A DNA stretch of 64,000 bases. Source: Tubiluchus corallicola. Lineage: Eukaryota; Priapulida; Priapulimorpha; Priapulimorphida; Tubiluchidae. Location: NCBI GenBank assembly GCA_030141605.1, contig JAQGDQ010000158.1, positions 124,001 through 188,000 on the forward strand, read 5' to 3'. Each line of letters starts with the position of its first letter. Position 1 is the stretch's first letter. The notes under the pieces are model-generated. The model saw only the letters and a program-made list of their open reading frames with translations, did no database searches and was not told the DNA's origin. Below are positions 1 to 64,000 of this stretch, one piece after another. The translations under genes were made by a program, and so were the position numbers.

Positions 1-859
1 ATTTCCACAATAAAGGAAAACTGTCAATAATCACTGTATTTTTATTAGATTAATATATCAACTAGAAAGCCCGTTTCTCTGCTCATTTTTGAAATGTAAC
101 TTTAAATGAAACAAGTAAAAACAGTAAAGAAATGCAGTTTGAGCAGAGCTGCTACAATGTGTATTGGCAATTGTGAACAGAGGTGTGAGAAATTCATGAT
201 GCAACATGCATTGCGATAGCACTAATTCTGTCGTACTCCCTTTCCAACAATAGCTTTTGTTATACAGCTTCGCACAATGCAAACAGTAACCGAGGAGTCG
301 GGAACCAAAAACCAACTAATTATCCTCTTAGATAAAATATCAAAAAACAGCAATGTCCTACTAAAATTTAGATGTAAATACAGGCTCTGCAAAGAAACAA
401 AACAACAATTGAGGCAGTATAGTAGGTAACACAGTTCACAGCCCAATGACAAATGCCCTTCTACAAATATAACAAGGTCACTGCCTCTTACACACACTAG
501 ACTCATCAATATTATACCTTACTGCTAAATATTTTTCTGTTTAAACTATTGTTTTCTCCTTAAAAACTGTTTCACCTGTGTACTGAAAGGCATCACAGCT
601 TTACTCCATTAGACTTGTACAAACCCAATCTTTTCTATTATTTTTTTAAGTAGTTTTGTCATTATTAGGTTAAGTAGGTTTTCATGACAGGAAGTTTGTA
701 GCATGCTCTCTGTGTGTTGTGCAATGTGTTACTGTATAATATTACCAAACCTGCTGAATTAGTAAATATTATGGTATTCTGCAAACACGTTTTCACATTA
801 TGCCGCATAATATAGCTAACAATTAAGAATGTTCTTAATTCTTCTGAAATTAAACTTAC
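1..859 (-). other. Partial UBR4 intron at the window edge
   Basis: Exon 18 ends with a GTAAGT donor at 859-854. I translated the rest to position 1 and saw no block resembling the next UBR4 segment, so the following exon should lie to the left of the window. The sequence is ordinary AT-rich intron. Confidence 0.6.
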
Positions 860-3800
860 ATTTTTGGCGATTTTCTCAATTCCACAAGTAGGACAGCAGA
901 TTTGAGCAGAATCAGTTTCTTTTGCATCAGAGGGAGTGTGTGAAACAGAAATAACAGCAGCTGGAAGTGTTCCACATTGACATCTGGAAAACAAAGATGG
1001 ACGTTACATGCAATCAACGGTATAAATGTAAAACTAATTAGAATAGAATTCAAAAATATGTTTGAAAGATGCAGCAAGAAAACTAAAACGAATAATGCTA
1101 CAAGTGTGAAAATGATAATCAACACTTAGCGCTGTATTTCAGACAGTAATTAATTATTAAATGTTCTTTAAAATTCTTGAAGTATTGAAGATGGTGTCTT
1201 AATTTTAGAATGCCCATTTGCCACATAAAAATACCTTCCATATTTTCCAGCATAACATTATCTGCATTCTCTACTCCATTCTTCAGCGCCTCCAAAAATC
1301 TCTCCCAAATGTTGATGATTGCAGCTTCGCTCTCGCTGTTTAATCGATCTCTCTCCCGCTGTTGCCACAGCACCAGAACCTGAGCCAATAAGCTCAAAGT
1401 GCGGGGGTAAATTTGCAACGGCCAGTCAGCTTTGGACATTAAGCTTACTCCAAGTTGAGTTAAAAGCACATCCTTGCAATAAAATATAGGCGATGAAACA
1501 TCCAAGGAGTAGAGACAGTACAAGCCCCAGATACATAACGAATAATTATAAACAACAAACCATACTGCAGTCCATAAAGTGGGACTCAAACTGCATTTCA
1601 TGACTTGACACAAGTACAAGCATAAGAACCAGTATATCTCAACTGCATTCCTTGAATAACTTTGTAAAACTTGTAACTATTAAAAGAATTACACAGGTTT
1701 TATACTGACTCAAGTGTTACTATTTAAGCTTTACTGAAATCATTTGTAGCTGTTTTATAATCCTACATTTTAATGAAATTCTACAAATACAAAAGTGACA
1801 AAAACTGCTAATTAAAAAAAGAAAAACAATTACTGATATTGAACATTAAATTATTATGAGTGCATGAAACCTCTGTTAATTTTATGTATTCCGGTAATTT
1901 TTTACGCTTTCTCCATAAATCAAGTTATCATCACCAGGTCTGGCAAAACTGCAGAAAACACGACGTACCTGATGAGCCTCAGTCAGGATGTTAGTAGCAA
2001 TGAGGTTATGATTAAACCTGGCTACAGCACAACTGAAGTCTTCATAAACACCGGCTGTAAAAAATGTTGGAATGATTGTTTTTTAAATAAATGAAGCTTT
2101 AAAAAGATTGTTTTTTTGTAATTTTTGTCAAAACCTTCTTCGATATGAAGTAACATTTCTTTAAAGTACGACTCCATGATCATGTGCTTCTACTGTACAG
2201 GTAGTGGTCGACTTACAACCACAATAAGTTCTGGCGGATTGACCATAAGATGAATTGGACGGCGCCTATGATAAATTTATCAAAACAGATAGAGATTTAA
2301 AGTTAATTCGTTTGAAAAAATAGAAGGAAATATGAGTCATAGTTGATTTTATATAATTAATAATTAAGTTGAGGTCGGATCGTAACGTCCAACAGTCGTA
2401 AATTACATAGGTCATAAGTCGATAACTACCTCTATACTTCAAAATATTTGCAGCATTAGTTAGGAAGTACCCAAATATAACTAGAACAAACAGTCTGTAA
2501 TCATCCAAACAAAAAATTTCTTTCACATTTTCTTTTTGAAAATTATAAAATGTCTTCCAATCTTCGTGAGTTTCAGATTTACTTACTGCATGTTTCTCTG
2601 TCTAAATCACGAACAACACTGGCTAAACTAGCCATGTGAGGCTCCCCAAATGATGATCTGAAAAAAACATGCCATAAAAGGTAGGACTAGGATGTGTGTT
2701 CAATGCCACCCATAGCTAACTGTTTAGGAAAATTTGATATTATTAAGATAACTAATAAGTCATGATAGAATAAGTTAGTCCAATAATGAAAAGCTTATGC
2801 AAAAGTTAAACGAAACTGTAGAATAACTCAAGCATAAATAATATACGTCCATCCAACCCACTATTCCTAAACAGTCTAGTCACTATTTAAGCAACTTAAG
2901 CTAACTTAACAGATAAACAAATAAAATAAATAGATAAACAAATAATTAAATAAATAAACAAATAAATAAATGATAAGAATAAATAATAAAAATACAAGTT
3001 ATCACAAATCCGAAGTTTTTGTTGATAATGACATACTAACAGGAAATGTACACCTTGGCAATGATCTTTTGAAGAATGTCAAAATACTGACATTAAAGCT
3101 TACTTGTCGTTCGTAACATGTTCTTTCCTTATTATTTCTTTTACTATATATATATATATATATATAGTATATATATCTCAATTTCAAAATTGCTAATAAA
3201 AACTACACGTTAATGAAATGAAACTTGGTTTTCTTACTCCTACTATTCTAACTTTCCATTGCATTTTTTTATGTCCATGAAACATGTGACTTGTAGTGAG
3301 ATGAATAATGACAAAATCAAAACAGAAGTATAACTCTAATAACTACAATACAATTTTGTAGTATCAGCATAATTGTATCTTACAGAGAAACAATATCTAA
3401 CACAGAGAGCTGAACAAGAATGCTATAAACTTACCTGACATATTCTTTAATTGCGCTGTGGTTTGTATTCAGAAAATGGTGATGCATAAACTGCATGATA
3501 TCCGTTGCTAATGTTATATACTGAAATAAACACAATTAGCGTAAAACGAGTTTCAATTACATTAAAGATATCTAGTAAGTCATAGTAAAGATGTAATTAT
3601 TGAGTAATTATGTACGTCAACTACATTAATGTAACTTAGCAAACGTTTTAATATTTGTCACCTTCAAAACCCTTAAGGTCAACATTATTACAAAATGCTA
3701 ATTTGTTTTTATTTCTTAACAGTATTTGATTATGTTTCAGGAATATCACAAACTCATTGATTAAGTGCCTGTTTGTTTAAAAGCTACTGTAATTCTTGTA

Positions 3801-6800
3801 TCATGTAAGGCTCCTGCATTATTTGAGCGTAACATTTATAATAACTCTTGTATCACGTTAAATATTCTGTTCTTCCGGTGGCTGCCATGTCTGAGGTCTT
3901 ACAGGTTTTTGTGGCAGGCTCCTTCACACATTGTCACGTTGTATGTGTAATACGTTACGTCGAATATTGTCAAAATAAATTGTCTACTACTACTACTAAT
4001 TCGAAAGTAACAGAATGTACCAAATACAGACTCAACAAAAGCCTGACAGCCATAATAATTATCTTAAAATTTCTTACCCCCTCGGGTTCCTGCTTGTCGG
4101 GTAATATTATAGGCGAGTCCCCATGTTGAGTTTTAGTGGATTTACTTTCTGTGCTTGGAGGAGCAACTGTTGAGATGGTCTTCTCTGGTTCGTGAGGAGA
4201 CACAGTTGATTCAAACCACTGCCCAAATATTGGTTCATTATCTTCATCTAAAAATGTTCAACGTACATTGTGTAAACAAAAGCAAAATTCTGTCAACTAT
4301 AAACTGCTGGGAACCATACATTTCAATGTGAGTTAAATGAAATACAAGCTATATGACTATGTCTATACATAACGAAAATCTGCACAAACCATCATCGGCA
4401 CTACTATCGCCATCTGTGCTGCTGAAATCATCTTCATAGTAAGTATTTGAATCAGTTGAACTAGCCGTATCACCATCATCCATGCACTTGTGTTGTTTCT
4501 TCAGCATATACGCCTGTAAGTACACGGTATGTCAATGATTAACCTAGAACTATTTCGTTTGCTATCCAAGTTTGCAAGATTTTTAGAAAATGTTTGGAAT
4601 CACACAATAACTGCATTTATTAAGCATAGCACAAAAAACACTATAACTATACACAGAAACAACAACGATACATGCACAGTGTAATTAACACATTGGGTAA
4701 TTCTCCAAGCTGTCAGTGAGAATTCACAAATATTACAATGTGACACACAGATGTTTTAATAATTAAAATATTTATGTATACAAATGCAGTTACATTAGTC
4801 AAATCACTACTGTAGTTTAAAGTCCATGTATCACCTATACAGATCCTGTAAACGTTTTATACAAGAAATATGTAAAAGATTTGATACATGTAAACAATAT
4901 AGAACAAAAAATTATATGAAAAATAAAAATGCTTATATTACAGATGGAAAATACAATGTTCCAAGCAATTCTGACCAAATTTTCAATAAGTTTTTTCAAA
5001 ATGCAAAGCTAATCGCTTCAAAAATAGTTTAATAAATGATTATATTTGCAATCACCTTTTTGTAACTTGTCGTGAACAAGTTGAAGAGAAAATTCGTCAT
5101 ATTGAAGCCCGACATTAAAAGTTTGATTCTTTGCCAAGCGGTGAAGTTTCCATCAATTGACGATGCATTCGCTGGTGGAAGATCAAGTTCAGCCTGGAGA
5201 TAAAAAAGTTAACAATTTTTATACGCACGTATCCATTAATCTTTTGCTGTTTTGTACTAATATATAAAATGAAAATAAAGAAGACAAAATATAATAATGA
5301 TATTTTAACTTTCAAATGCATTTGAGCCAGATTACTAGTTGCTATTAGGACTAGGGAAGTCCTAAGCAGACAAACTTGTACGGTAAATCAGTATTCCTGT
5401 CGGAACATTTACTGACTGTTGAATACACAGTCAAAAAACTAATTACCCTTCTTCTCTGGACTCATATGAACAGTGAAAAAACTAAACTTCTGTGGACCCA
5501 TATGAACCCTCATATATGTTCCCTTGGCTTAAAGAGGCACAAGTCAACATTTTGCTTAGAATAAATCATAAAATACGAGCAGATAAATTTTCTTCACCCC
5601 ACCCTAAAAGGGACAGATAGAATTCAATGAGGAAAAGGGATTGTTAATGTCCACATTGGAACGAGTCACTAGGAAAACAACTTGCTAAAACTAACTAGGT
5701 GTGCAAAAGTTAAACGCCAAGCTACAGTGTGTTCAATCAGACACAGAAAAACCCAAATGAAAGGTAACTGAATAGAGGAGACGTTTTTTTCTCATCTGCG
5801 AACCTTAGAAGAAAAACATTCTGCATTAAGATCCTCCATCAAGTAACCCAGGAGAGTTATAGCTTTCGATGCCAGTGCCAATGAGAGAACACCCAAAGTC
5901 TGATGTCTGAAAGAAAGAATTATAGTTTCTTCAAAAGTCTCAAAAACTTGCGTGATGTCTTGTTGAACGTAAAAGCAAAATTACACGAGTAGAAAAATTG
6001 TAAGAAACAGATATGTTCAAATATAACATCTAAGTTCATTTTTACCTCATAGACTGAACATGCAGATCTGACAAACTGCCCTTAACAAACGATTGTTTTA
6101 TTAATTAAAATTATTTGTTTAATATTCAAATATTCCTAACACTATTCCTGACCTAAATATTCAAACATTCAGTCTGTTGAAAAAATAAAAGTCAAGGCAG
6201 GTGATTTAATGAGTGATATGTAAAAAGGTGTCCTAATTATTTTTGTTTAAAAAAGTACAACACTATGTAACGAGAACAAATTGCGCAAATGAAAAATTAG
6301 CGAGAAAATAAATGAATGAAAAACAATAAAAGTACATAAAAATTATCAATGTAAAAACTCTCTTTAGTCTTTTGCTACATTTGAATGAGCAACATTTGAA
6401 GACATGATGTAGCGAGCAGGAAGACAACTTTTTTGTAAATTCCACAAATAAGTACTAAAGAAAAAAAACTCTTGAGAATTATTGAACAATGTATAGTTTG
6501 TTGATAAACTTTCCAGCTGTTTCTAGTACAAGATGCACAAAAAATAATGAAACAAAATCACATACATCTTTCCAGCCTTGTTGCTACCAGCAACATCTTT
6601 CTTCATGGGTGAGCCAGGCTTCATCTCATCCTTTCCTTTGGCTCTCTCTACTATGGATGATGGGCAGACAGACAGACTAGCATGCAAACCACGAAGCAAT
6701 CTCCAAGCACCAAGCATGTAGAAATTCTGAAGATTCTGAAAACCAGCATTAACATTTAAATAAAAACAAAAACATTTGGGAATCATAATACAAAACAGAA

Positions 6801-9800
6801 ATAAGCATGAAAATACAGTAACATGGATAATGATAAAAGAAATAATGTTTCATATTGTCAACATCTACAACGTGACTTGTTGGCTAAAGTATTATAACAT
6901 GACGCCAGCTTTACTTACATGTCCACCAGCCCTTGTTGAGTTTTTGATTGAAGCAGCCAAAGTATTATAATTGTCAAGCTAAAAGATGTAAAAGGACAAT
7001 TAACAGCAATCACATTCATGTAACAGTCAATACACAATGTTGTACAATGGTAAGAATCTATCACCAAGAAGTGCTCATGTTCTCATAAATGAAAATGGAC
7101 AATACATAGTCCCAAATGGACTAAGACAATGTAATACAATTAGCACCTTTTGTGGAAATCATAACATGTTATGAAAATTTTAGACGTGGTCACAAAAATG
7201 GAGAACAAGAAAATCACTTAGTAACGCCTAAGGTTATTACGACCGATTCTGCAATACTTTCAACAAGTTACCAAAAAATCAATGTATGCACAGCAAAGAA
7301 AACTTAAACTCCTCATAACGAAACACAATTACTATATGTAACTATATCGATGATCCATACTAACACTTTTCTGGACAATGGTCAGTGCATGTTGGTCACT
7401 CTCCGCATCATCCTTCACAGCACCACTGACTCCTTTAATCTGCGCTGAGGCAGCTACAGTCAGGATGTTGTTGCTAGCGGCAACAGCAAGTGATGCATTT
7501 AGGCCAGCCGTAACCACGGAAACAATTTTATCCAAGCGTTTGGTTGTGAGTGGTTCTAAGACGGGAAGGCTGAGAACTCTCCATACAACATGTATGTCAC
7601 TTACTATATGCTGTAGGCTGAAATGAATTTAATAATTTAAGCACGATGCCTCAAAATGCTAGAGAGCTGAGAATTTTTTCTCTACTTTGTATATAAATTT
7701 ACTAAAGATAAACCAAAAACAATTGACACTTACAAACTAATTTTTGCTAAGAACATCTTTCAGAGAAATTCATATTCTCATCGCATCCATAGAAATGAAG
7801 CAACTAGATATTGGTACTGACTGTATATAATTTATGTATGCATTAATTTTATTTTATTCACTTTACTCATTTATTTTGTTTTACATTTACAAGTTCTAAA
7901 TTTTAAAAATCTGTGCCGTTTACAGAAAAAGATTAAATAACCATTAAACATTTCAGGATGGATAAAAGATGTAATGCAATAAGACTGAAGGAGGAAATTT
8001 TTTAATAAGAAATAGTCAAGATCTATAGCATTGATAAATTGCTAAAGAAAATTGCAGTAATTGGCCTAGGTTTACAATTTAAAATACAGAGATCTGAAAT
8101 GAATAAAATTTATAAAATAAAATTAACATCCCCATAAACACACTAGAATCATACTAATGCATAGTTTTTCTTTTCAATTTTATGAACTTGGTGACAATAT
8201 CAAGCACAAAAACATCTATTTTTGAACTTTCTTAGCAAAAAATTTGTGGATAAGCTAATTTGTTTGTAGTTTAACTTGTTAAATTTATACACAAATTGGG
8301 CAAAAATTCTCCTATCTCTATAGCACAAAGGGCTTACTTTTTCGTGTCTACCCTGTATTTATATACACACAGTGTAATATTCAGATTTCTTACAATGACA
8401 CAACAGACATTTGGCAAACATGTTAAATATGATAGCTAGCAAAGCATGAACCAAACAACTGAGAAACAACATAACATAATGTGCCACTTTTCAAAGTCAA
8501 GACATTTCAAATTTAGTAAAGCTTCTGTGAGATTTTCTAATTTGATACCTGTTTCTAACATTCATAGCATCACTGAGAGTAGCAGGTAACACCGGTTCCA
8601 ATTTCATGTATTTTGTTAAATAAGTCAAGTTAGTGCACGTGTCCAGCAAAACATTGCTAGCATCAAGCTGTTGCAACACAACACCTATGCTGTCAACAAA
8701 CTGACTCTGTAAAACAAATGAAATAGAAAGTATTGAAAAAAATAAATAAATCTAGTAAATGGCAAATAATCTTTATTGTCATTCAGCAACCCTCAAATGA
8801 ATAACAAATAATGTTGAGTCACTGTTGTACATTTTAGTAATCCATGCCTAGGTCTCTGTATGTCAATAACTAACTTATAGCAAACCTAATATACACAGTT
8901 TAGGAATAAGATGGTCAATCACAGAAACATAGCCTCAAGAAATAGTCACTAACTTGTAACTGTATTGTTAAGCTGCAACATGTTCAAAATCAAGCCATAA
9001 AAGTTGCTATCAAAATGGGAGATTCTAGGTTTTGAATCCCTGAAAATTCTGTTCTACTAACATCCAATTCAACATAGAATTAAATTTAAACAGGTAGTTA
9101 TACTGTAATGTCTTCATGACGTAGCTGCTCAATACCTATATGTAATTGTACGTTAAACAAGCATTCGTATAGAAGATCGGCTTCTTGTTCTGAAAATCGT
9201 GTTTTTCTGAATGAGTCATTTTATAGATGTAAAACTTTTGCAGATCAATCATTTTTCATTGCAAGCCCAAAAGAATGAAACCTCCTTCCAGATGCTACTT
9301 GTAGCTAAGACCCTTAATCAAGTTTTAGGAAAAAAATGAATTCATCTGTATTTACCTTTTAATTAAAAATTCATTGTCATTTTACTAGTGTGGTCAATTT
9401 GCATTTAATGTATGTACTATATAGAATCACATTTGTTTTTATTTTGTGCAGCCACCTGTGTTTAATGTACCACTGAGTATGTAACCTAGGAATGGCCGTG
9501 TTAAGTGTACTAATAATAATAATTTACTACTTAAGTACTTAAATTACAGCCATACTAACAAAGTCACATACTCCTTCTAAATAACAAACAAAATATGCTG
9601 ATAACAAAACCTGTACTCTTTCTGGCACACCACTAAAGAGACATTACAAAATAATTAATGTGATAAGAAATGTGCTCTTAAGAAAATGTAATTTTCCTAT
9701 TCATTTCTTATCAATGTCAGGTATTAACATTAAGAAACAAAACCGCTAAAGATATTTAAAACTGACTTATTGCAATGAACAAAAAATTACTGCTCATTAG

Positions 9801-12800
9801 ACCTAGATTTCCTGGTTGCACTAATATTCCATCAAAAAGCACTAGGCATGTCTCTTCAGTCTGCATACAAGTAGACTTGCCTGAAATTTGACATGTCTCT
9901 AAGGCGCAACTTTTACTGTTACACAATAATTCAATGCTAAGGTACAATAAATATACGGTAATAGCAAACAGGGCATACATTTTTCAGTTACGTACAGTAA
10001 GTCTATGCTTAACGACACCCCACTTGGTGGCATTGTGTTCTAACGGCGATTTTAGCCTTGTTTTAAGCACTACATCTTGTTTACTGCGCTTGCACTCCAT
10101 AAATGAAGCCCACTGCTTAAGCCATATCACTGTATGGTTATTATGCTGGTAATAATTTGCCCAACTTAACTGATACCAAGTAGTCATACCGTGATGATTC
10201 ATTGTTTTCAAAAATTTAGACAAAATTCTCTAGTTGACAAAATGTTCTCAAATTGCACAGTTAATTTTTGCTACATTTACCACATTTAGCATATTAGCTA
10301 TAAAAATGTGTAAACGACCTACACAGTGAACGCAGCTCAAATGTAAGAGGAGATGTAGCAAACGCAAAGCAGTGTGATAAAGAAATGCTAGCTAAAAAAA
10401 ATCTAAGCAATCAACCCGAGATTTTTATAAAAAAAACAAAAATGGGCAAAGAAAGGGAGGAAAAATAGCTGAAGGAAAGCAACCTAAAGAGAAAGGGCCT
10501 ATGTTTCAAAATTAGATTTTAGTTTTCACACTTCAGTGACTCATCAGCTTTTTAATTAAACAAACAGGTAATGTATAACTGCAAGCAATAAACCCTATAA
10601 AGTGTTTAATTTATGAACCAAGTGTTATTGATTTTTCTCCTGCAACATAATTGAAGACGTACATAGCCGAGCACTATTGATTTTTGCTCCTGGAACACAA
10701 ATGAGGGCTTTCAGATTATATCTTATGGAAAACATTGTTTTGTTTAGCAACGTTTCACTTAACGACACGTTTTGCTGGAACGTATTGAACATCGACAGAT
10801 GTAGATATTTATTTATTTATCTCCTCATTAACACCGGAAAACAAATAGACCATAGCCGCTAGAATTATTAATTAATCATGTATAAAGGAAATTGCTAGGG
10901 GATGCAAGAGAAAGGGTAGTGAAAGAACAATTGGACATCAAGTCAGCTATACTTTACACTAGCGTTGTTAAGAGAGGACTTATAGTAAAACATTGTTCAA
11001 GGCACAACTTTTTTGTCACACACTTCAGGAAAAATAACATGTCATAAATGTTTGCTAATCCAAACATTAAATCGTACACCAATACAAAAAGCAATGTTTG
11101 ATTCAACAAAAGAGCAGTCAAGAAATGTAAGCTGTTGAGAAAAGATGTGATTACATACAGTGGCAAAAGAATACCAGGAAATCCAGATTTTGTTGAAACA
11201 TCTACGGAAGCTCGTGAACTTACATGGACTTCTCTGCTAGGGTCAGCGATGTGAACGATCGTTGTGTCTCCATCGCTGTTCACACTTTTAAATGGTTCTT
11301 CTTCTTTATAACGAACTTTCCGCTGACTATATATAGGCGTGGTTAGCTGATCAGTCAAACAACTGACCATGTCCAGACGTGAAACACGCTTCGTACTTTC
11401 CTTTCTTTGACCTGAAGGTTCATTTTTCTCAATCTTTTCTGCAATGAAATTTAGTACACAGAAATTTGAGATTTCTGTAATAAAATATGCTCAAACATAT
11501 TTAAACCTATTTTGAAACACAACTGCAATTTTTTTTATTTTTACTGTCAATCAAACACAACTTATCAAAAAAGCCAAACATTTTATTATATGCACATTGC
11601 AAACACACAATTTATTTACAATACCAATATAGAACTAATGACACAGACAACAAAATGTACATGATGTTTTTTCAACTCCAGTAATCAGATGAATTTTCTG
11701 GCAATTGAAGAATTGTATATGCCCATTTTGAGGCTCAAATAACAATTAAGACAATGCAAAGACGACTGCAATAAAAATAATCATGTACATAAAGACATAA
11801 ATAACAATAAAGTGAAACGAATTACCCTCGCCTCGTGTTTTGACATGTTTTGGTAGCTTTGCTGTTTTTACTACTTGGGTTAGAAGCTGTATGTCTTGTT
11901 TTTGCAGCAATCCTATTCCTTTATACAGTGCTTTTATGAGTATAACCAGCTGCTTCTATGGTAAAAACAAAAACAATACAGGAAAATAGCATAACTTTTG
12001 AAAAATTTTGCAGAAACTAAAAGATGGGAGTAGCTAGTCATACACTATATTAATCAAGATAAGATGAAGTAGCAGCTAACATATCATACTGTAGCTAAAG
12101 TAACGTTTCATGAGTTTCACAAAAATGGCAAATAACACATACCTTGCTGAGGGCACAGAGAGCTACCGGATGCTGTAAACGAAGCAAGAAATACTGAATC
12201 AAGATCTTGCATGCTGCAATAACATCCACCATAGAACCTTTTGTAACTGTAAGCATAATATTTACAATTACCAATAAATTTCCCGTGCAATAGGCCTGTT
12301 GTGGTAATCAAGGATTTCACTACAACCCTACTTTTCTCTAGAAAATATGCATGCTAAGAACAGTTGTATGACCGACTGAGAATTAAATATTTGTCTTCGC
12401 AACCAGAAATCAAAAAACAAAGAATCTAATCACTATGGCACTTACCATTAGCAGCATTGGCACTGATGTAGTGTGCAGAAAGAGCAGCAAATGATGAATA
12501 GAATGGCTCCTCGTCATTTGCATGAGCCAACAATTCAGATTCACTAAAAAGCAGTCAATGTTGATTAGTCAATTTAAAATATCACTCAAATATATTTTAC
12601 TTTTAAAACTATTAAGGAAAGAAAAGTAAAACAATGACTGATGTGAAACACCTTCGTTGTCCTTTTGTGTTTAGAATTGGTGACAGTTTTGCTATCAAAC
12701 ATGTATAGCTTCATCCTGGACACCTGACGTGCCCAAGTGAGGGCGTGCAGGCCTGTATTTTTTCGTAAAAGGTGCCAGTACATGTGCGGTTACTAGGAAT

Positions 12801-13115
12801 GTGAGAGTGACATCAAATATTGTTGGAACACAATAACGCCGTTAAACGATGACATACTGTGACTACAGCCAGTAGTGCTGCGTAGATGCCGAGTCTGTTG
12901 GCTTCAGCACAGAATGACTTGACGTTTAGTGATTACTGATAGAACGATTAAAAAACCTCAGCGGTTTAGCTAGTATACCTTTTCAAAATGGAGTTCACCA
13001 GATCTGGTACGTCGTTTTTATTAAAACCATTGTATATGGCAGAGCTGAGCGGTTTAACACAATGAGCCCATTCAATCCCTACATTAACAGGCATATTATT
13101 TGACGCCGCCATCAT
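860..13115 (-). CDS. UBR4: UBR4 (p600) E3 ubiquitin ligase, amino-terminal 18 exons, 3' part beyond window
   Basis: Giant N-recognin ubiquitin ligase of the N-degron pathway, cytosolic, about 5,000 residues in animals; only the helical-repeat amino-terminal ~817 residues lie here, and the UBR box and catalytic carboxy-terminus are off the left edge. Exons in gene order: 12979-13115, 12446-12543, 12143-12237, 11826-11952, 11224-11438, 8549-8706, 7365-7617, 6919-6978, 6566-6735, 5804-5906, 5056-5193, 4390-4513, 4078-4247, 3435-3520, 2587-2657, 1969-2054, 1235-1472, 860-983. All junctions are GT-AG and the reading phases join without a break. Family matches include ESELLAHANDEEPFYSSFAA (exon 2), SLPVLEPL and ATIVQK-like LTIVQKS (exon 7), NFYMLGAW (exon 9), STDSNTYYEDDFSST (exon 12), NEPIFGQWFE (exon 13) and DVNVEHFQLLLFLFH (exon 18). 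The ATG at 13115 has an in-frame TAG four codons upstream; a second ATG follows immediately. Seen: exons and splice sites. Known: family identity. Inferred: expression and function. Confidence 0.95.
2198..2432. mobile_element. Mariner-like MITE in a UBR4 intron
   Basis: About 235 bp with imperfect terminal inverted repeats: CAGGTAGTGGTCGACTTACA at the left, and the complement of the right end reads GAGGTAGTTATCGACTTATG. Both ends are flanked by TA, the target of Tc1/mariner transposons. No transposase ORF is present, so it would be a non-autonomous element. It lies between UBR4 exons 15 and 16 on the transcript. Confidence 0.6.
3145..3176. repeat. (AT)n microsatellite
   Basis: A run of TA dinucleotides with one interruption, in a UBR4 intron. 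Confidence 0.9.
9990..10860. repeat. Degenerate MITE-like sequence in UBR4 intron 5
   Basis: Two places in the longest UBR4 intron carry the same core, CTTAACGACAC (around 10006 and 10757), each in locally less AT-rich sequence. This resembles the terminal motif of short inverted-repeat elements, but I could not define ends or a target duplication. Confidence 0.25.
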
Positions 13116-15625
13116 GAATTTCGGCTATCTCATAATCCTCAGCTTATCAACGACGAGCACTATCTTTTCTCCACGACTGATGCACCGTGAAATGTAAAGC
13201 TGTGCGTGTCAAGTAGCGAAATAAGGTCTATCAGTGCAAAAAGTGAGTCATAACACTAATAAATTGCACATAACTAAGATGTAACGAGCTGTTGAAATCA
13301 TTATTAAAAATGTAATCAAAGCCAAGTGAACCCATCGTACTGTGAATCTGAAGCATAACAGGAATATCTCTTACTTTTAGCATTAACTTTACTGTTCATG
13401 CTAGTAATTATTGTTATAAAAAATTATCTGCTTTTATTTTGTTTCTTGAAACAATAATTCAAACTTTTTCCTCAAAAGCAAAGAAGAATCAATGATATAG
13501 AAAAACCGCAGTTTTCATGAAAAAATGCACAAATACATAATAAACCCAAGAATGTGTTAACAAATGCAATTGAAAGTTTATGCCATTCAAATGCCTTTGA
13601 AAAAAATGTATGGAAGCTAAAATCGGTCTTGACAGCTGACATGTATAGTTATTAATAAGTTTAATGACAATGAAATGGATTACGAAAACAGCAAAACCAC
13701 ATTGGAATTCTACCTACTTATGCTCTTGCAGCAATGGAAATACCTATTGATGTAAAGGTAATAAGACGTGTGTTTTGTAAAGATTGAGGTAACATAGAAA
13801 ATAACTGCAAAAAATGCATAGACCATCTAAGGTAGACAGTTTTTGTATAATGCCTACAATGTAGAATAGTACTGATAAGCCATTGTTTTGCAAGTCAATA
13901 ACAAGTTCACAATCATCTTTATTTCATAGCCAATTTACTGAAAAACAATATTAATGATCAATATATAAAACGACTAACTTATTAGCACAAACTTAACCTT
14001 TACAGAAAATCAAGCAAAACAAGAAACAATTATATGAGCCTGACAGCGTTTATCAGTTTTTAAACAACACTAAAACTGAAATAAACTTTGAAATAATAAA
14101 TATTTTCTAATATCACTGACAATGTGAATGACCAACTAACCTACTGCACAATCATGTGAATATTCAGTCAGCCTACTGCTCAATCTGTAGCTCACCATAA
14201 CCAAGCAGGCTGTCTCTGACAGTCAATCACGGTAGCTTGTTTGCTGTCCTCTGTGCAAGCACTATCGACAAATTTTCATCAAGAAAATTCAGAATAATCT
14301 TATGACATTGTATACACATTACAGTCTGAGTAGTGACTTTTTGCATTACTGAGTCCATAAAAGTGTTACTTGCGAATAATACTTTCAGTTTAAATAATGT
14401 CACAGAATGAGGATATTTACCTTTTATAACGACTTATACAAACATTTTGTAAGCCAAAAATAGTCAACTACTGTAAGTGCCAAAAGATTATAGAGTGACT
14501 TCATCAACATTAAAGTTTATTCAAGGTGATTTTAAATAAGTATGTTCTGTACTATACACTTTTCAAATGATATACAGACTGTTCTTTGACAAGCTGGATA
14601 ACTAATGAAACTATTGCATAATAAATTGTTAGAGCCATTTGTCTTCAGGATATTCAGATTCGTGGTACAATTTACACTGAAAGTATTTCCTTACCTGAGT
14701 ATCATAAATCCGAAGTTCTAGTAGACAGCACAGCAAAAATAATATGATGGTAATAAAAAACATAAGTATTACTGCAGGCCTGCCTGGTGAGGTTACAACT
14801 GCAGTCAAGAAGTACACAGATTCATGTATGCAGAATTTGCAAAAGAACAGATTAGAAAGGGGTTTAACTGAGTCTCCGCAAAATGACATAATTAACTTAA
14901 CACAAAAGTTGAAGTCTTAAAAACAAAACACAAAATGAACTTTGAATCTGAAACCGAATATACAGATTATGAATCTCCAAGTCACAGTTTACTGTCTAAT
15001 GCCTAAATGTGGCACTGCTGCTGTTATATAAAGAACTACTGAAACGAAGAACCACATCAGAATTATAGCAAGATGCAATTTATTAACATGGTTCATAAAA
15101 ATCCAGCCTAGGAATGAAATGTTCAGCTGAGTTCAGTATTTAAACATATCCAACTAATAATTAGTAACTTTGCTGCTAGGAGGTCGTGACGACCTAAGTA
15201 CATGTCAAAATGGATTTATTTGTAGATGCATAAGGTGCAGTAGAACAAACAGTTCAAAAACTGAACTGTAACAATCCCTTTTAGAAATTTAGCACAAGAC
15301 TACCATTACACAGTGTCACAGATTATCATTTACAATTACAGTTGACAACTTTCACAACTCCATAAGCTGTGACTCGGGCAGAGAGAAAGAGCCGAGACTA
15401 AGAAACGGCCTTCGATTATTAGCACAGCATTCAATTTTGAACACAGTGGCTGTTACGAGAATTATGTAGCTAGAGTTTTGGAACAGTGAACAATACAAAA
15501 AACCAACAACTAAGCAGTCAATTAAATTTGGCAACTGAACTCCAGTTACGGTATCACAAACTGTGAAATCGTTAAGTACATGGAGCAGTACAATCATTAT
15601 TAAACATCTCTACACTATACCATTG
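13116..15625. other. Spacer between GLD2 3' end and UBR4 start
   Basis: About 2.5 kb separating two genes transcribed in the same direction. It should hold the UBR4 promoter and the GLD2 3' UTR. TTTATT at 15215-15220 and 15079-15084 would read AATAAA on the minus strand and are candidate poly(A) signals for GLD2. I saw no convincing coding exon. Confidence 0.5.
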
Positions 15626-18600
15626 CTAATCTAACTTAGAAATTATAGAATTTATGTCTTTAGTGTTTTCTAGACATCTCCAAGACAGCTTGAACACCTT
15701 GACAATTTCTTGAAATATTTCCTCATCGTAAACTGATCTTGCCGTATTTGATAGGTCAAACGGTTCTGAAACAAAGAGATGTTTCAAAATATGTAGCCAT
15801 GAAGCAGTGAGGTTAGGTCACCGGGACAGCAATGAATTCTGTATTTTACTAAGCAAACTACTGAGCTTACTGGCTCAGATAGGAAATAGTTAATTGCCAT
15901 TGTTATCCAGTATGCCCAGAATATCATAACTCAAAACAATTCAAATAAAATTAGTAACAGAATATTTAACAGGACAAAAAAAATCCTAAACTCAACAGTA
16001 AAGCTCTGCACAAAAGCTGCTGCAGCCAAATTAAAATTGAGGAAGGTTCCTGGAATGCTTCAAAATCATTACTTTTCTATATAGAACGTTTTATCCAATT
16101 TTGTACCAAATTTACTAAGGTAAACATATGCAAATGTGCATCACACAAAAAAATCCATGAAAATCAAAATATCTTAAACAAGTGATAGGGATTGTGTAAC
16201 ACAGCTTGTAAGGCAAAGATTGGAGGAAGACAGTAGAAAAAATATGCTTGTGAAACTACATTAAACATTCTGTTAGTAAAAACAAAAATGCATAAGAAGA
16301 TACCTTCTATACATAGATACTTCCACTGAGTTGGTGGATTGTCCCTACAAGACCTTTGCTTAATCACAACATGTCGAGGCAATCGGACTCCAGTTCGCAC
16401 GGAAATGCAGTCTTTATCATAACTGTGATGAAGAAGAAAACAGATTGATGGCAAAAAATGTTATGAAAATTTTCCAAGCTCTACAGGTGTATTTTACGAC
16501 AATTCATTCTACAATTTTGCATATAACAAAAAAAGACTACTTAAAATAATGATCATTAGACATAAAAGCCAATATATAGCCGCTAGTACAGGTACAGTAG
16601 GCATTGCCTAATAAACTGCCTAAGACAATCATGTTTTGCCCATCAATAACTGAATCAATTGGCCAAAGTGATTGAACAAAGTTAGCCAATAAATATTGGT
16701 AAATCTAATATTGAACTGGTATTTATTGCTGCTAATTGACAAGTTAACCAGCTGCTAAGTTAAAAAATTACAAAGATTTGTTTTGGCTTCACAGTTTCAC
16801 AAATAAGGAAGTTGAAAAATTCTTTCACTGGAATGAAGCCCAAAATCAGTTTAAGTGCAGACTGCTGAGGATAAATACACATGATGTGTGAGACGACTGA
16901 TGAAAAAACATAACAGAAGCACAAAGGCAACGCAGACGTTTTATCACATACGACTGCCCTACCTAAGACATGAAGCAAAAATATTGAGTCGGTAACGCAT
17001 AATCTTTAAACACTGTTACTGATTGATTATAGCATGTATAAGTCCATATATTTTGCACAGTGCCCAGGAACCTCGTGTGTCTAGACCAATTAAGCAAATG
17101 ATTCAATCAACTAACAAAAATAAACAACAGTTATTGTAAAAGTAACATATTACTTACTTGAAAACATTAGCATAATAATTTAAAAATCCTATAAATAATT
17201 GTCCTAACGAATGATTGTTATTGGACCTCCATCGTGGTGGATTTTCATTCAATGCAAGTGTTCTTACATCACTGCTATTGCTGAACTTGCCCTAAGTCGA
17301 TTAATCACCATTTAAACAAAATAGCTAATACGAAATATTTAAAAGTAAGTGGGACATTTCTTTTACCATAAAATGCTACATTGTAAATAAGTTAAATGAA
17401 AAAAGTGTAACAAAATATTAAGTTATGCACTCATCTAAATCAACCAATATGTCGGGAATTAAAACAAAATGAATGAAATTAGCAAACATATTAACCACTT
17501 TTCTAACACAAATATGCTATGCTAGGAAGAAAGACAAAAAAGATAGTACACATAAATAGCTTCTTATATGTTTCTCATGAGTTTTTCTGATTTATCCTAC
17601 TTTCTTGACATTTTCTTGTTTAATCATTACATTTACATTTAAACAAAATTTAACTGAACAAAACAGATGGTGTTACCCGACCAATATCACCACTAATTTT
17701 TTGGTATGTGACCTGGATAGAATTGCCTACCTAAGGCAATATAAAACAAACAAACAAACAAAATGTTTATGTAGCCTACACTAGAGCAGCTATAAAAGTA
17801 TTAACTGGTAATATTTTGTAAAATTATTACATCTGAAGAAAACACATATTATACATATAAATCCATACATAAATACATATACCTGTAGAATTAATACATA
17901 GACTTATATTTGAATTTGCATTTTTTTAAAGAAAAGAAATGAAACCAGTGATTAAATGGACTAAATATATCGGTAAAATTCTTCATAACTTACGGGCAAT
18001 AACTTGTGCAAACATGGCAATACTGGAGGACTACATCCACACTGCAAGTAATGTATCACCATCAACTGCAGTGAATAACTAGAAATTGTTCTCTGGTTGG
18101 CATCATTAATATTGTGCTCTTTGGCCCAGCGCTTCACAATGACAACAAGCGGACAAACTCGTTCATCCACTAGAAAATGAAATTTCTGTTAATTACACTG
18201 TAGCAACAAAAAACCGAAGCAACTGCAAACATGTGTACAATCTCAGCTGCACTACGTGATACACAATTAAATTCTGGCTTAATTTAGTTATCAGTAAGTT
18301 ACATCTGTTTGTTCATAGACCTGTCAATATTCATCCACAGAGAGCAGGGTAACGTAGTTTGTTAAGGCAGGCTTAGATCAAACTTATGACGCAAAGCAAC
18401 TGAAGACTCAGCATTTGGCTGCAACTGGTAGCCTACACTAATTCCATGCATATCCAGTCGACATAAGCAAGCTTACAATGCAACTCGGTTCTAGCACGTT
18501 GCTCATGTTCTACTCACGGCATACAGTATCCACCCAGTTTCAACCTGAGTATTGTTCTACAATAATTGCGATCTGGCCAGAAATTTTTTTCATTCGTGTA

Positions 18601-21600
18601 TGCTCAGTCTTCGTCAACCTGAGCAGTTTTGCAACTCGTGGAAACTCGTATCTTCCTACTTGCAGGAACTCGGTCTCAGCTGATCTGAGCACGTGTCTAC
18701 GACTGTTTCCTGTCAGATGAGGTGAGTTGCGGCGCTTCGCAGGTTGACCTAAGCTTGGATTTAAAGTTCCCACTATTTGACAAGAATATAAAATAAACCA
18801 GCAACAAAGAGTTAGTAGGATGAGTACTGGCATATCAAAGTTACTAGAGTTTCAAGAAAAAATATCAGCGATGTACAATTGTACATGCTAACTGTGAGAA
18901 AATTTTGTGAAGTGTGTAGAGAATCAGCTTCCTGCTAAGCCACATAATAGTCCCAAAATTATGCTCAGTTTACGTGAGTACCTCCTACCTGTACGTTTGC
19001 TTTATATGCTGGCGAACAAATCAGCCAATAAATCATTACCAATTAAATTTAACAATTTTGCACCAAATGCTATCCAATGGCCTCACAATACAGTAAATAT
19101 CTAGTACAAAGACTTACTCTTGGAATACATGTTGAGAAGATGAGTGTTTCTGATACCAACAGAGTTATTGACATTAATATCAACCTCGACGCCACTAATC
19201 TTATCCTCGAACTTGATAATTGGCACCTTTGCCTGAATAAGAAGTGGTTTACTGATGAAGTCTATAAACAGAAAAAAAACAATATACAAGCAAAAGAAAA
19301 AGTTGTATATTTAATGGACAGCTGGAAAGTTGCCAAACATTAAAAAAAGCAGTCACAGCAACTCTTCCAAATTACAGTCAGCGAGCCAATCCGAGGCTAC
19401 TTCACTAGTTTTTTATTTTTGCCAAAACGAAAATCTTATAGCATAAACCTTCAGCCAGGATAAAAAATAGGCACACTATCAGGGCAGGATTATCCCATAA
19501 GCTAGTATAGCCTGCAGCCAAGGGTATGGCAAGCTTGGGGTCCCTCATTTAGTCAACGAAAGTTTCCAGAAACGAAGTCAGTTTCAATGAAGGTTTCCAA
19601 AAACAAAAACATAAACAAGTTTAGTAACTAATACATAACAAAGAAGGTAGGCTAGCAAAATTTATGTTAAGCAGCAGTTATATTACACGTCACAACTTGT
19701 TGGACACCCTTTTTCATTCAATGTTTTGGCACTATTTAGCGAAGCATGATTGGTAATTATTTACTTGAGACTCAAGTGGCTACTGTTAATGAGGCATTAT
19801 ATGGTGGACTATTTATCTCAAAATCAGTACAGTTAAATAGAATACTCACTGCACTTTTTTAGTGATTTCATGATTGTCTTGAGAATATTTCTAGCCTCAT
19901 ACTTTTGGTCAATCTGGAAAAATAATAAAAAACTACATTCACATTTTATAGATTTGTAAAGATAGCAAAAAGTTGACAACTTTTTAACAAAAAACAGACA
20001 ATATAAATAAGGTCATTAAATCACTTACAGGAGGCCACGTTGTATCATTTAATCATTTGCTATGTTTATTTGTATACTATATATATCATCTGAAACAAGT
20101 TGCCATTCTTAGAAACTGATGAAAAATTCCTATAAATAACATTTCTGACAACAAAAAACGTTAAAATATGACTTTCCATTTTCAATTTTCTTGAATAACA
20201 TAGAAAATGTTAGGAAAATATTTGGGCTTACTTTGAAAAAAAAATTTCAGTTCACTGAACGTAAACTTCCTTTTGCAACCAGACAAAACATTTTAACAAA
20301 ACAGTAAAAAAGTACTAATAAACTGCAACAAAAATTCTATAAAATTGTGTGTGCTTTTCCTTGCCAGCATTTGTCAGCTAAATTTGCATTAATTCGTCAA
20401 TAGTAATCTTTCACAAAGTGCATGCAGTCACGTAGCTCAAGGTTTGAAACTTCAATCCACAAAAGCGCAAGCAAGCATTTGCTATAGATAATGATTTTCT
20501 TACCTCATCCGGACTTAGCATTAAACACATGTCCATATCACTGCTATCTGTGCTGAGGCCATTATTTGATGAGCCGACAACATATAAACCACAATCTAAA
20601 AGCAATTAAAACGATTTACAAGCAATGAACTTACATAGATAATAAACAAATGCATAACAGAATAATTCAACCAGAAACAGAGTTACAATTATTAAAACAT
20701 AACAGATGTAGCCTAGTTAGTATGGCTTCAACCAGCAAACATTACTGGTGTGTGACTCATCTGGGATTTCAGCCACCAACTAGCCTTCAGGTGAAAAGAA
20801 CGAAAATTGTGTTAGACAATTTTGATAATGAAAAATACAAAACACCAATAAAATCAAAACGTTTGTAATTAGTGCCTCCAATGAAATCAAGAAAAAACAT
20901 TTACAGAATATCAGGTGCAAATTTTTAAACCTAGGCTCAGTTTCACAAAACTGTCACTGAGTTAACATCATTATTATCAGTTCAGCGATTGCAATAACGA
21001 CGTTATAAATTTAGTGATGGCTTTGTAGAACCAACCCCTTATCAGCTCCTAAGTGCATGATAAGCAGAATTATGACACAAAACACTAAGTCATGTCAATA
21101 AATCTTTTACTCACTAAGCCTAATTTCACTGCAGAATTATTACACACAAACCTACATGGGTAAATGCTCTTAAGAATATGAAATATTGCATCTCGCAGTT
21201 TCATCTTGGCAAAGTAAACATCTTGGCTTTGACGATGTCTTAAGTAGTAACTCCATATAGCATCAGAAACCTGAAATTAACTCTGATTCACTGCTTGTTT
21301 TTAATATGATATACTTTGAACAATTCTTATATTTAAATTTAGCAGATTTCAATGTTTAAGCTTGACAAAACTGTCGTTAGTATCTCACTTTAATTAAAAC
21401 AGTTGAAATTAGGACTAGTAAAAAAATAAACTGCGGAAGACAATCTTACATCACTCCACTTGGAAGTATCAACTCTGCTTGATATCCTTCCACTAAAAGC
21501 AGCAGGTTTCTGACAATGACCGACTTGAGACGAGGAAGCTTGACCTTAACGAAATTTTTCACATGTAATAACACTTTAAATTAAAGATATTTGTCTGTGT

Positions 21601-24600
21601 AATGTTAGCACATACTACAAATGCAAACCGTATGATTGCAACATTTCATTTCTCCTGTTTGAAGAAAAATGGCGGTTTTATTCAATTTGTAGTTCCAAAA
21701 TATACTCATAATTTTTTCCAGCACAGCAAGAGAGGTTAACAAAATTACATTCATTTAGCTCTTTCACGCATAATTTTCTATTTTGGGACACTTAAGTTTT
21801 CATTGGTACAAAGTAATGTAACGTTTAGGTTTAAAAACCTTTCAAAACACATGAACTAGGTGGTTTCTTTTACATCTTTCTCTATATAAGCTCTCAGTAG
21901 CAACTAAGGAACAATTTTGTTTAGAACTGATAAAAAATATCACACCAAATAAACAGTATGTACTTATGTAACATTTTACAAAGCACAGAGAAACCAATGA
22001 TTATATTATGTAGCTACATTATTATTCTACGAAGCATTTCAAAATTTTACACAGTACTGAATTGTTGTTGTTGTTGTAGTTTATTAAAAAACAATTGTTG
22101 TAGTTTATTAATTGTTGTTGTTGTAGTACAGTAATATTGTTGTAAGTTTTGTGGCTTTCTATTGACGTTCCAAAATTAAACATTATGCGCAATGTAGTAT
22201 AAAAAGTGTAACTAAGCATTTCAGCTAATCAGTTAATACACTGAGCTAAATCCAGTACGTTTGGTTTATTGGTGAAAAAGCAATAGGGTAATGAAAGTCC
22301 TGAGCATTTAAGATACCTGTTTTTACATCCGGTGATACAATATAATATTTAACATATTTGGGGGCTTAATATCGACATAAAATAAGAAAAAAACATCAGC
22401 AAAATGTATCCATAAGATGAAAAACATTTAAGATTTCAGCTACAGCATGTATAGCAGTACAGTACTACCGTTGCAGCCTGTTAAGAGGGGTTAAACACAA
22501 AATATTATAATTTATTTTACATAAAAAAATTAATAATGATACTTAAGCCAGGGCAGCCATGGCGACATTTTTGTGACAGTCACCAAAATATTCCCGCGTT
22601 TGTATTTTGATGCAAATCATTCATGCGCGATTGTCGCCACTTTTTTGCGAAGATTGAGCTTTTTTCTCGCACGAAAATTGCGAGAATGTCGCATATCCAC
22701 AAGACATGTTTGCGCAAATTTGGCAACTTTTTGACACTTATGCAACAAGTCTATTGCAATCATTTCACAAAATTTTCGCAGAGAGTGAAACAGGACAACC
22801 GAGGTTTGCGAAAATGTTCAAAACAGTTGAAAGTCATTGCAACATTCTCAAAAGTATCACAAAATGTTTGCTAAGATTTTGCGGATTGTGAAGTTGCTGC
22901 TAACGTTTCACACATGCCCGCATGTTACGATTACTTTGCTACAGTTTGGCAAAGTAGCAATTGGCAAAGACTCTGGCATTACCAACTTTAAACATTTTAA
23001 ACGAAGTTTCCGAAATTTCTTTTGCCGACGCTGGCGAACTCTCACAAATGTTTGGTGATTGTTGGACTTAGACATTTTTAGATAGTCACTGAAGTAGTGA
23101 ACCCAGTGAAAGCCTAGGTTTACTTTCTGCATCTGCTAACATGCAGCACTTAAGACCAGTGCTACTTACTAACCCAAGGTACCAATTAGAATAAATGAAT
23201 TAAAAAGATGAAGATTTTTAAGTTACCCGCCTGGAATTGACAAGCTGGCAGTATAATTACCTTGCTGTGGTTTCTGCTTTGAATAGAACATTTCTGCTCC
23301 AGTTGTAAGCTTCCTTGCATCTTTAGTTCTACGCTTACTTCCACTTTCCGCACCTTGGGGGCTAACAGAGGCAACATCCAACTGCCGTCTAAAAGTTAAT
23401 GTAAAAAATTAGATAAGTTGAATTTATTAAACTGCTTTTTTATGGTACTGTTGGATTGGTTGACCATGTCTGCATCATTTTTTTCTAAAGACCAAACTCT
23501 ATGAAATAAAGACCAGACTGAGACAATATGCGAATACTGTACAAACTGGAATTTATGAATACATGTTATTTAGGTACCACAACTCACGCACGCACGCACG
23601 CACGCACACACACACATGTATATATGTGTATGTACATTAACTGGTTATACATAATAATTTTAGTTTTATATATGATGCTTGTGTATTGCCATTTGTTGCC
23701 ATCTTGCCATCTTTATTGCCATTGTTATACATACACAAGCATCATATATGAAAGTAAAATAATTATGTATAATCAGTTAAAAAAACTGCTGTTTGAAATA
23801 TTGTTAAAAACAAAATGCCAATACAAGTGGCATCAAATACAAACATTTCAATATAAAAGTAATTCATGTATTACAAATGATACCAAACATCAAACAATAC
23901 ATACAATTATATAATACAAATTCAAATGACACAAAGATATAAAAACATATTTTTCAACATAATAATCAATACACATGAAAACATCACAATCTAAAACCAA
24001 TTAAAACCTACAACATACATAACTCTCTTATAAAGTAATTATAAGACAAAATGCACCTACCAAATGAGACCTTTCCATAATCATACACTTTACTAGGCTA
24101 AACTAAATGCAAAGTTAAAAGTAAGTTGAACTTATATCTTAAAACCTACAAAACACATTAATACATAAAATAAAAATAGGAAAGAAAATAGGAAAGATCT
24201 TTAAAATATGTTAAACCAGCTGTGGAATGTGATACTGGAAATGTAAGAGCTTAATGTTGAGACTGTAAAATGCAACAATTTTCACAGAACATTTTCAAGA
24301 AAAACTTTAGGAAGCACTTACATACTTGGACGTAGAGGGTAGTTAAGATTCAGAATGACAAAAAAATTCAACTATATTAGAAACTACTTACTTTACACCT
24401 CTGCTTGCATGACTCATGTCGCGCGTGATACTCAAATGATAATCTTGATCTCTGCTAGTAAGATGAAAGCCACGACAATTCAAAACATCGTGTTTGTTAT
24501 CTTTTGATGAAACTAGAGGAACAGGTGGTGATGTCTTGGAAAATGCAGCTTGTGAAATGTAAGAACCAAGAGGTGATCTTAAGCCAAACTGTGCCAACGA

Positions 24601-24873
24601 AGCTGAAACAGGTGCAACAGTTTGTCTAGCAGTAATGGATTGTACTGCGTCCGACAATAGACGTGCTGCTGCTAATGTCTTCAGCATTTGTCCAATATGG
24701 CTGTCAAGAATATTCTGATGAGATAAGGCATTTGTGGCACCAGTAACATAGTTACTACTAAGGACGGGCCTATTACTCACATTACAAGGAATTTGGGAAG
24801 TTTGGTTCACATTAGCCGGTAACCGAGATAACACCCATGGATGTAGAAGCTGTCCAGATGGCGTGCTGTTCAT
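15626..24873 (-). CDS. TENT2: GLD2/TENT2-type cytoplasmic poly(A) RNA polymerase
   Basis: Non-canonical nucleotidyltransferase that adds A residues to cytoplasmic mRNA 3' ends (and monoadenylates some microRNAs), usually brought to targets by RNA-binding partners. Exons in gene order: 24392-24873, 23261-23388, 21450-21544, 21156-21270, 20504-20595, 19850-19913, 19118-19261, 17994-18169, 17158-17291, 16304-16422, 15626-15765; stop TAG at 15628-15626. Phases join to about 562 aa (human 484), the extra length being in the low-complexity amino-terminus. Catalytic signature: GSS at ~281-283, D-M-D at ~293-295, third Asp at ~353 in GVEVDINVNN. Central domain NDANQRTISSYSLQLMVIHY and the PAP-associated segment NNHSLGQLFIGFLNYYA, then PPTQWKYLCIEEPFDLSNTA, align with animal GLD2. 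No RNA-recognition domain, as expected. First ATG is at 24873, with an in-frame stop upstream; a 5' noncoding exon is possible. Seen: motifs and splicing. Inferred: activity. Confidence 0.95.
18400..18770. other. Less AT-rich island in a GLD2 intron
   Basis: About 370 bp with noticeably more G and C than its surroundings and short repeated words such as GCAACTCG and GAACTCGG. It lies between the exons at 17994-18169 and 19118-19261. It has no splice-bounded exon fitting the gene, so it is more likely an old mobile-element insertion. Confidence 0.3.
19480..19565 (+). mobile_element. One end of a hAT-like element in a GLD2 intron
   Basis: Starts CAGGGCAGGATTATCCCATA and continues with AGGCTAG-like and GCCTGCAGCC words in the same order as the left end of the complete element at 41085-41504. 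I found no matching right terminus or target duplication, so this looks truncated. Confidence 0.45.
22560..23060. repeat. Possible old repeat in a GLD2 intron
   Basis: About 500 bp, richer in CpG than its flanks, starting near CAGGGCAGCCATGGCGACA and full of variants of TTTTGCGAAnnTT and CACAAAAT. No ends could be fixed. Confidence 0.3.
23586..23632. repeat. (ACGC)n/(CA)n microsatellite
   Basis: ACGC units pass into CA and then GTATAT units directly beside the inverted repeat at 23638-23780. Confidence 0.9.
23638..23780. repeat. Hairpin-forming inverted repeat
   Basis: Two arms of about 50 bases, 23638-23687 and 23731-23780, are near-perfect reverse complements (left begins TTAACTGGTTATACATAATA; right ends with its complement). 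The 43-base loop has repeated TGCCAT words. It sits in the GLD2 intron between the first two coding exons and could be a small foldback element. Confidence 0.8.
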
Positions 24874-27800
24874 CACTTTCAAAACAATAAAATTCCTTGT
24901 GTTAGGCTGTGGCTAACAGCAGCCCTGAACTAATGAATGTCTCAATTTGCAATTTCATGGCTGGACATTCCTGAAACAAAAAGCAAGACATCCATGGACT
25001 GTGTGTTCCTGAACGGATTTTCATATGGGCCCAACTAACCTAAACTATCAACGAGAGATATTCATGATACAGAAAGTATAGGATTCTCATAGCATCAACT
25101 AGATGCAACAGACATACTGTGAGACATTACCTGCAATGTTAACGAACTGGAAGACATGTGTGCAAGTCAATTAATCATTGTGACCCCGTGATTTGACTGC
25201 TACTAGTTTTTTTGGCTATTTCTGATCATCAGCTATGAGCTACTAGAGCTACTTACATTTTCACATGTTTCAGTTAATTTTGGTTTTCTGCTGACGTCTA
25301 CCATATTTGTATTTCGTTTAGTCAGTGCAATGGGACATATTTCTCGGTGTGCACGAACAGTGTAATGCTAGAGGTTGAGAAGCAAATATTTGTTGTAGTG
25401 TTGCTGATTCTTAGCAAACATTCAAGCTAGAAGCTTGCAATGTGCAGAGCTGATGAAAATACAATGATTTTAAATTAATTACATTAGCTTTAGTAGACAG
25501 ATACAATATATCTGCCAGGAGTAAATGCTATTTAACTGTAAGTATCACCAGATTAGTGTTTTTGATTTGACACACGATTCTTAGTAGTGCTCGGGGAAGT
25601 TAGAGTTACCACTTTGTCAGCTACTTGAGCTACTTTTTGTAGCTAACAGTACAAATAAAACTGAAATTTCAAATTCGAAACAGATTACAAGCTGATCTGC
25701 CCTGTTAAAATTAACTTTTATTACTCCAGTCAGGAATTTATTAATTTTTGTGCACCAGTCCAGTTAAGCAAAAAAAAAATACTGATAAAAAAGCAGGAAT
25801 TATGGCCTGAAATTTCAGTGGTGATAACATAAATTTGTTAAGAACTGCACTTGTTTCTGTAGTGACAGCTGCCTGCTGGTTAAGTACATGGCATCCATGG
25901 CCCTTGTGCATGCGACATTTTGGCACAGAACACTGACAGGAGATATTTGGGCAAAAGGACATTTGAGCACGACATTTTGTTTTCTGTTTCTGTATAATAA
26001 CAGGAAAAATGCTATGCACCATCAGTACAAAAGTCGTGTAAGTGCACAATAGTGTTACAGTAGCAGTGCTGTATTATATATGACGAAATAAATCAATGAG
26101 AATTCGAGCTAGTAAACAATTATACAATTGCAGCTTTGCTTAAATACAGTTTTTCTTGATGGCAAAAATATTATGACAGCTTTTGAAAGAATTAGGGATG
26201 CTTTTAAAGTGCTTAGTTTTTTACTACATAACCATTAAACAAAAACACAGATCAATTTTACATGGGTCACCAATGACCACTAACCTAAAATGATAAAACA
26301 TTACAGAGTGTATAATTCTTTTGAATTGGAATTACGAGAACATTCGATTCAGTTTCGGTAAACAATTAGGTCAGCCCGACATTCCAGTTCAACTAGACAT
26401 TTTATACGTAATTCAGTTTGGCAGCATGGCCGGTCATTCGGTTAAGCATTTTTTGGTGGGGCCCAAGCATAAAAAATCGCTTTCAGTTCGCTAGAATGTG
26501 CTTTTGGTGCACCCCTATGTTGTACCTATTTTTTTTATTTTTGTTTATTAAATTTTAAATGATCAGCTATAACTTCCTAGCTAGAACAATTTACTTTTTA
26601 AAAATCATTGCTTTATATGCATTACAAAAACTAGTAAGTTGGCTTTGCACTTTTGTGGTTTTTCACCGTAATTCAGTATTTTATGTTTAACTTTTAAAAT
26701 AAGTGAAGCAGAAGCAGACACCGCATGTATACATTAGCATTGTATTAAAATATAACAGCATATATATTTTAAAAATACTTGCTGCATCACAAAAACAGTT
26801 AGTAAAAGAAATGTGTGTCACAAGAAAATCTATTCAAATCAAAATTTATAAGTTTAAGTAAGTTTATAAGTTTATTTATTTCCACTCTGCATCTAACAAT
26901 TATAATAAAAATACAGATAATTTCACTGAAGTAAATATAAATATAAATGCAGTATTATCCAGAAATTACAAAATACAGCATATACATGTGCAAATTACGT
27001 TATAGAATAATTTTTATGCATACAGTTTGAGCCTAAAAGCATAGCTTGACAGGCCAAACTGTACATGGAAATCTTAAAAAAAATGATTAATAATTGAAAT
27101 AATGATAATATATACATAAAAGTGGGGGGAAGAGTAGTGAATGAAAGATGAAATGGAGCGAGAACTAAGAAAAACTGTGATCATGATTATAAATTGTTCA
27201 GTAACCTGTTGCGCATAGTCACATTATATTAAGATTACTGTGGAAAAAAAATGCAGATTATTATTATTATCAAATTGTGTTACTCTTTATACTTTTGAAA
27301 TATTTCTTTTCTGATTTAGCCTCGGTACAACTAGTGCAGCTTTTTAAAGGAAGACCAGATGATTTTTCATATATAAATTTTAACACAATTAATAATGCAA
27401 AAGCATTTGTGATAATTAAATAATAGATTAAAATCTTAATTAAAGGCAGGCGAACCCAACTATTGATGACATCTCAAACTAACATAATTTTCAATAGAAA
27501 AAATAATATTCCACGAGCGTGTTGCACGTGTTTGTGGAAGCGAAAATTGAAGTTTAGTGCTACTGTAAGATGTTCAGTGTGTTCTACTAAAAGTAGGCAA
27601 GTTTTATGATAAAATTCAAATTTCAAATTTACTGCTGTGCTCACGCATGAGCTGTCGAACGTGTGTAGTTCACCACAAACTAACACATCTGAACTGAAAG
27701 GTACAGCACCTGTTTTTTATATGATGAGTTTCCATAATGCCCGCCTAACTAAAGAATGGCAAAATACATGTAACAGCGAAGAACTAGTGGTGCGAATGCA

Positions 27801-28387
27801 AAATTGTTTTTGCTTGGTAATAATTCTTTCACGTAAGTCATCTGAAAAAAATAGTTTCCTTTTAACTTTTAAAAGAGTAGATTGTTTAGACCAACAGTTT
27901 AAGATTGGGTCCGATTTTGCTTTAACTAAGATTATATCACAGTACTATATACATTGGACACTTGGTGTACTTTAGGAGAAACCATCCTAAAATGTGTTGT
28001 TTAGTTCATTAGCTGCTTACATAAATAACTAGCTGTCAACTTGAAAACGACTAGTTAGAACAGTTAGTAAGCGAATTAAATGCCGTATGCTTATCAATAT
28101 CATGATTAATTTAACAATAATTGTAGGCATTTTTACTTGTACTGTAAAATGTATGATAATATTATGCATTCAGCAGCAGTGTTTTTACACCTCCTAAGCG
28201 TGGTATACTATATTATAGTACTATGACTTGTTTCCAGTTTTACACAATCGTACTCACAAAAATTATTACTTCTTTTGATACAAAAACTTTAGATGGTTTA
28301 AAGTTACACGGTGATTACAAAGTTACATTACTTTGCCTAGTGCAGAATCTGCTGGAGAACTAGTACGCTACCATGAATGGTCAATTT

Positions 28388-28417
28388 AGCATTTAATTTA
28401 ACTGGGGTAGCTGTCGC
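28388..28417 (+). repeat. Direct repeat, copy 1
   Basis: The stretch containing TTTAATTTAACTGGGGTAGC is repeated almost exactly at 28963-28992, and similarity extends about 20 bases to the left (CTACC...AATTTA). Confidence 0.7.
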
Positions 28418-28962
28418 TAGTAAATTTGATAAACTACCGCAAATGATCATGTTGGGAGCAGAGTAAGACACTAGTTGAAGTAGGACGATTGGCGTACATA
28501 GGCTAGACGATATTAATCTTTCTGAAGAGAAATAAGCCCGCTTTTTAGGCAACTCCAACATTTGCTTAAGGTATATCATTTTTTATTTTGTCTAGCTTCA
28601 CAGATAGGTGATCAGTTTCACTCTTTCTTGGACAAATAATTGTTTTCTACTAAGTAAACGGCTAGCGAGCTATGTGCCCTACATAGCTTCCCTCTTTAAA
28701 GCATTAGATACTTAGTTTAATGTTAAGATGATATTAATGGAGCTAATAATAATGATATTATTGGAAAAATACATTTGTAAACTGTAAAGGACTATCGATC
28801 ATTATTATTAATTTAATATTATAAAGTTACTTTTTTGCGAAAAACAAATTTAGTTTTTTTGTTTTATTATGTCATAATTCTCGATTCTTGACAGAAATCC
28901 CCTACCTGGGCTGTCCATACTTCGGCTAGTGGTATACTCGCGCCCTACCGGTTAATTTACTT

Positions 28963-28992
28963 AGCGTTTAATTTAACTGGGGTAGCTGTCGC
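28963..28992 (+). repeat. Direct repeat, copy 2
   Basis: Partner of 28388-28417, same orientation, about 575 bp away; one mismatch in the 30-base core. Confidence 0.7.
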
Positions 28993-29399
28993 AAATAAAA
29001 AAAAGTTGGAATTTGATTTCACTAATTTTCTCTTCACATATAGACGGTTTTTATATGCATGAAAATAACTGAACTTTCACTTGAAGGAAGTTTCATAGCA
29101 CAAGTTTTAGAATAAAAATAACTTTGGAACTCTAAGACATTAAAACACCTCTAACCTCGTCTAACGTGACTGACTTCGTGCTTCAAGCCGATCGTGCACA
29201 TCTTGACTAGCTCAATTCAGTATGCTTTTATTTGGCCAACACCGCTGAAATACTTATTGCTTTACTTACTTAATACTCATCTTTACTTATGTTGTCTTCG
29301 GGGATCGTTGTTCACATTTAAGCAAAAAACCTCATTAGCAACAATTACTCCGATCCCCAGGGAACAGTAAAGCCGTATGACTGCAGCAGACTTCTGCCC

Positions 29400-30060
29400 T
29401 TCAAAATGTGTTAAGATTTGCGTTTTTAAGACAGTGGTGGAAAACAGCGTGGTAGAATTGGCAACGATGGTATTAGGGTAGAAACGATGCAAATAGTTCC
29501 AAATTGGCAATATTCTAATTGAAAGACTACCTTGGCGAACCTTAAGTCTAGCAGGTTCATTAAAAAGTCTGAATTAAGTTTCTCCTCGTGTATGGCATGC
29601 TGTCTCACAGCTGAAAAAGTCGTCAAAACTGAGAATGGTGTTATCTACCGTAACTAAATCAGCATGTAGGCACCTTTCTTCCAGCCAGTGTTGATATGTG
29701 GAGTTCTTGCAATCGCTGTGGGTAGGTAAGATTCTCCATACCTGCACCCTGCACATAAATCTTCTCTGTACAGATTCCAGCACATCATTGTCTTTCAGGT
29801 AATGTGGATTCCAAACTAAACTTGCATCTCTAGCATAGGCCTTGTAAACGAGGAAAACAATCGAAGTCTGAAGTCTGGAGCTTTTGTTTGGAAGCTGACA
29901 TTGATTACTTTCAACAATCCATTTCTTGGCTGTACTGTTACAATGAGTTGCAAATTTTAAATTTTATGTTATGATCACCCCCCCACCCCCCACGTTCACA
30001 GTCGAATTCATTTGCACTTCATTAATATGGTGTGAACAGACGAAATTATTAAAACCAAAG
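29400..30060 (-). pseudogene. Non-LTR retrotransposon relic, reverse transcriptase carboxy-end
   Basis: Broken reading frames on the minus strand spell the usual tail of CR1/L2-like LINE polymerases in order: LKFATHC...AKK, then VWNPHYLKDNDVLESVQRRF, then a HADLVTV...DDFF segment and a TRG motif. Frameshifts and missing residues show that it is inactive. The clade cannot be fixed from this fragment. Confidence 0.7.
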
Positions 30061-30531
30061 CCAATGACTTTATATTTTATTATTATTGTTTTTTTAACCG
30101 CCAGTCTGACGCCCACGAAGCTAATGACAAGAGATCCGCCGTAATGCCATAATAGGTTAGCATCTTCAATCGTTGTGGTTTCTCTAAACACTTTGGCATT
30201 GTAGCATATTTGTAAGGATTACTATTTCATACAGTACTAGTAGAGTCATTTATATTATAGCAGCAACAAGATTGGCCCCAAGATCATGCCCTGGGGTACT
30301 TTGCTTACTACTAAGTATAACTCGCTATTAATTACTATTTAACTCGGAAGTGGTGCTGTCAAACCACTGGCATGTCAGTGTCTATTTTTTGCTGGATTAC
30401 AGTTGTGTTCGCCTGCTTTTAGGGCTACGCAACAATATTTCAGGTGTACATTTTTTATAATGCCTACCCATACGACAAGACACAAGAAATAAAATTAAAC
30501 AAATATAAAATAGACTACGGATCTATTTACA

Positions 30532-30622
30532 TCTCTCTCTCTCTCTCTCTCTCCCTCTCCCTCTCTCTCGGTCTCTCTCTCTCTCCACCTCTCTCTCGCT
30601 GTCTCCCTCTCTCTTTCTCTTC
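30532..30622. repeat. (CT)n array
   Basis: About 90 bp of interrupted CT dinucleotides. Confidence 0.9.
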
Positions 30623-32760
30623 TTCACATAATCCCTCGCATGTTTTTCTTGCCATTTGCGGGTTGATTTTCTTATGATCTCATTGCTCTAAAGAATCCGC
30701 ATATTTTCCCAGCACACATACGCACGTGTATTGAAAGTTACCTCACTCCTCACAGCAATCAACTTTGTGGCTAATTAATTGAAAAAAAAGGGAGGCACTG
30801 CTTTTGGCTTCGTTGTGGTATCTTCTTGATTAAGTTTCCTATTTTATTTCTTTTGTGGCTTTTTTAGATTACTTGTTTATAACGGCCAGTCAAATTCATG
30901 GTGAGTTAGCTACAAGCCATATAGCTAACCAGGCAATGTGAAAAACAAAAATCCGTCGGTCCTCTGCGTCATCAATATCCAGATATTCTAAACAAATGAG
31001 GGCAAAAATGAGGTTTCGACAAAAAATCTGAACTTGTATTATATTTACGTGGTTATAGTCAGTGTAACGCCTTGTATTTCACTTATGACTGCATTTGATT
31101 ATTTTTCCAAAACCGTATCATTGTTTTTCCAAGGGAATCAGCTTAATTTTTATGCCCATTCCACTCAGATGATCCACTGCACATTATACTAACAATATTA
31201 CGGTTTCTATTGACATGTGACCTTACTAATTATGGCAGACACTATACATATAATTAACAAAATACATTAACATGAGACGATAAAAGTTTTATTGTTTTAT
31301 TTCACATGTACATACAACTTAGAAAACAAGAATAGAAAAAATAGGAGGCCTTAAGTAGGTCTACGTATTTTACTTATGGTACAATACAGGTATAATTTGT
31401 GGTTAGTTAGACTATTAGTAGGAAACTGGCAACAGTCCGATCTCGGACTTTATTCTCGGCACTTCTTGTTAGTGACAATCACACGTGTTCACAAACACCA
31501 TAATAGAGCTTAAACAAGGCATTACTTGGAAAATTAATGTATAAATGTATATAATAACACCAACTAAGCCTATTAATAATGAAAACCCAACTTATAACAC
31601 TTAAGCAACTGTTTCATTATCGTAAAGCTATATAAGTTATAAGCGCATAGCATACACATTCGATCTGTCAGTGACAATGTGAGTGACTGGGTGTGACAAC
31701 GGCGACGGAAGGGCAGATATGTTAGCAATAATGGGCATGAAGGCAGATCGTCCTGAGATGGTCTGCACATCAAAGACCCATTTAACGGATCGTTTTGCAA
31801 ACAGCAAGCAGATATTGGGCAAATTATAATTTTATCACTGAATCGGCCTTTAAATGCGTGAGAAGGTAAATAATGTTTGCTAGATACGAGGAGGTTTAAC
31901 ATGCCTAAGAACAACAATTATTAATAAGGCTAAAAAAACCATAGTAAATCTAAAGATAACCACAGACCTTATAGAATTTTATTTATCGTATTTAATAATG
32001 AAGGGCTCTTAAATGACGAAAATTTTTAGCTAATCGCTTCTCTGCTGCGAGACCGCAGTAATAAAAGCAACATTTGCAAATAGAGTGAGAAAAATAAAAA
32101 TATAAGATGTAAATGAAAGCTAAGTGATTGAAGTACAAATGCTATTTTTAAATTTTCTCTCTGAACACCGTGCCTGATGTCTGTACGCTTGTCTATAATC
32201 ATTTGGGAGTTTGTCTGAATCATCCTTTTCAACATTGCCGTGGCATCACTATCGTCTTTGTTATCACCACCATCGTCATAACCGTTTCTACTGTCATCGC
32301 CATCATGTTAGCAATTATTTCTACTGTCATGCTCTGTCTTGCATATTTTAATGATTAAATGAGATATGGTGGTAACTGTAGGCCACATTATGAAAAGGAT
32401 ATTGTATTCGTAGTCATATTTCTTTGAAAATTGCTTCAGTGCAGCCGTCCTTATGTCCATTACCACTAATGCTTGTGTACAGCTGTCATTTCTGCACATG
32501 GATTTGGTTGATCTCGTGTAACATTGATATCTGCTGCAGCTAGGGGTGAGCATCAGACTTTTTAGGCGATTCAACGATATTGTATATCGTATGTGGATTT
32601 TGCAGAGATGCGGAACTACTCTTTACATCCAAAATAAGTGGCCCGTGCATCCCTCTGATTGAAACGTGATATTGGCAGCCGCATTCTTTTGGGTGAATAC
32701 ATCGAAAACCTACCACATCGGAGATAAATCTGCAGATGGCTCTTTAGTTTTTTATAGGTA

Positions 32761-33892
32761 CTATACCCTAGATGTGGTTTCAAATACTCGTTTTGGCAAA
32801 AAGGGACCACCATCTCTAGATCTAGTGCGGTCATTTTCTCTGGTCAAATCAAAATTTGCACTTTCTTTTAGCTTCTGCATCACCATAATGTTTCTACAAT
32901 CAACGCATCTCTTGGATTCCTCTCTCATCCTATTGTAGAAGCACTCTCTATTAGAGCGCTCCTCATCTTCATATACAGGGAATGGTTCGATTTTGTCAAA
33001 GTCCGATTCGTCTGCAGCTTTGCTTTGTGTCCTAAACTTCGAAAAATTGTTCCTCTTTTGCAGAGCACCAATACATTCATTGGCCTCTTCTGGCCCCTCG
33101 GCGTACGACAGTAATGAAGTGTCCTGAGAATGCACTGAAATCTGGCCAATGTCCTGCCTGGATTGTCGAGACATATGTAGTACTTGTCTGCAGATCATGC
33201 ACTGCGAATTTACCAAATCGCATTCACAATACACTGCTGGTGCCAACTCTGCCAAGTTTTGAACAGCAGTGAAGCGAGCGCCAGATTCTCCCTCTGCAGT
33301 TGCTTGACGACGAAGGTTTGCCCTGAGTTTTTGGGCCAATTGACGACGTGTCCGTTTATTTGCAAAGAAGCGAATGGTCAGCATGACACAGACGATAAGA
33401 ATGACGCACAACACTCCCCCGATGCTACTCCGAATAAAAGTTGAAGATACTGCGTGAGATGTTGCTGCACGGATGCAATTGTTATCACTGTCATCGCGAT
33501 TACTTAATTCATTTTTAATAGTAACACAGATGACGTATAAGGAATGTGGAGTAAGGTTACATATCTTGAAGGGCGACGCGTGAAAATAAGCATTTAGGGC
33601 ATTTGCCGACTCGCCCGCTTTGTAATATTTCACGTGAAAGCCGTCCGAGGCAATCATTTCGTTTTTCTCCACTTTTAGCACTAACTTAATGCACTTGCCG
33701 CTTTTGTCTATGACATGCACCGTGTAACTGAGCAATGAATCGTTTTTCAAAGCCACGATTTCTTCCCCATTGCTCGTCGATAAGTCTTCCCCTTTATCGC
33801 GGATCCGAGCAGCCTTGTCATGTCGTATTTTCTGCGTAGTTTCTCTTGTTGAAATGAGATCCCATTTATTTCTTCTTTCCGCTTTGAGCTGC
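32761..33892 (-). CDS. Last exon of a single-pass membrane protein with FN3-like ectodomain
   Basis: An open frame of about 375 codons ends at TAG 32763-32761. It is preceded by a good acceptor (pyrimidines then GCAG at 33896-33893), so it is read as the terminal exon of a larger gene. Residues counted in this exon: ~75-145 form a fibronectin-III-like tail with the pattern GFHVKYYK...LTPHSLYVICVTI and a following Cys, as in the juxtamembrane domain of many leucine-rich-repeat receptors. About 22 hydrophobic residues follow (SIGGVLCVILIVCVMLTIRF), then a basic stop-transfer stretch (ANKRTRRQLAQK), then a ~190-residue cytoplasmic tail with a Cys-rich patch (CECDLVNSQCMIC). No kinase or TIR domain is present. 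Upstream exons are not certain; see 39003-39305. Family not identified. Seen: topology and acceptor. Inferred: receptor role. Confidence 0.6.
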
Positions 33893-34241
33893 AAAACGTA
33901 TACATTTTTAAATCGGTCACATTCGTGCTACAAATGGCGTTTATACAATAAGTTTCAGCTTAGTTACATGCCGGCTGCGGCTTTAGTATCAAAAGGGAGC
34001 TCCTGCTTCGTCTTATCTTCAAAACGTTTTCAACAAGGATCTATGCATACAGGTTGTATTAAATCAATACTAAAATATTCCAGTTTGTCATTGACAAACA
34101 TTAACATTCAACAACATACAATCAACGTTTACTGAACTGCGCTTTAGCGACTGTCAGGTGTATCCATGGGACCCACATAGTTTCCATTAGGTAAATTGAA
34201 AAGTGTAAATTACCGATTTTCCAATTCCGCTTCTGTCAGAA

Positions 34242-34396
34242 ATGAAAAGATCTGCAGGTATAAGCTATTTTTATTTAATGTAATAAGCTGTGTGTCGTTT
34301 ATTTTTAAAGTAAAGAGCTTTTTGAAGGAGGAATTACAGAAGCTAAGCGCAGAAGAACTTTTCGGTGAACTAAATATTCGTAGACCACTTTACTAA
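34242..34396 (+). CDS. Possible two-exon micro-ORF, 33 aa
   Basis: ATG at 34242 opens a short exon ending ...GCAG at 34257 before a GTATAAG donor. After a 53-nt intron ending TTTTTAAAG, reading resumes at 34311 in matching phase and stops at 34394-34396. The peptide would start MKRSAVKSFLKEELQ and is a likely charged helix ending in IRRPLY. The intron is very short and the initiating exon tiny, so this could instead be the end of a longer plus-strand gene, or chance. Not recognised. Confidence 0.25.
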
Positions 34397-34770
34397 CTAG
34401 GCAAAAGGATAAATTACTGTATCTTGTTAATAAGATTAAAAATGAGTTGTTGTTTTTTCGTTAATCAGTTGAGCCCACAGGGAAGGTGAATCAGAGATTT
34501 TTTTACCATTTAGTGCGAACATTTTATATTTCTAAGAATTTTCCATTCAAGTCACATAAGTCTTTTAAGCTGGCAAGCGTAATGTTAAGTAACATAACTT
34601 TGTGTGGAAGGTGTTTTGGGACATTTTTATAATTGTTTTTTCTTCCCCTTTAAGCGATAACTGAAGCAGCAATGTAATGCTTTTCTTTGTTTAATGGAAG
34701 CTGATTTAAAAATAATTTCTTACAAACATTTAACAAGCATTCACATTGGGTCTGCAGCGATTTAAGCGAA

Positions 34771-34833
34771 CCTTCTTTTTTAACCATGATCAACTACATA
34801 AAATATACATGTATTTTTGTACTGTACTGTACC
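34771..34833 (+). repeat. Dispersed repeat flanking a CT array, copy 1
   Basis: About 60 bp containing AACCATGATCAACTACATAA and TATACATGTATTTTTGTACT, directly followed by the CT array. The same sequence lies inverted at 39962-40016. Confidence 0.8.
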
Positions 34834-34924
<91 letters not shown>

Positions 34925-35100
34925 TACTCTTCTCTCTCTTCACTCTCTCTCTCGCCTTCTCTCTCTCTCTCTCTCTCTCTTCACTCTCTCTCTCGCCTTC
35001 TCTCTCTTTCTCTCCCCTCTCTCTCCTCTCTCTCTCTCTCTCGCCTTCTCTCTCTCTCTCTTCTCTCTCTCTCCCTCTCCTCTCTCTCTCTCTCTCTCTG
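34834..35100. repeat. Long (CT)n array
   Basis: About 265 bp of CT dinucleotides with CTTT, CACT and CGCCTT interruptions that themselves recur, indicating secondary duplication within the array. Confidence 0.95.
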
Positions 35101-37146
35101 CATGTCCACAGTAAATAATCCGCATATCGGCAGTAAAATTAATTTTTACAACACTGAGTGAGAAATTGTAAACGGTGTTTACAAATGTTCGAAAATAATA
35201 TTCCTAAAAAAGAAAATGCAATTTGACTTCGCTTGTCTCTCTGGATATGGATAATGACTGTTAGGGATTGTCCAACAGTTAGCTGCAAACATTATGAAGT
35301 TACTTCAGACGATAAATAAAGAGTTTGTGAACATTTATTCAGAATAAAAATCTTGACGGGATTTAAAATTTTCAAACATATTATCTTTTATTGGGACGTT
35401 TACTGGGCGACTATAAATTGATGTTGCCCCTAAAAATGAGCAGTGCGAGTTTGAAAAGTAGAAGATGACTTCTTCACATTGAGGCAGCATTAATTATCAG
35501 GTCATTATCTGCCATCACGCAGCCATTTTCAAACAATGAGTCTACAGAACTGGGATTGTGAAATTATGGCTCATACTCATTCGCTTAAAATGGTACACGC
35601 AGCCACAAATAGAAGCTTTTTTACTAACTTCTTTTCTAACGGTAGACGACCATTTTTTTTCTTTTGTCTAACATCTTTTAAAAGATTATAAATTAGCTCT
35701 GTTCGTACAGCTTAGGTGCTTTAACCGAGGCATTACGAGCCAGCACTTAGCAAGTTTCATGACATATTATTATATACGGTAACGCCTCCGAAGCAGAAAC
35801 TAAGAGCAATTTCACACAGTGAATAACAGCAAATGCACTTAGGTTAATACTATATTGCTCTACCCAGTCAACAGTAGTTAAGAGATGATAATACACTGTT
35901 ATAATGCATGGCACTTTGGCTTAGTGTTAATACCAAGCTAAGCGAATAGGTTGCTAATGGGATAAAGTATCAGTTTATTCATCTTCGAGGCTGCCACTAA
36001 TGCAACTGCTTTAGATTATTGTGGCCTCCCTCCTGGCGTCAGAGGAGTGCTCCATGATACCCTCGCTGATAATGTCATTACATTCCGTTACATTGCACCA
36101 CATTACATTACATTATTGTTCATTTCATCAGCTGGGTTAAAATTATATAGAATCATAATTGTACAATTATAGCAATTCGCAAGCATATTTGCAAATATAA
36201 TTACAAGAGAATTTCTAAAGCTGCTATCACTAAAATAATAAAATGCTACACAGTGTTTTAATTACAGTTCACTGAACAAAATTGATAAAAGTCTTAATTT
36301 TTGTTATTATCGGTAATTAATTACAATTCACGATGAATAGCCTACCCAACACGTTATTGGTTGACTGCTTGTTGCGTCCAGCAGTGTCTAAAGATACAGA
36401 GTAATAAGTTTTTTTTAACAAACAGTCATTTGATCCAAGTTCCAACAAAACTTTTATATGAATCACTACACATTTTCGAGTTCATGTTTTGCGCAAAGGT
36501 TTCTCCTATCACCACCCGCAGGCGTTAGTCAGAAAGTGAAATGTGTCGGAGTAACATTACTTTATTTCTTCTGTCATTTTGAATTAATTTCTATTACACG
36601 ATCTGTAAGTTTACAATTTAGTATTTGTTTTGTTTGCTTCTCACAATGTGGAATTTTTTTAGTTTTTATACACTATATTTGTATTTAAGTGGATTGTTGT
36701 GTAATCATCACCGTGTGATTGTCGAAAGGTTGCAGATGAGAAGTTTGTATTTGAATAAAAGTTGTGTCTTTGCTTAAGTGGATGCTGGCTGTTATATTCA
36801 TTTTAAATACCCATTTTTCTTTATAGGCATACATGCACAGGAAAAGGACAAAAACTTCTAGTTATTTTTATTTCAGTTTTTCTTGCCTGATTGTTTCTCA
36901 TTGAGGAGTTGGCTTTAAACGTCATTAATTTAGTTAAAGCAAGGACAAGAAAATGATACCTGAAATAGGTTTCAGAAAAATCGCTTTAAAAATTACGTTA
37001 CTTTACAGCACACATGGTATTCGTGTTAAAAGGAATTTATCTTTGTTTTCATTTTAAATCTCCCTCAATACTGTTCCGAAGTCGCCATTACATGTGTCGC
37101 TACCCAAACGTGAATCATGGGAAGAAAAGACAATGTTAAATTACGT

Positions 37147-37607
37147 CTCAAAAAACTTTCCATGCAAATCTACATTACTTAGCATTTTGCTTACCTGTTA
37201 GAAAGACTTATGTAACTAGGAACAAAAATTGAAAATGTTTGTGCCAATTGGTAAAATGTCGCTGGCACACCCTCCATGGTGTGCCACACACTAACCATAA
37301 ACGTATTTTTAATCTTATCGACAAGATACAGTAATTTAAAATTTTACCTAATTAGCAACATATATGCTACGAATGCTCTGATTATTTTTTCGAACTTTAC
37401 TCGGTGTTATCTAAACTTATTTCAAACAACGATTGAAATGGCTGCGCCTAATGGTTATCGCGGAAGTTTAAATTTACAAGTTTTATGCAGCATTACTACC
37501 AATGCAAGTCCCGCATGTAAAAAAGCAATATGTAAGTGGTATAAAATTTCAAGACGAATATTTTAAGCTTGATGTAAGTGGAGGGTTTTCTTGTGCTTTA
37601 AACATTA
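37147..37607 (+). repeat. Dispersed repeat family R1, copy 1
   Basis: About 460 bp alignable by eye, in the same orientation, with 60248-60705. Landmarks in order are CAAAAAACTTTCCAT, GAAAGACTTATGTAACT, GGTTATCG and AGTTTAAATTTACAA, then GTTTTCTTGT. Divergence is considerable. No coding capacity is recognised. Confidence 0.75.
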
Positions 37608-39002
37608 CACAGTATTTATAAGCTAAACTGCATTTGTTTAATTAAAACTCCTCATAATGTTAGACACTTTTATAAACTGATGGACACGTGTTTTAATAAA
37701 AATATCTCCTGTTGCTAGTGTATCTGTTGTTATTGCTTATCTTCCTCTGTTGTTATTCTGTCTGCTGTTGTTCTTATTTTCTACTGTTCTTATCACATAT
37801 CGATGTGACAGCGACGACAACGATGATTACGACTATAATGTTTGTGATAATTACAATGCTATTAACGAGGAAGGGGCGAGAAACAGGAAGAAGAAACACT
37901 AAGAGAACATCACAGTTCAGATTCTCCTGAGCCACGGACTGTGTTACCATTAACTAGAAGAAAACAATACATCTTGAAGCACGTATCATTTAGAAACTTG
38001 TTTTAGTCGTTGATGCTGGATCTGCTAAAAGGCCTCAAAAAGCCTTTCTACGGCAGTTTATTATGCTCGTAAATCCTGGACCATTCGCTATGACGACAGC
38101 TTCCTATTTTATTAGTTCCACTAGTGCTCAGTGATGGTGAGGAAGAGCTCGCATCACAAGTATTACGAAGAAAGTTTTAGTAAATTATTGACATGCACGA
38201 AAGCCTGTTTTATTTCCCCTATCAATATATAATCATCTTCTCTAGTGGCTCAGTATATGTTTCTTGACATTATACCAGCAAACTATTTCATTATATTAGC
38301 GTCTTGGGATTGCAGCAGAAGCGTGTTCTCTTACGATATTTCTTTTGACGACATGTGAACGTCATTGTGATTGTAGAGAATATTATCTTTCAAAAATCTT
38401 GTTCTCAGTTCGTCAGAGAACTTTTTCATTGCTGTTCTAGAATAAAGCGCAACTTACAATTCAGCTACGTAAAGAGGAAAATACTGCCTCTATTTGATTA
38501 CATTGAGTACTTGCAAGTACTCAGTGTATTTGGTATTTTTGTACACTAATTGGATTTACCATCTGAAATTTGTTTGTTTTTTGCCGTTTCCATTACATTT
38601 GTCTTCTTGTTATCACTGACTACCACATAATAGTGTGCACGCTGTGCACTAAGTCTAATTTCTTTGTCATTTCATTGTACAGTGAAGCTGATCCAATGAA
38701 GGGCACCGAATTAAGTTCTGAACACATATTATTACAACGACATGTTTCTATCTTCGCACGCAATGGATTATGGTGACACCAGTAAAATGAAAGGGAGGTG
38801 CAGTTGTTTGCTAAAGTTTACAATTTCCACACACAAGAAATTAGTTCGTTAAGCCGATTAGCATTGGGGTTAGGATTACGATCAGGGTAAGAGTTAGGTG
38901 TATTATTAGGGTTAGGGTATTTAAACTGTGTGGGGAATTGTAAATTCCTTCCCAATTGTTAATAGCATCAGACAATAAAGCCTCTCCCGTCTTGCAGTTA
39001 GC

Positions 39003-39305
39003 TCAAAACATGATGGAGAAGACATTCGTCAACACGATTTCAATGTTAAGCAATTGTAAATAGTTAAATGAACTCCATGAGTGGTTTAGAACAGAAGCAG
39101 ATTCTCGCCTAGATGAATTCAGCGTTAGAAATCGAGTTCTTGTATCAGAAGAAACTGACACGTGACCGAAATCAACCCAAGTTTCAAGCCTATGCAGAAA
39201 TCCACCGTAAACTAGCAAAATAATATTAAACGTAACAGTGGAAACCATTGTTCCCGTAAACAGCCAAATCACTTTTGAAGACAGCTCAATGCACCAGTCA
39301 CTCAT
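39003..39305 (-). CDS. Possible leader and first leucine-rich repeat exon
   Basis: A 100-codon minus-strand frame starts at 39305. It has a hydrophobic segment (VIWLFTGTMVSTVTFNIILL) followed by TRFLTLNSS...SVLNHSW and SSFNYLQLLNIE, which has the spacing of a leucine-rich repeat start. Its strand and place, upstream of the FN3/transmembrane exon at 32761-33892, would suit the 5' exon of that gene. The donor is uncertain and no middle exons were found, so this could be a decayed gene piece or chance. Confidence 0.25.
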   Translation of the reverse strand: MSDWCIELSSKVIWLFTGTMVSTVTFNIILLVYGGFLHRLETWVDFGHVSVSSDTRTRFLTLNSSRRESASVLNHSWSSFNYLQLLNIEIVLTNVFSIMF

Positions 39306-39776
39306 TTATTTATTATTTTTACATATGTACAATGTACAGAATGATTCCTATATTTTTACGTAGTTACTGTAGTGGAGTTTTGATACCTATGATCTACAAC
39401 AAGAAAATTTTTATTAAATCTAAATGCAATGTTTCAATTACACATCAGTCAATCATCATGCAGTGAGAAAAGGATTCGATGGAGTGATTCTTTGCTCATT
39501 GACCTATACTATGTTTTTGCAGTAACAATTTGTACACTTTGCACACATTAGACCAAATTATAACATATAGAATTGATAAAGAACATTGTTTTTTAGACAA
39601 AGTTTAGAATTTGTTCACAAAAATTAAAAATAATTTTTAAGGAAAGTGACTAAGATTATATTATTTATTTCTAGTCTCGTACATGGGAAAATAAAAAGTG
39701 CAAGACATACAACAAAGGGAATGTTAGCCGTTTGAGAAAAAAACGAAAGAAAAAGAAATAGAAACATACAGGCGAC

Positions 39777-39897
39777 AGAGAGAGAGAGGGAGAGGGAGGG
39801 AGGGAGAGAGAGAGAGAGGGGAGAGAGAGAGAGAAGGCGATGAGAGAGGAGAGAAAGAGAGAGTGAAGAGAGAGAGGAGAGAAAGAGAGAGAGAGAA
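39777..39897. repeat. (GA)n array
   Basis: Interrupted GA dinucleotides, opposite in strand sense to the CT array at 34.8 kb, matching the inverted orientation of the flanking repeat. Confidence 0.9.
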
Positions 39898-39961
39898 TAA
39901 ACAGAGGCATTGAATGGCAAGAATGGAAATTTATCAATACGAGTCTACTATATTTAATTTA

Positions 39962-40016
39962 ACAGTACAGTACAAAAATACATGTATATTATGTAGTTAG
40001 TCATGGTTAAGAAGAG
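39962..40016 (-). repeat. Dispersed repeat flanking CT arrays, copy 2 (inverted)
   Basis: Reverse complement of 34771-34833 with few mismatches (contains ACAGTACAGTACAAAAATAC and GTAGTTAGTCATGGTTAAGA). Confidence 0.8.
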
Positions 40017-40119
40017 GGAGAAAAGAAAGGGTTAAGAGTGACAAAGGGGGAAAGCATGAAAAAGGGTGAAGATGGAATAAAAATGAAGATGAGAAATTTG
40101 CGCTATATGTTGTTCCCCC

Positions 40120-40120
<1 letters not shown>

Positions 40121-40181
<61 letters not shown>

Positions 40182-40236
40182 TCACTCTCTCACTCTCTCT
40201 ATGAACGAAAGTTTGAAATAAAGAAGTAAATCAAGT

Positions 40237-40312
<76 letters not shown>

Positions 40313-40342
40313 TTTCTCTTTCCCCCTCTCTCTCTCCCTTGT
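40121..40342. repeat. Two neighbouring (CT)n arrays
   Basis: Arrays at 40121-40199 and 40239-40342, separated by about 40 bp of unique sequence. Confidence 0.95.
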
Positions 40343-41084
40343 TCTTTAGAAAAGCTAATAACTTGGCATTGTTTCTAAGTTTCTTGTCAGTAGTGTTACT
40401 ATCATTTTTGTATGTACCACAATTGCAGAGAACTTCCCTACATACGTAGCTTGATTAAAATGCGAGTCTTGCGAGACATTAATAAATTAATTATAGCAGT
40501 TTAAATGTGGTGACAGTTATGGATATAATCATTATTAGCTTACCGCGTGTGTTCGTATTTGAATTACAGTGAACATCATTAATAAGAAAGCCACCTTGAC
40601 AGGTCTGACATTTGCCTGCATTACCATCTTTTCACATGATCATCCATCGTCTGAAACATAACAATAATAAATAATTAGTTTAGACATTTGAATTTTAGAA
40701 ACTCATTAGACCCGATGACTCTTGTTCCAGTCAGTTCAGTTCAATTCAAACTTTATTTTGGGGGCTAAGATCATATCAAATTCAAATACAAAAATGAAGT
40801 AAAATAGAATGCATTAAAAATCATAGCTGATATTTATAACATCTAGCCAATTAGCAATATTCGTGCAGTGAATTTTATATATTGCAGGTGTATTATAGGT
40901 CGCCTCATTCAAGCCATCTAGTATTTTAAGAAAAAAGTTATTTTTTCGTTTATTTAGAGGAAAGATTAGCATAGTAACCAAGACTGCTGAAACTGAGCAT
41001 TTGTGAGCACACTTTGAGTTAGTCAGCTTTTTCCTTGTCTCTTACTGTTCTATTCATTTTGTTTTAATAGTCCTATACTTTAGT

Positions 41085-41504
41085 CAGGCCTGGATTACCC
41101 CATTAGGCTAGTATGAACTGTAGCCTAAGGCCCCTCAAGCTGGAGGAGGGCATACTTTGCATTGTTGAGTAAGAATAATTCATATAACTTAAAATAAAAT
41201 TTTTGTTTTGCAAAAGTAAGCCAGGAAGTCTGAAAATACAATTTTTAAGGTAGCTCCTCGTTTGAGATAAAGGATCCCCGTTTGAGGCCTTTTATTTGAG
41301 ACAAAGTGCCTTTGTTTGAGACCCTCTATTTGAGATAAGGGCGCCTCTTTGAAATATGGGGCACCTAGCTATGCAAGTGTTGCTGAAATATATCACAAGT
41401 AAAAATACTCGAGACGAGTGCGAGCAAATTAGAGTGTAGCTCTATCTGACGGGTCCCATAATTTCATTAGCCTGGGGTTCCCAAAAGGTCATAATCCGGC
41501 CCTG
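41085..41504. mobile_element. Non-autonomous hAT-like element with 8-bp TSD
   Basis: 420 bp beginning CAGGCCTGGATTAC and ending with the complement, TAATCCGGCCCTG. It is flanked on both sides by ACTTTAGT (41077-41084 and 41505-41512), an exact 8-bp target duplication typical of hAT transposition. There is no transposase ORF. Interior sequence has TTTGAGA-type repeats (GTTTGAGAT, ATTTGAGAC). Confidence 0.85.
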
Positions 41505-41895
41505 ACTTTAGTTCTACCTTGCAAAGATGACCCCTACCTTGTCATATGAAACCTAACTGGTTTATACTCAGTGTGAATTTTCATAAATGGATGTGGGATA
41601 AGGTGCTGTAACAATTATATCTAAAAGAAATGCTGCTATAATCTTTATATTAACTAGAAAAGGTTCTTTCCGTTATAATGCTAGTGGAAGGTGGCACTGG
41701 AGTACATGGTATTAACGTATGCATTGATGTACGGGGTTGTGTTGGCACTGTAAATGGCGACTATAAAGATTGACAGGATAAATAATGCCAGTAAATACGA
41801 GCAGGCTAAATTTCAGTATTTGGCTGTAGATTAAACTAGACCGGGGCCTTTGTTTGTGAACTTTGCACGAATTTGTGATAATTAGCAAAATTAAA

Positions 41896-42084
41896 ATGAT
41901 TTGTTTAAATTTGGTATTATTGGCATTGTTAACACTGAAATTTACTTTAACGTCCACAGAAACTTCACGAAAACGTTTTTACTGCGCAGGATTAGGAACT
42001 AAAACACTATGTGAATGTACATGCATGCCAGACGTCTTTTGGCAGAGATGCATTTGTTTACGTAGTATTCTAATTTCGGACTGA
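41896..42084 (+). CDS. Possible small secreted Cys-rich peptide
   Basis: A 62-codon frame begins at the second in-frame ATG (41896; another ATG at 41863 would add 11 codons). Residues ~1-20 form a good signal peptide (MICLNLVLLALLTLKFTLTS). The rest has six Cys: one near residue 31, three clustered in LCECTC, and RCIC. No intron, repeat or homologue was recognised. The frame is short enough to be chance in AT-rich DNA; the leader followed by clustered Cys is the only support. No function is assigned. Confidence 0.3.
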   Translation: MICLNLVLLALLTLKFTLTSTETSRKRFYCAGLGTKTLCECTCMPDVFWQRCICLRSILISD

Positions 42085-42144
42085 AACGTCTCAGGTATTC
42101 AGGCAGAAAGCACTAAACACCAGGAAATTTCTAGGTTTGGTTTG

Positions 42145-42330
42145 GTTCTGGTGGTCTAGATTTCGGACTGCTACCACGCAGTCTTTAGTTCGAATCTAGC
42201 GGCTGCCAATGGCAGCACATATACCCTACATGTTATTCGTTGTTTGTGTGTTCAGTCCTTACCTGTATTGCTGTAATTCACTAAATAGCCATTATTGCTA
42301 ATATTGTCTGTTAACGACGGTAAATAAATG
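42145..42330 (+). mobile_element. tRNA-derived SINE, copy 1
   Basis: The head resembles a tRNA gene: an A-box-like GGTGGTCTAGATTTCGGA and a B-box AGTTCGAATCTAG. A body follows (ACATATACCCTACATGTTAT ... TCCTTACCTGTATTGC) and a tail GTAAATAAATGA. The whole unit recurs inverted at 42920-43135. Confidence 0.75.
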
Positions 42331-42651
42331 ATGTCTTTGTTTTTATCCTGTTTTCCCATGTGCACGATTTCGATTGCGCTGAAAAGTCAGTTCGCTGCAG
42401 TTGTGTGCCACTATTTCCATGTTGGCGTGTTCGTATTTTCTCGCAGACCGACTTTTCTGCTAACGAGTTGGGTAAAAAGACACCCGTGCATGTACATGCT
42501 GTATAAATACCATAATCATGCCCAGCAACAGATTGGAAATTTTGATGTTACTTCTCCGACGAAGACAGAGGAGTCGTTTGTTGCAATTAAGATTAACATG
42601 ACTCAGTGATGAACGCAAGGGCCACAGGTTCTGAGTCCATGACATACTCAA

Positions 42652-42840
42652 GCAAGGACATGAGCTAGGAGCTTACTATCACCTGGTGACAAAGCTGGAA
42701 CTGGACAGTCAGAAATACCAGGAATATTCCCGTATGTCAGCAGAGAAGCTGGACTATGTACTCCAGAAGAAATTCCTGACCAGAGAGCCCATTGATACCA
42801 AACAAAGGCTGATGATTTGGCGGGACCAAATGACGTTTTA
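42652..42840 (+). pseudogene. PIF/Harbinger transposase fragment
   Basis: An open segment ending at TAA 42838-42840 reads GAYYHLVTKLELDSQKYQEY, then SRMSAEKLDYVLQKKF and REPIDTKQRL. This is the conserved amino-terminal block of Harbinger-type transposases (HxLVxEL...DxxKFxxYFRMS...FDxLL...I...ERL). The segment stops before the catalytic DDE domain, and upstream sequence is out of frame, so it is a relic. It lies between two oppositely oriented SINE copies. Confidence 0.65.
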
Positions 42841-42919
42841 ATTTTGCGATTCCACGAAATACGTTATCCCGAGTGCTGAAACTCGCCAGCGTAAAAGCAA
42901 AGACAAAGACAAAAACAAT

Positions 42920-43135
42920 ATTTATTAAGCGTCGCTCATTTAACAGACCACATTAGCATTAACGACAACAACACTTACACTTGCAACGATACAGGTAAGG
43001 ACGCAACACCCAAATAACAAACAATATTTAGGGTATATGTCATGGCGTTGGCAGCTGCTTGTCTCGAACTCAAGACTGCGTGGTTGCAGTCCGAAATCTA
43101 AGCATTTCGGGCACACATCCCAGGCGCACATGGAA
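42920..43135 (-). mobile_element. tRNA-derived SINE, copy 2 (inverted)
   Basis: Read on the minus strand it has GATTTCGGACTGCAACCACG, a B-box GAGTTCGAGAC, ACATATACCCTAAATATTGT, GTCCTTACCTGTATCG and a TTAATAAA-like tail, matching copy 1 along its length. Its tRNA-like head is longer (GGGATGTGTGCCCGAAATGC). Confidence 0.75.
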
Positions 43136-43140
43136 AGTGC

Positions 43141-44237
43141 GCCTTTGTCTGTCTTAGGGATCTCCTAACAAAATTAATAACTCTCAGTGAAACCTTTTCC
43201 ACTGACAACGGAAAATCGCTCATAATGGTTAGAGAAGCTGAGGTAATGTTCTGTTATCCAAGACTGGTGAATTATTGACGACATAATGATTGTGTTCTAC
43301 ATCTTCTCATCTGAAAACCTCCAGGCGCTGTTGGTATTAAACTTGAAAAATTCCAACTCTTTCAGATAAAAGTATAAATTTTGTCTTTTTCAATCCCCTT
43401 GCGCCCAAGTGCGTGCAGAAGTTTTGCTGTGAAAAACATAAAACTCTTGAAGGTTTTTGTGGCAAAGAAAATGTAGTTTTCAGAAAAAACTGATGGAAAT
43501 CGGTTAGTCTCTTAATGGCTTGTAGTATCTATAGTGGGAAGTAAGTGTTTGCTCATAGCTCTATTGCTGGAAGAGAAAGATTATGAAAAAATACTTTTCA
43601 TCCCTCTTCTGCCAGGACTTAAACTAGAGATTCCTGCTTAAAAGACATTGCCTCCATCCATTTTATCTTCTGAGAAGATCATATCTCATACATGCTTGTA
43701 AACTATTATAATTATGAAAATTAATGTTTATTATTGTTTCGATCAGTCGTGTTGGTCATAATATATTTATCTATCTATCATACGGGATTAGAATTAATCT
43801 GCTATTTACAAAGGATCTTCAGTGGGTCAGTTGATGGAGCACGCGTGTGCCTTTCAAACAGGGGTATAACGTTTGTCTTGAATAAATTATCAGAAATAAT
43901 TCGGTGATTAGTATAGGCACAAACTCCGAGGGAAAGCTTCAATAAAGCATTATCGATTTGTCCAAACTGTATTTTGCCTTTTTGTCGTGTAAACGTGTAT
44001 CTACTCGTTTATAGTGTAATGTGTGCTTATATACTAGCTTACTAAGCTGCATTGCTAATATTAAAATAACAGTTATTTACTTATAACGTCTTATTAATCG
44101 TAAATTTTGTCTAAATTTAGTTATACAGTATATGTAGGCCTATATAGAATAGCTTTATGTCATTTAGAAATGTGCGATCATCGTAATAAACACAGGAAGG
44201 ACACAGTCACCCAGAGAAAGGGGTACTTGTGAAATGA
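43141..44237. other. Unremarkable spacer
   Basis: AT-rich sequence with no recognisable gene or repeat. Confidence 0.4.
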
Positions 44238-44245
44238 GGTATCTA

Positions 44246-44630
44246 CAGGGCCTATTTCAAGTGGAGGAAGTGGGGATACTCCCCCGGGGCCTCACCCTCT
44301 AGGAGGGCCTCACGCCAAGGTAACATTTTTTTGCTTTATGCTCTCTCTCTCTCGCGCGCGCGCGCGCGCTGCACGCACGCCGTTTGCCAGTATTGACAAG
44401 TATTAAGGACTGGTCTTGAGAATAAAGCAGTTTTTTTCAATTGTTCTTTCCTTTAACAACTGTATAACTCCATAGATTCTCTTCGAAAATGCTTCTCTGG
44501 CGTTCTAGCAGTTAAAAATTTTTTGAGTGCCAACCATGGTGGCGCCCACCCCCCGGCGCCTCACCCCCCCCCCCTTGGGGCCTCACACGCCACACTTCCC
44601 CGGGCCTCGCCTAGGCTGAAATAGGCCCTG
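44246..44630. mobile_element. Non-autonomous hAT-like element with 8-bp TSD
   Basis: 385 bp with inverted ends CAGGGCCTATTTCA and TGAAATAGGCCCTG, flanked by identical GGTATCTA at 44238-44245 and 44631-44638. The interior is GC-rich with a (CT)n(CG)n microsatellite (44341-44370), a poly-C tract and repeated GGGGCCTCAC words. There is no coding capacity. It is distinct in sequence from 41085-41504 but has the same architecture. Confidence 0.9.
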
Positions 44631-44638
44631 GGTATCTA

Positions 44639-47360
44639 TATAAGGTTATACACTTTAAAAAGAAACTAAACATAATAAATATAGTATATTATATATCTAA
44701 TCTGAGATTTAGTAGCATACGCCATAATCACCTTGTATTAACATGGTTTGTGTTTCATATAATTGGAACACATGTGTGATGAGCTACATGCTTTAATTTT
44801 ACTTCGCTGGGCTTCGCAAATGCAGTCGTATTTTAGCAGAGAAGGTGGGGTATTAATTCGAAATCTAAGACTATATAGAAATTTAACAGGGAAGTAATAT
44901 GCTCAGTATTACTGTAATCTCTAAGTTATCTCTTCATATAGGCACGATTAGTATTGATTACCCTACATCTACTTTGCAAAGCAAATATACACACACTTTC
45001 CTAAAACGCCCAAGGTTTTTAGTTGCGCCGTCTAACGCTACCTGTAAATTATTAAGAGCAATTTTGATGAAAGACGTTCGTATTTCCAATTGCCCAGTGT
45101 TCTGCTGTACTCTCGCTGGAACTCATTTGTGAAAGTGCTTGCTTTTAGCTGTTCTCTTTGCGTTTCACAAGAACTGAGAGAGGCACTTACGTGGATGGAT
45201 ATACAAACCTACCAACTGTCGCGAAGACCGGACGCAATCGTTCGACATCACGAGATGTGAGAGATACTCCAAATTCTCTTCTTCTTTGACGCTCTTAGTG
45301 AGCGCCATCTTTTGTGTACCCTGTACACTATTGCAAGAGCAGTGTTTGCCTCAAACCTGTACTTGCAGTAGTAATGATTTAGGTGCTTCTTTTGAATACT
45401 CACTTAATGTGAACAGTCTCTAGATATTTACAAACTTGTTTCAGGCCCTTAGCCTGTCACAGCGATTGTCCATTTAATTTGTTGTCTCATGATAAGTATT
45501 TTAGTTTTGTAATGACATTTCGTTTCTATGTTTATGGAAGCATACGTAATGATTCTTAGGCATGCTGAAGCCAGCAAAGTTTTGCGAGAGAGGTTAAAAT
45601 CACGTTTACATCGTAAGTTTGATAGGAAATAAACACTGAGATAAGCAGGCCAATCAAGGAGACTGAAAATTCCTGCTTTGAAATTCGTTTACTAGCAAAT
45701 CTATCAACAAATGAGACGTGGCTGAATTGTAAATTGATGTGAAATCTGCATCCAGTGGTTTCGTGGGAAGTTACAGTAGATGGGAGCGTGAGTTTGATTT
45801 TAGACAAGACTCAGGTTGTCCTGAAGACTAAAGTAAAGTCTTCTAAGGGTGTACAAGACTTCTAAGTTTAATATATAGTGAAGTGAAGTAGAGTATCTAT
45901 GGCTTTAAGTTTAACGTGTAGTAGAGCAACACACTGGAAAAAGTGTTGTAAGTTAGTAATAATAAATTGTTTAGAATTTTAGCTCCTGTCAGATAAATCG
46001 GTCTGACTGATAGTGAGCTGCAGTAAAAATGAAATGCAGTGATGTTGATTACTGTGTTTTTTGTAAATTTGTAGTGTATGATAAAATGTATATGTTCGTG
46101 AATTAGCGAAATATAAAGTTTAGTACATTTCTTGATTATTGTAAACATAATTTATAAAATTTATTTGAAGGGTAGTTTGTGTAAATGGTATTAACTAATT
46201 GTTGCTGATCCGGTGAAGATTAAATTTTGTTTGTATAATTACTAATTTTACTATAAATTTGTGACAACAGAACAAACGTATTTCTAAAGTACTGTTAATT
46301 ATATTTTTTGTGCATTGAATAATGTGAAGACTCTTTTCCAGCAAAGACTTTTGCCAGAAAAATTTCACAGAAACCTTTTTTGCCACAAAAATTTACTTCA
46401 CAGAAAAGATTTTCTCAGAGTTGCCATTTCCCAGAATTTTTCCCCAGAACTGCCATTTCACAGAAAATAAAATTCACAGAAACTGCACTAAATTCTTTTT
46501 AAAGCACAGTTAGATTATACGCGATAAAAATACGCAACTTTAACTACGTGTATTTGATTAACAGGGATCATATGATCAACTCGCTAAGGCAAGAAAGTAG
46601 ATTTGTAACGTCAGAACGATCAAATAGCGAATCATGTTGATTTTTGCATACAAGTGTGAGTGATCACGGCCTGTGATTGGCTATCAAAGTTAAGCAATTC
46701 CAAGCCTGGCAACTGATTTGTTGGGAGACTGCTTAGGAATCTCATTTTTGAGCAGTTTCTTTTACCGTGATTCCGAATTATTTTGTTCACATCTCGGTGT
46801 TTAGAGAAGTTGTACAAGCATCCGAATGTGACTGTGACATCTCTGCCACTTCAGTGTTTCATCTCAGAGGATTATGTTGGTAATGAACTACGATCTGGTC
46901 CTGCCCTAAAATAACCTGTAAAAAATCCTGCGAAGGAGCATAATTTCTTGGGCAAATGTTGACCCCAAGATATTCACAAATCTAAAATTGTTCGCAAAGT
47001 TGATTTTTTTTATAATTTATATTTATTTATATTTATTTGAAATCCAGTTGTGTTTTAAACGATTATATAGAGCAACGCAAATTGCTTTGCGAAAGCGATT
47101 TCATCGTGAAAACCACTTGAAATTGTAATAACGAAGTTTGAAAATCAAATATTGTTCCAAAAAAAATTAAAAAAACAAGGTTGACTCCTTAAACATGACA
47201 TCATTTTAAATTATTCTGAGATTAGATAGTCGTTAGTAGGATATATTCGGAATTACAGCACACCATATCAATGAATTTCTGAGTCATTGCTAGCTTTTCT
47301 TATTTGGGCGGTTGTACCTAATTGTTTTTAGTAGGTGCATTTATCGATTATAATAACCTA
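44639..47360. other. Spacer
   Basis: AT-rich. Around 46330-46490 there is a loose tandem of CACAGAAA and TTGCCATTTC words. No gene recognised. Confidence 0.4.
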
Positions 47361-47369
47361 GCCACTGGG

Positions 47370-47896
47370 GGGGGGGAAGCCAGCCCAACTCAGTGCCGGT
47401 CCCAAGCCCGGATAAATAGGGAGGGTTACGGTCAGGAAGGGCATCCGCCTGTAAAAACTGCGCCAAAACCTTCTATGAATGAGTCGGTGAGACAAAGGGA
47501 AAGTCCACAGAGAATTGGTCAGACCCGCTCTAATCTATGGGCTAGAAGCAGCTTCTCTAATGAAGACCGAAGAGAAGAAAATGGGTGTGGTTAAGATGAG
47601 GATGTTGAGATGGATGGTGGGAATAACAAGAAGAGATAAAATTAGAAATAATAATATCAGAGGAACAGTAAAAGTAGTTGAAGCCTCGCAAGATTGCGAT
47701 GGTATGGACACCTGAAAAGAAGAGTCGGTGAAGATCATGTTGGAAGGGAAGACATAAATGGAGAGATGGTCAACAACAGGAATGCGTGGACGGGAAGACA
47801 TAAATGGAGAGATGGTCAACAACAGGAATGCGTGGAGTAGACTCATTCACAACGGCGACCCCGCATAGGCAAAAGCTGGAAGAAGAAGAAGAAGAT
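47370..47896 (+). pseudogene. RTE-like LINE 3' end
   Basis: The end of a reverse-transcriptase ORF in broken frames: LIYGLEAASLMKTEEKKMG, MRMLRWMVGITRRDKIRNNN, then frame-shifted LRWYGHLKRRVGEDHVGR and finally NAWSRLIHNGDPA with stop TAG at 47866-47868, then a GAA tail. A noncoding segment common to such retroelements (GGGCATCCGCCTGTAAAAAC) lies ahead of the ORF rather than after it, suggesting rearrangement. A 46-bp tandem duplication lies at 47746-47836. Confidence 0.75.
47746..47836 (+). repeat. 46-bp tandem duplication inside the LINE tail
   Basis: The block starting GGGAAGACATAAATGGAGAG and ending GAATGCGTGGA occurs twice in succession, at 47746-47791 and 47792-47836. Confidence 0.9.
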
Positions 47897-50800
47897 TTAT
47901 TGATTATAATCCCATTAATGCGGGCAAAAAAACTAGAAAACCTTGATAACTATTCACAGTTTTTCTAACTTTTTAACAAAAACAATAAAAAAACTTTTGT
48001 TATTTCCTATTATTGTTAAACTGATAATTCACAGCATTAAACACATAATATTGTGGTTAGAAAGCAATTTGTGAAAAGCGCCCTCCATGACCATGTCACG
48101 AATTGGGCTTATATAATTTTCAAATAATATAACACGATTACACATAATAGCCGCATTAACTTACTATGCACAAAATTATAAACGCCTTCTTTATTAACTT
48201 TGTAAATTTGTATGCACGGTAGTTTTATCATTATCATTATTGTTACTTTTTCATTAAATTTTCCTTTATTGCCTACTTTCGCTGCCATGCAAAGGCCAGT
48301 TTTACTACATAGCATATTATAATCATTGGAATACGCAATGAGTCACGCACCGTATGAATAATTTAGGAAATTTCTCATTGAAATAAATTATTAAAATTCA
48401 TCATTAGATTTATTATTAGCCGTTTAGGAGTCAATACTCAAAACTCCAGCTTGTGTGCGTTGAATGAAATAACCAAACACGTAATTAACTATGGATTATG
48501 TTTTGCTGCATGCGCATGTACCACACATCCCTTGGGAACGACGTATTAAAAACTAGCTGAACAAGAAACTCACAACAATTATGGTCTCTAGTAAGACTAA
48601 ATACAGGGTAGATCTAACCATCAAGAACTCCAAGATTAAATGAACAAGCTAGCAAACTGCTATATAGTCTTAAACATGAACAGCTGGGACGCATCCTATA
48701 TAGAAATTAGCAAAAGCGTGCCAAAATTTATCAGCAATATGGAAGGTGTCAAAACTGGTTCAGATTGTTTAGTATGCTTACCTATAGTTTGCAATTTTGT
48801 TTTGTTTAGAAATATTCAAGTATCAGGACACAGAAAGGTGTTAGCAGATAAAGTTAGTAAATGTCATTGAAAAATGCCAGCAAGAATTACTTCGAAAATA
48901 ACAACCTATGGCTGTACCTATATGCAAATATGAGCAAACGAATAGCATACTGTGTATATGCAATTTCGTTTCATTAATTATCAACTTTCGGATGTCTTTT
49001 GATTTCTTTCGTCGCATTCGTGGAACTTCACTGGGTTGTAATATATCGAAATTTCCACAAACAAAAATTTTGATGCACAAAAATTGTACGAACAGTTTTT
49101 ATTGGAAATTTATCTGGTTGCAAGCATATCAGTGATTTAAGCTGAGAGCTTTTACATATAAATTGTTCTACAATATCCAAAAAATCTCGTCAAGAAAACT
49201 CCTGATTATACATATATATTATGCAGGTGTAATTCGATAAATCACACCAGTGTCTGAATGGTTAAATGCTTCGTAATATCAACAAGGTGCACTTATAAAT
49301 TAATCAATACACTCAAGACTTCGGGAACAATACCCGTGATAATGAGAGCAGAGCTTTCACGTGGCGGTATTGATGTAAAGCTGTGAGTGTGCAAAATAAA
49401 TCACCATATAGCTTGTTTGTCAGTAAAAAGAGCTAATGCAGATAACAGCATAGGAGAGGGTTCTACGTAGCCATCTTGTAAGCATTTGAAGCCCAAGGTT
49501 CTACATAGGAATGGAAACTACCACTCTTGCAGGTGCTAATGTCCCTGACGTTAAGAGATGAATTGAGAAGGTTAGATATTGACCGCGGTAATGAATGATT
49601 TAATTGTTATTGTGGATGCAATGATAATTTCATGAAAACACGCTGCGAGGCACTCTGGGATACCATGGTGTGAGCATTATGCAGTGAGTCTTTGAAACAA
49701 TTGAATAAAACATAGTGGACATTGTTTCCCTTAGTGAAGGTCATACAGTCAAGTAAGATTGCTGGAGAAATATACATGAATATTGAAAAGAAACTTGTTA
49801 CAATTCTTGCTTTGAAGTATGTTCAGGATGGTAGTCATATAAAAAAATCTTGTTGGCACGTTGAATTCTTCTACCTTTCTGGGTTGCTAATTTCTTATAA
49901 TAATGCACGTGTTTCGTGACAACTTGATTTCTTGTACTGTTTTGCTTAGTTTTGTGAAGGTAAACCTCTAAATGTCTGCAGGGCAGCTGTAGCTTAAATT
50001 ATTATCGTCATGATTGTTATATTATTCATAGAGGTTCAAAGACGCTAGTTCTTTGCTTTGTTGTCCAACTGTATAATTCCTTTCATACAGTCAGTAATAC
50101 GTTTTGCTTAATTTGTCAAATACACGAAGTTTTGGTAAATAATTAACTGAAAGGAGAAGTTGTCAGTTGAATGGTCGATTGTTTAGTGCAAAAAGATACC
50201 ATTGATAGCCGTTTTCCTCATTTTTAATGTCCCGTTTAAGCTTGGATTATACAAATTGATATAAAATAAATATTAGAAAGGTCATTGCACTTTTATTGTA
50301 CTTCATGCACAGTTTAACTCACCACTTTATTGAGGAATTGAACCTATTATCACTGTTTAAACCAAATTCGATTGAAAGAAAGATCCAGATGAAGAAAAAA
50401 GTGATGGTTCAACCTAGATTCGAATTTGGAAGTTCTGCCCGTCTAGGTTAGCCCCAACTTTTTCATATTTCTTTCCTTCCGATCAAGCTTTATTTAATTA
50501 ATCACAATTATAAATAATTTCTGTTAAAATTTATGTAATAATTAAGAATAAAGTTTATAAATATGTTAGCAACTCACGCGTTTATTATGCGTTACTTCTT
50601 CTGTACACGAAGCAATCTTCAGCCGCACACGGGAAAACTACATGTTTATGTGCTTAAAGATTCAGTTATAATGCACCTGACATGCTACACTAAGCACGAA
50701 GCCACTCGGAACATACTCAGGATATTGTATTGTTACGAGCGCGCATGCGCAACACAGCATGCTGCCGTAAAAGAAAATTAAGCAAACAGAATTAGGGCTT

Positions 50801-51990
50801 AATACCCAATGACTGATGATGAAAATAAATGCATTGAAACAGAATTAGGGCGTGATAAACAATTAGGGAGTTATGCGTTACGGCGTGAATCGCTTTATGT
50901 TGTTTTCAATGAACCTTTTTTCGCATCTGCGTTATTTTTTATTTCTATTGGATTGCCTATATGTAACTAGATACGCAATAAAGTGGCGTTTAACATCCGT
51001 AATGCGTTATGAATTTTTACACTTACTGAATCAAAATCAATAGAAAATAGCTGCAGAAAAAATAGCGCATAACGCGTACGCGTTCCGAATGTCAGGTAAA
51101 CGCCTCTTTATGACCAAAAGCATTAAAGAGTGGACTTAGATTTAGTCCTCTATACTCGATATATAGAGCCGGGCGGAAAAAGCAACACGAATCCTGCATC
51201 TCTATTAGAGTCACTGCATCACTGAAGAGCGGTGTGGGTGCTAGCGGCACCTAGTTAACGTTTGCGAAATCTTTTTAGTTTAACCTTATTTAAACTTTCT
51301 TATACATCACAGCCAATCAGATATCAAAAGCCAACTTTAGCTTTAGTCACATGACTTTCATGACCTGTGTTACCTGTTCATACTTATACGTAGGCGATTA
51401 GCTTTTTTTACTATCATAGTTCTGGTGAACCTGTTAATTACTGTTTTTTGTAATCCAGGATGCCAAGTTTTATCAATTTGGACTAAATTATCTTTATCTC
51501 GTAAATTAAAATGCAATAATCTGCTATTTTTGCTATTGACCAGAAATCGATTAGGTGATTATTGGAAACACGTCATATTTTTAGTTAGCTGCTGTAATTT
51601 CCTATTTTCCCTGTTAATTTGTTAATTATTTTTCTATTGTTAGGGTCTCTTTCTATTGTTGGACAACATCTTTATGCTGAATAATTAATTTTAATTTATC
51701 GCACCAGGTAGCATCGGATTTAGCTTTTTCTTTTAGATATCTTACTTGGGCGCATCTACACAAGAAAGTACCTTTTGCATTTTAGTTATTTTAGTTGTTT
51801 TAGATGTTTTTTGTTATTTATTTATTTTAACCTACACATTATTAAGCCAATGGGGGTTAGAGATTTCTAAAGAAATTAACTCTGCTTTTACTTGATAATG
51901 ACAAATCTCAAGAGAATATGATTGTATTTCACATTGATATATTACTTGTATAATAATTATACATTCAAAACCCAAATAGCCATATAGTGT
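47897..51990. other. Spacer
   Basis: Four kb of AT-rich sequence. Short frames (for example 48640-48870 and 50563-50781 plus) have no recognisable content. AACAGAATTAGGGC occurs twice, 51 bp apart, near 50787 and 50838. Confidence 0.4.
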
Positions 51991-51995
51991 TGAGA

Positions 51996-52060
51996 GTATG
52001 TATGCATGTATGTATGTAATTTATTGACAAAATCAAATTACATGTATACATAAAGAATGA
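51996..52060 (+). repeat. ATGT-repeat-associated dispersed sequence, copy 1
   Basis: A short ATGT run is followed by GTAATTTATTGACAAAA. The same junction follows the longer ATGT array at 52430-52565. Confidence 0.6.
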
Positions 52061-52429
52061 GGTAAATGCCACAATCGATACATTAGTGATTTAAGTCCAA
52101 ATGTCACTTTATGGACATTTTCTACTCAAAGTTACAGCAATAAAAACAGTGTTATGCATACAAGGTAATATTTAATTTTTTTTTAAAAACACAATGGTAA
52201 AGCTATAAGCAAAGTGCTTGTACGCAGAACTGATGTCACACCATTTATACACTTTATTACACGTCATTCACTTCATACTAATTAGTACGTCAGCACAAAA
52301 GTTGCAAATAAGTAATTAATAAGAGGGCTTAATCACATCATCAACTCCAAAATACACATTGGCTTGACACTTTAACAAACTTTTGCTCAAAGGTAAAAGC
52401 CGGAACAGAGTAAGCAAAATCATATGTAT

Positions 52430-52565
52430 GAATGTATGTATGTATGTATGTATGTATGTATGTATGTATGTATGTATGTATGTATGTATGTATGTATGTA
52501 TGGATGGATGGATGGATGGATGGATGGATGGATGTATGTATTTATGTAGTTTATTGACAAAAAAT
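52430..52565 (+). repeat. Compound (ATGT)n(GGAT)n array
   Basis: About 70 bp of ATGT units, then about 35 bp of GGAT units, a short return to ATGT and then GTAGTTTATTGACAAAA. An open frame across it translates only as repeats. Confidence 0.9.
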
Positions 52566-55500
52566 ACTTTAATTTACAACAAATGGCGTAAACACTTTAA
52601 TTTTCTATTTGTCACGACTCAAAATACTGCACGTCACTCAACCTTCTTAATTAAAACAGTAAAGTGATTGTAACATTAATCTTAATCATATTCAGTTAAC
52701 ATTCTGGCACAAATTTTAAGAGATTCGTTAGTTTTAAAAAATGAATAAATTGTGTAAGACTTGTAGCCAAAGTAGACAACCAAGAACAAATTCTCCGCTG
52801 ATTCGTTTGCAATTACTGGAATCGACAAAAGCATCATCCTTCAATGTTTCTCTGCAAAGATTAGAATTACGTCGTTGAATAACAGAGATTAGACTGAACG
52901 TAATGTCTTTGAAATTATAGTCCCCAGTGGCAGTGGAACACGGTGATGCACTTTTGAAGCAACTCAATGCCATTTTGAATGTCGTCATGTGTCATTGTAC
53001 ACAATACACTGCATTGCAACGTGCATCTATTATGCAGTATGTCTATTACTACATCACATTGTTTTCATGAACGTACTTCTCCACAGTGTCACATATTTGT
53101 AAAATTTGAATAACTACATAAAAGTTTGAATGATTATATATAGATAACATATAGATATATATACATAATTACATATAGATATTATATAGATATATATACA
53201 TATCTTTTAATATGTATTAAAATATATTTGATAAAAACATCCATCAGTGTTAGTAGATACACTGTTGAATCATATAAGTCATCATATACTCTCATATTAT
53301 GTTCAAATCCAATAACTAGGCTCCGCGGAGACCAGGTTTTCCATTAATACTGCTAGTGAATAGACAGCACTGGAAACTGCTGAATGCGAAGACTGAAAAT
53401 TAAAAGTAACAATGTTGCTACATCGAGTGTTTAGGAAAATGGGTTTATATTTCGTACTGATATACATGTATACTTAAATTTACTTTTTACTACGCGTAAT
53501 AATTATGAAAACGTTTTTGCTAGTTAGTTTAATTGTTCGATTAGAAACTTAATTAATGACAGGCGAGCGCAGCTAGCCGTGAAGTCACAGCCGAATAAAA
53601 ATTATCTGCTGCAAGAACCTTCAGACACGTTTGTGAAAGTAAGAATTGGGAAACGGTGCTGATGTGTTTAGGGGCAATGAAATAAATAAAAAAGAAAGAA
53701 CATTAAAAGCTCAAAATTTTCACGGCTTCCAATTTCTAGTTTATGCCAGGGTAACTTTTGTGAGGCTGCTTTGACGTATTATCTGCTAATACAACACGGT
53801 ACAGAGCCTAGTTTTGCTCTATTGCCCGTCTAAGCACATAGTACATAATGAAAAGCTAACAGAATTTGACTCTTGAGTTGTTTAATTAATATAAAAGAAT
53901 ATACACACTATGTTCTAAAAGTGGATAGTACCTTCCTTTAAGTTTACGTTTTGGCAATTTGAAACCTTAACATTCTAACTCAGTGTAACATCCGCTTTCT
54001 GCTAAGTTAACACAGTGGATACAGATGCAATAGAATTAATTCTGTTGTACCGCATTAAAATACAAAAACGGCGAGCACTAATAACTGAGGTGATATTTTG
54101 TAGCTATTTTCTTGCTATTATGCATAATTAGTTAGCAGCTCTTTCACTTACACCTTCTGCAATACATTGGTTAATGTGAGTGATTTGTTAGGGTGATCCC
54201 TAGAATACGATTATGCTCATTATGCGAAGGAAGATCTTGACATCAGGTAATCTGTGAAATTTCGTAATATTTCGCTTTTTATGCATGTTTGAAAGAATGA
54301 GTTTTCAGTAACCTTATCCTTCGACATGGCCCGAATGTCATGCTTGTGCATGGTGTTTATTTCTCACATTACTTGATGCGTTCTTGGTGACATTGACCTT
54401 ACGTAATCTGTGACATGTTGTATTATCTTTGTGTGTGCTTTCATCGTTGGTCATCATTATTAGTTAGCTGTGACAAAGTGAGCCTGTCATCACACTCTCC
54501 AACTGAACTTCTTTACGGTTCCACTGAATGGCTTTAATCATGCCTTTTTGAGAAAATTTTTGGTTGTCTTTTTGGAGACATAATTTTCATCTTTGACTTT
54601 CATTTACACGTATGTCATGTATTTTGACCCTCAGTTGATGCATTTTTCTTTTATCTCTCACACACGTGTGTCATATTCTAGCATTTTCATGTGAATGGGC
54701 ATTGAGAGAACCTCTGAAGCAATGTAACGTTAAATTTGAACCCCAATCTAACTTGGACAAAATTTCTATTTACAGCTCCAAATCAACATTCGATTGCTAC
54801 CCATATAATTGTCTAGTAAGTTAATGAGACCCTGGAAAACCCTGCCAAGATAAACAATCGAACCGACAAAAGCGTCTCAGCCACAATCAGATGTGTAATA
54901 CATGTTCCCACTACGAAGTAGACACTAGTCAACTGAGATTAATGAATTATAACATCAATAGTGAGTAGCAAACTCGCAGCATCCTTATGAAGTGCTGGTA
55001 CCTTATCCACATCAGCTAAAACATCGATCGTTTGCATTATTGGTTTATAATTATAAAGCTACATAAAAGTACAAAATTATTATATTATTAACAGTTTAAT
55101 GTTGATGATAGTGGTCTTTTAAAGTTTCAAACCCTGGAAATAAGGAAACTTTGCATCACGGCGTTAATTTTAATGTTTATTTAGAGACTCGTGTTAAAAG
55201 TTTACTGTATAGTAGTGGTGAGCGTCTTTACCAGAAAGTGAATTCGAGTCGAATACCAAATTTGTGACTTTCGAACTCGAATCACATTGCTGCATATTCA
55301 AATCCGAATCGAATTCCCTTTTAAAGATTGCCGAATTACTAATAACAACACTACTAATTACTGATAATCACAAAGATCAGACATATAATTTGATTTTGTT
55401 GTGCAGCTAAATTGTGTCGATATTGTGTCAAACGTTTTAATGGTAAATAACGTATGTGGTTGAAGTGCTCAACTATTTGAATTGATAATTTTAGGTCCGA

Positions 55501-56639
55501 GTCGTATTCGAACTAAAAAATTCGATTCGAACGTTCTATGTTCACCCCTATGGTACACTAAAAAAGGCTCAAGTCGTTAAAAATACTCGCGGCATTGTCT
55601 CAGGCGGCGAAAGATTTCGGCTATTGTCAAAATAACATTTCAGTAAAAATGATTAAAATTATATCTAACAAACAAATTGATAAAAATACCAAGCTAGTGA
55701 AACTTTAATACTATACAATGCTGAAAAGGACGGCAGTTTAACGGGCCAAACTGGGAATTTTCTTATTAACACTCAAAAATAACCACCCGTCTGCATGTCA
55801 GCAACTACGCCGGGGTGATTTGTCAATACCGAACAAATTGGTCTGACTAATCCCTGGAAACCAGATGCAAATTAGTGCATATAGTTACTTAGGTAGGCTA
55901 ACTAGTACCTGTTGTGTTTGCTTATTATAAAGGACCAGTTTACTAGGGTGTGTGACACTGTCTGTGGTGATATAAGCTTCTGCAGCCAGGTTTGTGGTAC
56001 GGGGTATAAGCATACTTGACAGCATTTTGGAAAAATTTCGCTTAAGTTTTTTATTTTAAATAAATTTGTTAAAAAATGTTTTCATTTATTTGCTGGGCAT
56101 TTTTCTTGTCTCATATATGCCTTTTTCACATTCTGATCTCTAAGGAAGCTAAACTGTTAATTACCAATTGTAGACACCATGGATTGCCATTAGTTTTGAT
56201 AATGGCTTTGTTACTACTTATCATTATACAGTAGTCGGTAAAAACCACATTCATTAGTATTTAAATTGTGGTATAATAGGTGCAATAATGTTTTTGATTA
56301 CACAGTCATTCTTATTGTGATATTGCATATTTACTGGCATATTCACTGTGTCACTGGTTTAGTGTACTCAATAAGACTTAACCAGCCAGACAGGATTATG
56401 CTTAATTTTTCCTTTTTTAACTTTGTTCTAAGTTCGTAATAGCGTTGATGTAAACTATACCTGTTACAAGAAAATACAACCGAAATTGTCTAATACCGGT
56501 AATTTAATATCCTTGGTGTCCACTGCTTAGTGGCAGGTCTTTCCAATGTGAGAAATCTTTCCAATGTTTCAGATATTTAATTCAATGTTAAAGCTTACTG
56601 AAAAAAATTACTTTTTGTAGGTAGCTTCTTAAATCAGGC
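52566..56639. other. Spacer with a possible MITE
   Basis: Mostly plain AT-rich sequence. Between 55214 and 55557, two imperfect inverted ends (AGTGGTGAGCGT and the complement of CACCCCTAT) bracket TTCGA/TCGAA-rich sequence, which looks like an old hAT-type MITE without a detectable target duplication. Confidence 0.35.
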
Positions 56640-58270
56640 ATGCGATTATTATTATTGCTGAAAAGATCAAGGTCTATGTATATTCTGGACTTTATCAGCT
56701 TGCAAAGGATGGATTGTCATGTACCTCCAAGATTCAGGGAAGAGGAGAAACAGTGGGAAAAATTAGTGAAGATTTCTGCACTTTCTGAAAGAGAAAGAAT
56801 TATTCATGAAAGGCACAAGACAGCAAATGAAGTATTGATCTTTGACATAATTTAAGTAGCCTAACTGTTTTTGATTCGCGTTTTGCAGCTAACTAATATT
56901 TGCTTAAGGATGACTTAGAATAAAGCAATCTGTCTATTATAATATGAGTTAGGAACTGAGCGAAATGTAACCAGAAAAAGTATATTTTCCACACATGAAA
57001 GTTTTTATGTTTTTGATCTGAATATTTTAGCATGAATCAAAGAATCATTAGACCATAGATACATCGATGGTGTTCCTAAATTTTTAAGTAGTAAAGTGTA
57101 TAAAATTGGAGGAAATCTCTTTCAGATCCCGAAAAGGTAGTATAGCCACAAAAACAAGTTTATATCCACATGCAGAACCCATTTGAAACACATAGGATGA
57201 AATGGCATGGTGATGGTATGGCATCAATTAGACCATTTTCTGTAATAAAGGATAAGCAAGGCATAAGAAAAGTTCTAGAAATGCTAATCACTAGTAACAA
57301 CATTTGTGTGTCTTTTAAGTGTGTAAAAGCTTCTTAATTCTTATTTTTAAAGACTGGCAGAGAACAGTACGAAGACCCAGAAACTGGCTTCAGTGTCATG
57401 ACCCGACTTGCTCATTACAGGCGAGGTTATTGCTGTGGAAACTGCTGTAGACATGTGTGTTTTTTTTACATTATTAGGCCTATTAGTTTTTTAATACTGT
57501 TTAGTCCTATGTAAACTGATGATGTGACTGCAAACTGCCAACTGTAAGCTAGTGTGTGGATGGTTGTGGCTAAACTGGTACCTAGCTTATTATCAAGACT
57601 AGTCCTCCAAGATTAGATATTGAACTCATTGGTGTCTCAAGTACATTCAGATTGTAATCAACCCTTTGAAGTTTGCAATGAAGTAAACAGACCAAATTAG
57701 TATGCTAAGTGAATAGCCTGGTGGTTACCCATTCACTCACAGACTAGCCTCAAGTCTGTCTGTGGTTACTATGCACATGCGATGACCATTCTCCCAAAAG
57801 CCTCCCTTTTGTGAAGCTTCATCTACAAAACATTAATATTAAGGCAGTTGGTGAAGTACTAAACATCTAGCTGGAAAATTCCCACCTTGTCTGAGACCCC
57901 AGCCAACTGTATCAAAACTAGTAATGTCCTTCTAAAAATGCTCTATTCATAAAATTTTAATAGAGGAATGAATCTTATTTTTATGGAGTGCAAAAAGTAG
58001 TATTGCACTTTGACTTCATGATTGCCTTTTTTATGACTTATAATTGTAATAAATTTTGGTATTTATTATAATGTTTTACTTCTCTATACTTTGTCGTATT
58101 CTGCTTTTCAATTTCTGAATTTACAAATATAAAATTAAATTTAGAGAAGAATAGCATTTCAAAAGGCTTCAATTATTTTCATTGAAATTATTTTGCAGTG
58201 TCCATATGGTCAAATGAATGTGCTGCCATCCCTCAGGACTAAAAAGTTCAACAGTGCTTTCTATGATTGA
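56640..58270 (+). CDS. DUF5522 protein, C1orf53-like
   Basis: Small protein of about 121 aa in three exons: 56640-56831, 57353-57454, 58199-58270 (stop TGA). All introns are phase 0. The DUF5522 core is complete once spliced: YEDPETGFSVMTRLAHYRRG, YCCGNCCRH, CPYGQMNV and KKFNSAFYD. It matches human C1orf53 (YxDPxTGYxVxTxxAHxxRGxCCGxxCRHCPYGQxNV...KKxFNS). The Cys/His cluster suggests metal binding; the family function is unknown to me. The amino-terminus (MRLLLLLKRSRSMYI) is basic and lacks acidic residues, so mitochondrial import is possible (inference). An in-frame TAG lies six codons before the ATG. The first donor, GTATTG, is weak. It is convergent with the zinc-finger gene. Confidence 0.85.
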
Positions 58271-59812
<1,542 letters not shown>

Positions 59813-62101
59813 TCATGGAATGTTGCTTGAACTTCCTGCTGTGAAGTTGTGCTTTTGCTGTGTCATCTTAGGCTTGTGTTTAGAACTTTTCTGATGTGCT
59901 CTAAGACCAGCTAATTGTGAGTAGGCACTTTGGCAGACAAGACACTTGTATGGACGTTCACCTAGAAAAGAAATTTTAGTAAATTGTTTAACTGTTTACT
60001 AATTTGTGCCATATTTTTGTAACATGTTTATAAAAGTCATTGTTATATTGATCACGATGCCGAGTATTAATAATAAACTGATAAAAATGTGAATTTTGTG
60101 AAGTCTGTGTTTTCATTTTGAAGATAAAGTTCACTGACAATTTTATGTGTATTTTACATAGTTAAAAATTGTTTTAGCAAGCTGAATTTGAGTACCAGTT
60201 ATTTTCAATTAAAATGAATGAAAACAGAAGATGAAGATCAAATATATCAAAAAAACTTTCCATACAAACTTATATTTCTTAACGCTACCCTTCCTTGTTT
60301 GAAAGACTTATGTAACTGGAAAAGAAAATTCTTCATAATTTCAATTGTTCATACCTATTTGTAAACCATCGGTGTATCACCATCCCAGTGTGCACCACTG
60401 GCTTACCTAAAGCATATTATTGATCTTTTTGACAATATAAACTAATTTAAACATTTGCTTGGTTAGGCAAGTGCTCTATGAATTACTCTAATTATTTTTC
60501 AAACTTCACACAATGTTATTATATAAACTTGTTTCAGTTCACTTACCGTTAATATGACTGCACTTAACAGTTATCGTGAGAGCTTAAATTTACAAATTTC
60601 ATACAGTGCTACAGCTAACTCAAGCTCTGTATGCAATAAGACAGCATGTAATTTTTTTTAATTAAGTTTTATTTATGAACAGTGTTTTCTTGTAATTTAA
60701 ACGTCGAACCTCCATCAATTTGTAATTCTCTCTTTAAGTTGTTTTTTGTTTGTTGTGGCATTTATTAAGTTCAGCTTTTAAGAGCATCGGTTACCTGTGT
60801 GCAAACGAGTGTGATTTCGTAGGTTACCTGTGTGCAAACGAGTGTGATTTCGCAGGTTACCTGTGTGCAAACGAGTGTGATTTTGCAGGTTACCTGTGTG
60901 CAAACGAGTGTGATTTCGCAGGTTACCTGTGTGCAAACGAGTGTGATTTCGCAGGTTACCTGTGTGTAAACGAGTGTGATTTCGCAGGTTACCTGTGTGC
61001 AAACGAGTGTGATTTCGCAGGTTACCTGTGTGCAAACGAGTGTGATTTCGCAGGTTACCTGTGTGTAAACGAGTGTGATTTCGCAGGTTACCTGTGTGTA
61101 AACGAGTGTGATTTCGCAGGTTACCTGTGTGTAAACGAGTGTGATTTCGCAGGTTACCTGTGTGTAAACGAGTGTGATTTCGCAGGTTACCTGTGTGCAA
61201 ACGAGTGTGATTTCGCAGGTTACCTGTGTGTAAACGAGTGTGATTTCGCAGGTTACCTGTGTGCAAACGAGTGTGATTTCGCAGGTTACCTGTGTGCAAA
61301 CGAGTGTGATTTCGCAGGTTACCTGTGTGCAAACGAGTGTGATTTCGCAGGTTACCTGTGTGCAAACGAGTGTGATTTCGCAGGTTACCTGTGTGCAAAC
61401 GAGTGTGATTTCGCAGGTTACCTGTGTAAACGAGTGATTTCGGTATTCAAACGAGTGTGATTTCGCAGGTTACCTGTGTGCAAACGAGTGTGATTTCGCA
61501 GGTTACCTGTGTGCAAACGAGTGTGATTTCGCAGGTTACCTGTGTGCAAACGAGTGTGATTTCGCAGGTTACCTGTGTGCAAACGAGTGTGATTTCGCAG
61601 GTTACCTGTGTGCAAACGAGTGTGATTTCGCAGGTTACCTGTGTGCAAACGAGTGTGATTTCGCAGGTTACCTGTGTGCAAACGAGTGTGATTTCGCAGG
61701 TTACCTGTGTGCAAACGAGTGTGATTTCGCAGGTTACCTGTGTGCAAACGAGTGTGATTTCGCAGGTTACCTGTGTGCAAACGAGTGTGATTTCGCAGGT
61801 TACCTGTGTGCAAACGAGTGTGATTTCGCAGGTTACCTGTGTGCAAACGAGTGTGATTTCGCAGGTTACCTGTGTGCAAACGAGTGTGATTTCGCAGGTT
61901 ACCTGTGTGCAAACGAGTGTGATTTCGCAGCGTTGATGACTGACTGAAGCTGCGCTGACAGTACATACAGATGAACGGTTTCTCCATGGTGTGGATTCTC
62001 ATATGTGACCTCAGGTTACTCTTGGAGTTGAAGCCACGTCGACATACTGTGCACCTCATTTTTGACCCGGCTGTTGGACAAGTTGATTCTGAAAGTGTCA
62101 T
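59813..62101 (-). CDS. Small C2H2 zinc-finger protein; intron starts inside a 33-bp minisatellite
   Basis: Two exons are supported: 61903-62101 and 59813-59961 (stop TGA 59815-59813), joined in phase 1 to about 115 aa. Finger 1: C17-x2-C20-x12-H33-x3-H37. Finger 2: C45-x2-C48-x12-H61-x3-H65. The splice rebuilds the standard linker HTGERPYKC and a third finger C73-x2-C76-x12-H89-x5-H95. Nucleic-acid binding in the nucleus is the usual role (family knowledge). ATG at 62101 has an in-frame TAA nine codons upstream; alternatively CTTTCAG at 62095-62089 is an acceptor and earlier exons exist. The donor used, CACACAG before GTAAC (61902-61901), is the first of ~33 copies of itself in the intron. 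Reading through the first unit block instead adds about 14 copies of 11 residues before a stop at 61420-61418. Confidence 0.75.
60248..60705 (+). repeat. Dispersed repeat family R1, copy 2
   Basis: Direct-orientation partner of 37147-37607. It lies inside the zinc-finger gene's intron, just 3' (in gene sense) of the minisatellite. Confidence 0.75.
60790..61930 (-). repeat. 33-bp minisatellite copied from a zinc-finger exon/donor
   Basis: Nineteen intact units (60790-61416), two damaged partial units (61417-61468) and fourteen identical units (61469-61930). In gene sense each unit codes [11 protein letters not shown], the helix and linker of finger 2, and contains CACACAG then GTAAC. Phased from that junction, each unit starts GTAAC and ends CACACAG. 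Variants are few: G-to-A in six units of the left block, and single changes in units 1 and 3. Confidence 0.98.
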
Positions 62102-63277
62102 CAATGCTGCATGTAGTAGATCTTAAACAAAATCTTGCTTTTACAACTTTGACGTAGTACTCTTCAGTTGCTTTCCATTATTTTTCATTTTTGTGTTCCA
62201 CTACACACTACAAGAATTAGCTCTAGCAGTTTAGTCCACGCTATTAACTTCATCCATCCATAATATAACTGTAGTTGGTTGCTGTTTAGACATTGCCATT
62301 AAGATAAGCTTGTTAAATAAACATATAACACCGTGCCACAGAATCAGTTTAACTTGATTCAACTCGCTAGGCTGTTTAGAGGTAGTCTGAACTTAAATGT
62401 ACATGCTTGAGCTTGTAAAACGTGTTACCCATGTCAAATCAACTTTGGGAAGCCATTGTTTTATTTCTCGCACACTTTGGAACATATTTATTTAAGTGAT
62501 ACATAAATGAAACTATGTCATACAAAAATGATTCATAAAATTTATGAAATTTGAAATTGCACAAACTTTATATTTGTTTCCAAAATTCATTAAGAAGCAA
62601 GAACTGTTTGTGTAGGTATTCTTTATATTACTTGTATTTTATACATAGTTTAAAATCTCAGCATGCTGAACAATAAAATACATTTGAAATTTCAGATGCC
62701 AAAAAAATTAATTCACTGTATAAAAAATACAATCTATACAAATGAGTTTTAAAATTTCATTGAAAGGAATCTAATGAGTTTAGTAAGTGATTATTTCATG
62801 TTTACATATTTTATTTCTTAGAGGAAACAAGCTGCGTAGCTAACAGGGGGCGGTGGAGGCAGTCCCGCCCTGGACAGTACATTTCAGTGGGCGTCACTTT
62901 GATGCAGTGCACTGAAAAGGTTGATTCTGACCGAACAGTAGAAAGACAAAACAATTGATACAATTTAACTTTCCCGCCACATACGACGCTTCCTATGGAA
63001 GATGATAATTAGCAGTGTAATATCTTTGTAATATTTGTAATAGTATGCAATGCAATACTATTACTGTCAAGAAAGGACTGCATCCTTAAATTAAATGTCA
63101 GATATTTTTCCAGAATTCCCATCCATGTCCTGATATTGATAAGTTTACATTTTTAAACAAAAGTGGAGACGTGGAAGCTAAGAAATATTGATTAACCATG
63201 TAGATAAAATTTCAGCAATACGCGATTCTAAATTAAGAGTTACGAATTAATTTTGCTAATGTATTCAATCAGCACTA

Positions 63278-63322
<45 letters not shown>

Positions 63323-64000
63323 TGTGTTTGTTATAAATTATGGTATTTTTTAATCAACTACGCTTAAAAAGAGCCCTGTATATGTAGGGACGTGTTTCTG
63401 TATACGTTGCTTATTTAAGTGTGTGATTTGTTAATGGTATTTGTGTTCATGTTTTGTTCGGTGAAATAAAACGTTTATTATTACTATTATTATTTGTGCA
63501 GTTTGTCTTTGCTTTCAAAGTTTCTGTGCAGTACACGTTTTGAGTTAACTATGAAACACATATATAATCAAAAGTTTTCCGATGTTAACATATGAAGACG
63601 TCTCTGAGTATCACGACTTCTGAAGCACGCAGGACGAATTTATTTCTGCACAAAAATTTTCACTGCTGGTTTATTATTTTGTCTATTTACCTTCACAACT
63701 TTTACATCTGCAAGGAAATACTGTTAAAACCTTCCTACACAAGGATGTTGCTACTTTGTTATTTTTCTTGGGGGGGGGGGTGTCAAACTCAAGTGCTGCC
63801 ACAGTACTACAAGCTCTACCAACGCTACTAAATGGAAGTTGTTGCATAGTGATAGATTATCATTTCGTTCAGTTTGCAGTTTGTAGAAAATTTTGAGAGA
63901 AACTGAGTTTCCAATTAAAGTGTCCAATTAAAGAATAATAAAATTGATTCTACCTTGCTGTACTTTTCCTATAGATATTTGTGATTCGGGGCTCCACCCA
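62102..64000. other. Upstream region of the zinc-finger gene
   Basis: Should hold its promoter or earlier exons; none was recognised. Contains an (AT)n array at 63279-63320, a poly-G tract at about 63771-63780 and a palindromic GC-rich patch at 62847-62876. Confidence 0.4.
63279..63320. repeat. (AT)n microsatellite
   Basis: About 42 bp of pure TA dinucleotides. Confidence 0.95.

Follow-up and report, generated by a model that had tools for sequence, protein, structure and literature searches.

The window, that is the whole 64-kb stretch of DNA analyzed here, carries on its minus strand a C2H2 zinc-finger gene with a 33-bp minisatellite at the donor end of its penultimate exon. The features of this gene are as follows (a slash in a motif marks the splice junction).

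61903..62122, minus strand: C2H2 zinc-finger exon (Pfam, translation); the interval is an upper bound, given by the open frame from 62122
61903..61930, minus strand: exonic repeat copy, the last 28 nt of the exon, 28/28 identical to the consensus
60795..61902, minus strand: minisatellite, 33 intervals between 34 CAG/GTAACC donors (TRF, phased sequence)
61422..61473, minus strand: irregular, frame-shifting 52-bp unit near the middle of the array, with a TAA after it at 61420-61418
60793..60794, minus strand: final copy of the donor GT, with unique intron sequence after it
59962..60794, minus strand: remainder of the intron on its 3' side, unique in sequence, with the predicted acceptor TTTCTTTTCTAG at 59962-59973
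59813..59961, minus strand: last coding exon, with the third finger and the C-terminus (translation)

The exon at 61903..62122 encodes two fingers, CTVC..H and CMYC..H, which are matched by Pfam zf-C2H2 in two stretches (6.5e-09), and the last exon encodes a third one whose match to the same family (0.0035) lies below the cut-off. The exon-intron boundary is predicted from the linker between fingers. Joining the exon end at 61903 to the last exon (59961-59813) re-forms the linker HTGERPYKC, as an earlier note on this DNA had claimed, and translation of the joined exons bears this out. An AATAAA is found downstream of the last exon, at 59784. A motif scan of the next 30 kb upstream revealed no finger close to the zinc-finger exon and flagged one possible finger, FTCSYCFPGVGDATQFNQVHHQVTKH, 29.5 kb upstream of it (L011, about 7584), on the minus strand like the gene. 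At least 150 zf-C2H2 matches were scored in the genome, many of them in tandem clusters, and the best-scoring protein match elsewhere is 50% identical (best among the 150 of 1567 candidates that were scored). Among the finger matches listed, most cross this linker without an intron; they are general C2H2 genes, at best candidate orthologues of ours. The window also contains an exon of a GLD2-type poly(A) RNA polymerase at 17961-18188 on the minus strand (PDB 6lbj, 2.5e-17). Searches of the 64 kb with Rfam, at the gathering threshold, and with a tRNA scan gave no match.

The minisatellite was reported by TRF at 60789-61930, with 35.0 copies, 96% matches and a score of 2130. When phased at the junction, it displays 34 GGTAAC sites from 61902 to 60794, and the unit is made of the last 28 bases of the exon and the first 5 of the intron. 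Twenty-four of the 33 intervals between these sites are consensus, six carry TTG>TTA, one CGA>CAA and one CTG>CTA, and the last is the irregular 52-bp unit at 61473. The latter corresponds to 66 bases minus 14 and requires three gaps when aligned to two consensus units. The earlier note, which had described a minisatellite multiplying a donor about 33 times, was thus right on this point. It had also stated that every unit reads GT...AG; all 34 boundaries do, but they are not independent observations, since any repeat of a GT/AG junction phased at that junction reads so. The 13 units proximal to the exon are identical and devoid of variants, whereas variants are found in 9/20 distal units (P 0.004 under an assumption of independent units, which does not hold). 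The exon-side edge of the array is not divergent, and the variants are confined to the distal 20 units. The array sequence was found at one place only in the genome, in one haplotype, and an exact search of viral contigs for the 33-bp unit gave no match.

All 34 sites read CAG/GTAACC and pair at -8.0 kcal/mol each with the 5' end of U1, whose sequence we assumed. Of the 127 GTs that lie from 62122 to 59962, they occupy ranks 3-36 in U1 pairing, behind two sites at 60546 and 60406 on the minus strand (ACG/GTAAGTGA and TAG/GTAAGCCA), which belong to the unique intron sequence past the array. Since the 34 donors are equal in U1 pairing, the site itself does not dictate the use of the exon-proximal one. 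On its acceptor side, the unit is 0.65 pyrimidine, a value reached by 16% of the AGs of the window, and the predicted true acceptor is 0.71 pyrimidine, with one yUnAy branch-like match 19 nt away. No yUnAy match was found in the 33-bp unit, which makes it weaker as an acceptor.

When donors 1-14 are joined to the last exon, the product is open down to the natural stop, whereas with donors 15-34 (20/34) it hits the TAA at 61420-61418, the irregular unit having shifted the frame. The statement of the earlier note that splicing between units never changes the frame is thus contradicted, and its description of each unit as being in frame holds for donors 1-14 and fails for donors 15-34. This frame break is itself conditional on the assembly, because the irregular unit could be an assembly seam. 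Reading through the whole array in the exiting frame ends at GNRCS-stop, just past the array. Four of the six frames of the unit are open. Among 20000 random units with its composition, four was also the most frequent number of open frames, so that the open finger frame of the unit means little. Variable proteins with half-fingers, translated from donors 2-14, are possible. As units 1-13 are identical, the use of a downstream donor and splicing from unit to unit would yield the same mRNA. To our knowledge, all animal introns are longer than 33 nt, so that units could be removed only two or more at a time.

We compared the array with the rest of its own assembly (343,548,820 bases), in which the window is contig C1792:124001-188000. 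Triples of CAGGTRAG with gaps of 8-38 were matched 585+610 (1195) times, against 74+22 (96) for the reversed motif, and triples of CAGGTGAG with gaps of 8-40 were matched 180+210 times, against 12+32 for its reverse. A permuted control motif, GACTGRAG, gave 188+42 triples and its reverse 5+67. Single CAGGTRAG sites amount to 11526+11650 (23176) and reversed ones to 4777+4698 (9475); per single site, a triple thus starts about five times as often for the donor motif (1195/23176) as for the reversed one (96/9475). These triple counts are matches and not arrays, and long arrays weigh heavily in them. Among the matches listed, we recognized at least 7 arrays for CAGGTRAG and at least 13 for CAGGTGAG, one being shared, and at least 5 for the permuted control.

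Nineteen arrays were examined: that of the window, those of the 7/7 CAGGTRAG places and those of 11/12 further CAGGTGAG places among the matches listed. Their units range from 17 to 46 bp, and the G+C content of the 18 loci outside the window is 0.33-0.49 (at most 0.434 in 16/18), mostly below that of amphioxus, a comparison that carries no weight as a test. Ten of the 19 arrays start where an open frame, read here as an exon, ends, and the nine others have no assigned exon end. An open frame was taken as an exon when it had 48 codons or more; for L058, 30 codons were accepted along with Pfam support. A 48-codon open run in one of three frames has a chance of about 0.1 in random DNA of this composition. 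The 18 loci are the following.

L058, 33-bp unit: phosducin-like gene (Pfam Phosducin 5e-07, for a two-exon peptide, with most of the match in the second exon)
L061, 24-bp unit: open frame and donor alone
L062, 28-bp unit: IRP1 gene (Pfam Aconitase 2.6e-23)
L064, 34-bp unit: SLC35F gene (Pfam 7.6e-16)
L067, 39-bp unit: axonemal dynein heavy chain gene (Pfam DHC_N2 2.9e-08)
L069, 39-bp unit: laminin-G-like, Pfam match below cut-off
L070, 39-bp unit: maestro-like, Pfam match below cut-off
L072, 31-bp unit: open frame and donor alone
L073, 46-bp unit: open frame and donor alone
L059, 35-bp unit: no exon end assigned, short exon possible
L060, L065 and L066, 30-, 29- and 24-bp units: no exon end assigned
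L068, L071 and L074, 38-, 27- and 31-bp units: no exon end assigned
L075, 17/34-bp satellite: no exon end assigned
L063, 33-bp unit at 3774-4073: donor-bearing array within an intron of a gene taken to be Miro-like, about 500 nt from the exon

Protein-family support is above the cut-off for five of the ten exons, in the zinc-finger, IRP1, SLC35F, dynein heavy chain and phosducin-like genes. The phenomenon thus recurs in at least four other Pfam-supported genes, one of which is spanned by exons on both sides of its array: the IRP1 exons flanking the repeat align to PDB 2b3x in one stretch (1.4e-34). In the phosducin-like gene, the next exon also lies within the locus. Pfam searches with the peptides of L061, L072 and L073 gave no match, nor did PDB searches with three of the exon-abutting peptides, and with three peptides the prokaryote library NCBIfam returned none over the cut-off.

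Several of these loci deserve a word of their own. In the SLC35F gene, about 82 units of 34 bp, each CAG/GTAAG, stand at the exon end (4536-7347 of L064), and the whole L075 locus contains 77 CAGGTRAG sites in 1.7 kb. In L063, whose host gene we take to be Miro, the donor motif is repeated away from an exon end. L061 also contains a longer tandem array at 2667-3907, whose period was judged by eye at about 95 or 190 bp, and, at 8003-8999, NCTETMSNGTEQY repeats in an open frame of 332 codons. Translated fragments (IPSFWKTSSAIFVN..., LVGRPSLCLHHVHQ...) recur in L059, L061 and L062 and look like a shared dispersed repeat.

Units divisible by three account for 6/10 of the exon-abutting arrays and for 10/19 overall, where one third would be expected by chance (P about 0.08 and 0.06); this excess is a weak hint of selection on the frame. 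Units of 28, 31, 34 and 46 bp are present among the ten, and with these the frame would often be broken if downstream donors were freely used. In the conserved IRP1 and SLC35F genes, whose units are 28 and 34 bp long, free use of downstream donors would break it two times in three, which suggests that either the first donor is dominant or the other products are disposed of.

We roughly estimated how many such arrays would be expected without any preference for donors from 9 arrays of 16-46 bp found in 176,734 bases of loci that were not chosen for donor arrays, a sample in which zinc-finger loci are included, as is the window, although the latter was selected for its array. The expectation is about 29 arrays, with Poisson bounds of 13 to 55, and by extrapolation from the matches listed about 100 CAGGTRAG arrays would be present in the genome. 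Donor arrays would thus exceed the expectation by a factor of some two to eight, with a central value of about three to four, a figure that is uncertain. Comparison with the other loci suggests a mutational tendency that recurs in this genome, also in conserved genes whose units are not divisible by three. It is possible, although we would not count on it, that a process of this lineage preferentially turns 5' splice sites into minisatellites, giving about 100 CAGGTRAG arrays at about three to four times the rate of random birth, each of them a standing set of alternative donors.

The closest parallel is found in amphioxus, where the available parts of two papers describe so-called mirages, minisatellite-like repeats across the exon-intron boundary in the Adh3, globin, TnC and PGBD5 genes, with units of 10-72 bp in Adh3 and AG/GT in many units, and report that regular splicing is intact (PMC3087553, PMC3902484). 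Our array likewise crosses the boundary, which is predicted, with 28 exonic and 5 intronic nucleotides per unit, repeats the splice signal at 34/34 sites as CAG/GTAACC, and has counterparts in several genes of one genome. It differs from the mirages by its 34 near-identical units and by a finger frame kept for 14 donors. The original description of mirages is reportedly that of Canestro 2002. A minisatellite with multiple splice donor sites and a 12-bp unit was reportedly described in the IFI6 gene by Turri 1995 (NAR). As with our array, an exon of this gene, also known as 6-16, ends in tandem repeats that carry a donor and thereby provides several donors, a few of which are used according to the available text of PMC4526556; the gene and the unit are however unrelated, and donor use is reported for IFI6, whereas the zinc-finger array is known from its sequence alone. 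The available part of PMC2812944 links human repeats at exon-intron boundaries to new introns; those repeats share with our array a tandem duplication crossing an exon-intron border, but a new intron arises there, whereas in the zinc-finger gene an existing intron is lengthened. The minisatellites of earthworm metallothionein were discarded as relatives since the text available places them in the first intron, and PMC3188502 was set aside as a source on mirages, the word appearing in its available part only in a cited title and the matter being another one. Among the literature matches listed, we found no genome-wide class of donor minisatellites outside amphioxus.

One would wonder whether the array could have a function of its own. 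In human UBC and VCX3A, the available part of PMC10809524 describes dual-specific splice sites in tandem repeats; the UBC monomers are coding and 228 nt long, their splicing was demonstrated by RT-PCR, and introns that are multiples of the repeat unit are in 8.4-fold excess. By analogy, each unit of the zinc-finger array would act as both donor and acceptor, and the gene would produce a stochastic set of proteins with 0-13 extra half-fingers of 11 residues. The AG/GT found at every unit boundary, a unit of 11 codons, the 13 invariant units before the frame break, which leave donors 1-14 in frame, and an acceptor side as rich in pyrimidines as stated above would suit this hypothesis as much as the UBC precedent does. 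However, our units are 33 nt long, mostly intronic and devoid of a branch-site match, the frame is lost after donor 14, for 20/34 donors, unit lengths that are no multiple of three are seen in the related arrays of conserved genes, and the open frames of the unit are as many as in random units. We thus regard this function as unlikely. An assembly or sequencing artefact in the unit number or in the irregular unit seems very unlikely: one badly damaged unit with three gaps, near the middle of near-perfect ones, does resemble a seam or a poorly read stretch, but read errors cannot produce the array as such, variants are shared among distal units, and similar arrays are found on other contigs.

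The earlier note had put forward two readings, a live case of intron gain, by tandem duplication of an exon segment containing AGGT, or a neutral extension of the intron. The former might be suggested by the AG/GT present at both ends of the intron (the donor is GTAACC and exon 3 starts with GTGAAC) and by the intronless linker of most of the finger matches listed. These matches are however general C2H2 genes (the best-scoring one, among 150 of 1567, being half identical), and the last 833 bases of the intron are unique and contain the acceptor. Local alignments of the exon ends with the opposite intron ends, compared with shuffled sequences, gave no support either: no resemblance was detected between the last exon and the intron after the array (96/200 shuffles score as high), between the exon and the 3' end of the intron (167/200) or between the start of exon 3 and the start of the intron (169/200). 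The two ends of the intron thus show no sign of being copies of one exon segment, and we consider intron gain in progress as extremely improbable. The intron has its own 3' part and its own acceptor, and the other reading, a neutral extension, is the better supported one.

The anatomy of the array, its 34 donors, the frame break and the recurrence of such arrays at several coding exon ends are direct observations. We consider it likely that the array is a mirage-type minisatellite, mostly neutral, whose exon-proximal donor is probably dominant. The junction between units needs a single shared base, C, between the exon and the intron flank. We propose that a 33-bp stretch across the exon-intron junction of the zinc-finger gene would have been duplicated, this one base being sufficient, and that the repeat would have grown to about 34 units, each with the same donor, presumably by slippage or unequal exchange. 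With the first donor in use, the added DNA would leave as intron. The array could be tolerated at a coding exon because every unit carries a donor, so that exon-proximal use removes whatever has been added. The exon-proximal donor would then be the dominant one and the array would be nearly neutral, while an occasional leak to donors 2-14 might add 11 residues, or a multiple of 11, to the stretch that separates fingers 2 and 3. Against this reading weigh the equal pairing of all donors with U1, the slight excess of units divisible by three, the lack of variants in the 13 proximal units and the nine arrays with no assigned exon end. Given its likeness to the amphioxus mirages and its recurrence in the genome, the array probably does little more than lengthen the intron silently, without making the host a gene of a new kind.

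Mirages, which the available parts of PMC3087553 and PMC3902484 describe for amphioxus only, may be commoner than this. Identical donors within one intron provide a natural test of the choice that the spliceosome makes when 5' splice sites do not differ in strength. The genome-wide set, with units (17 to 46 bp in the arrays examined) that are divisible by three or not, could serve to find out whether downstream donors ever function and whether they are visible to selection. If a targeted process were indeed at work, each array would be a set of alternative donors that splicing must either ignore or use.
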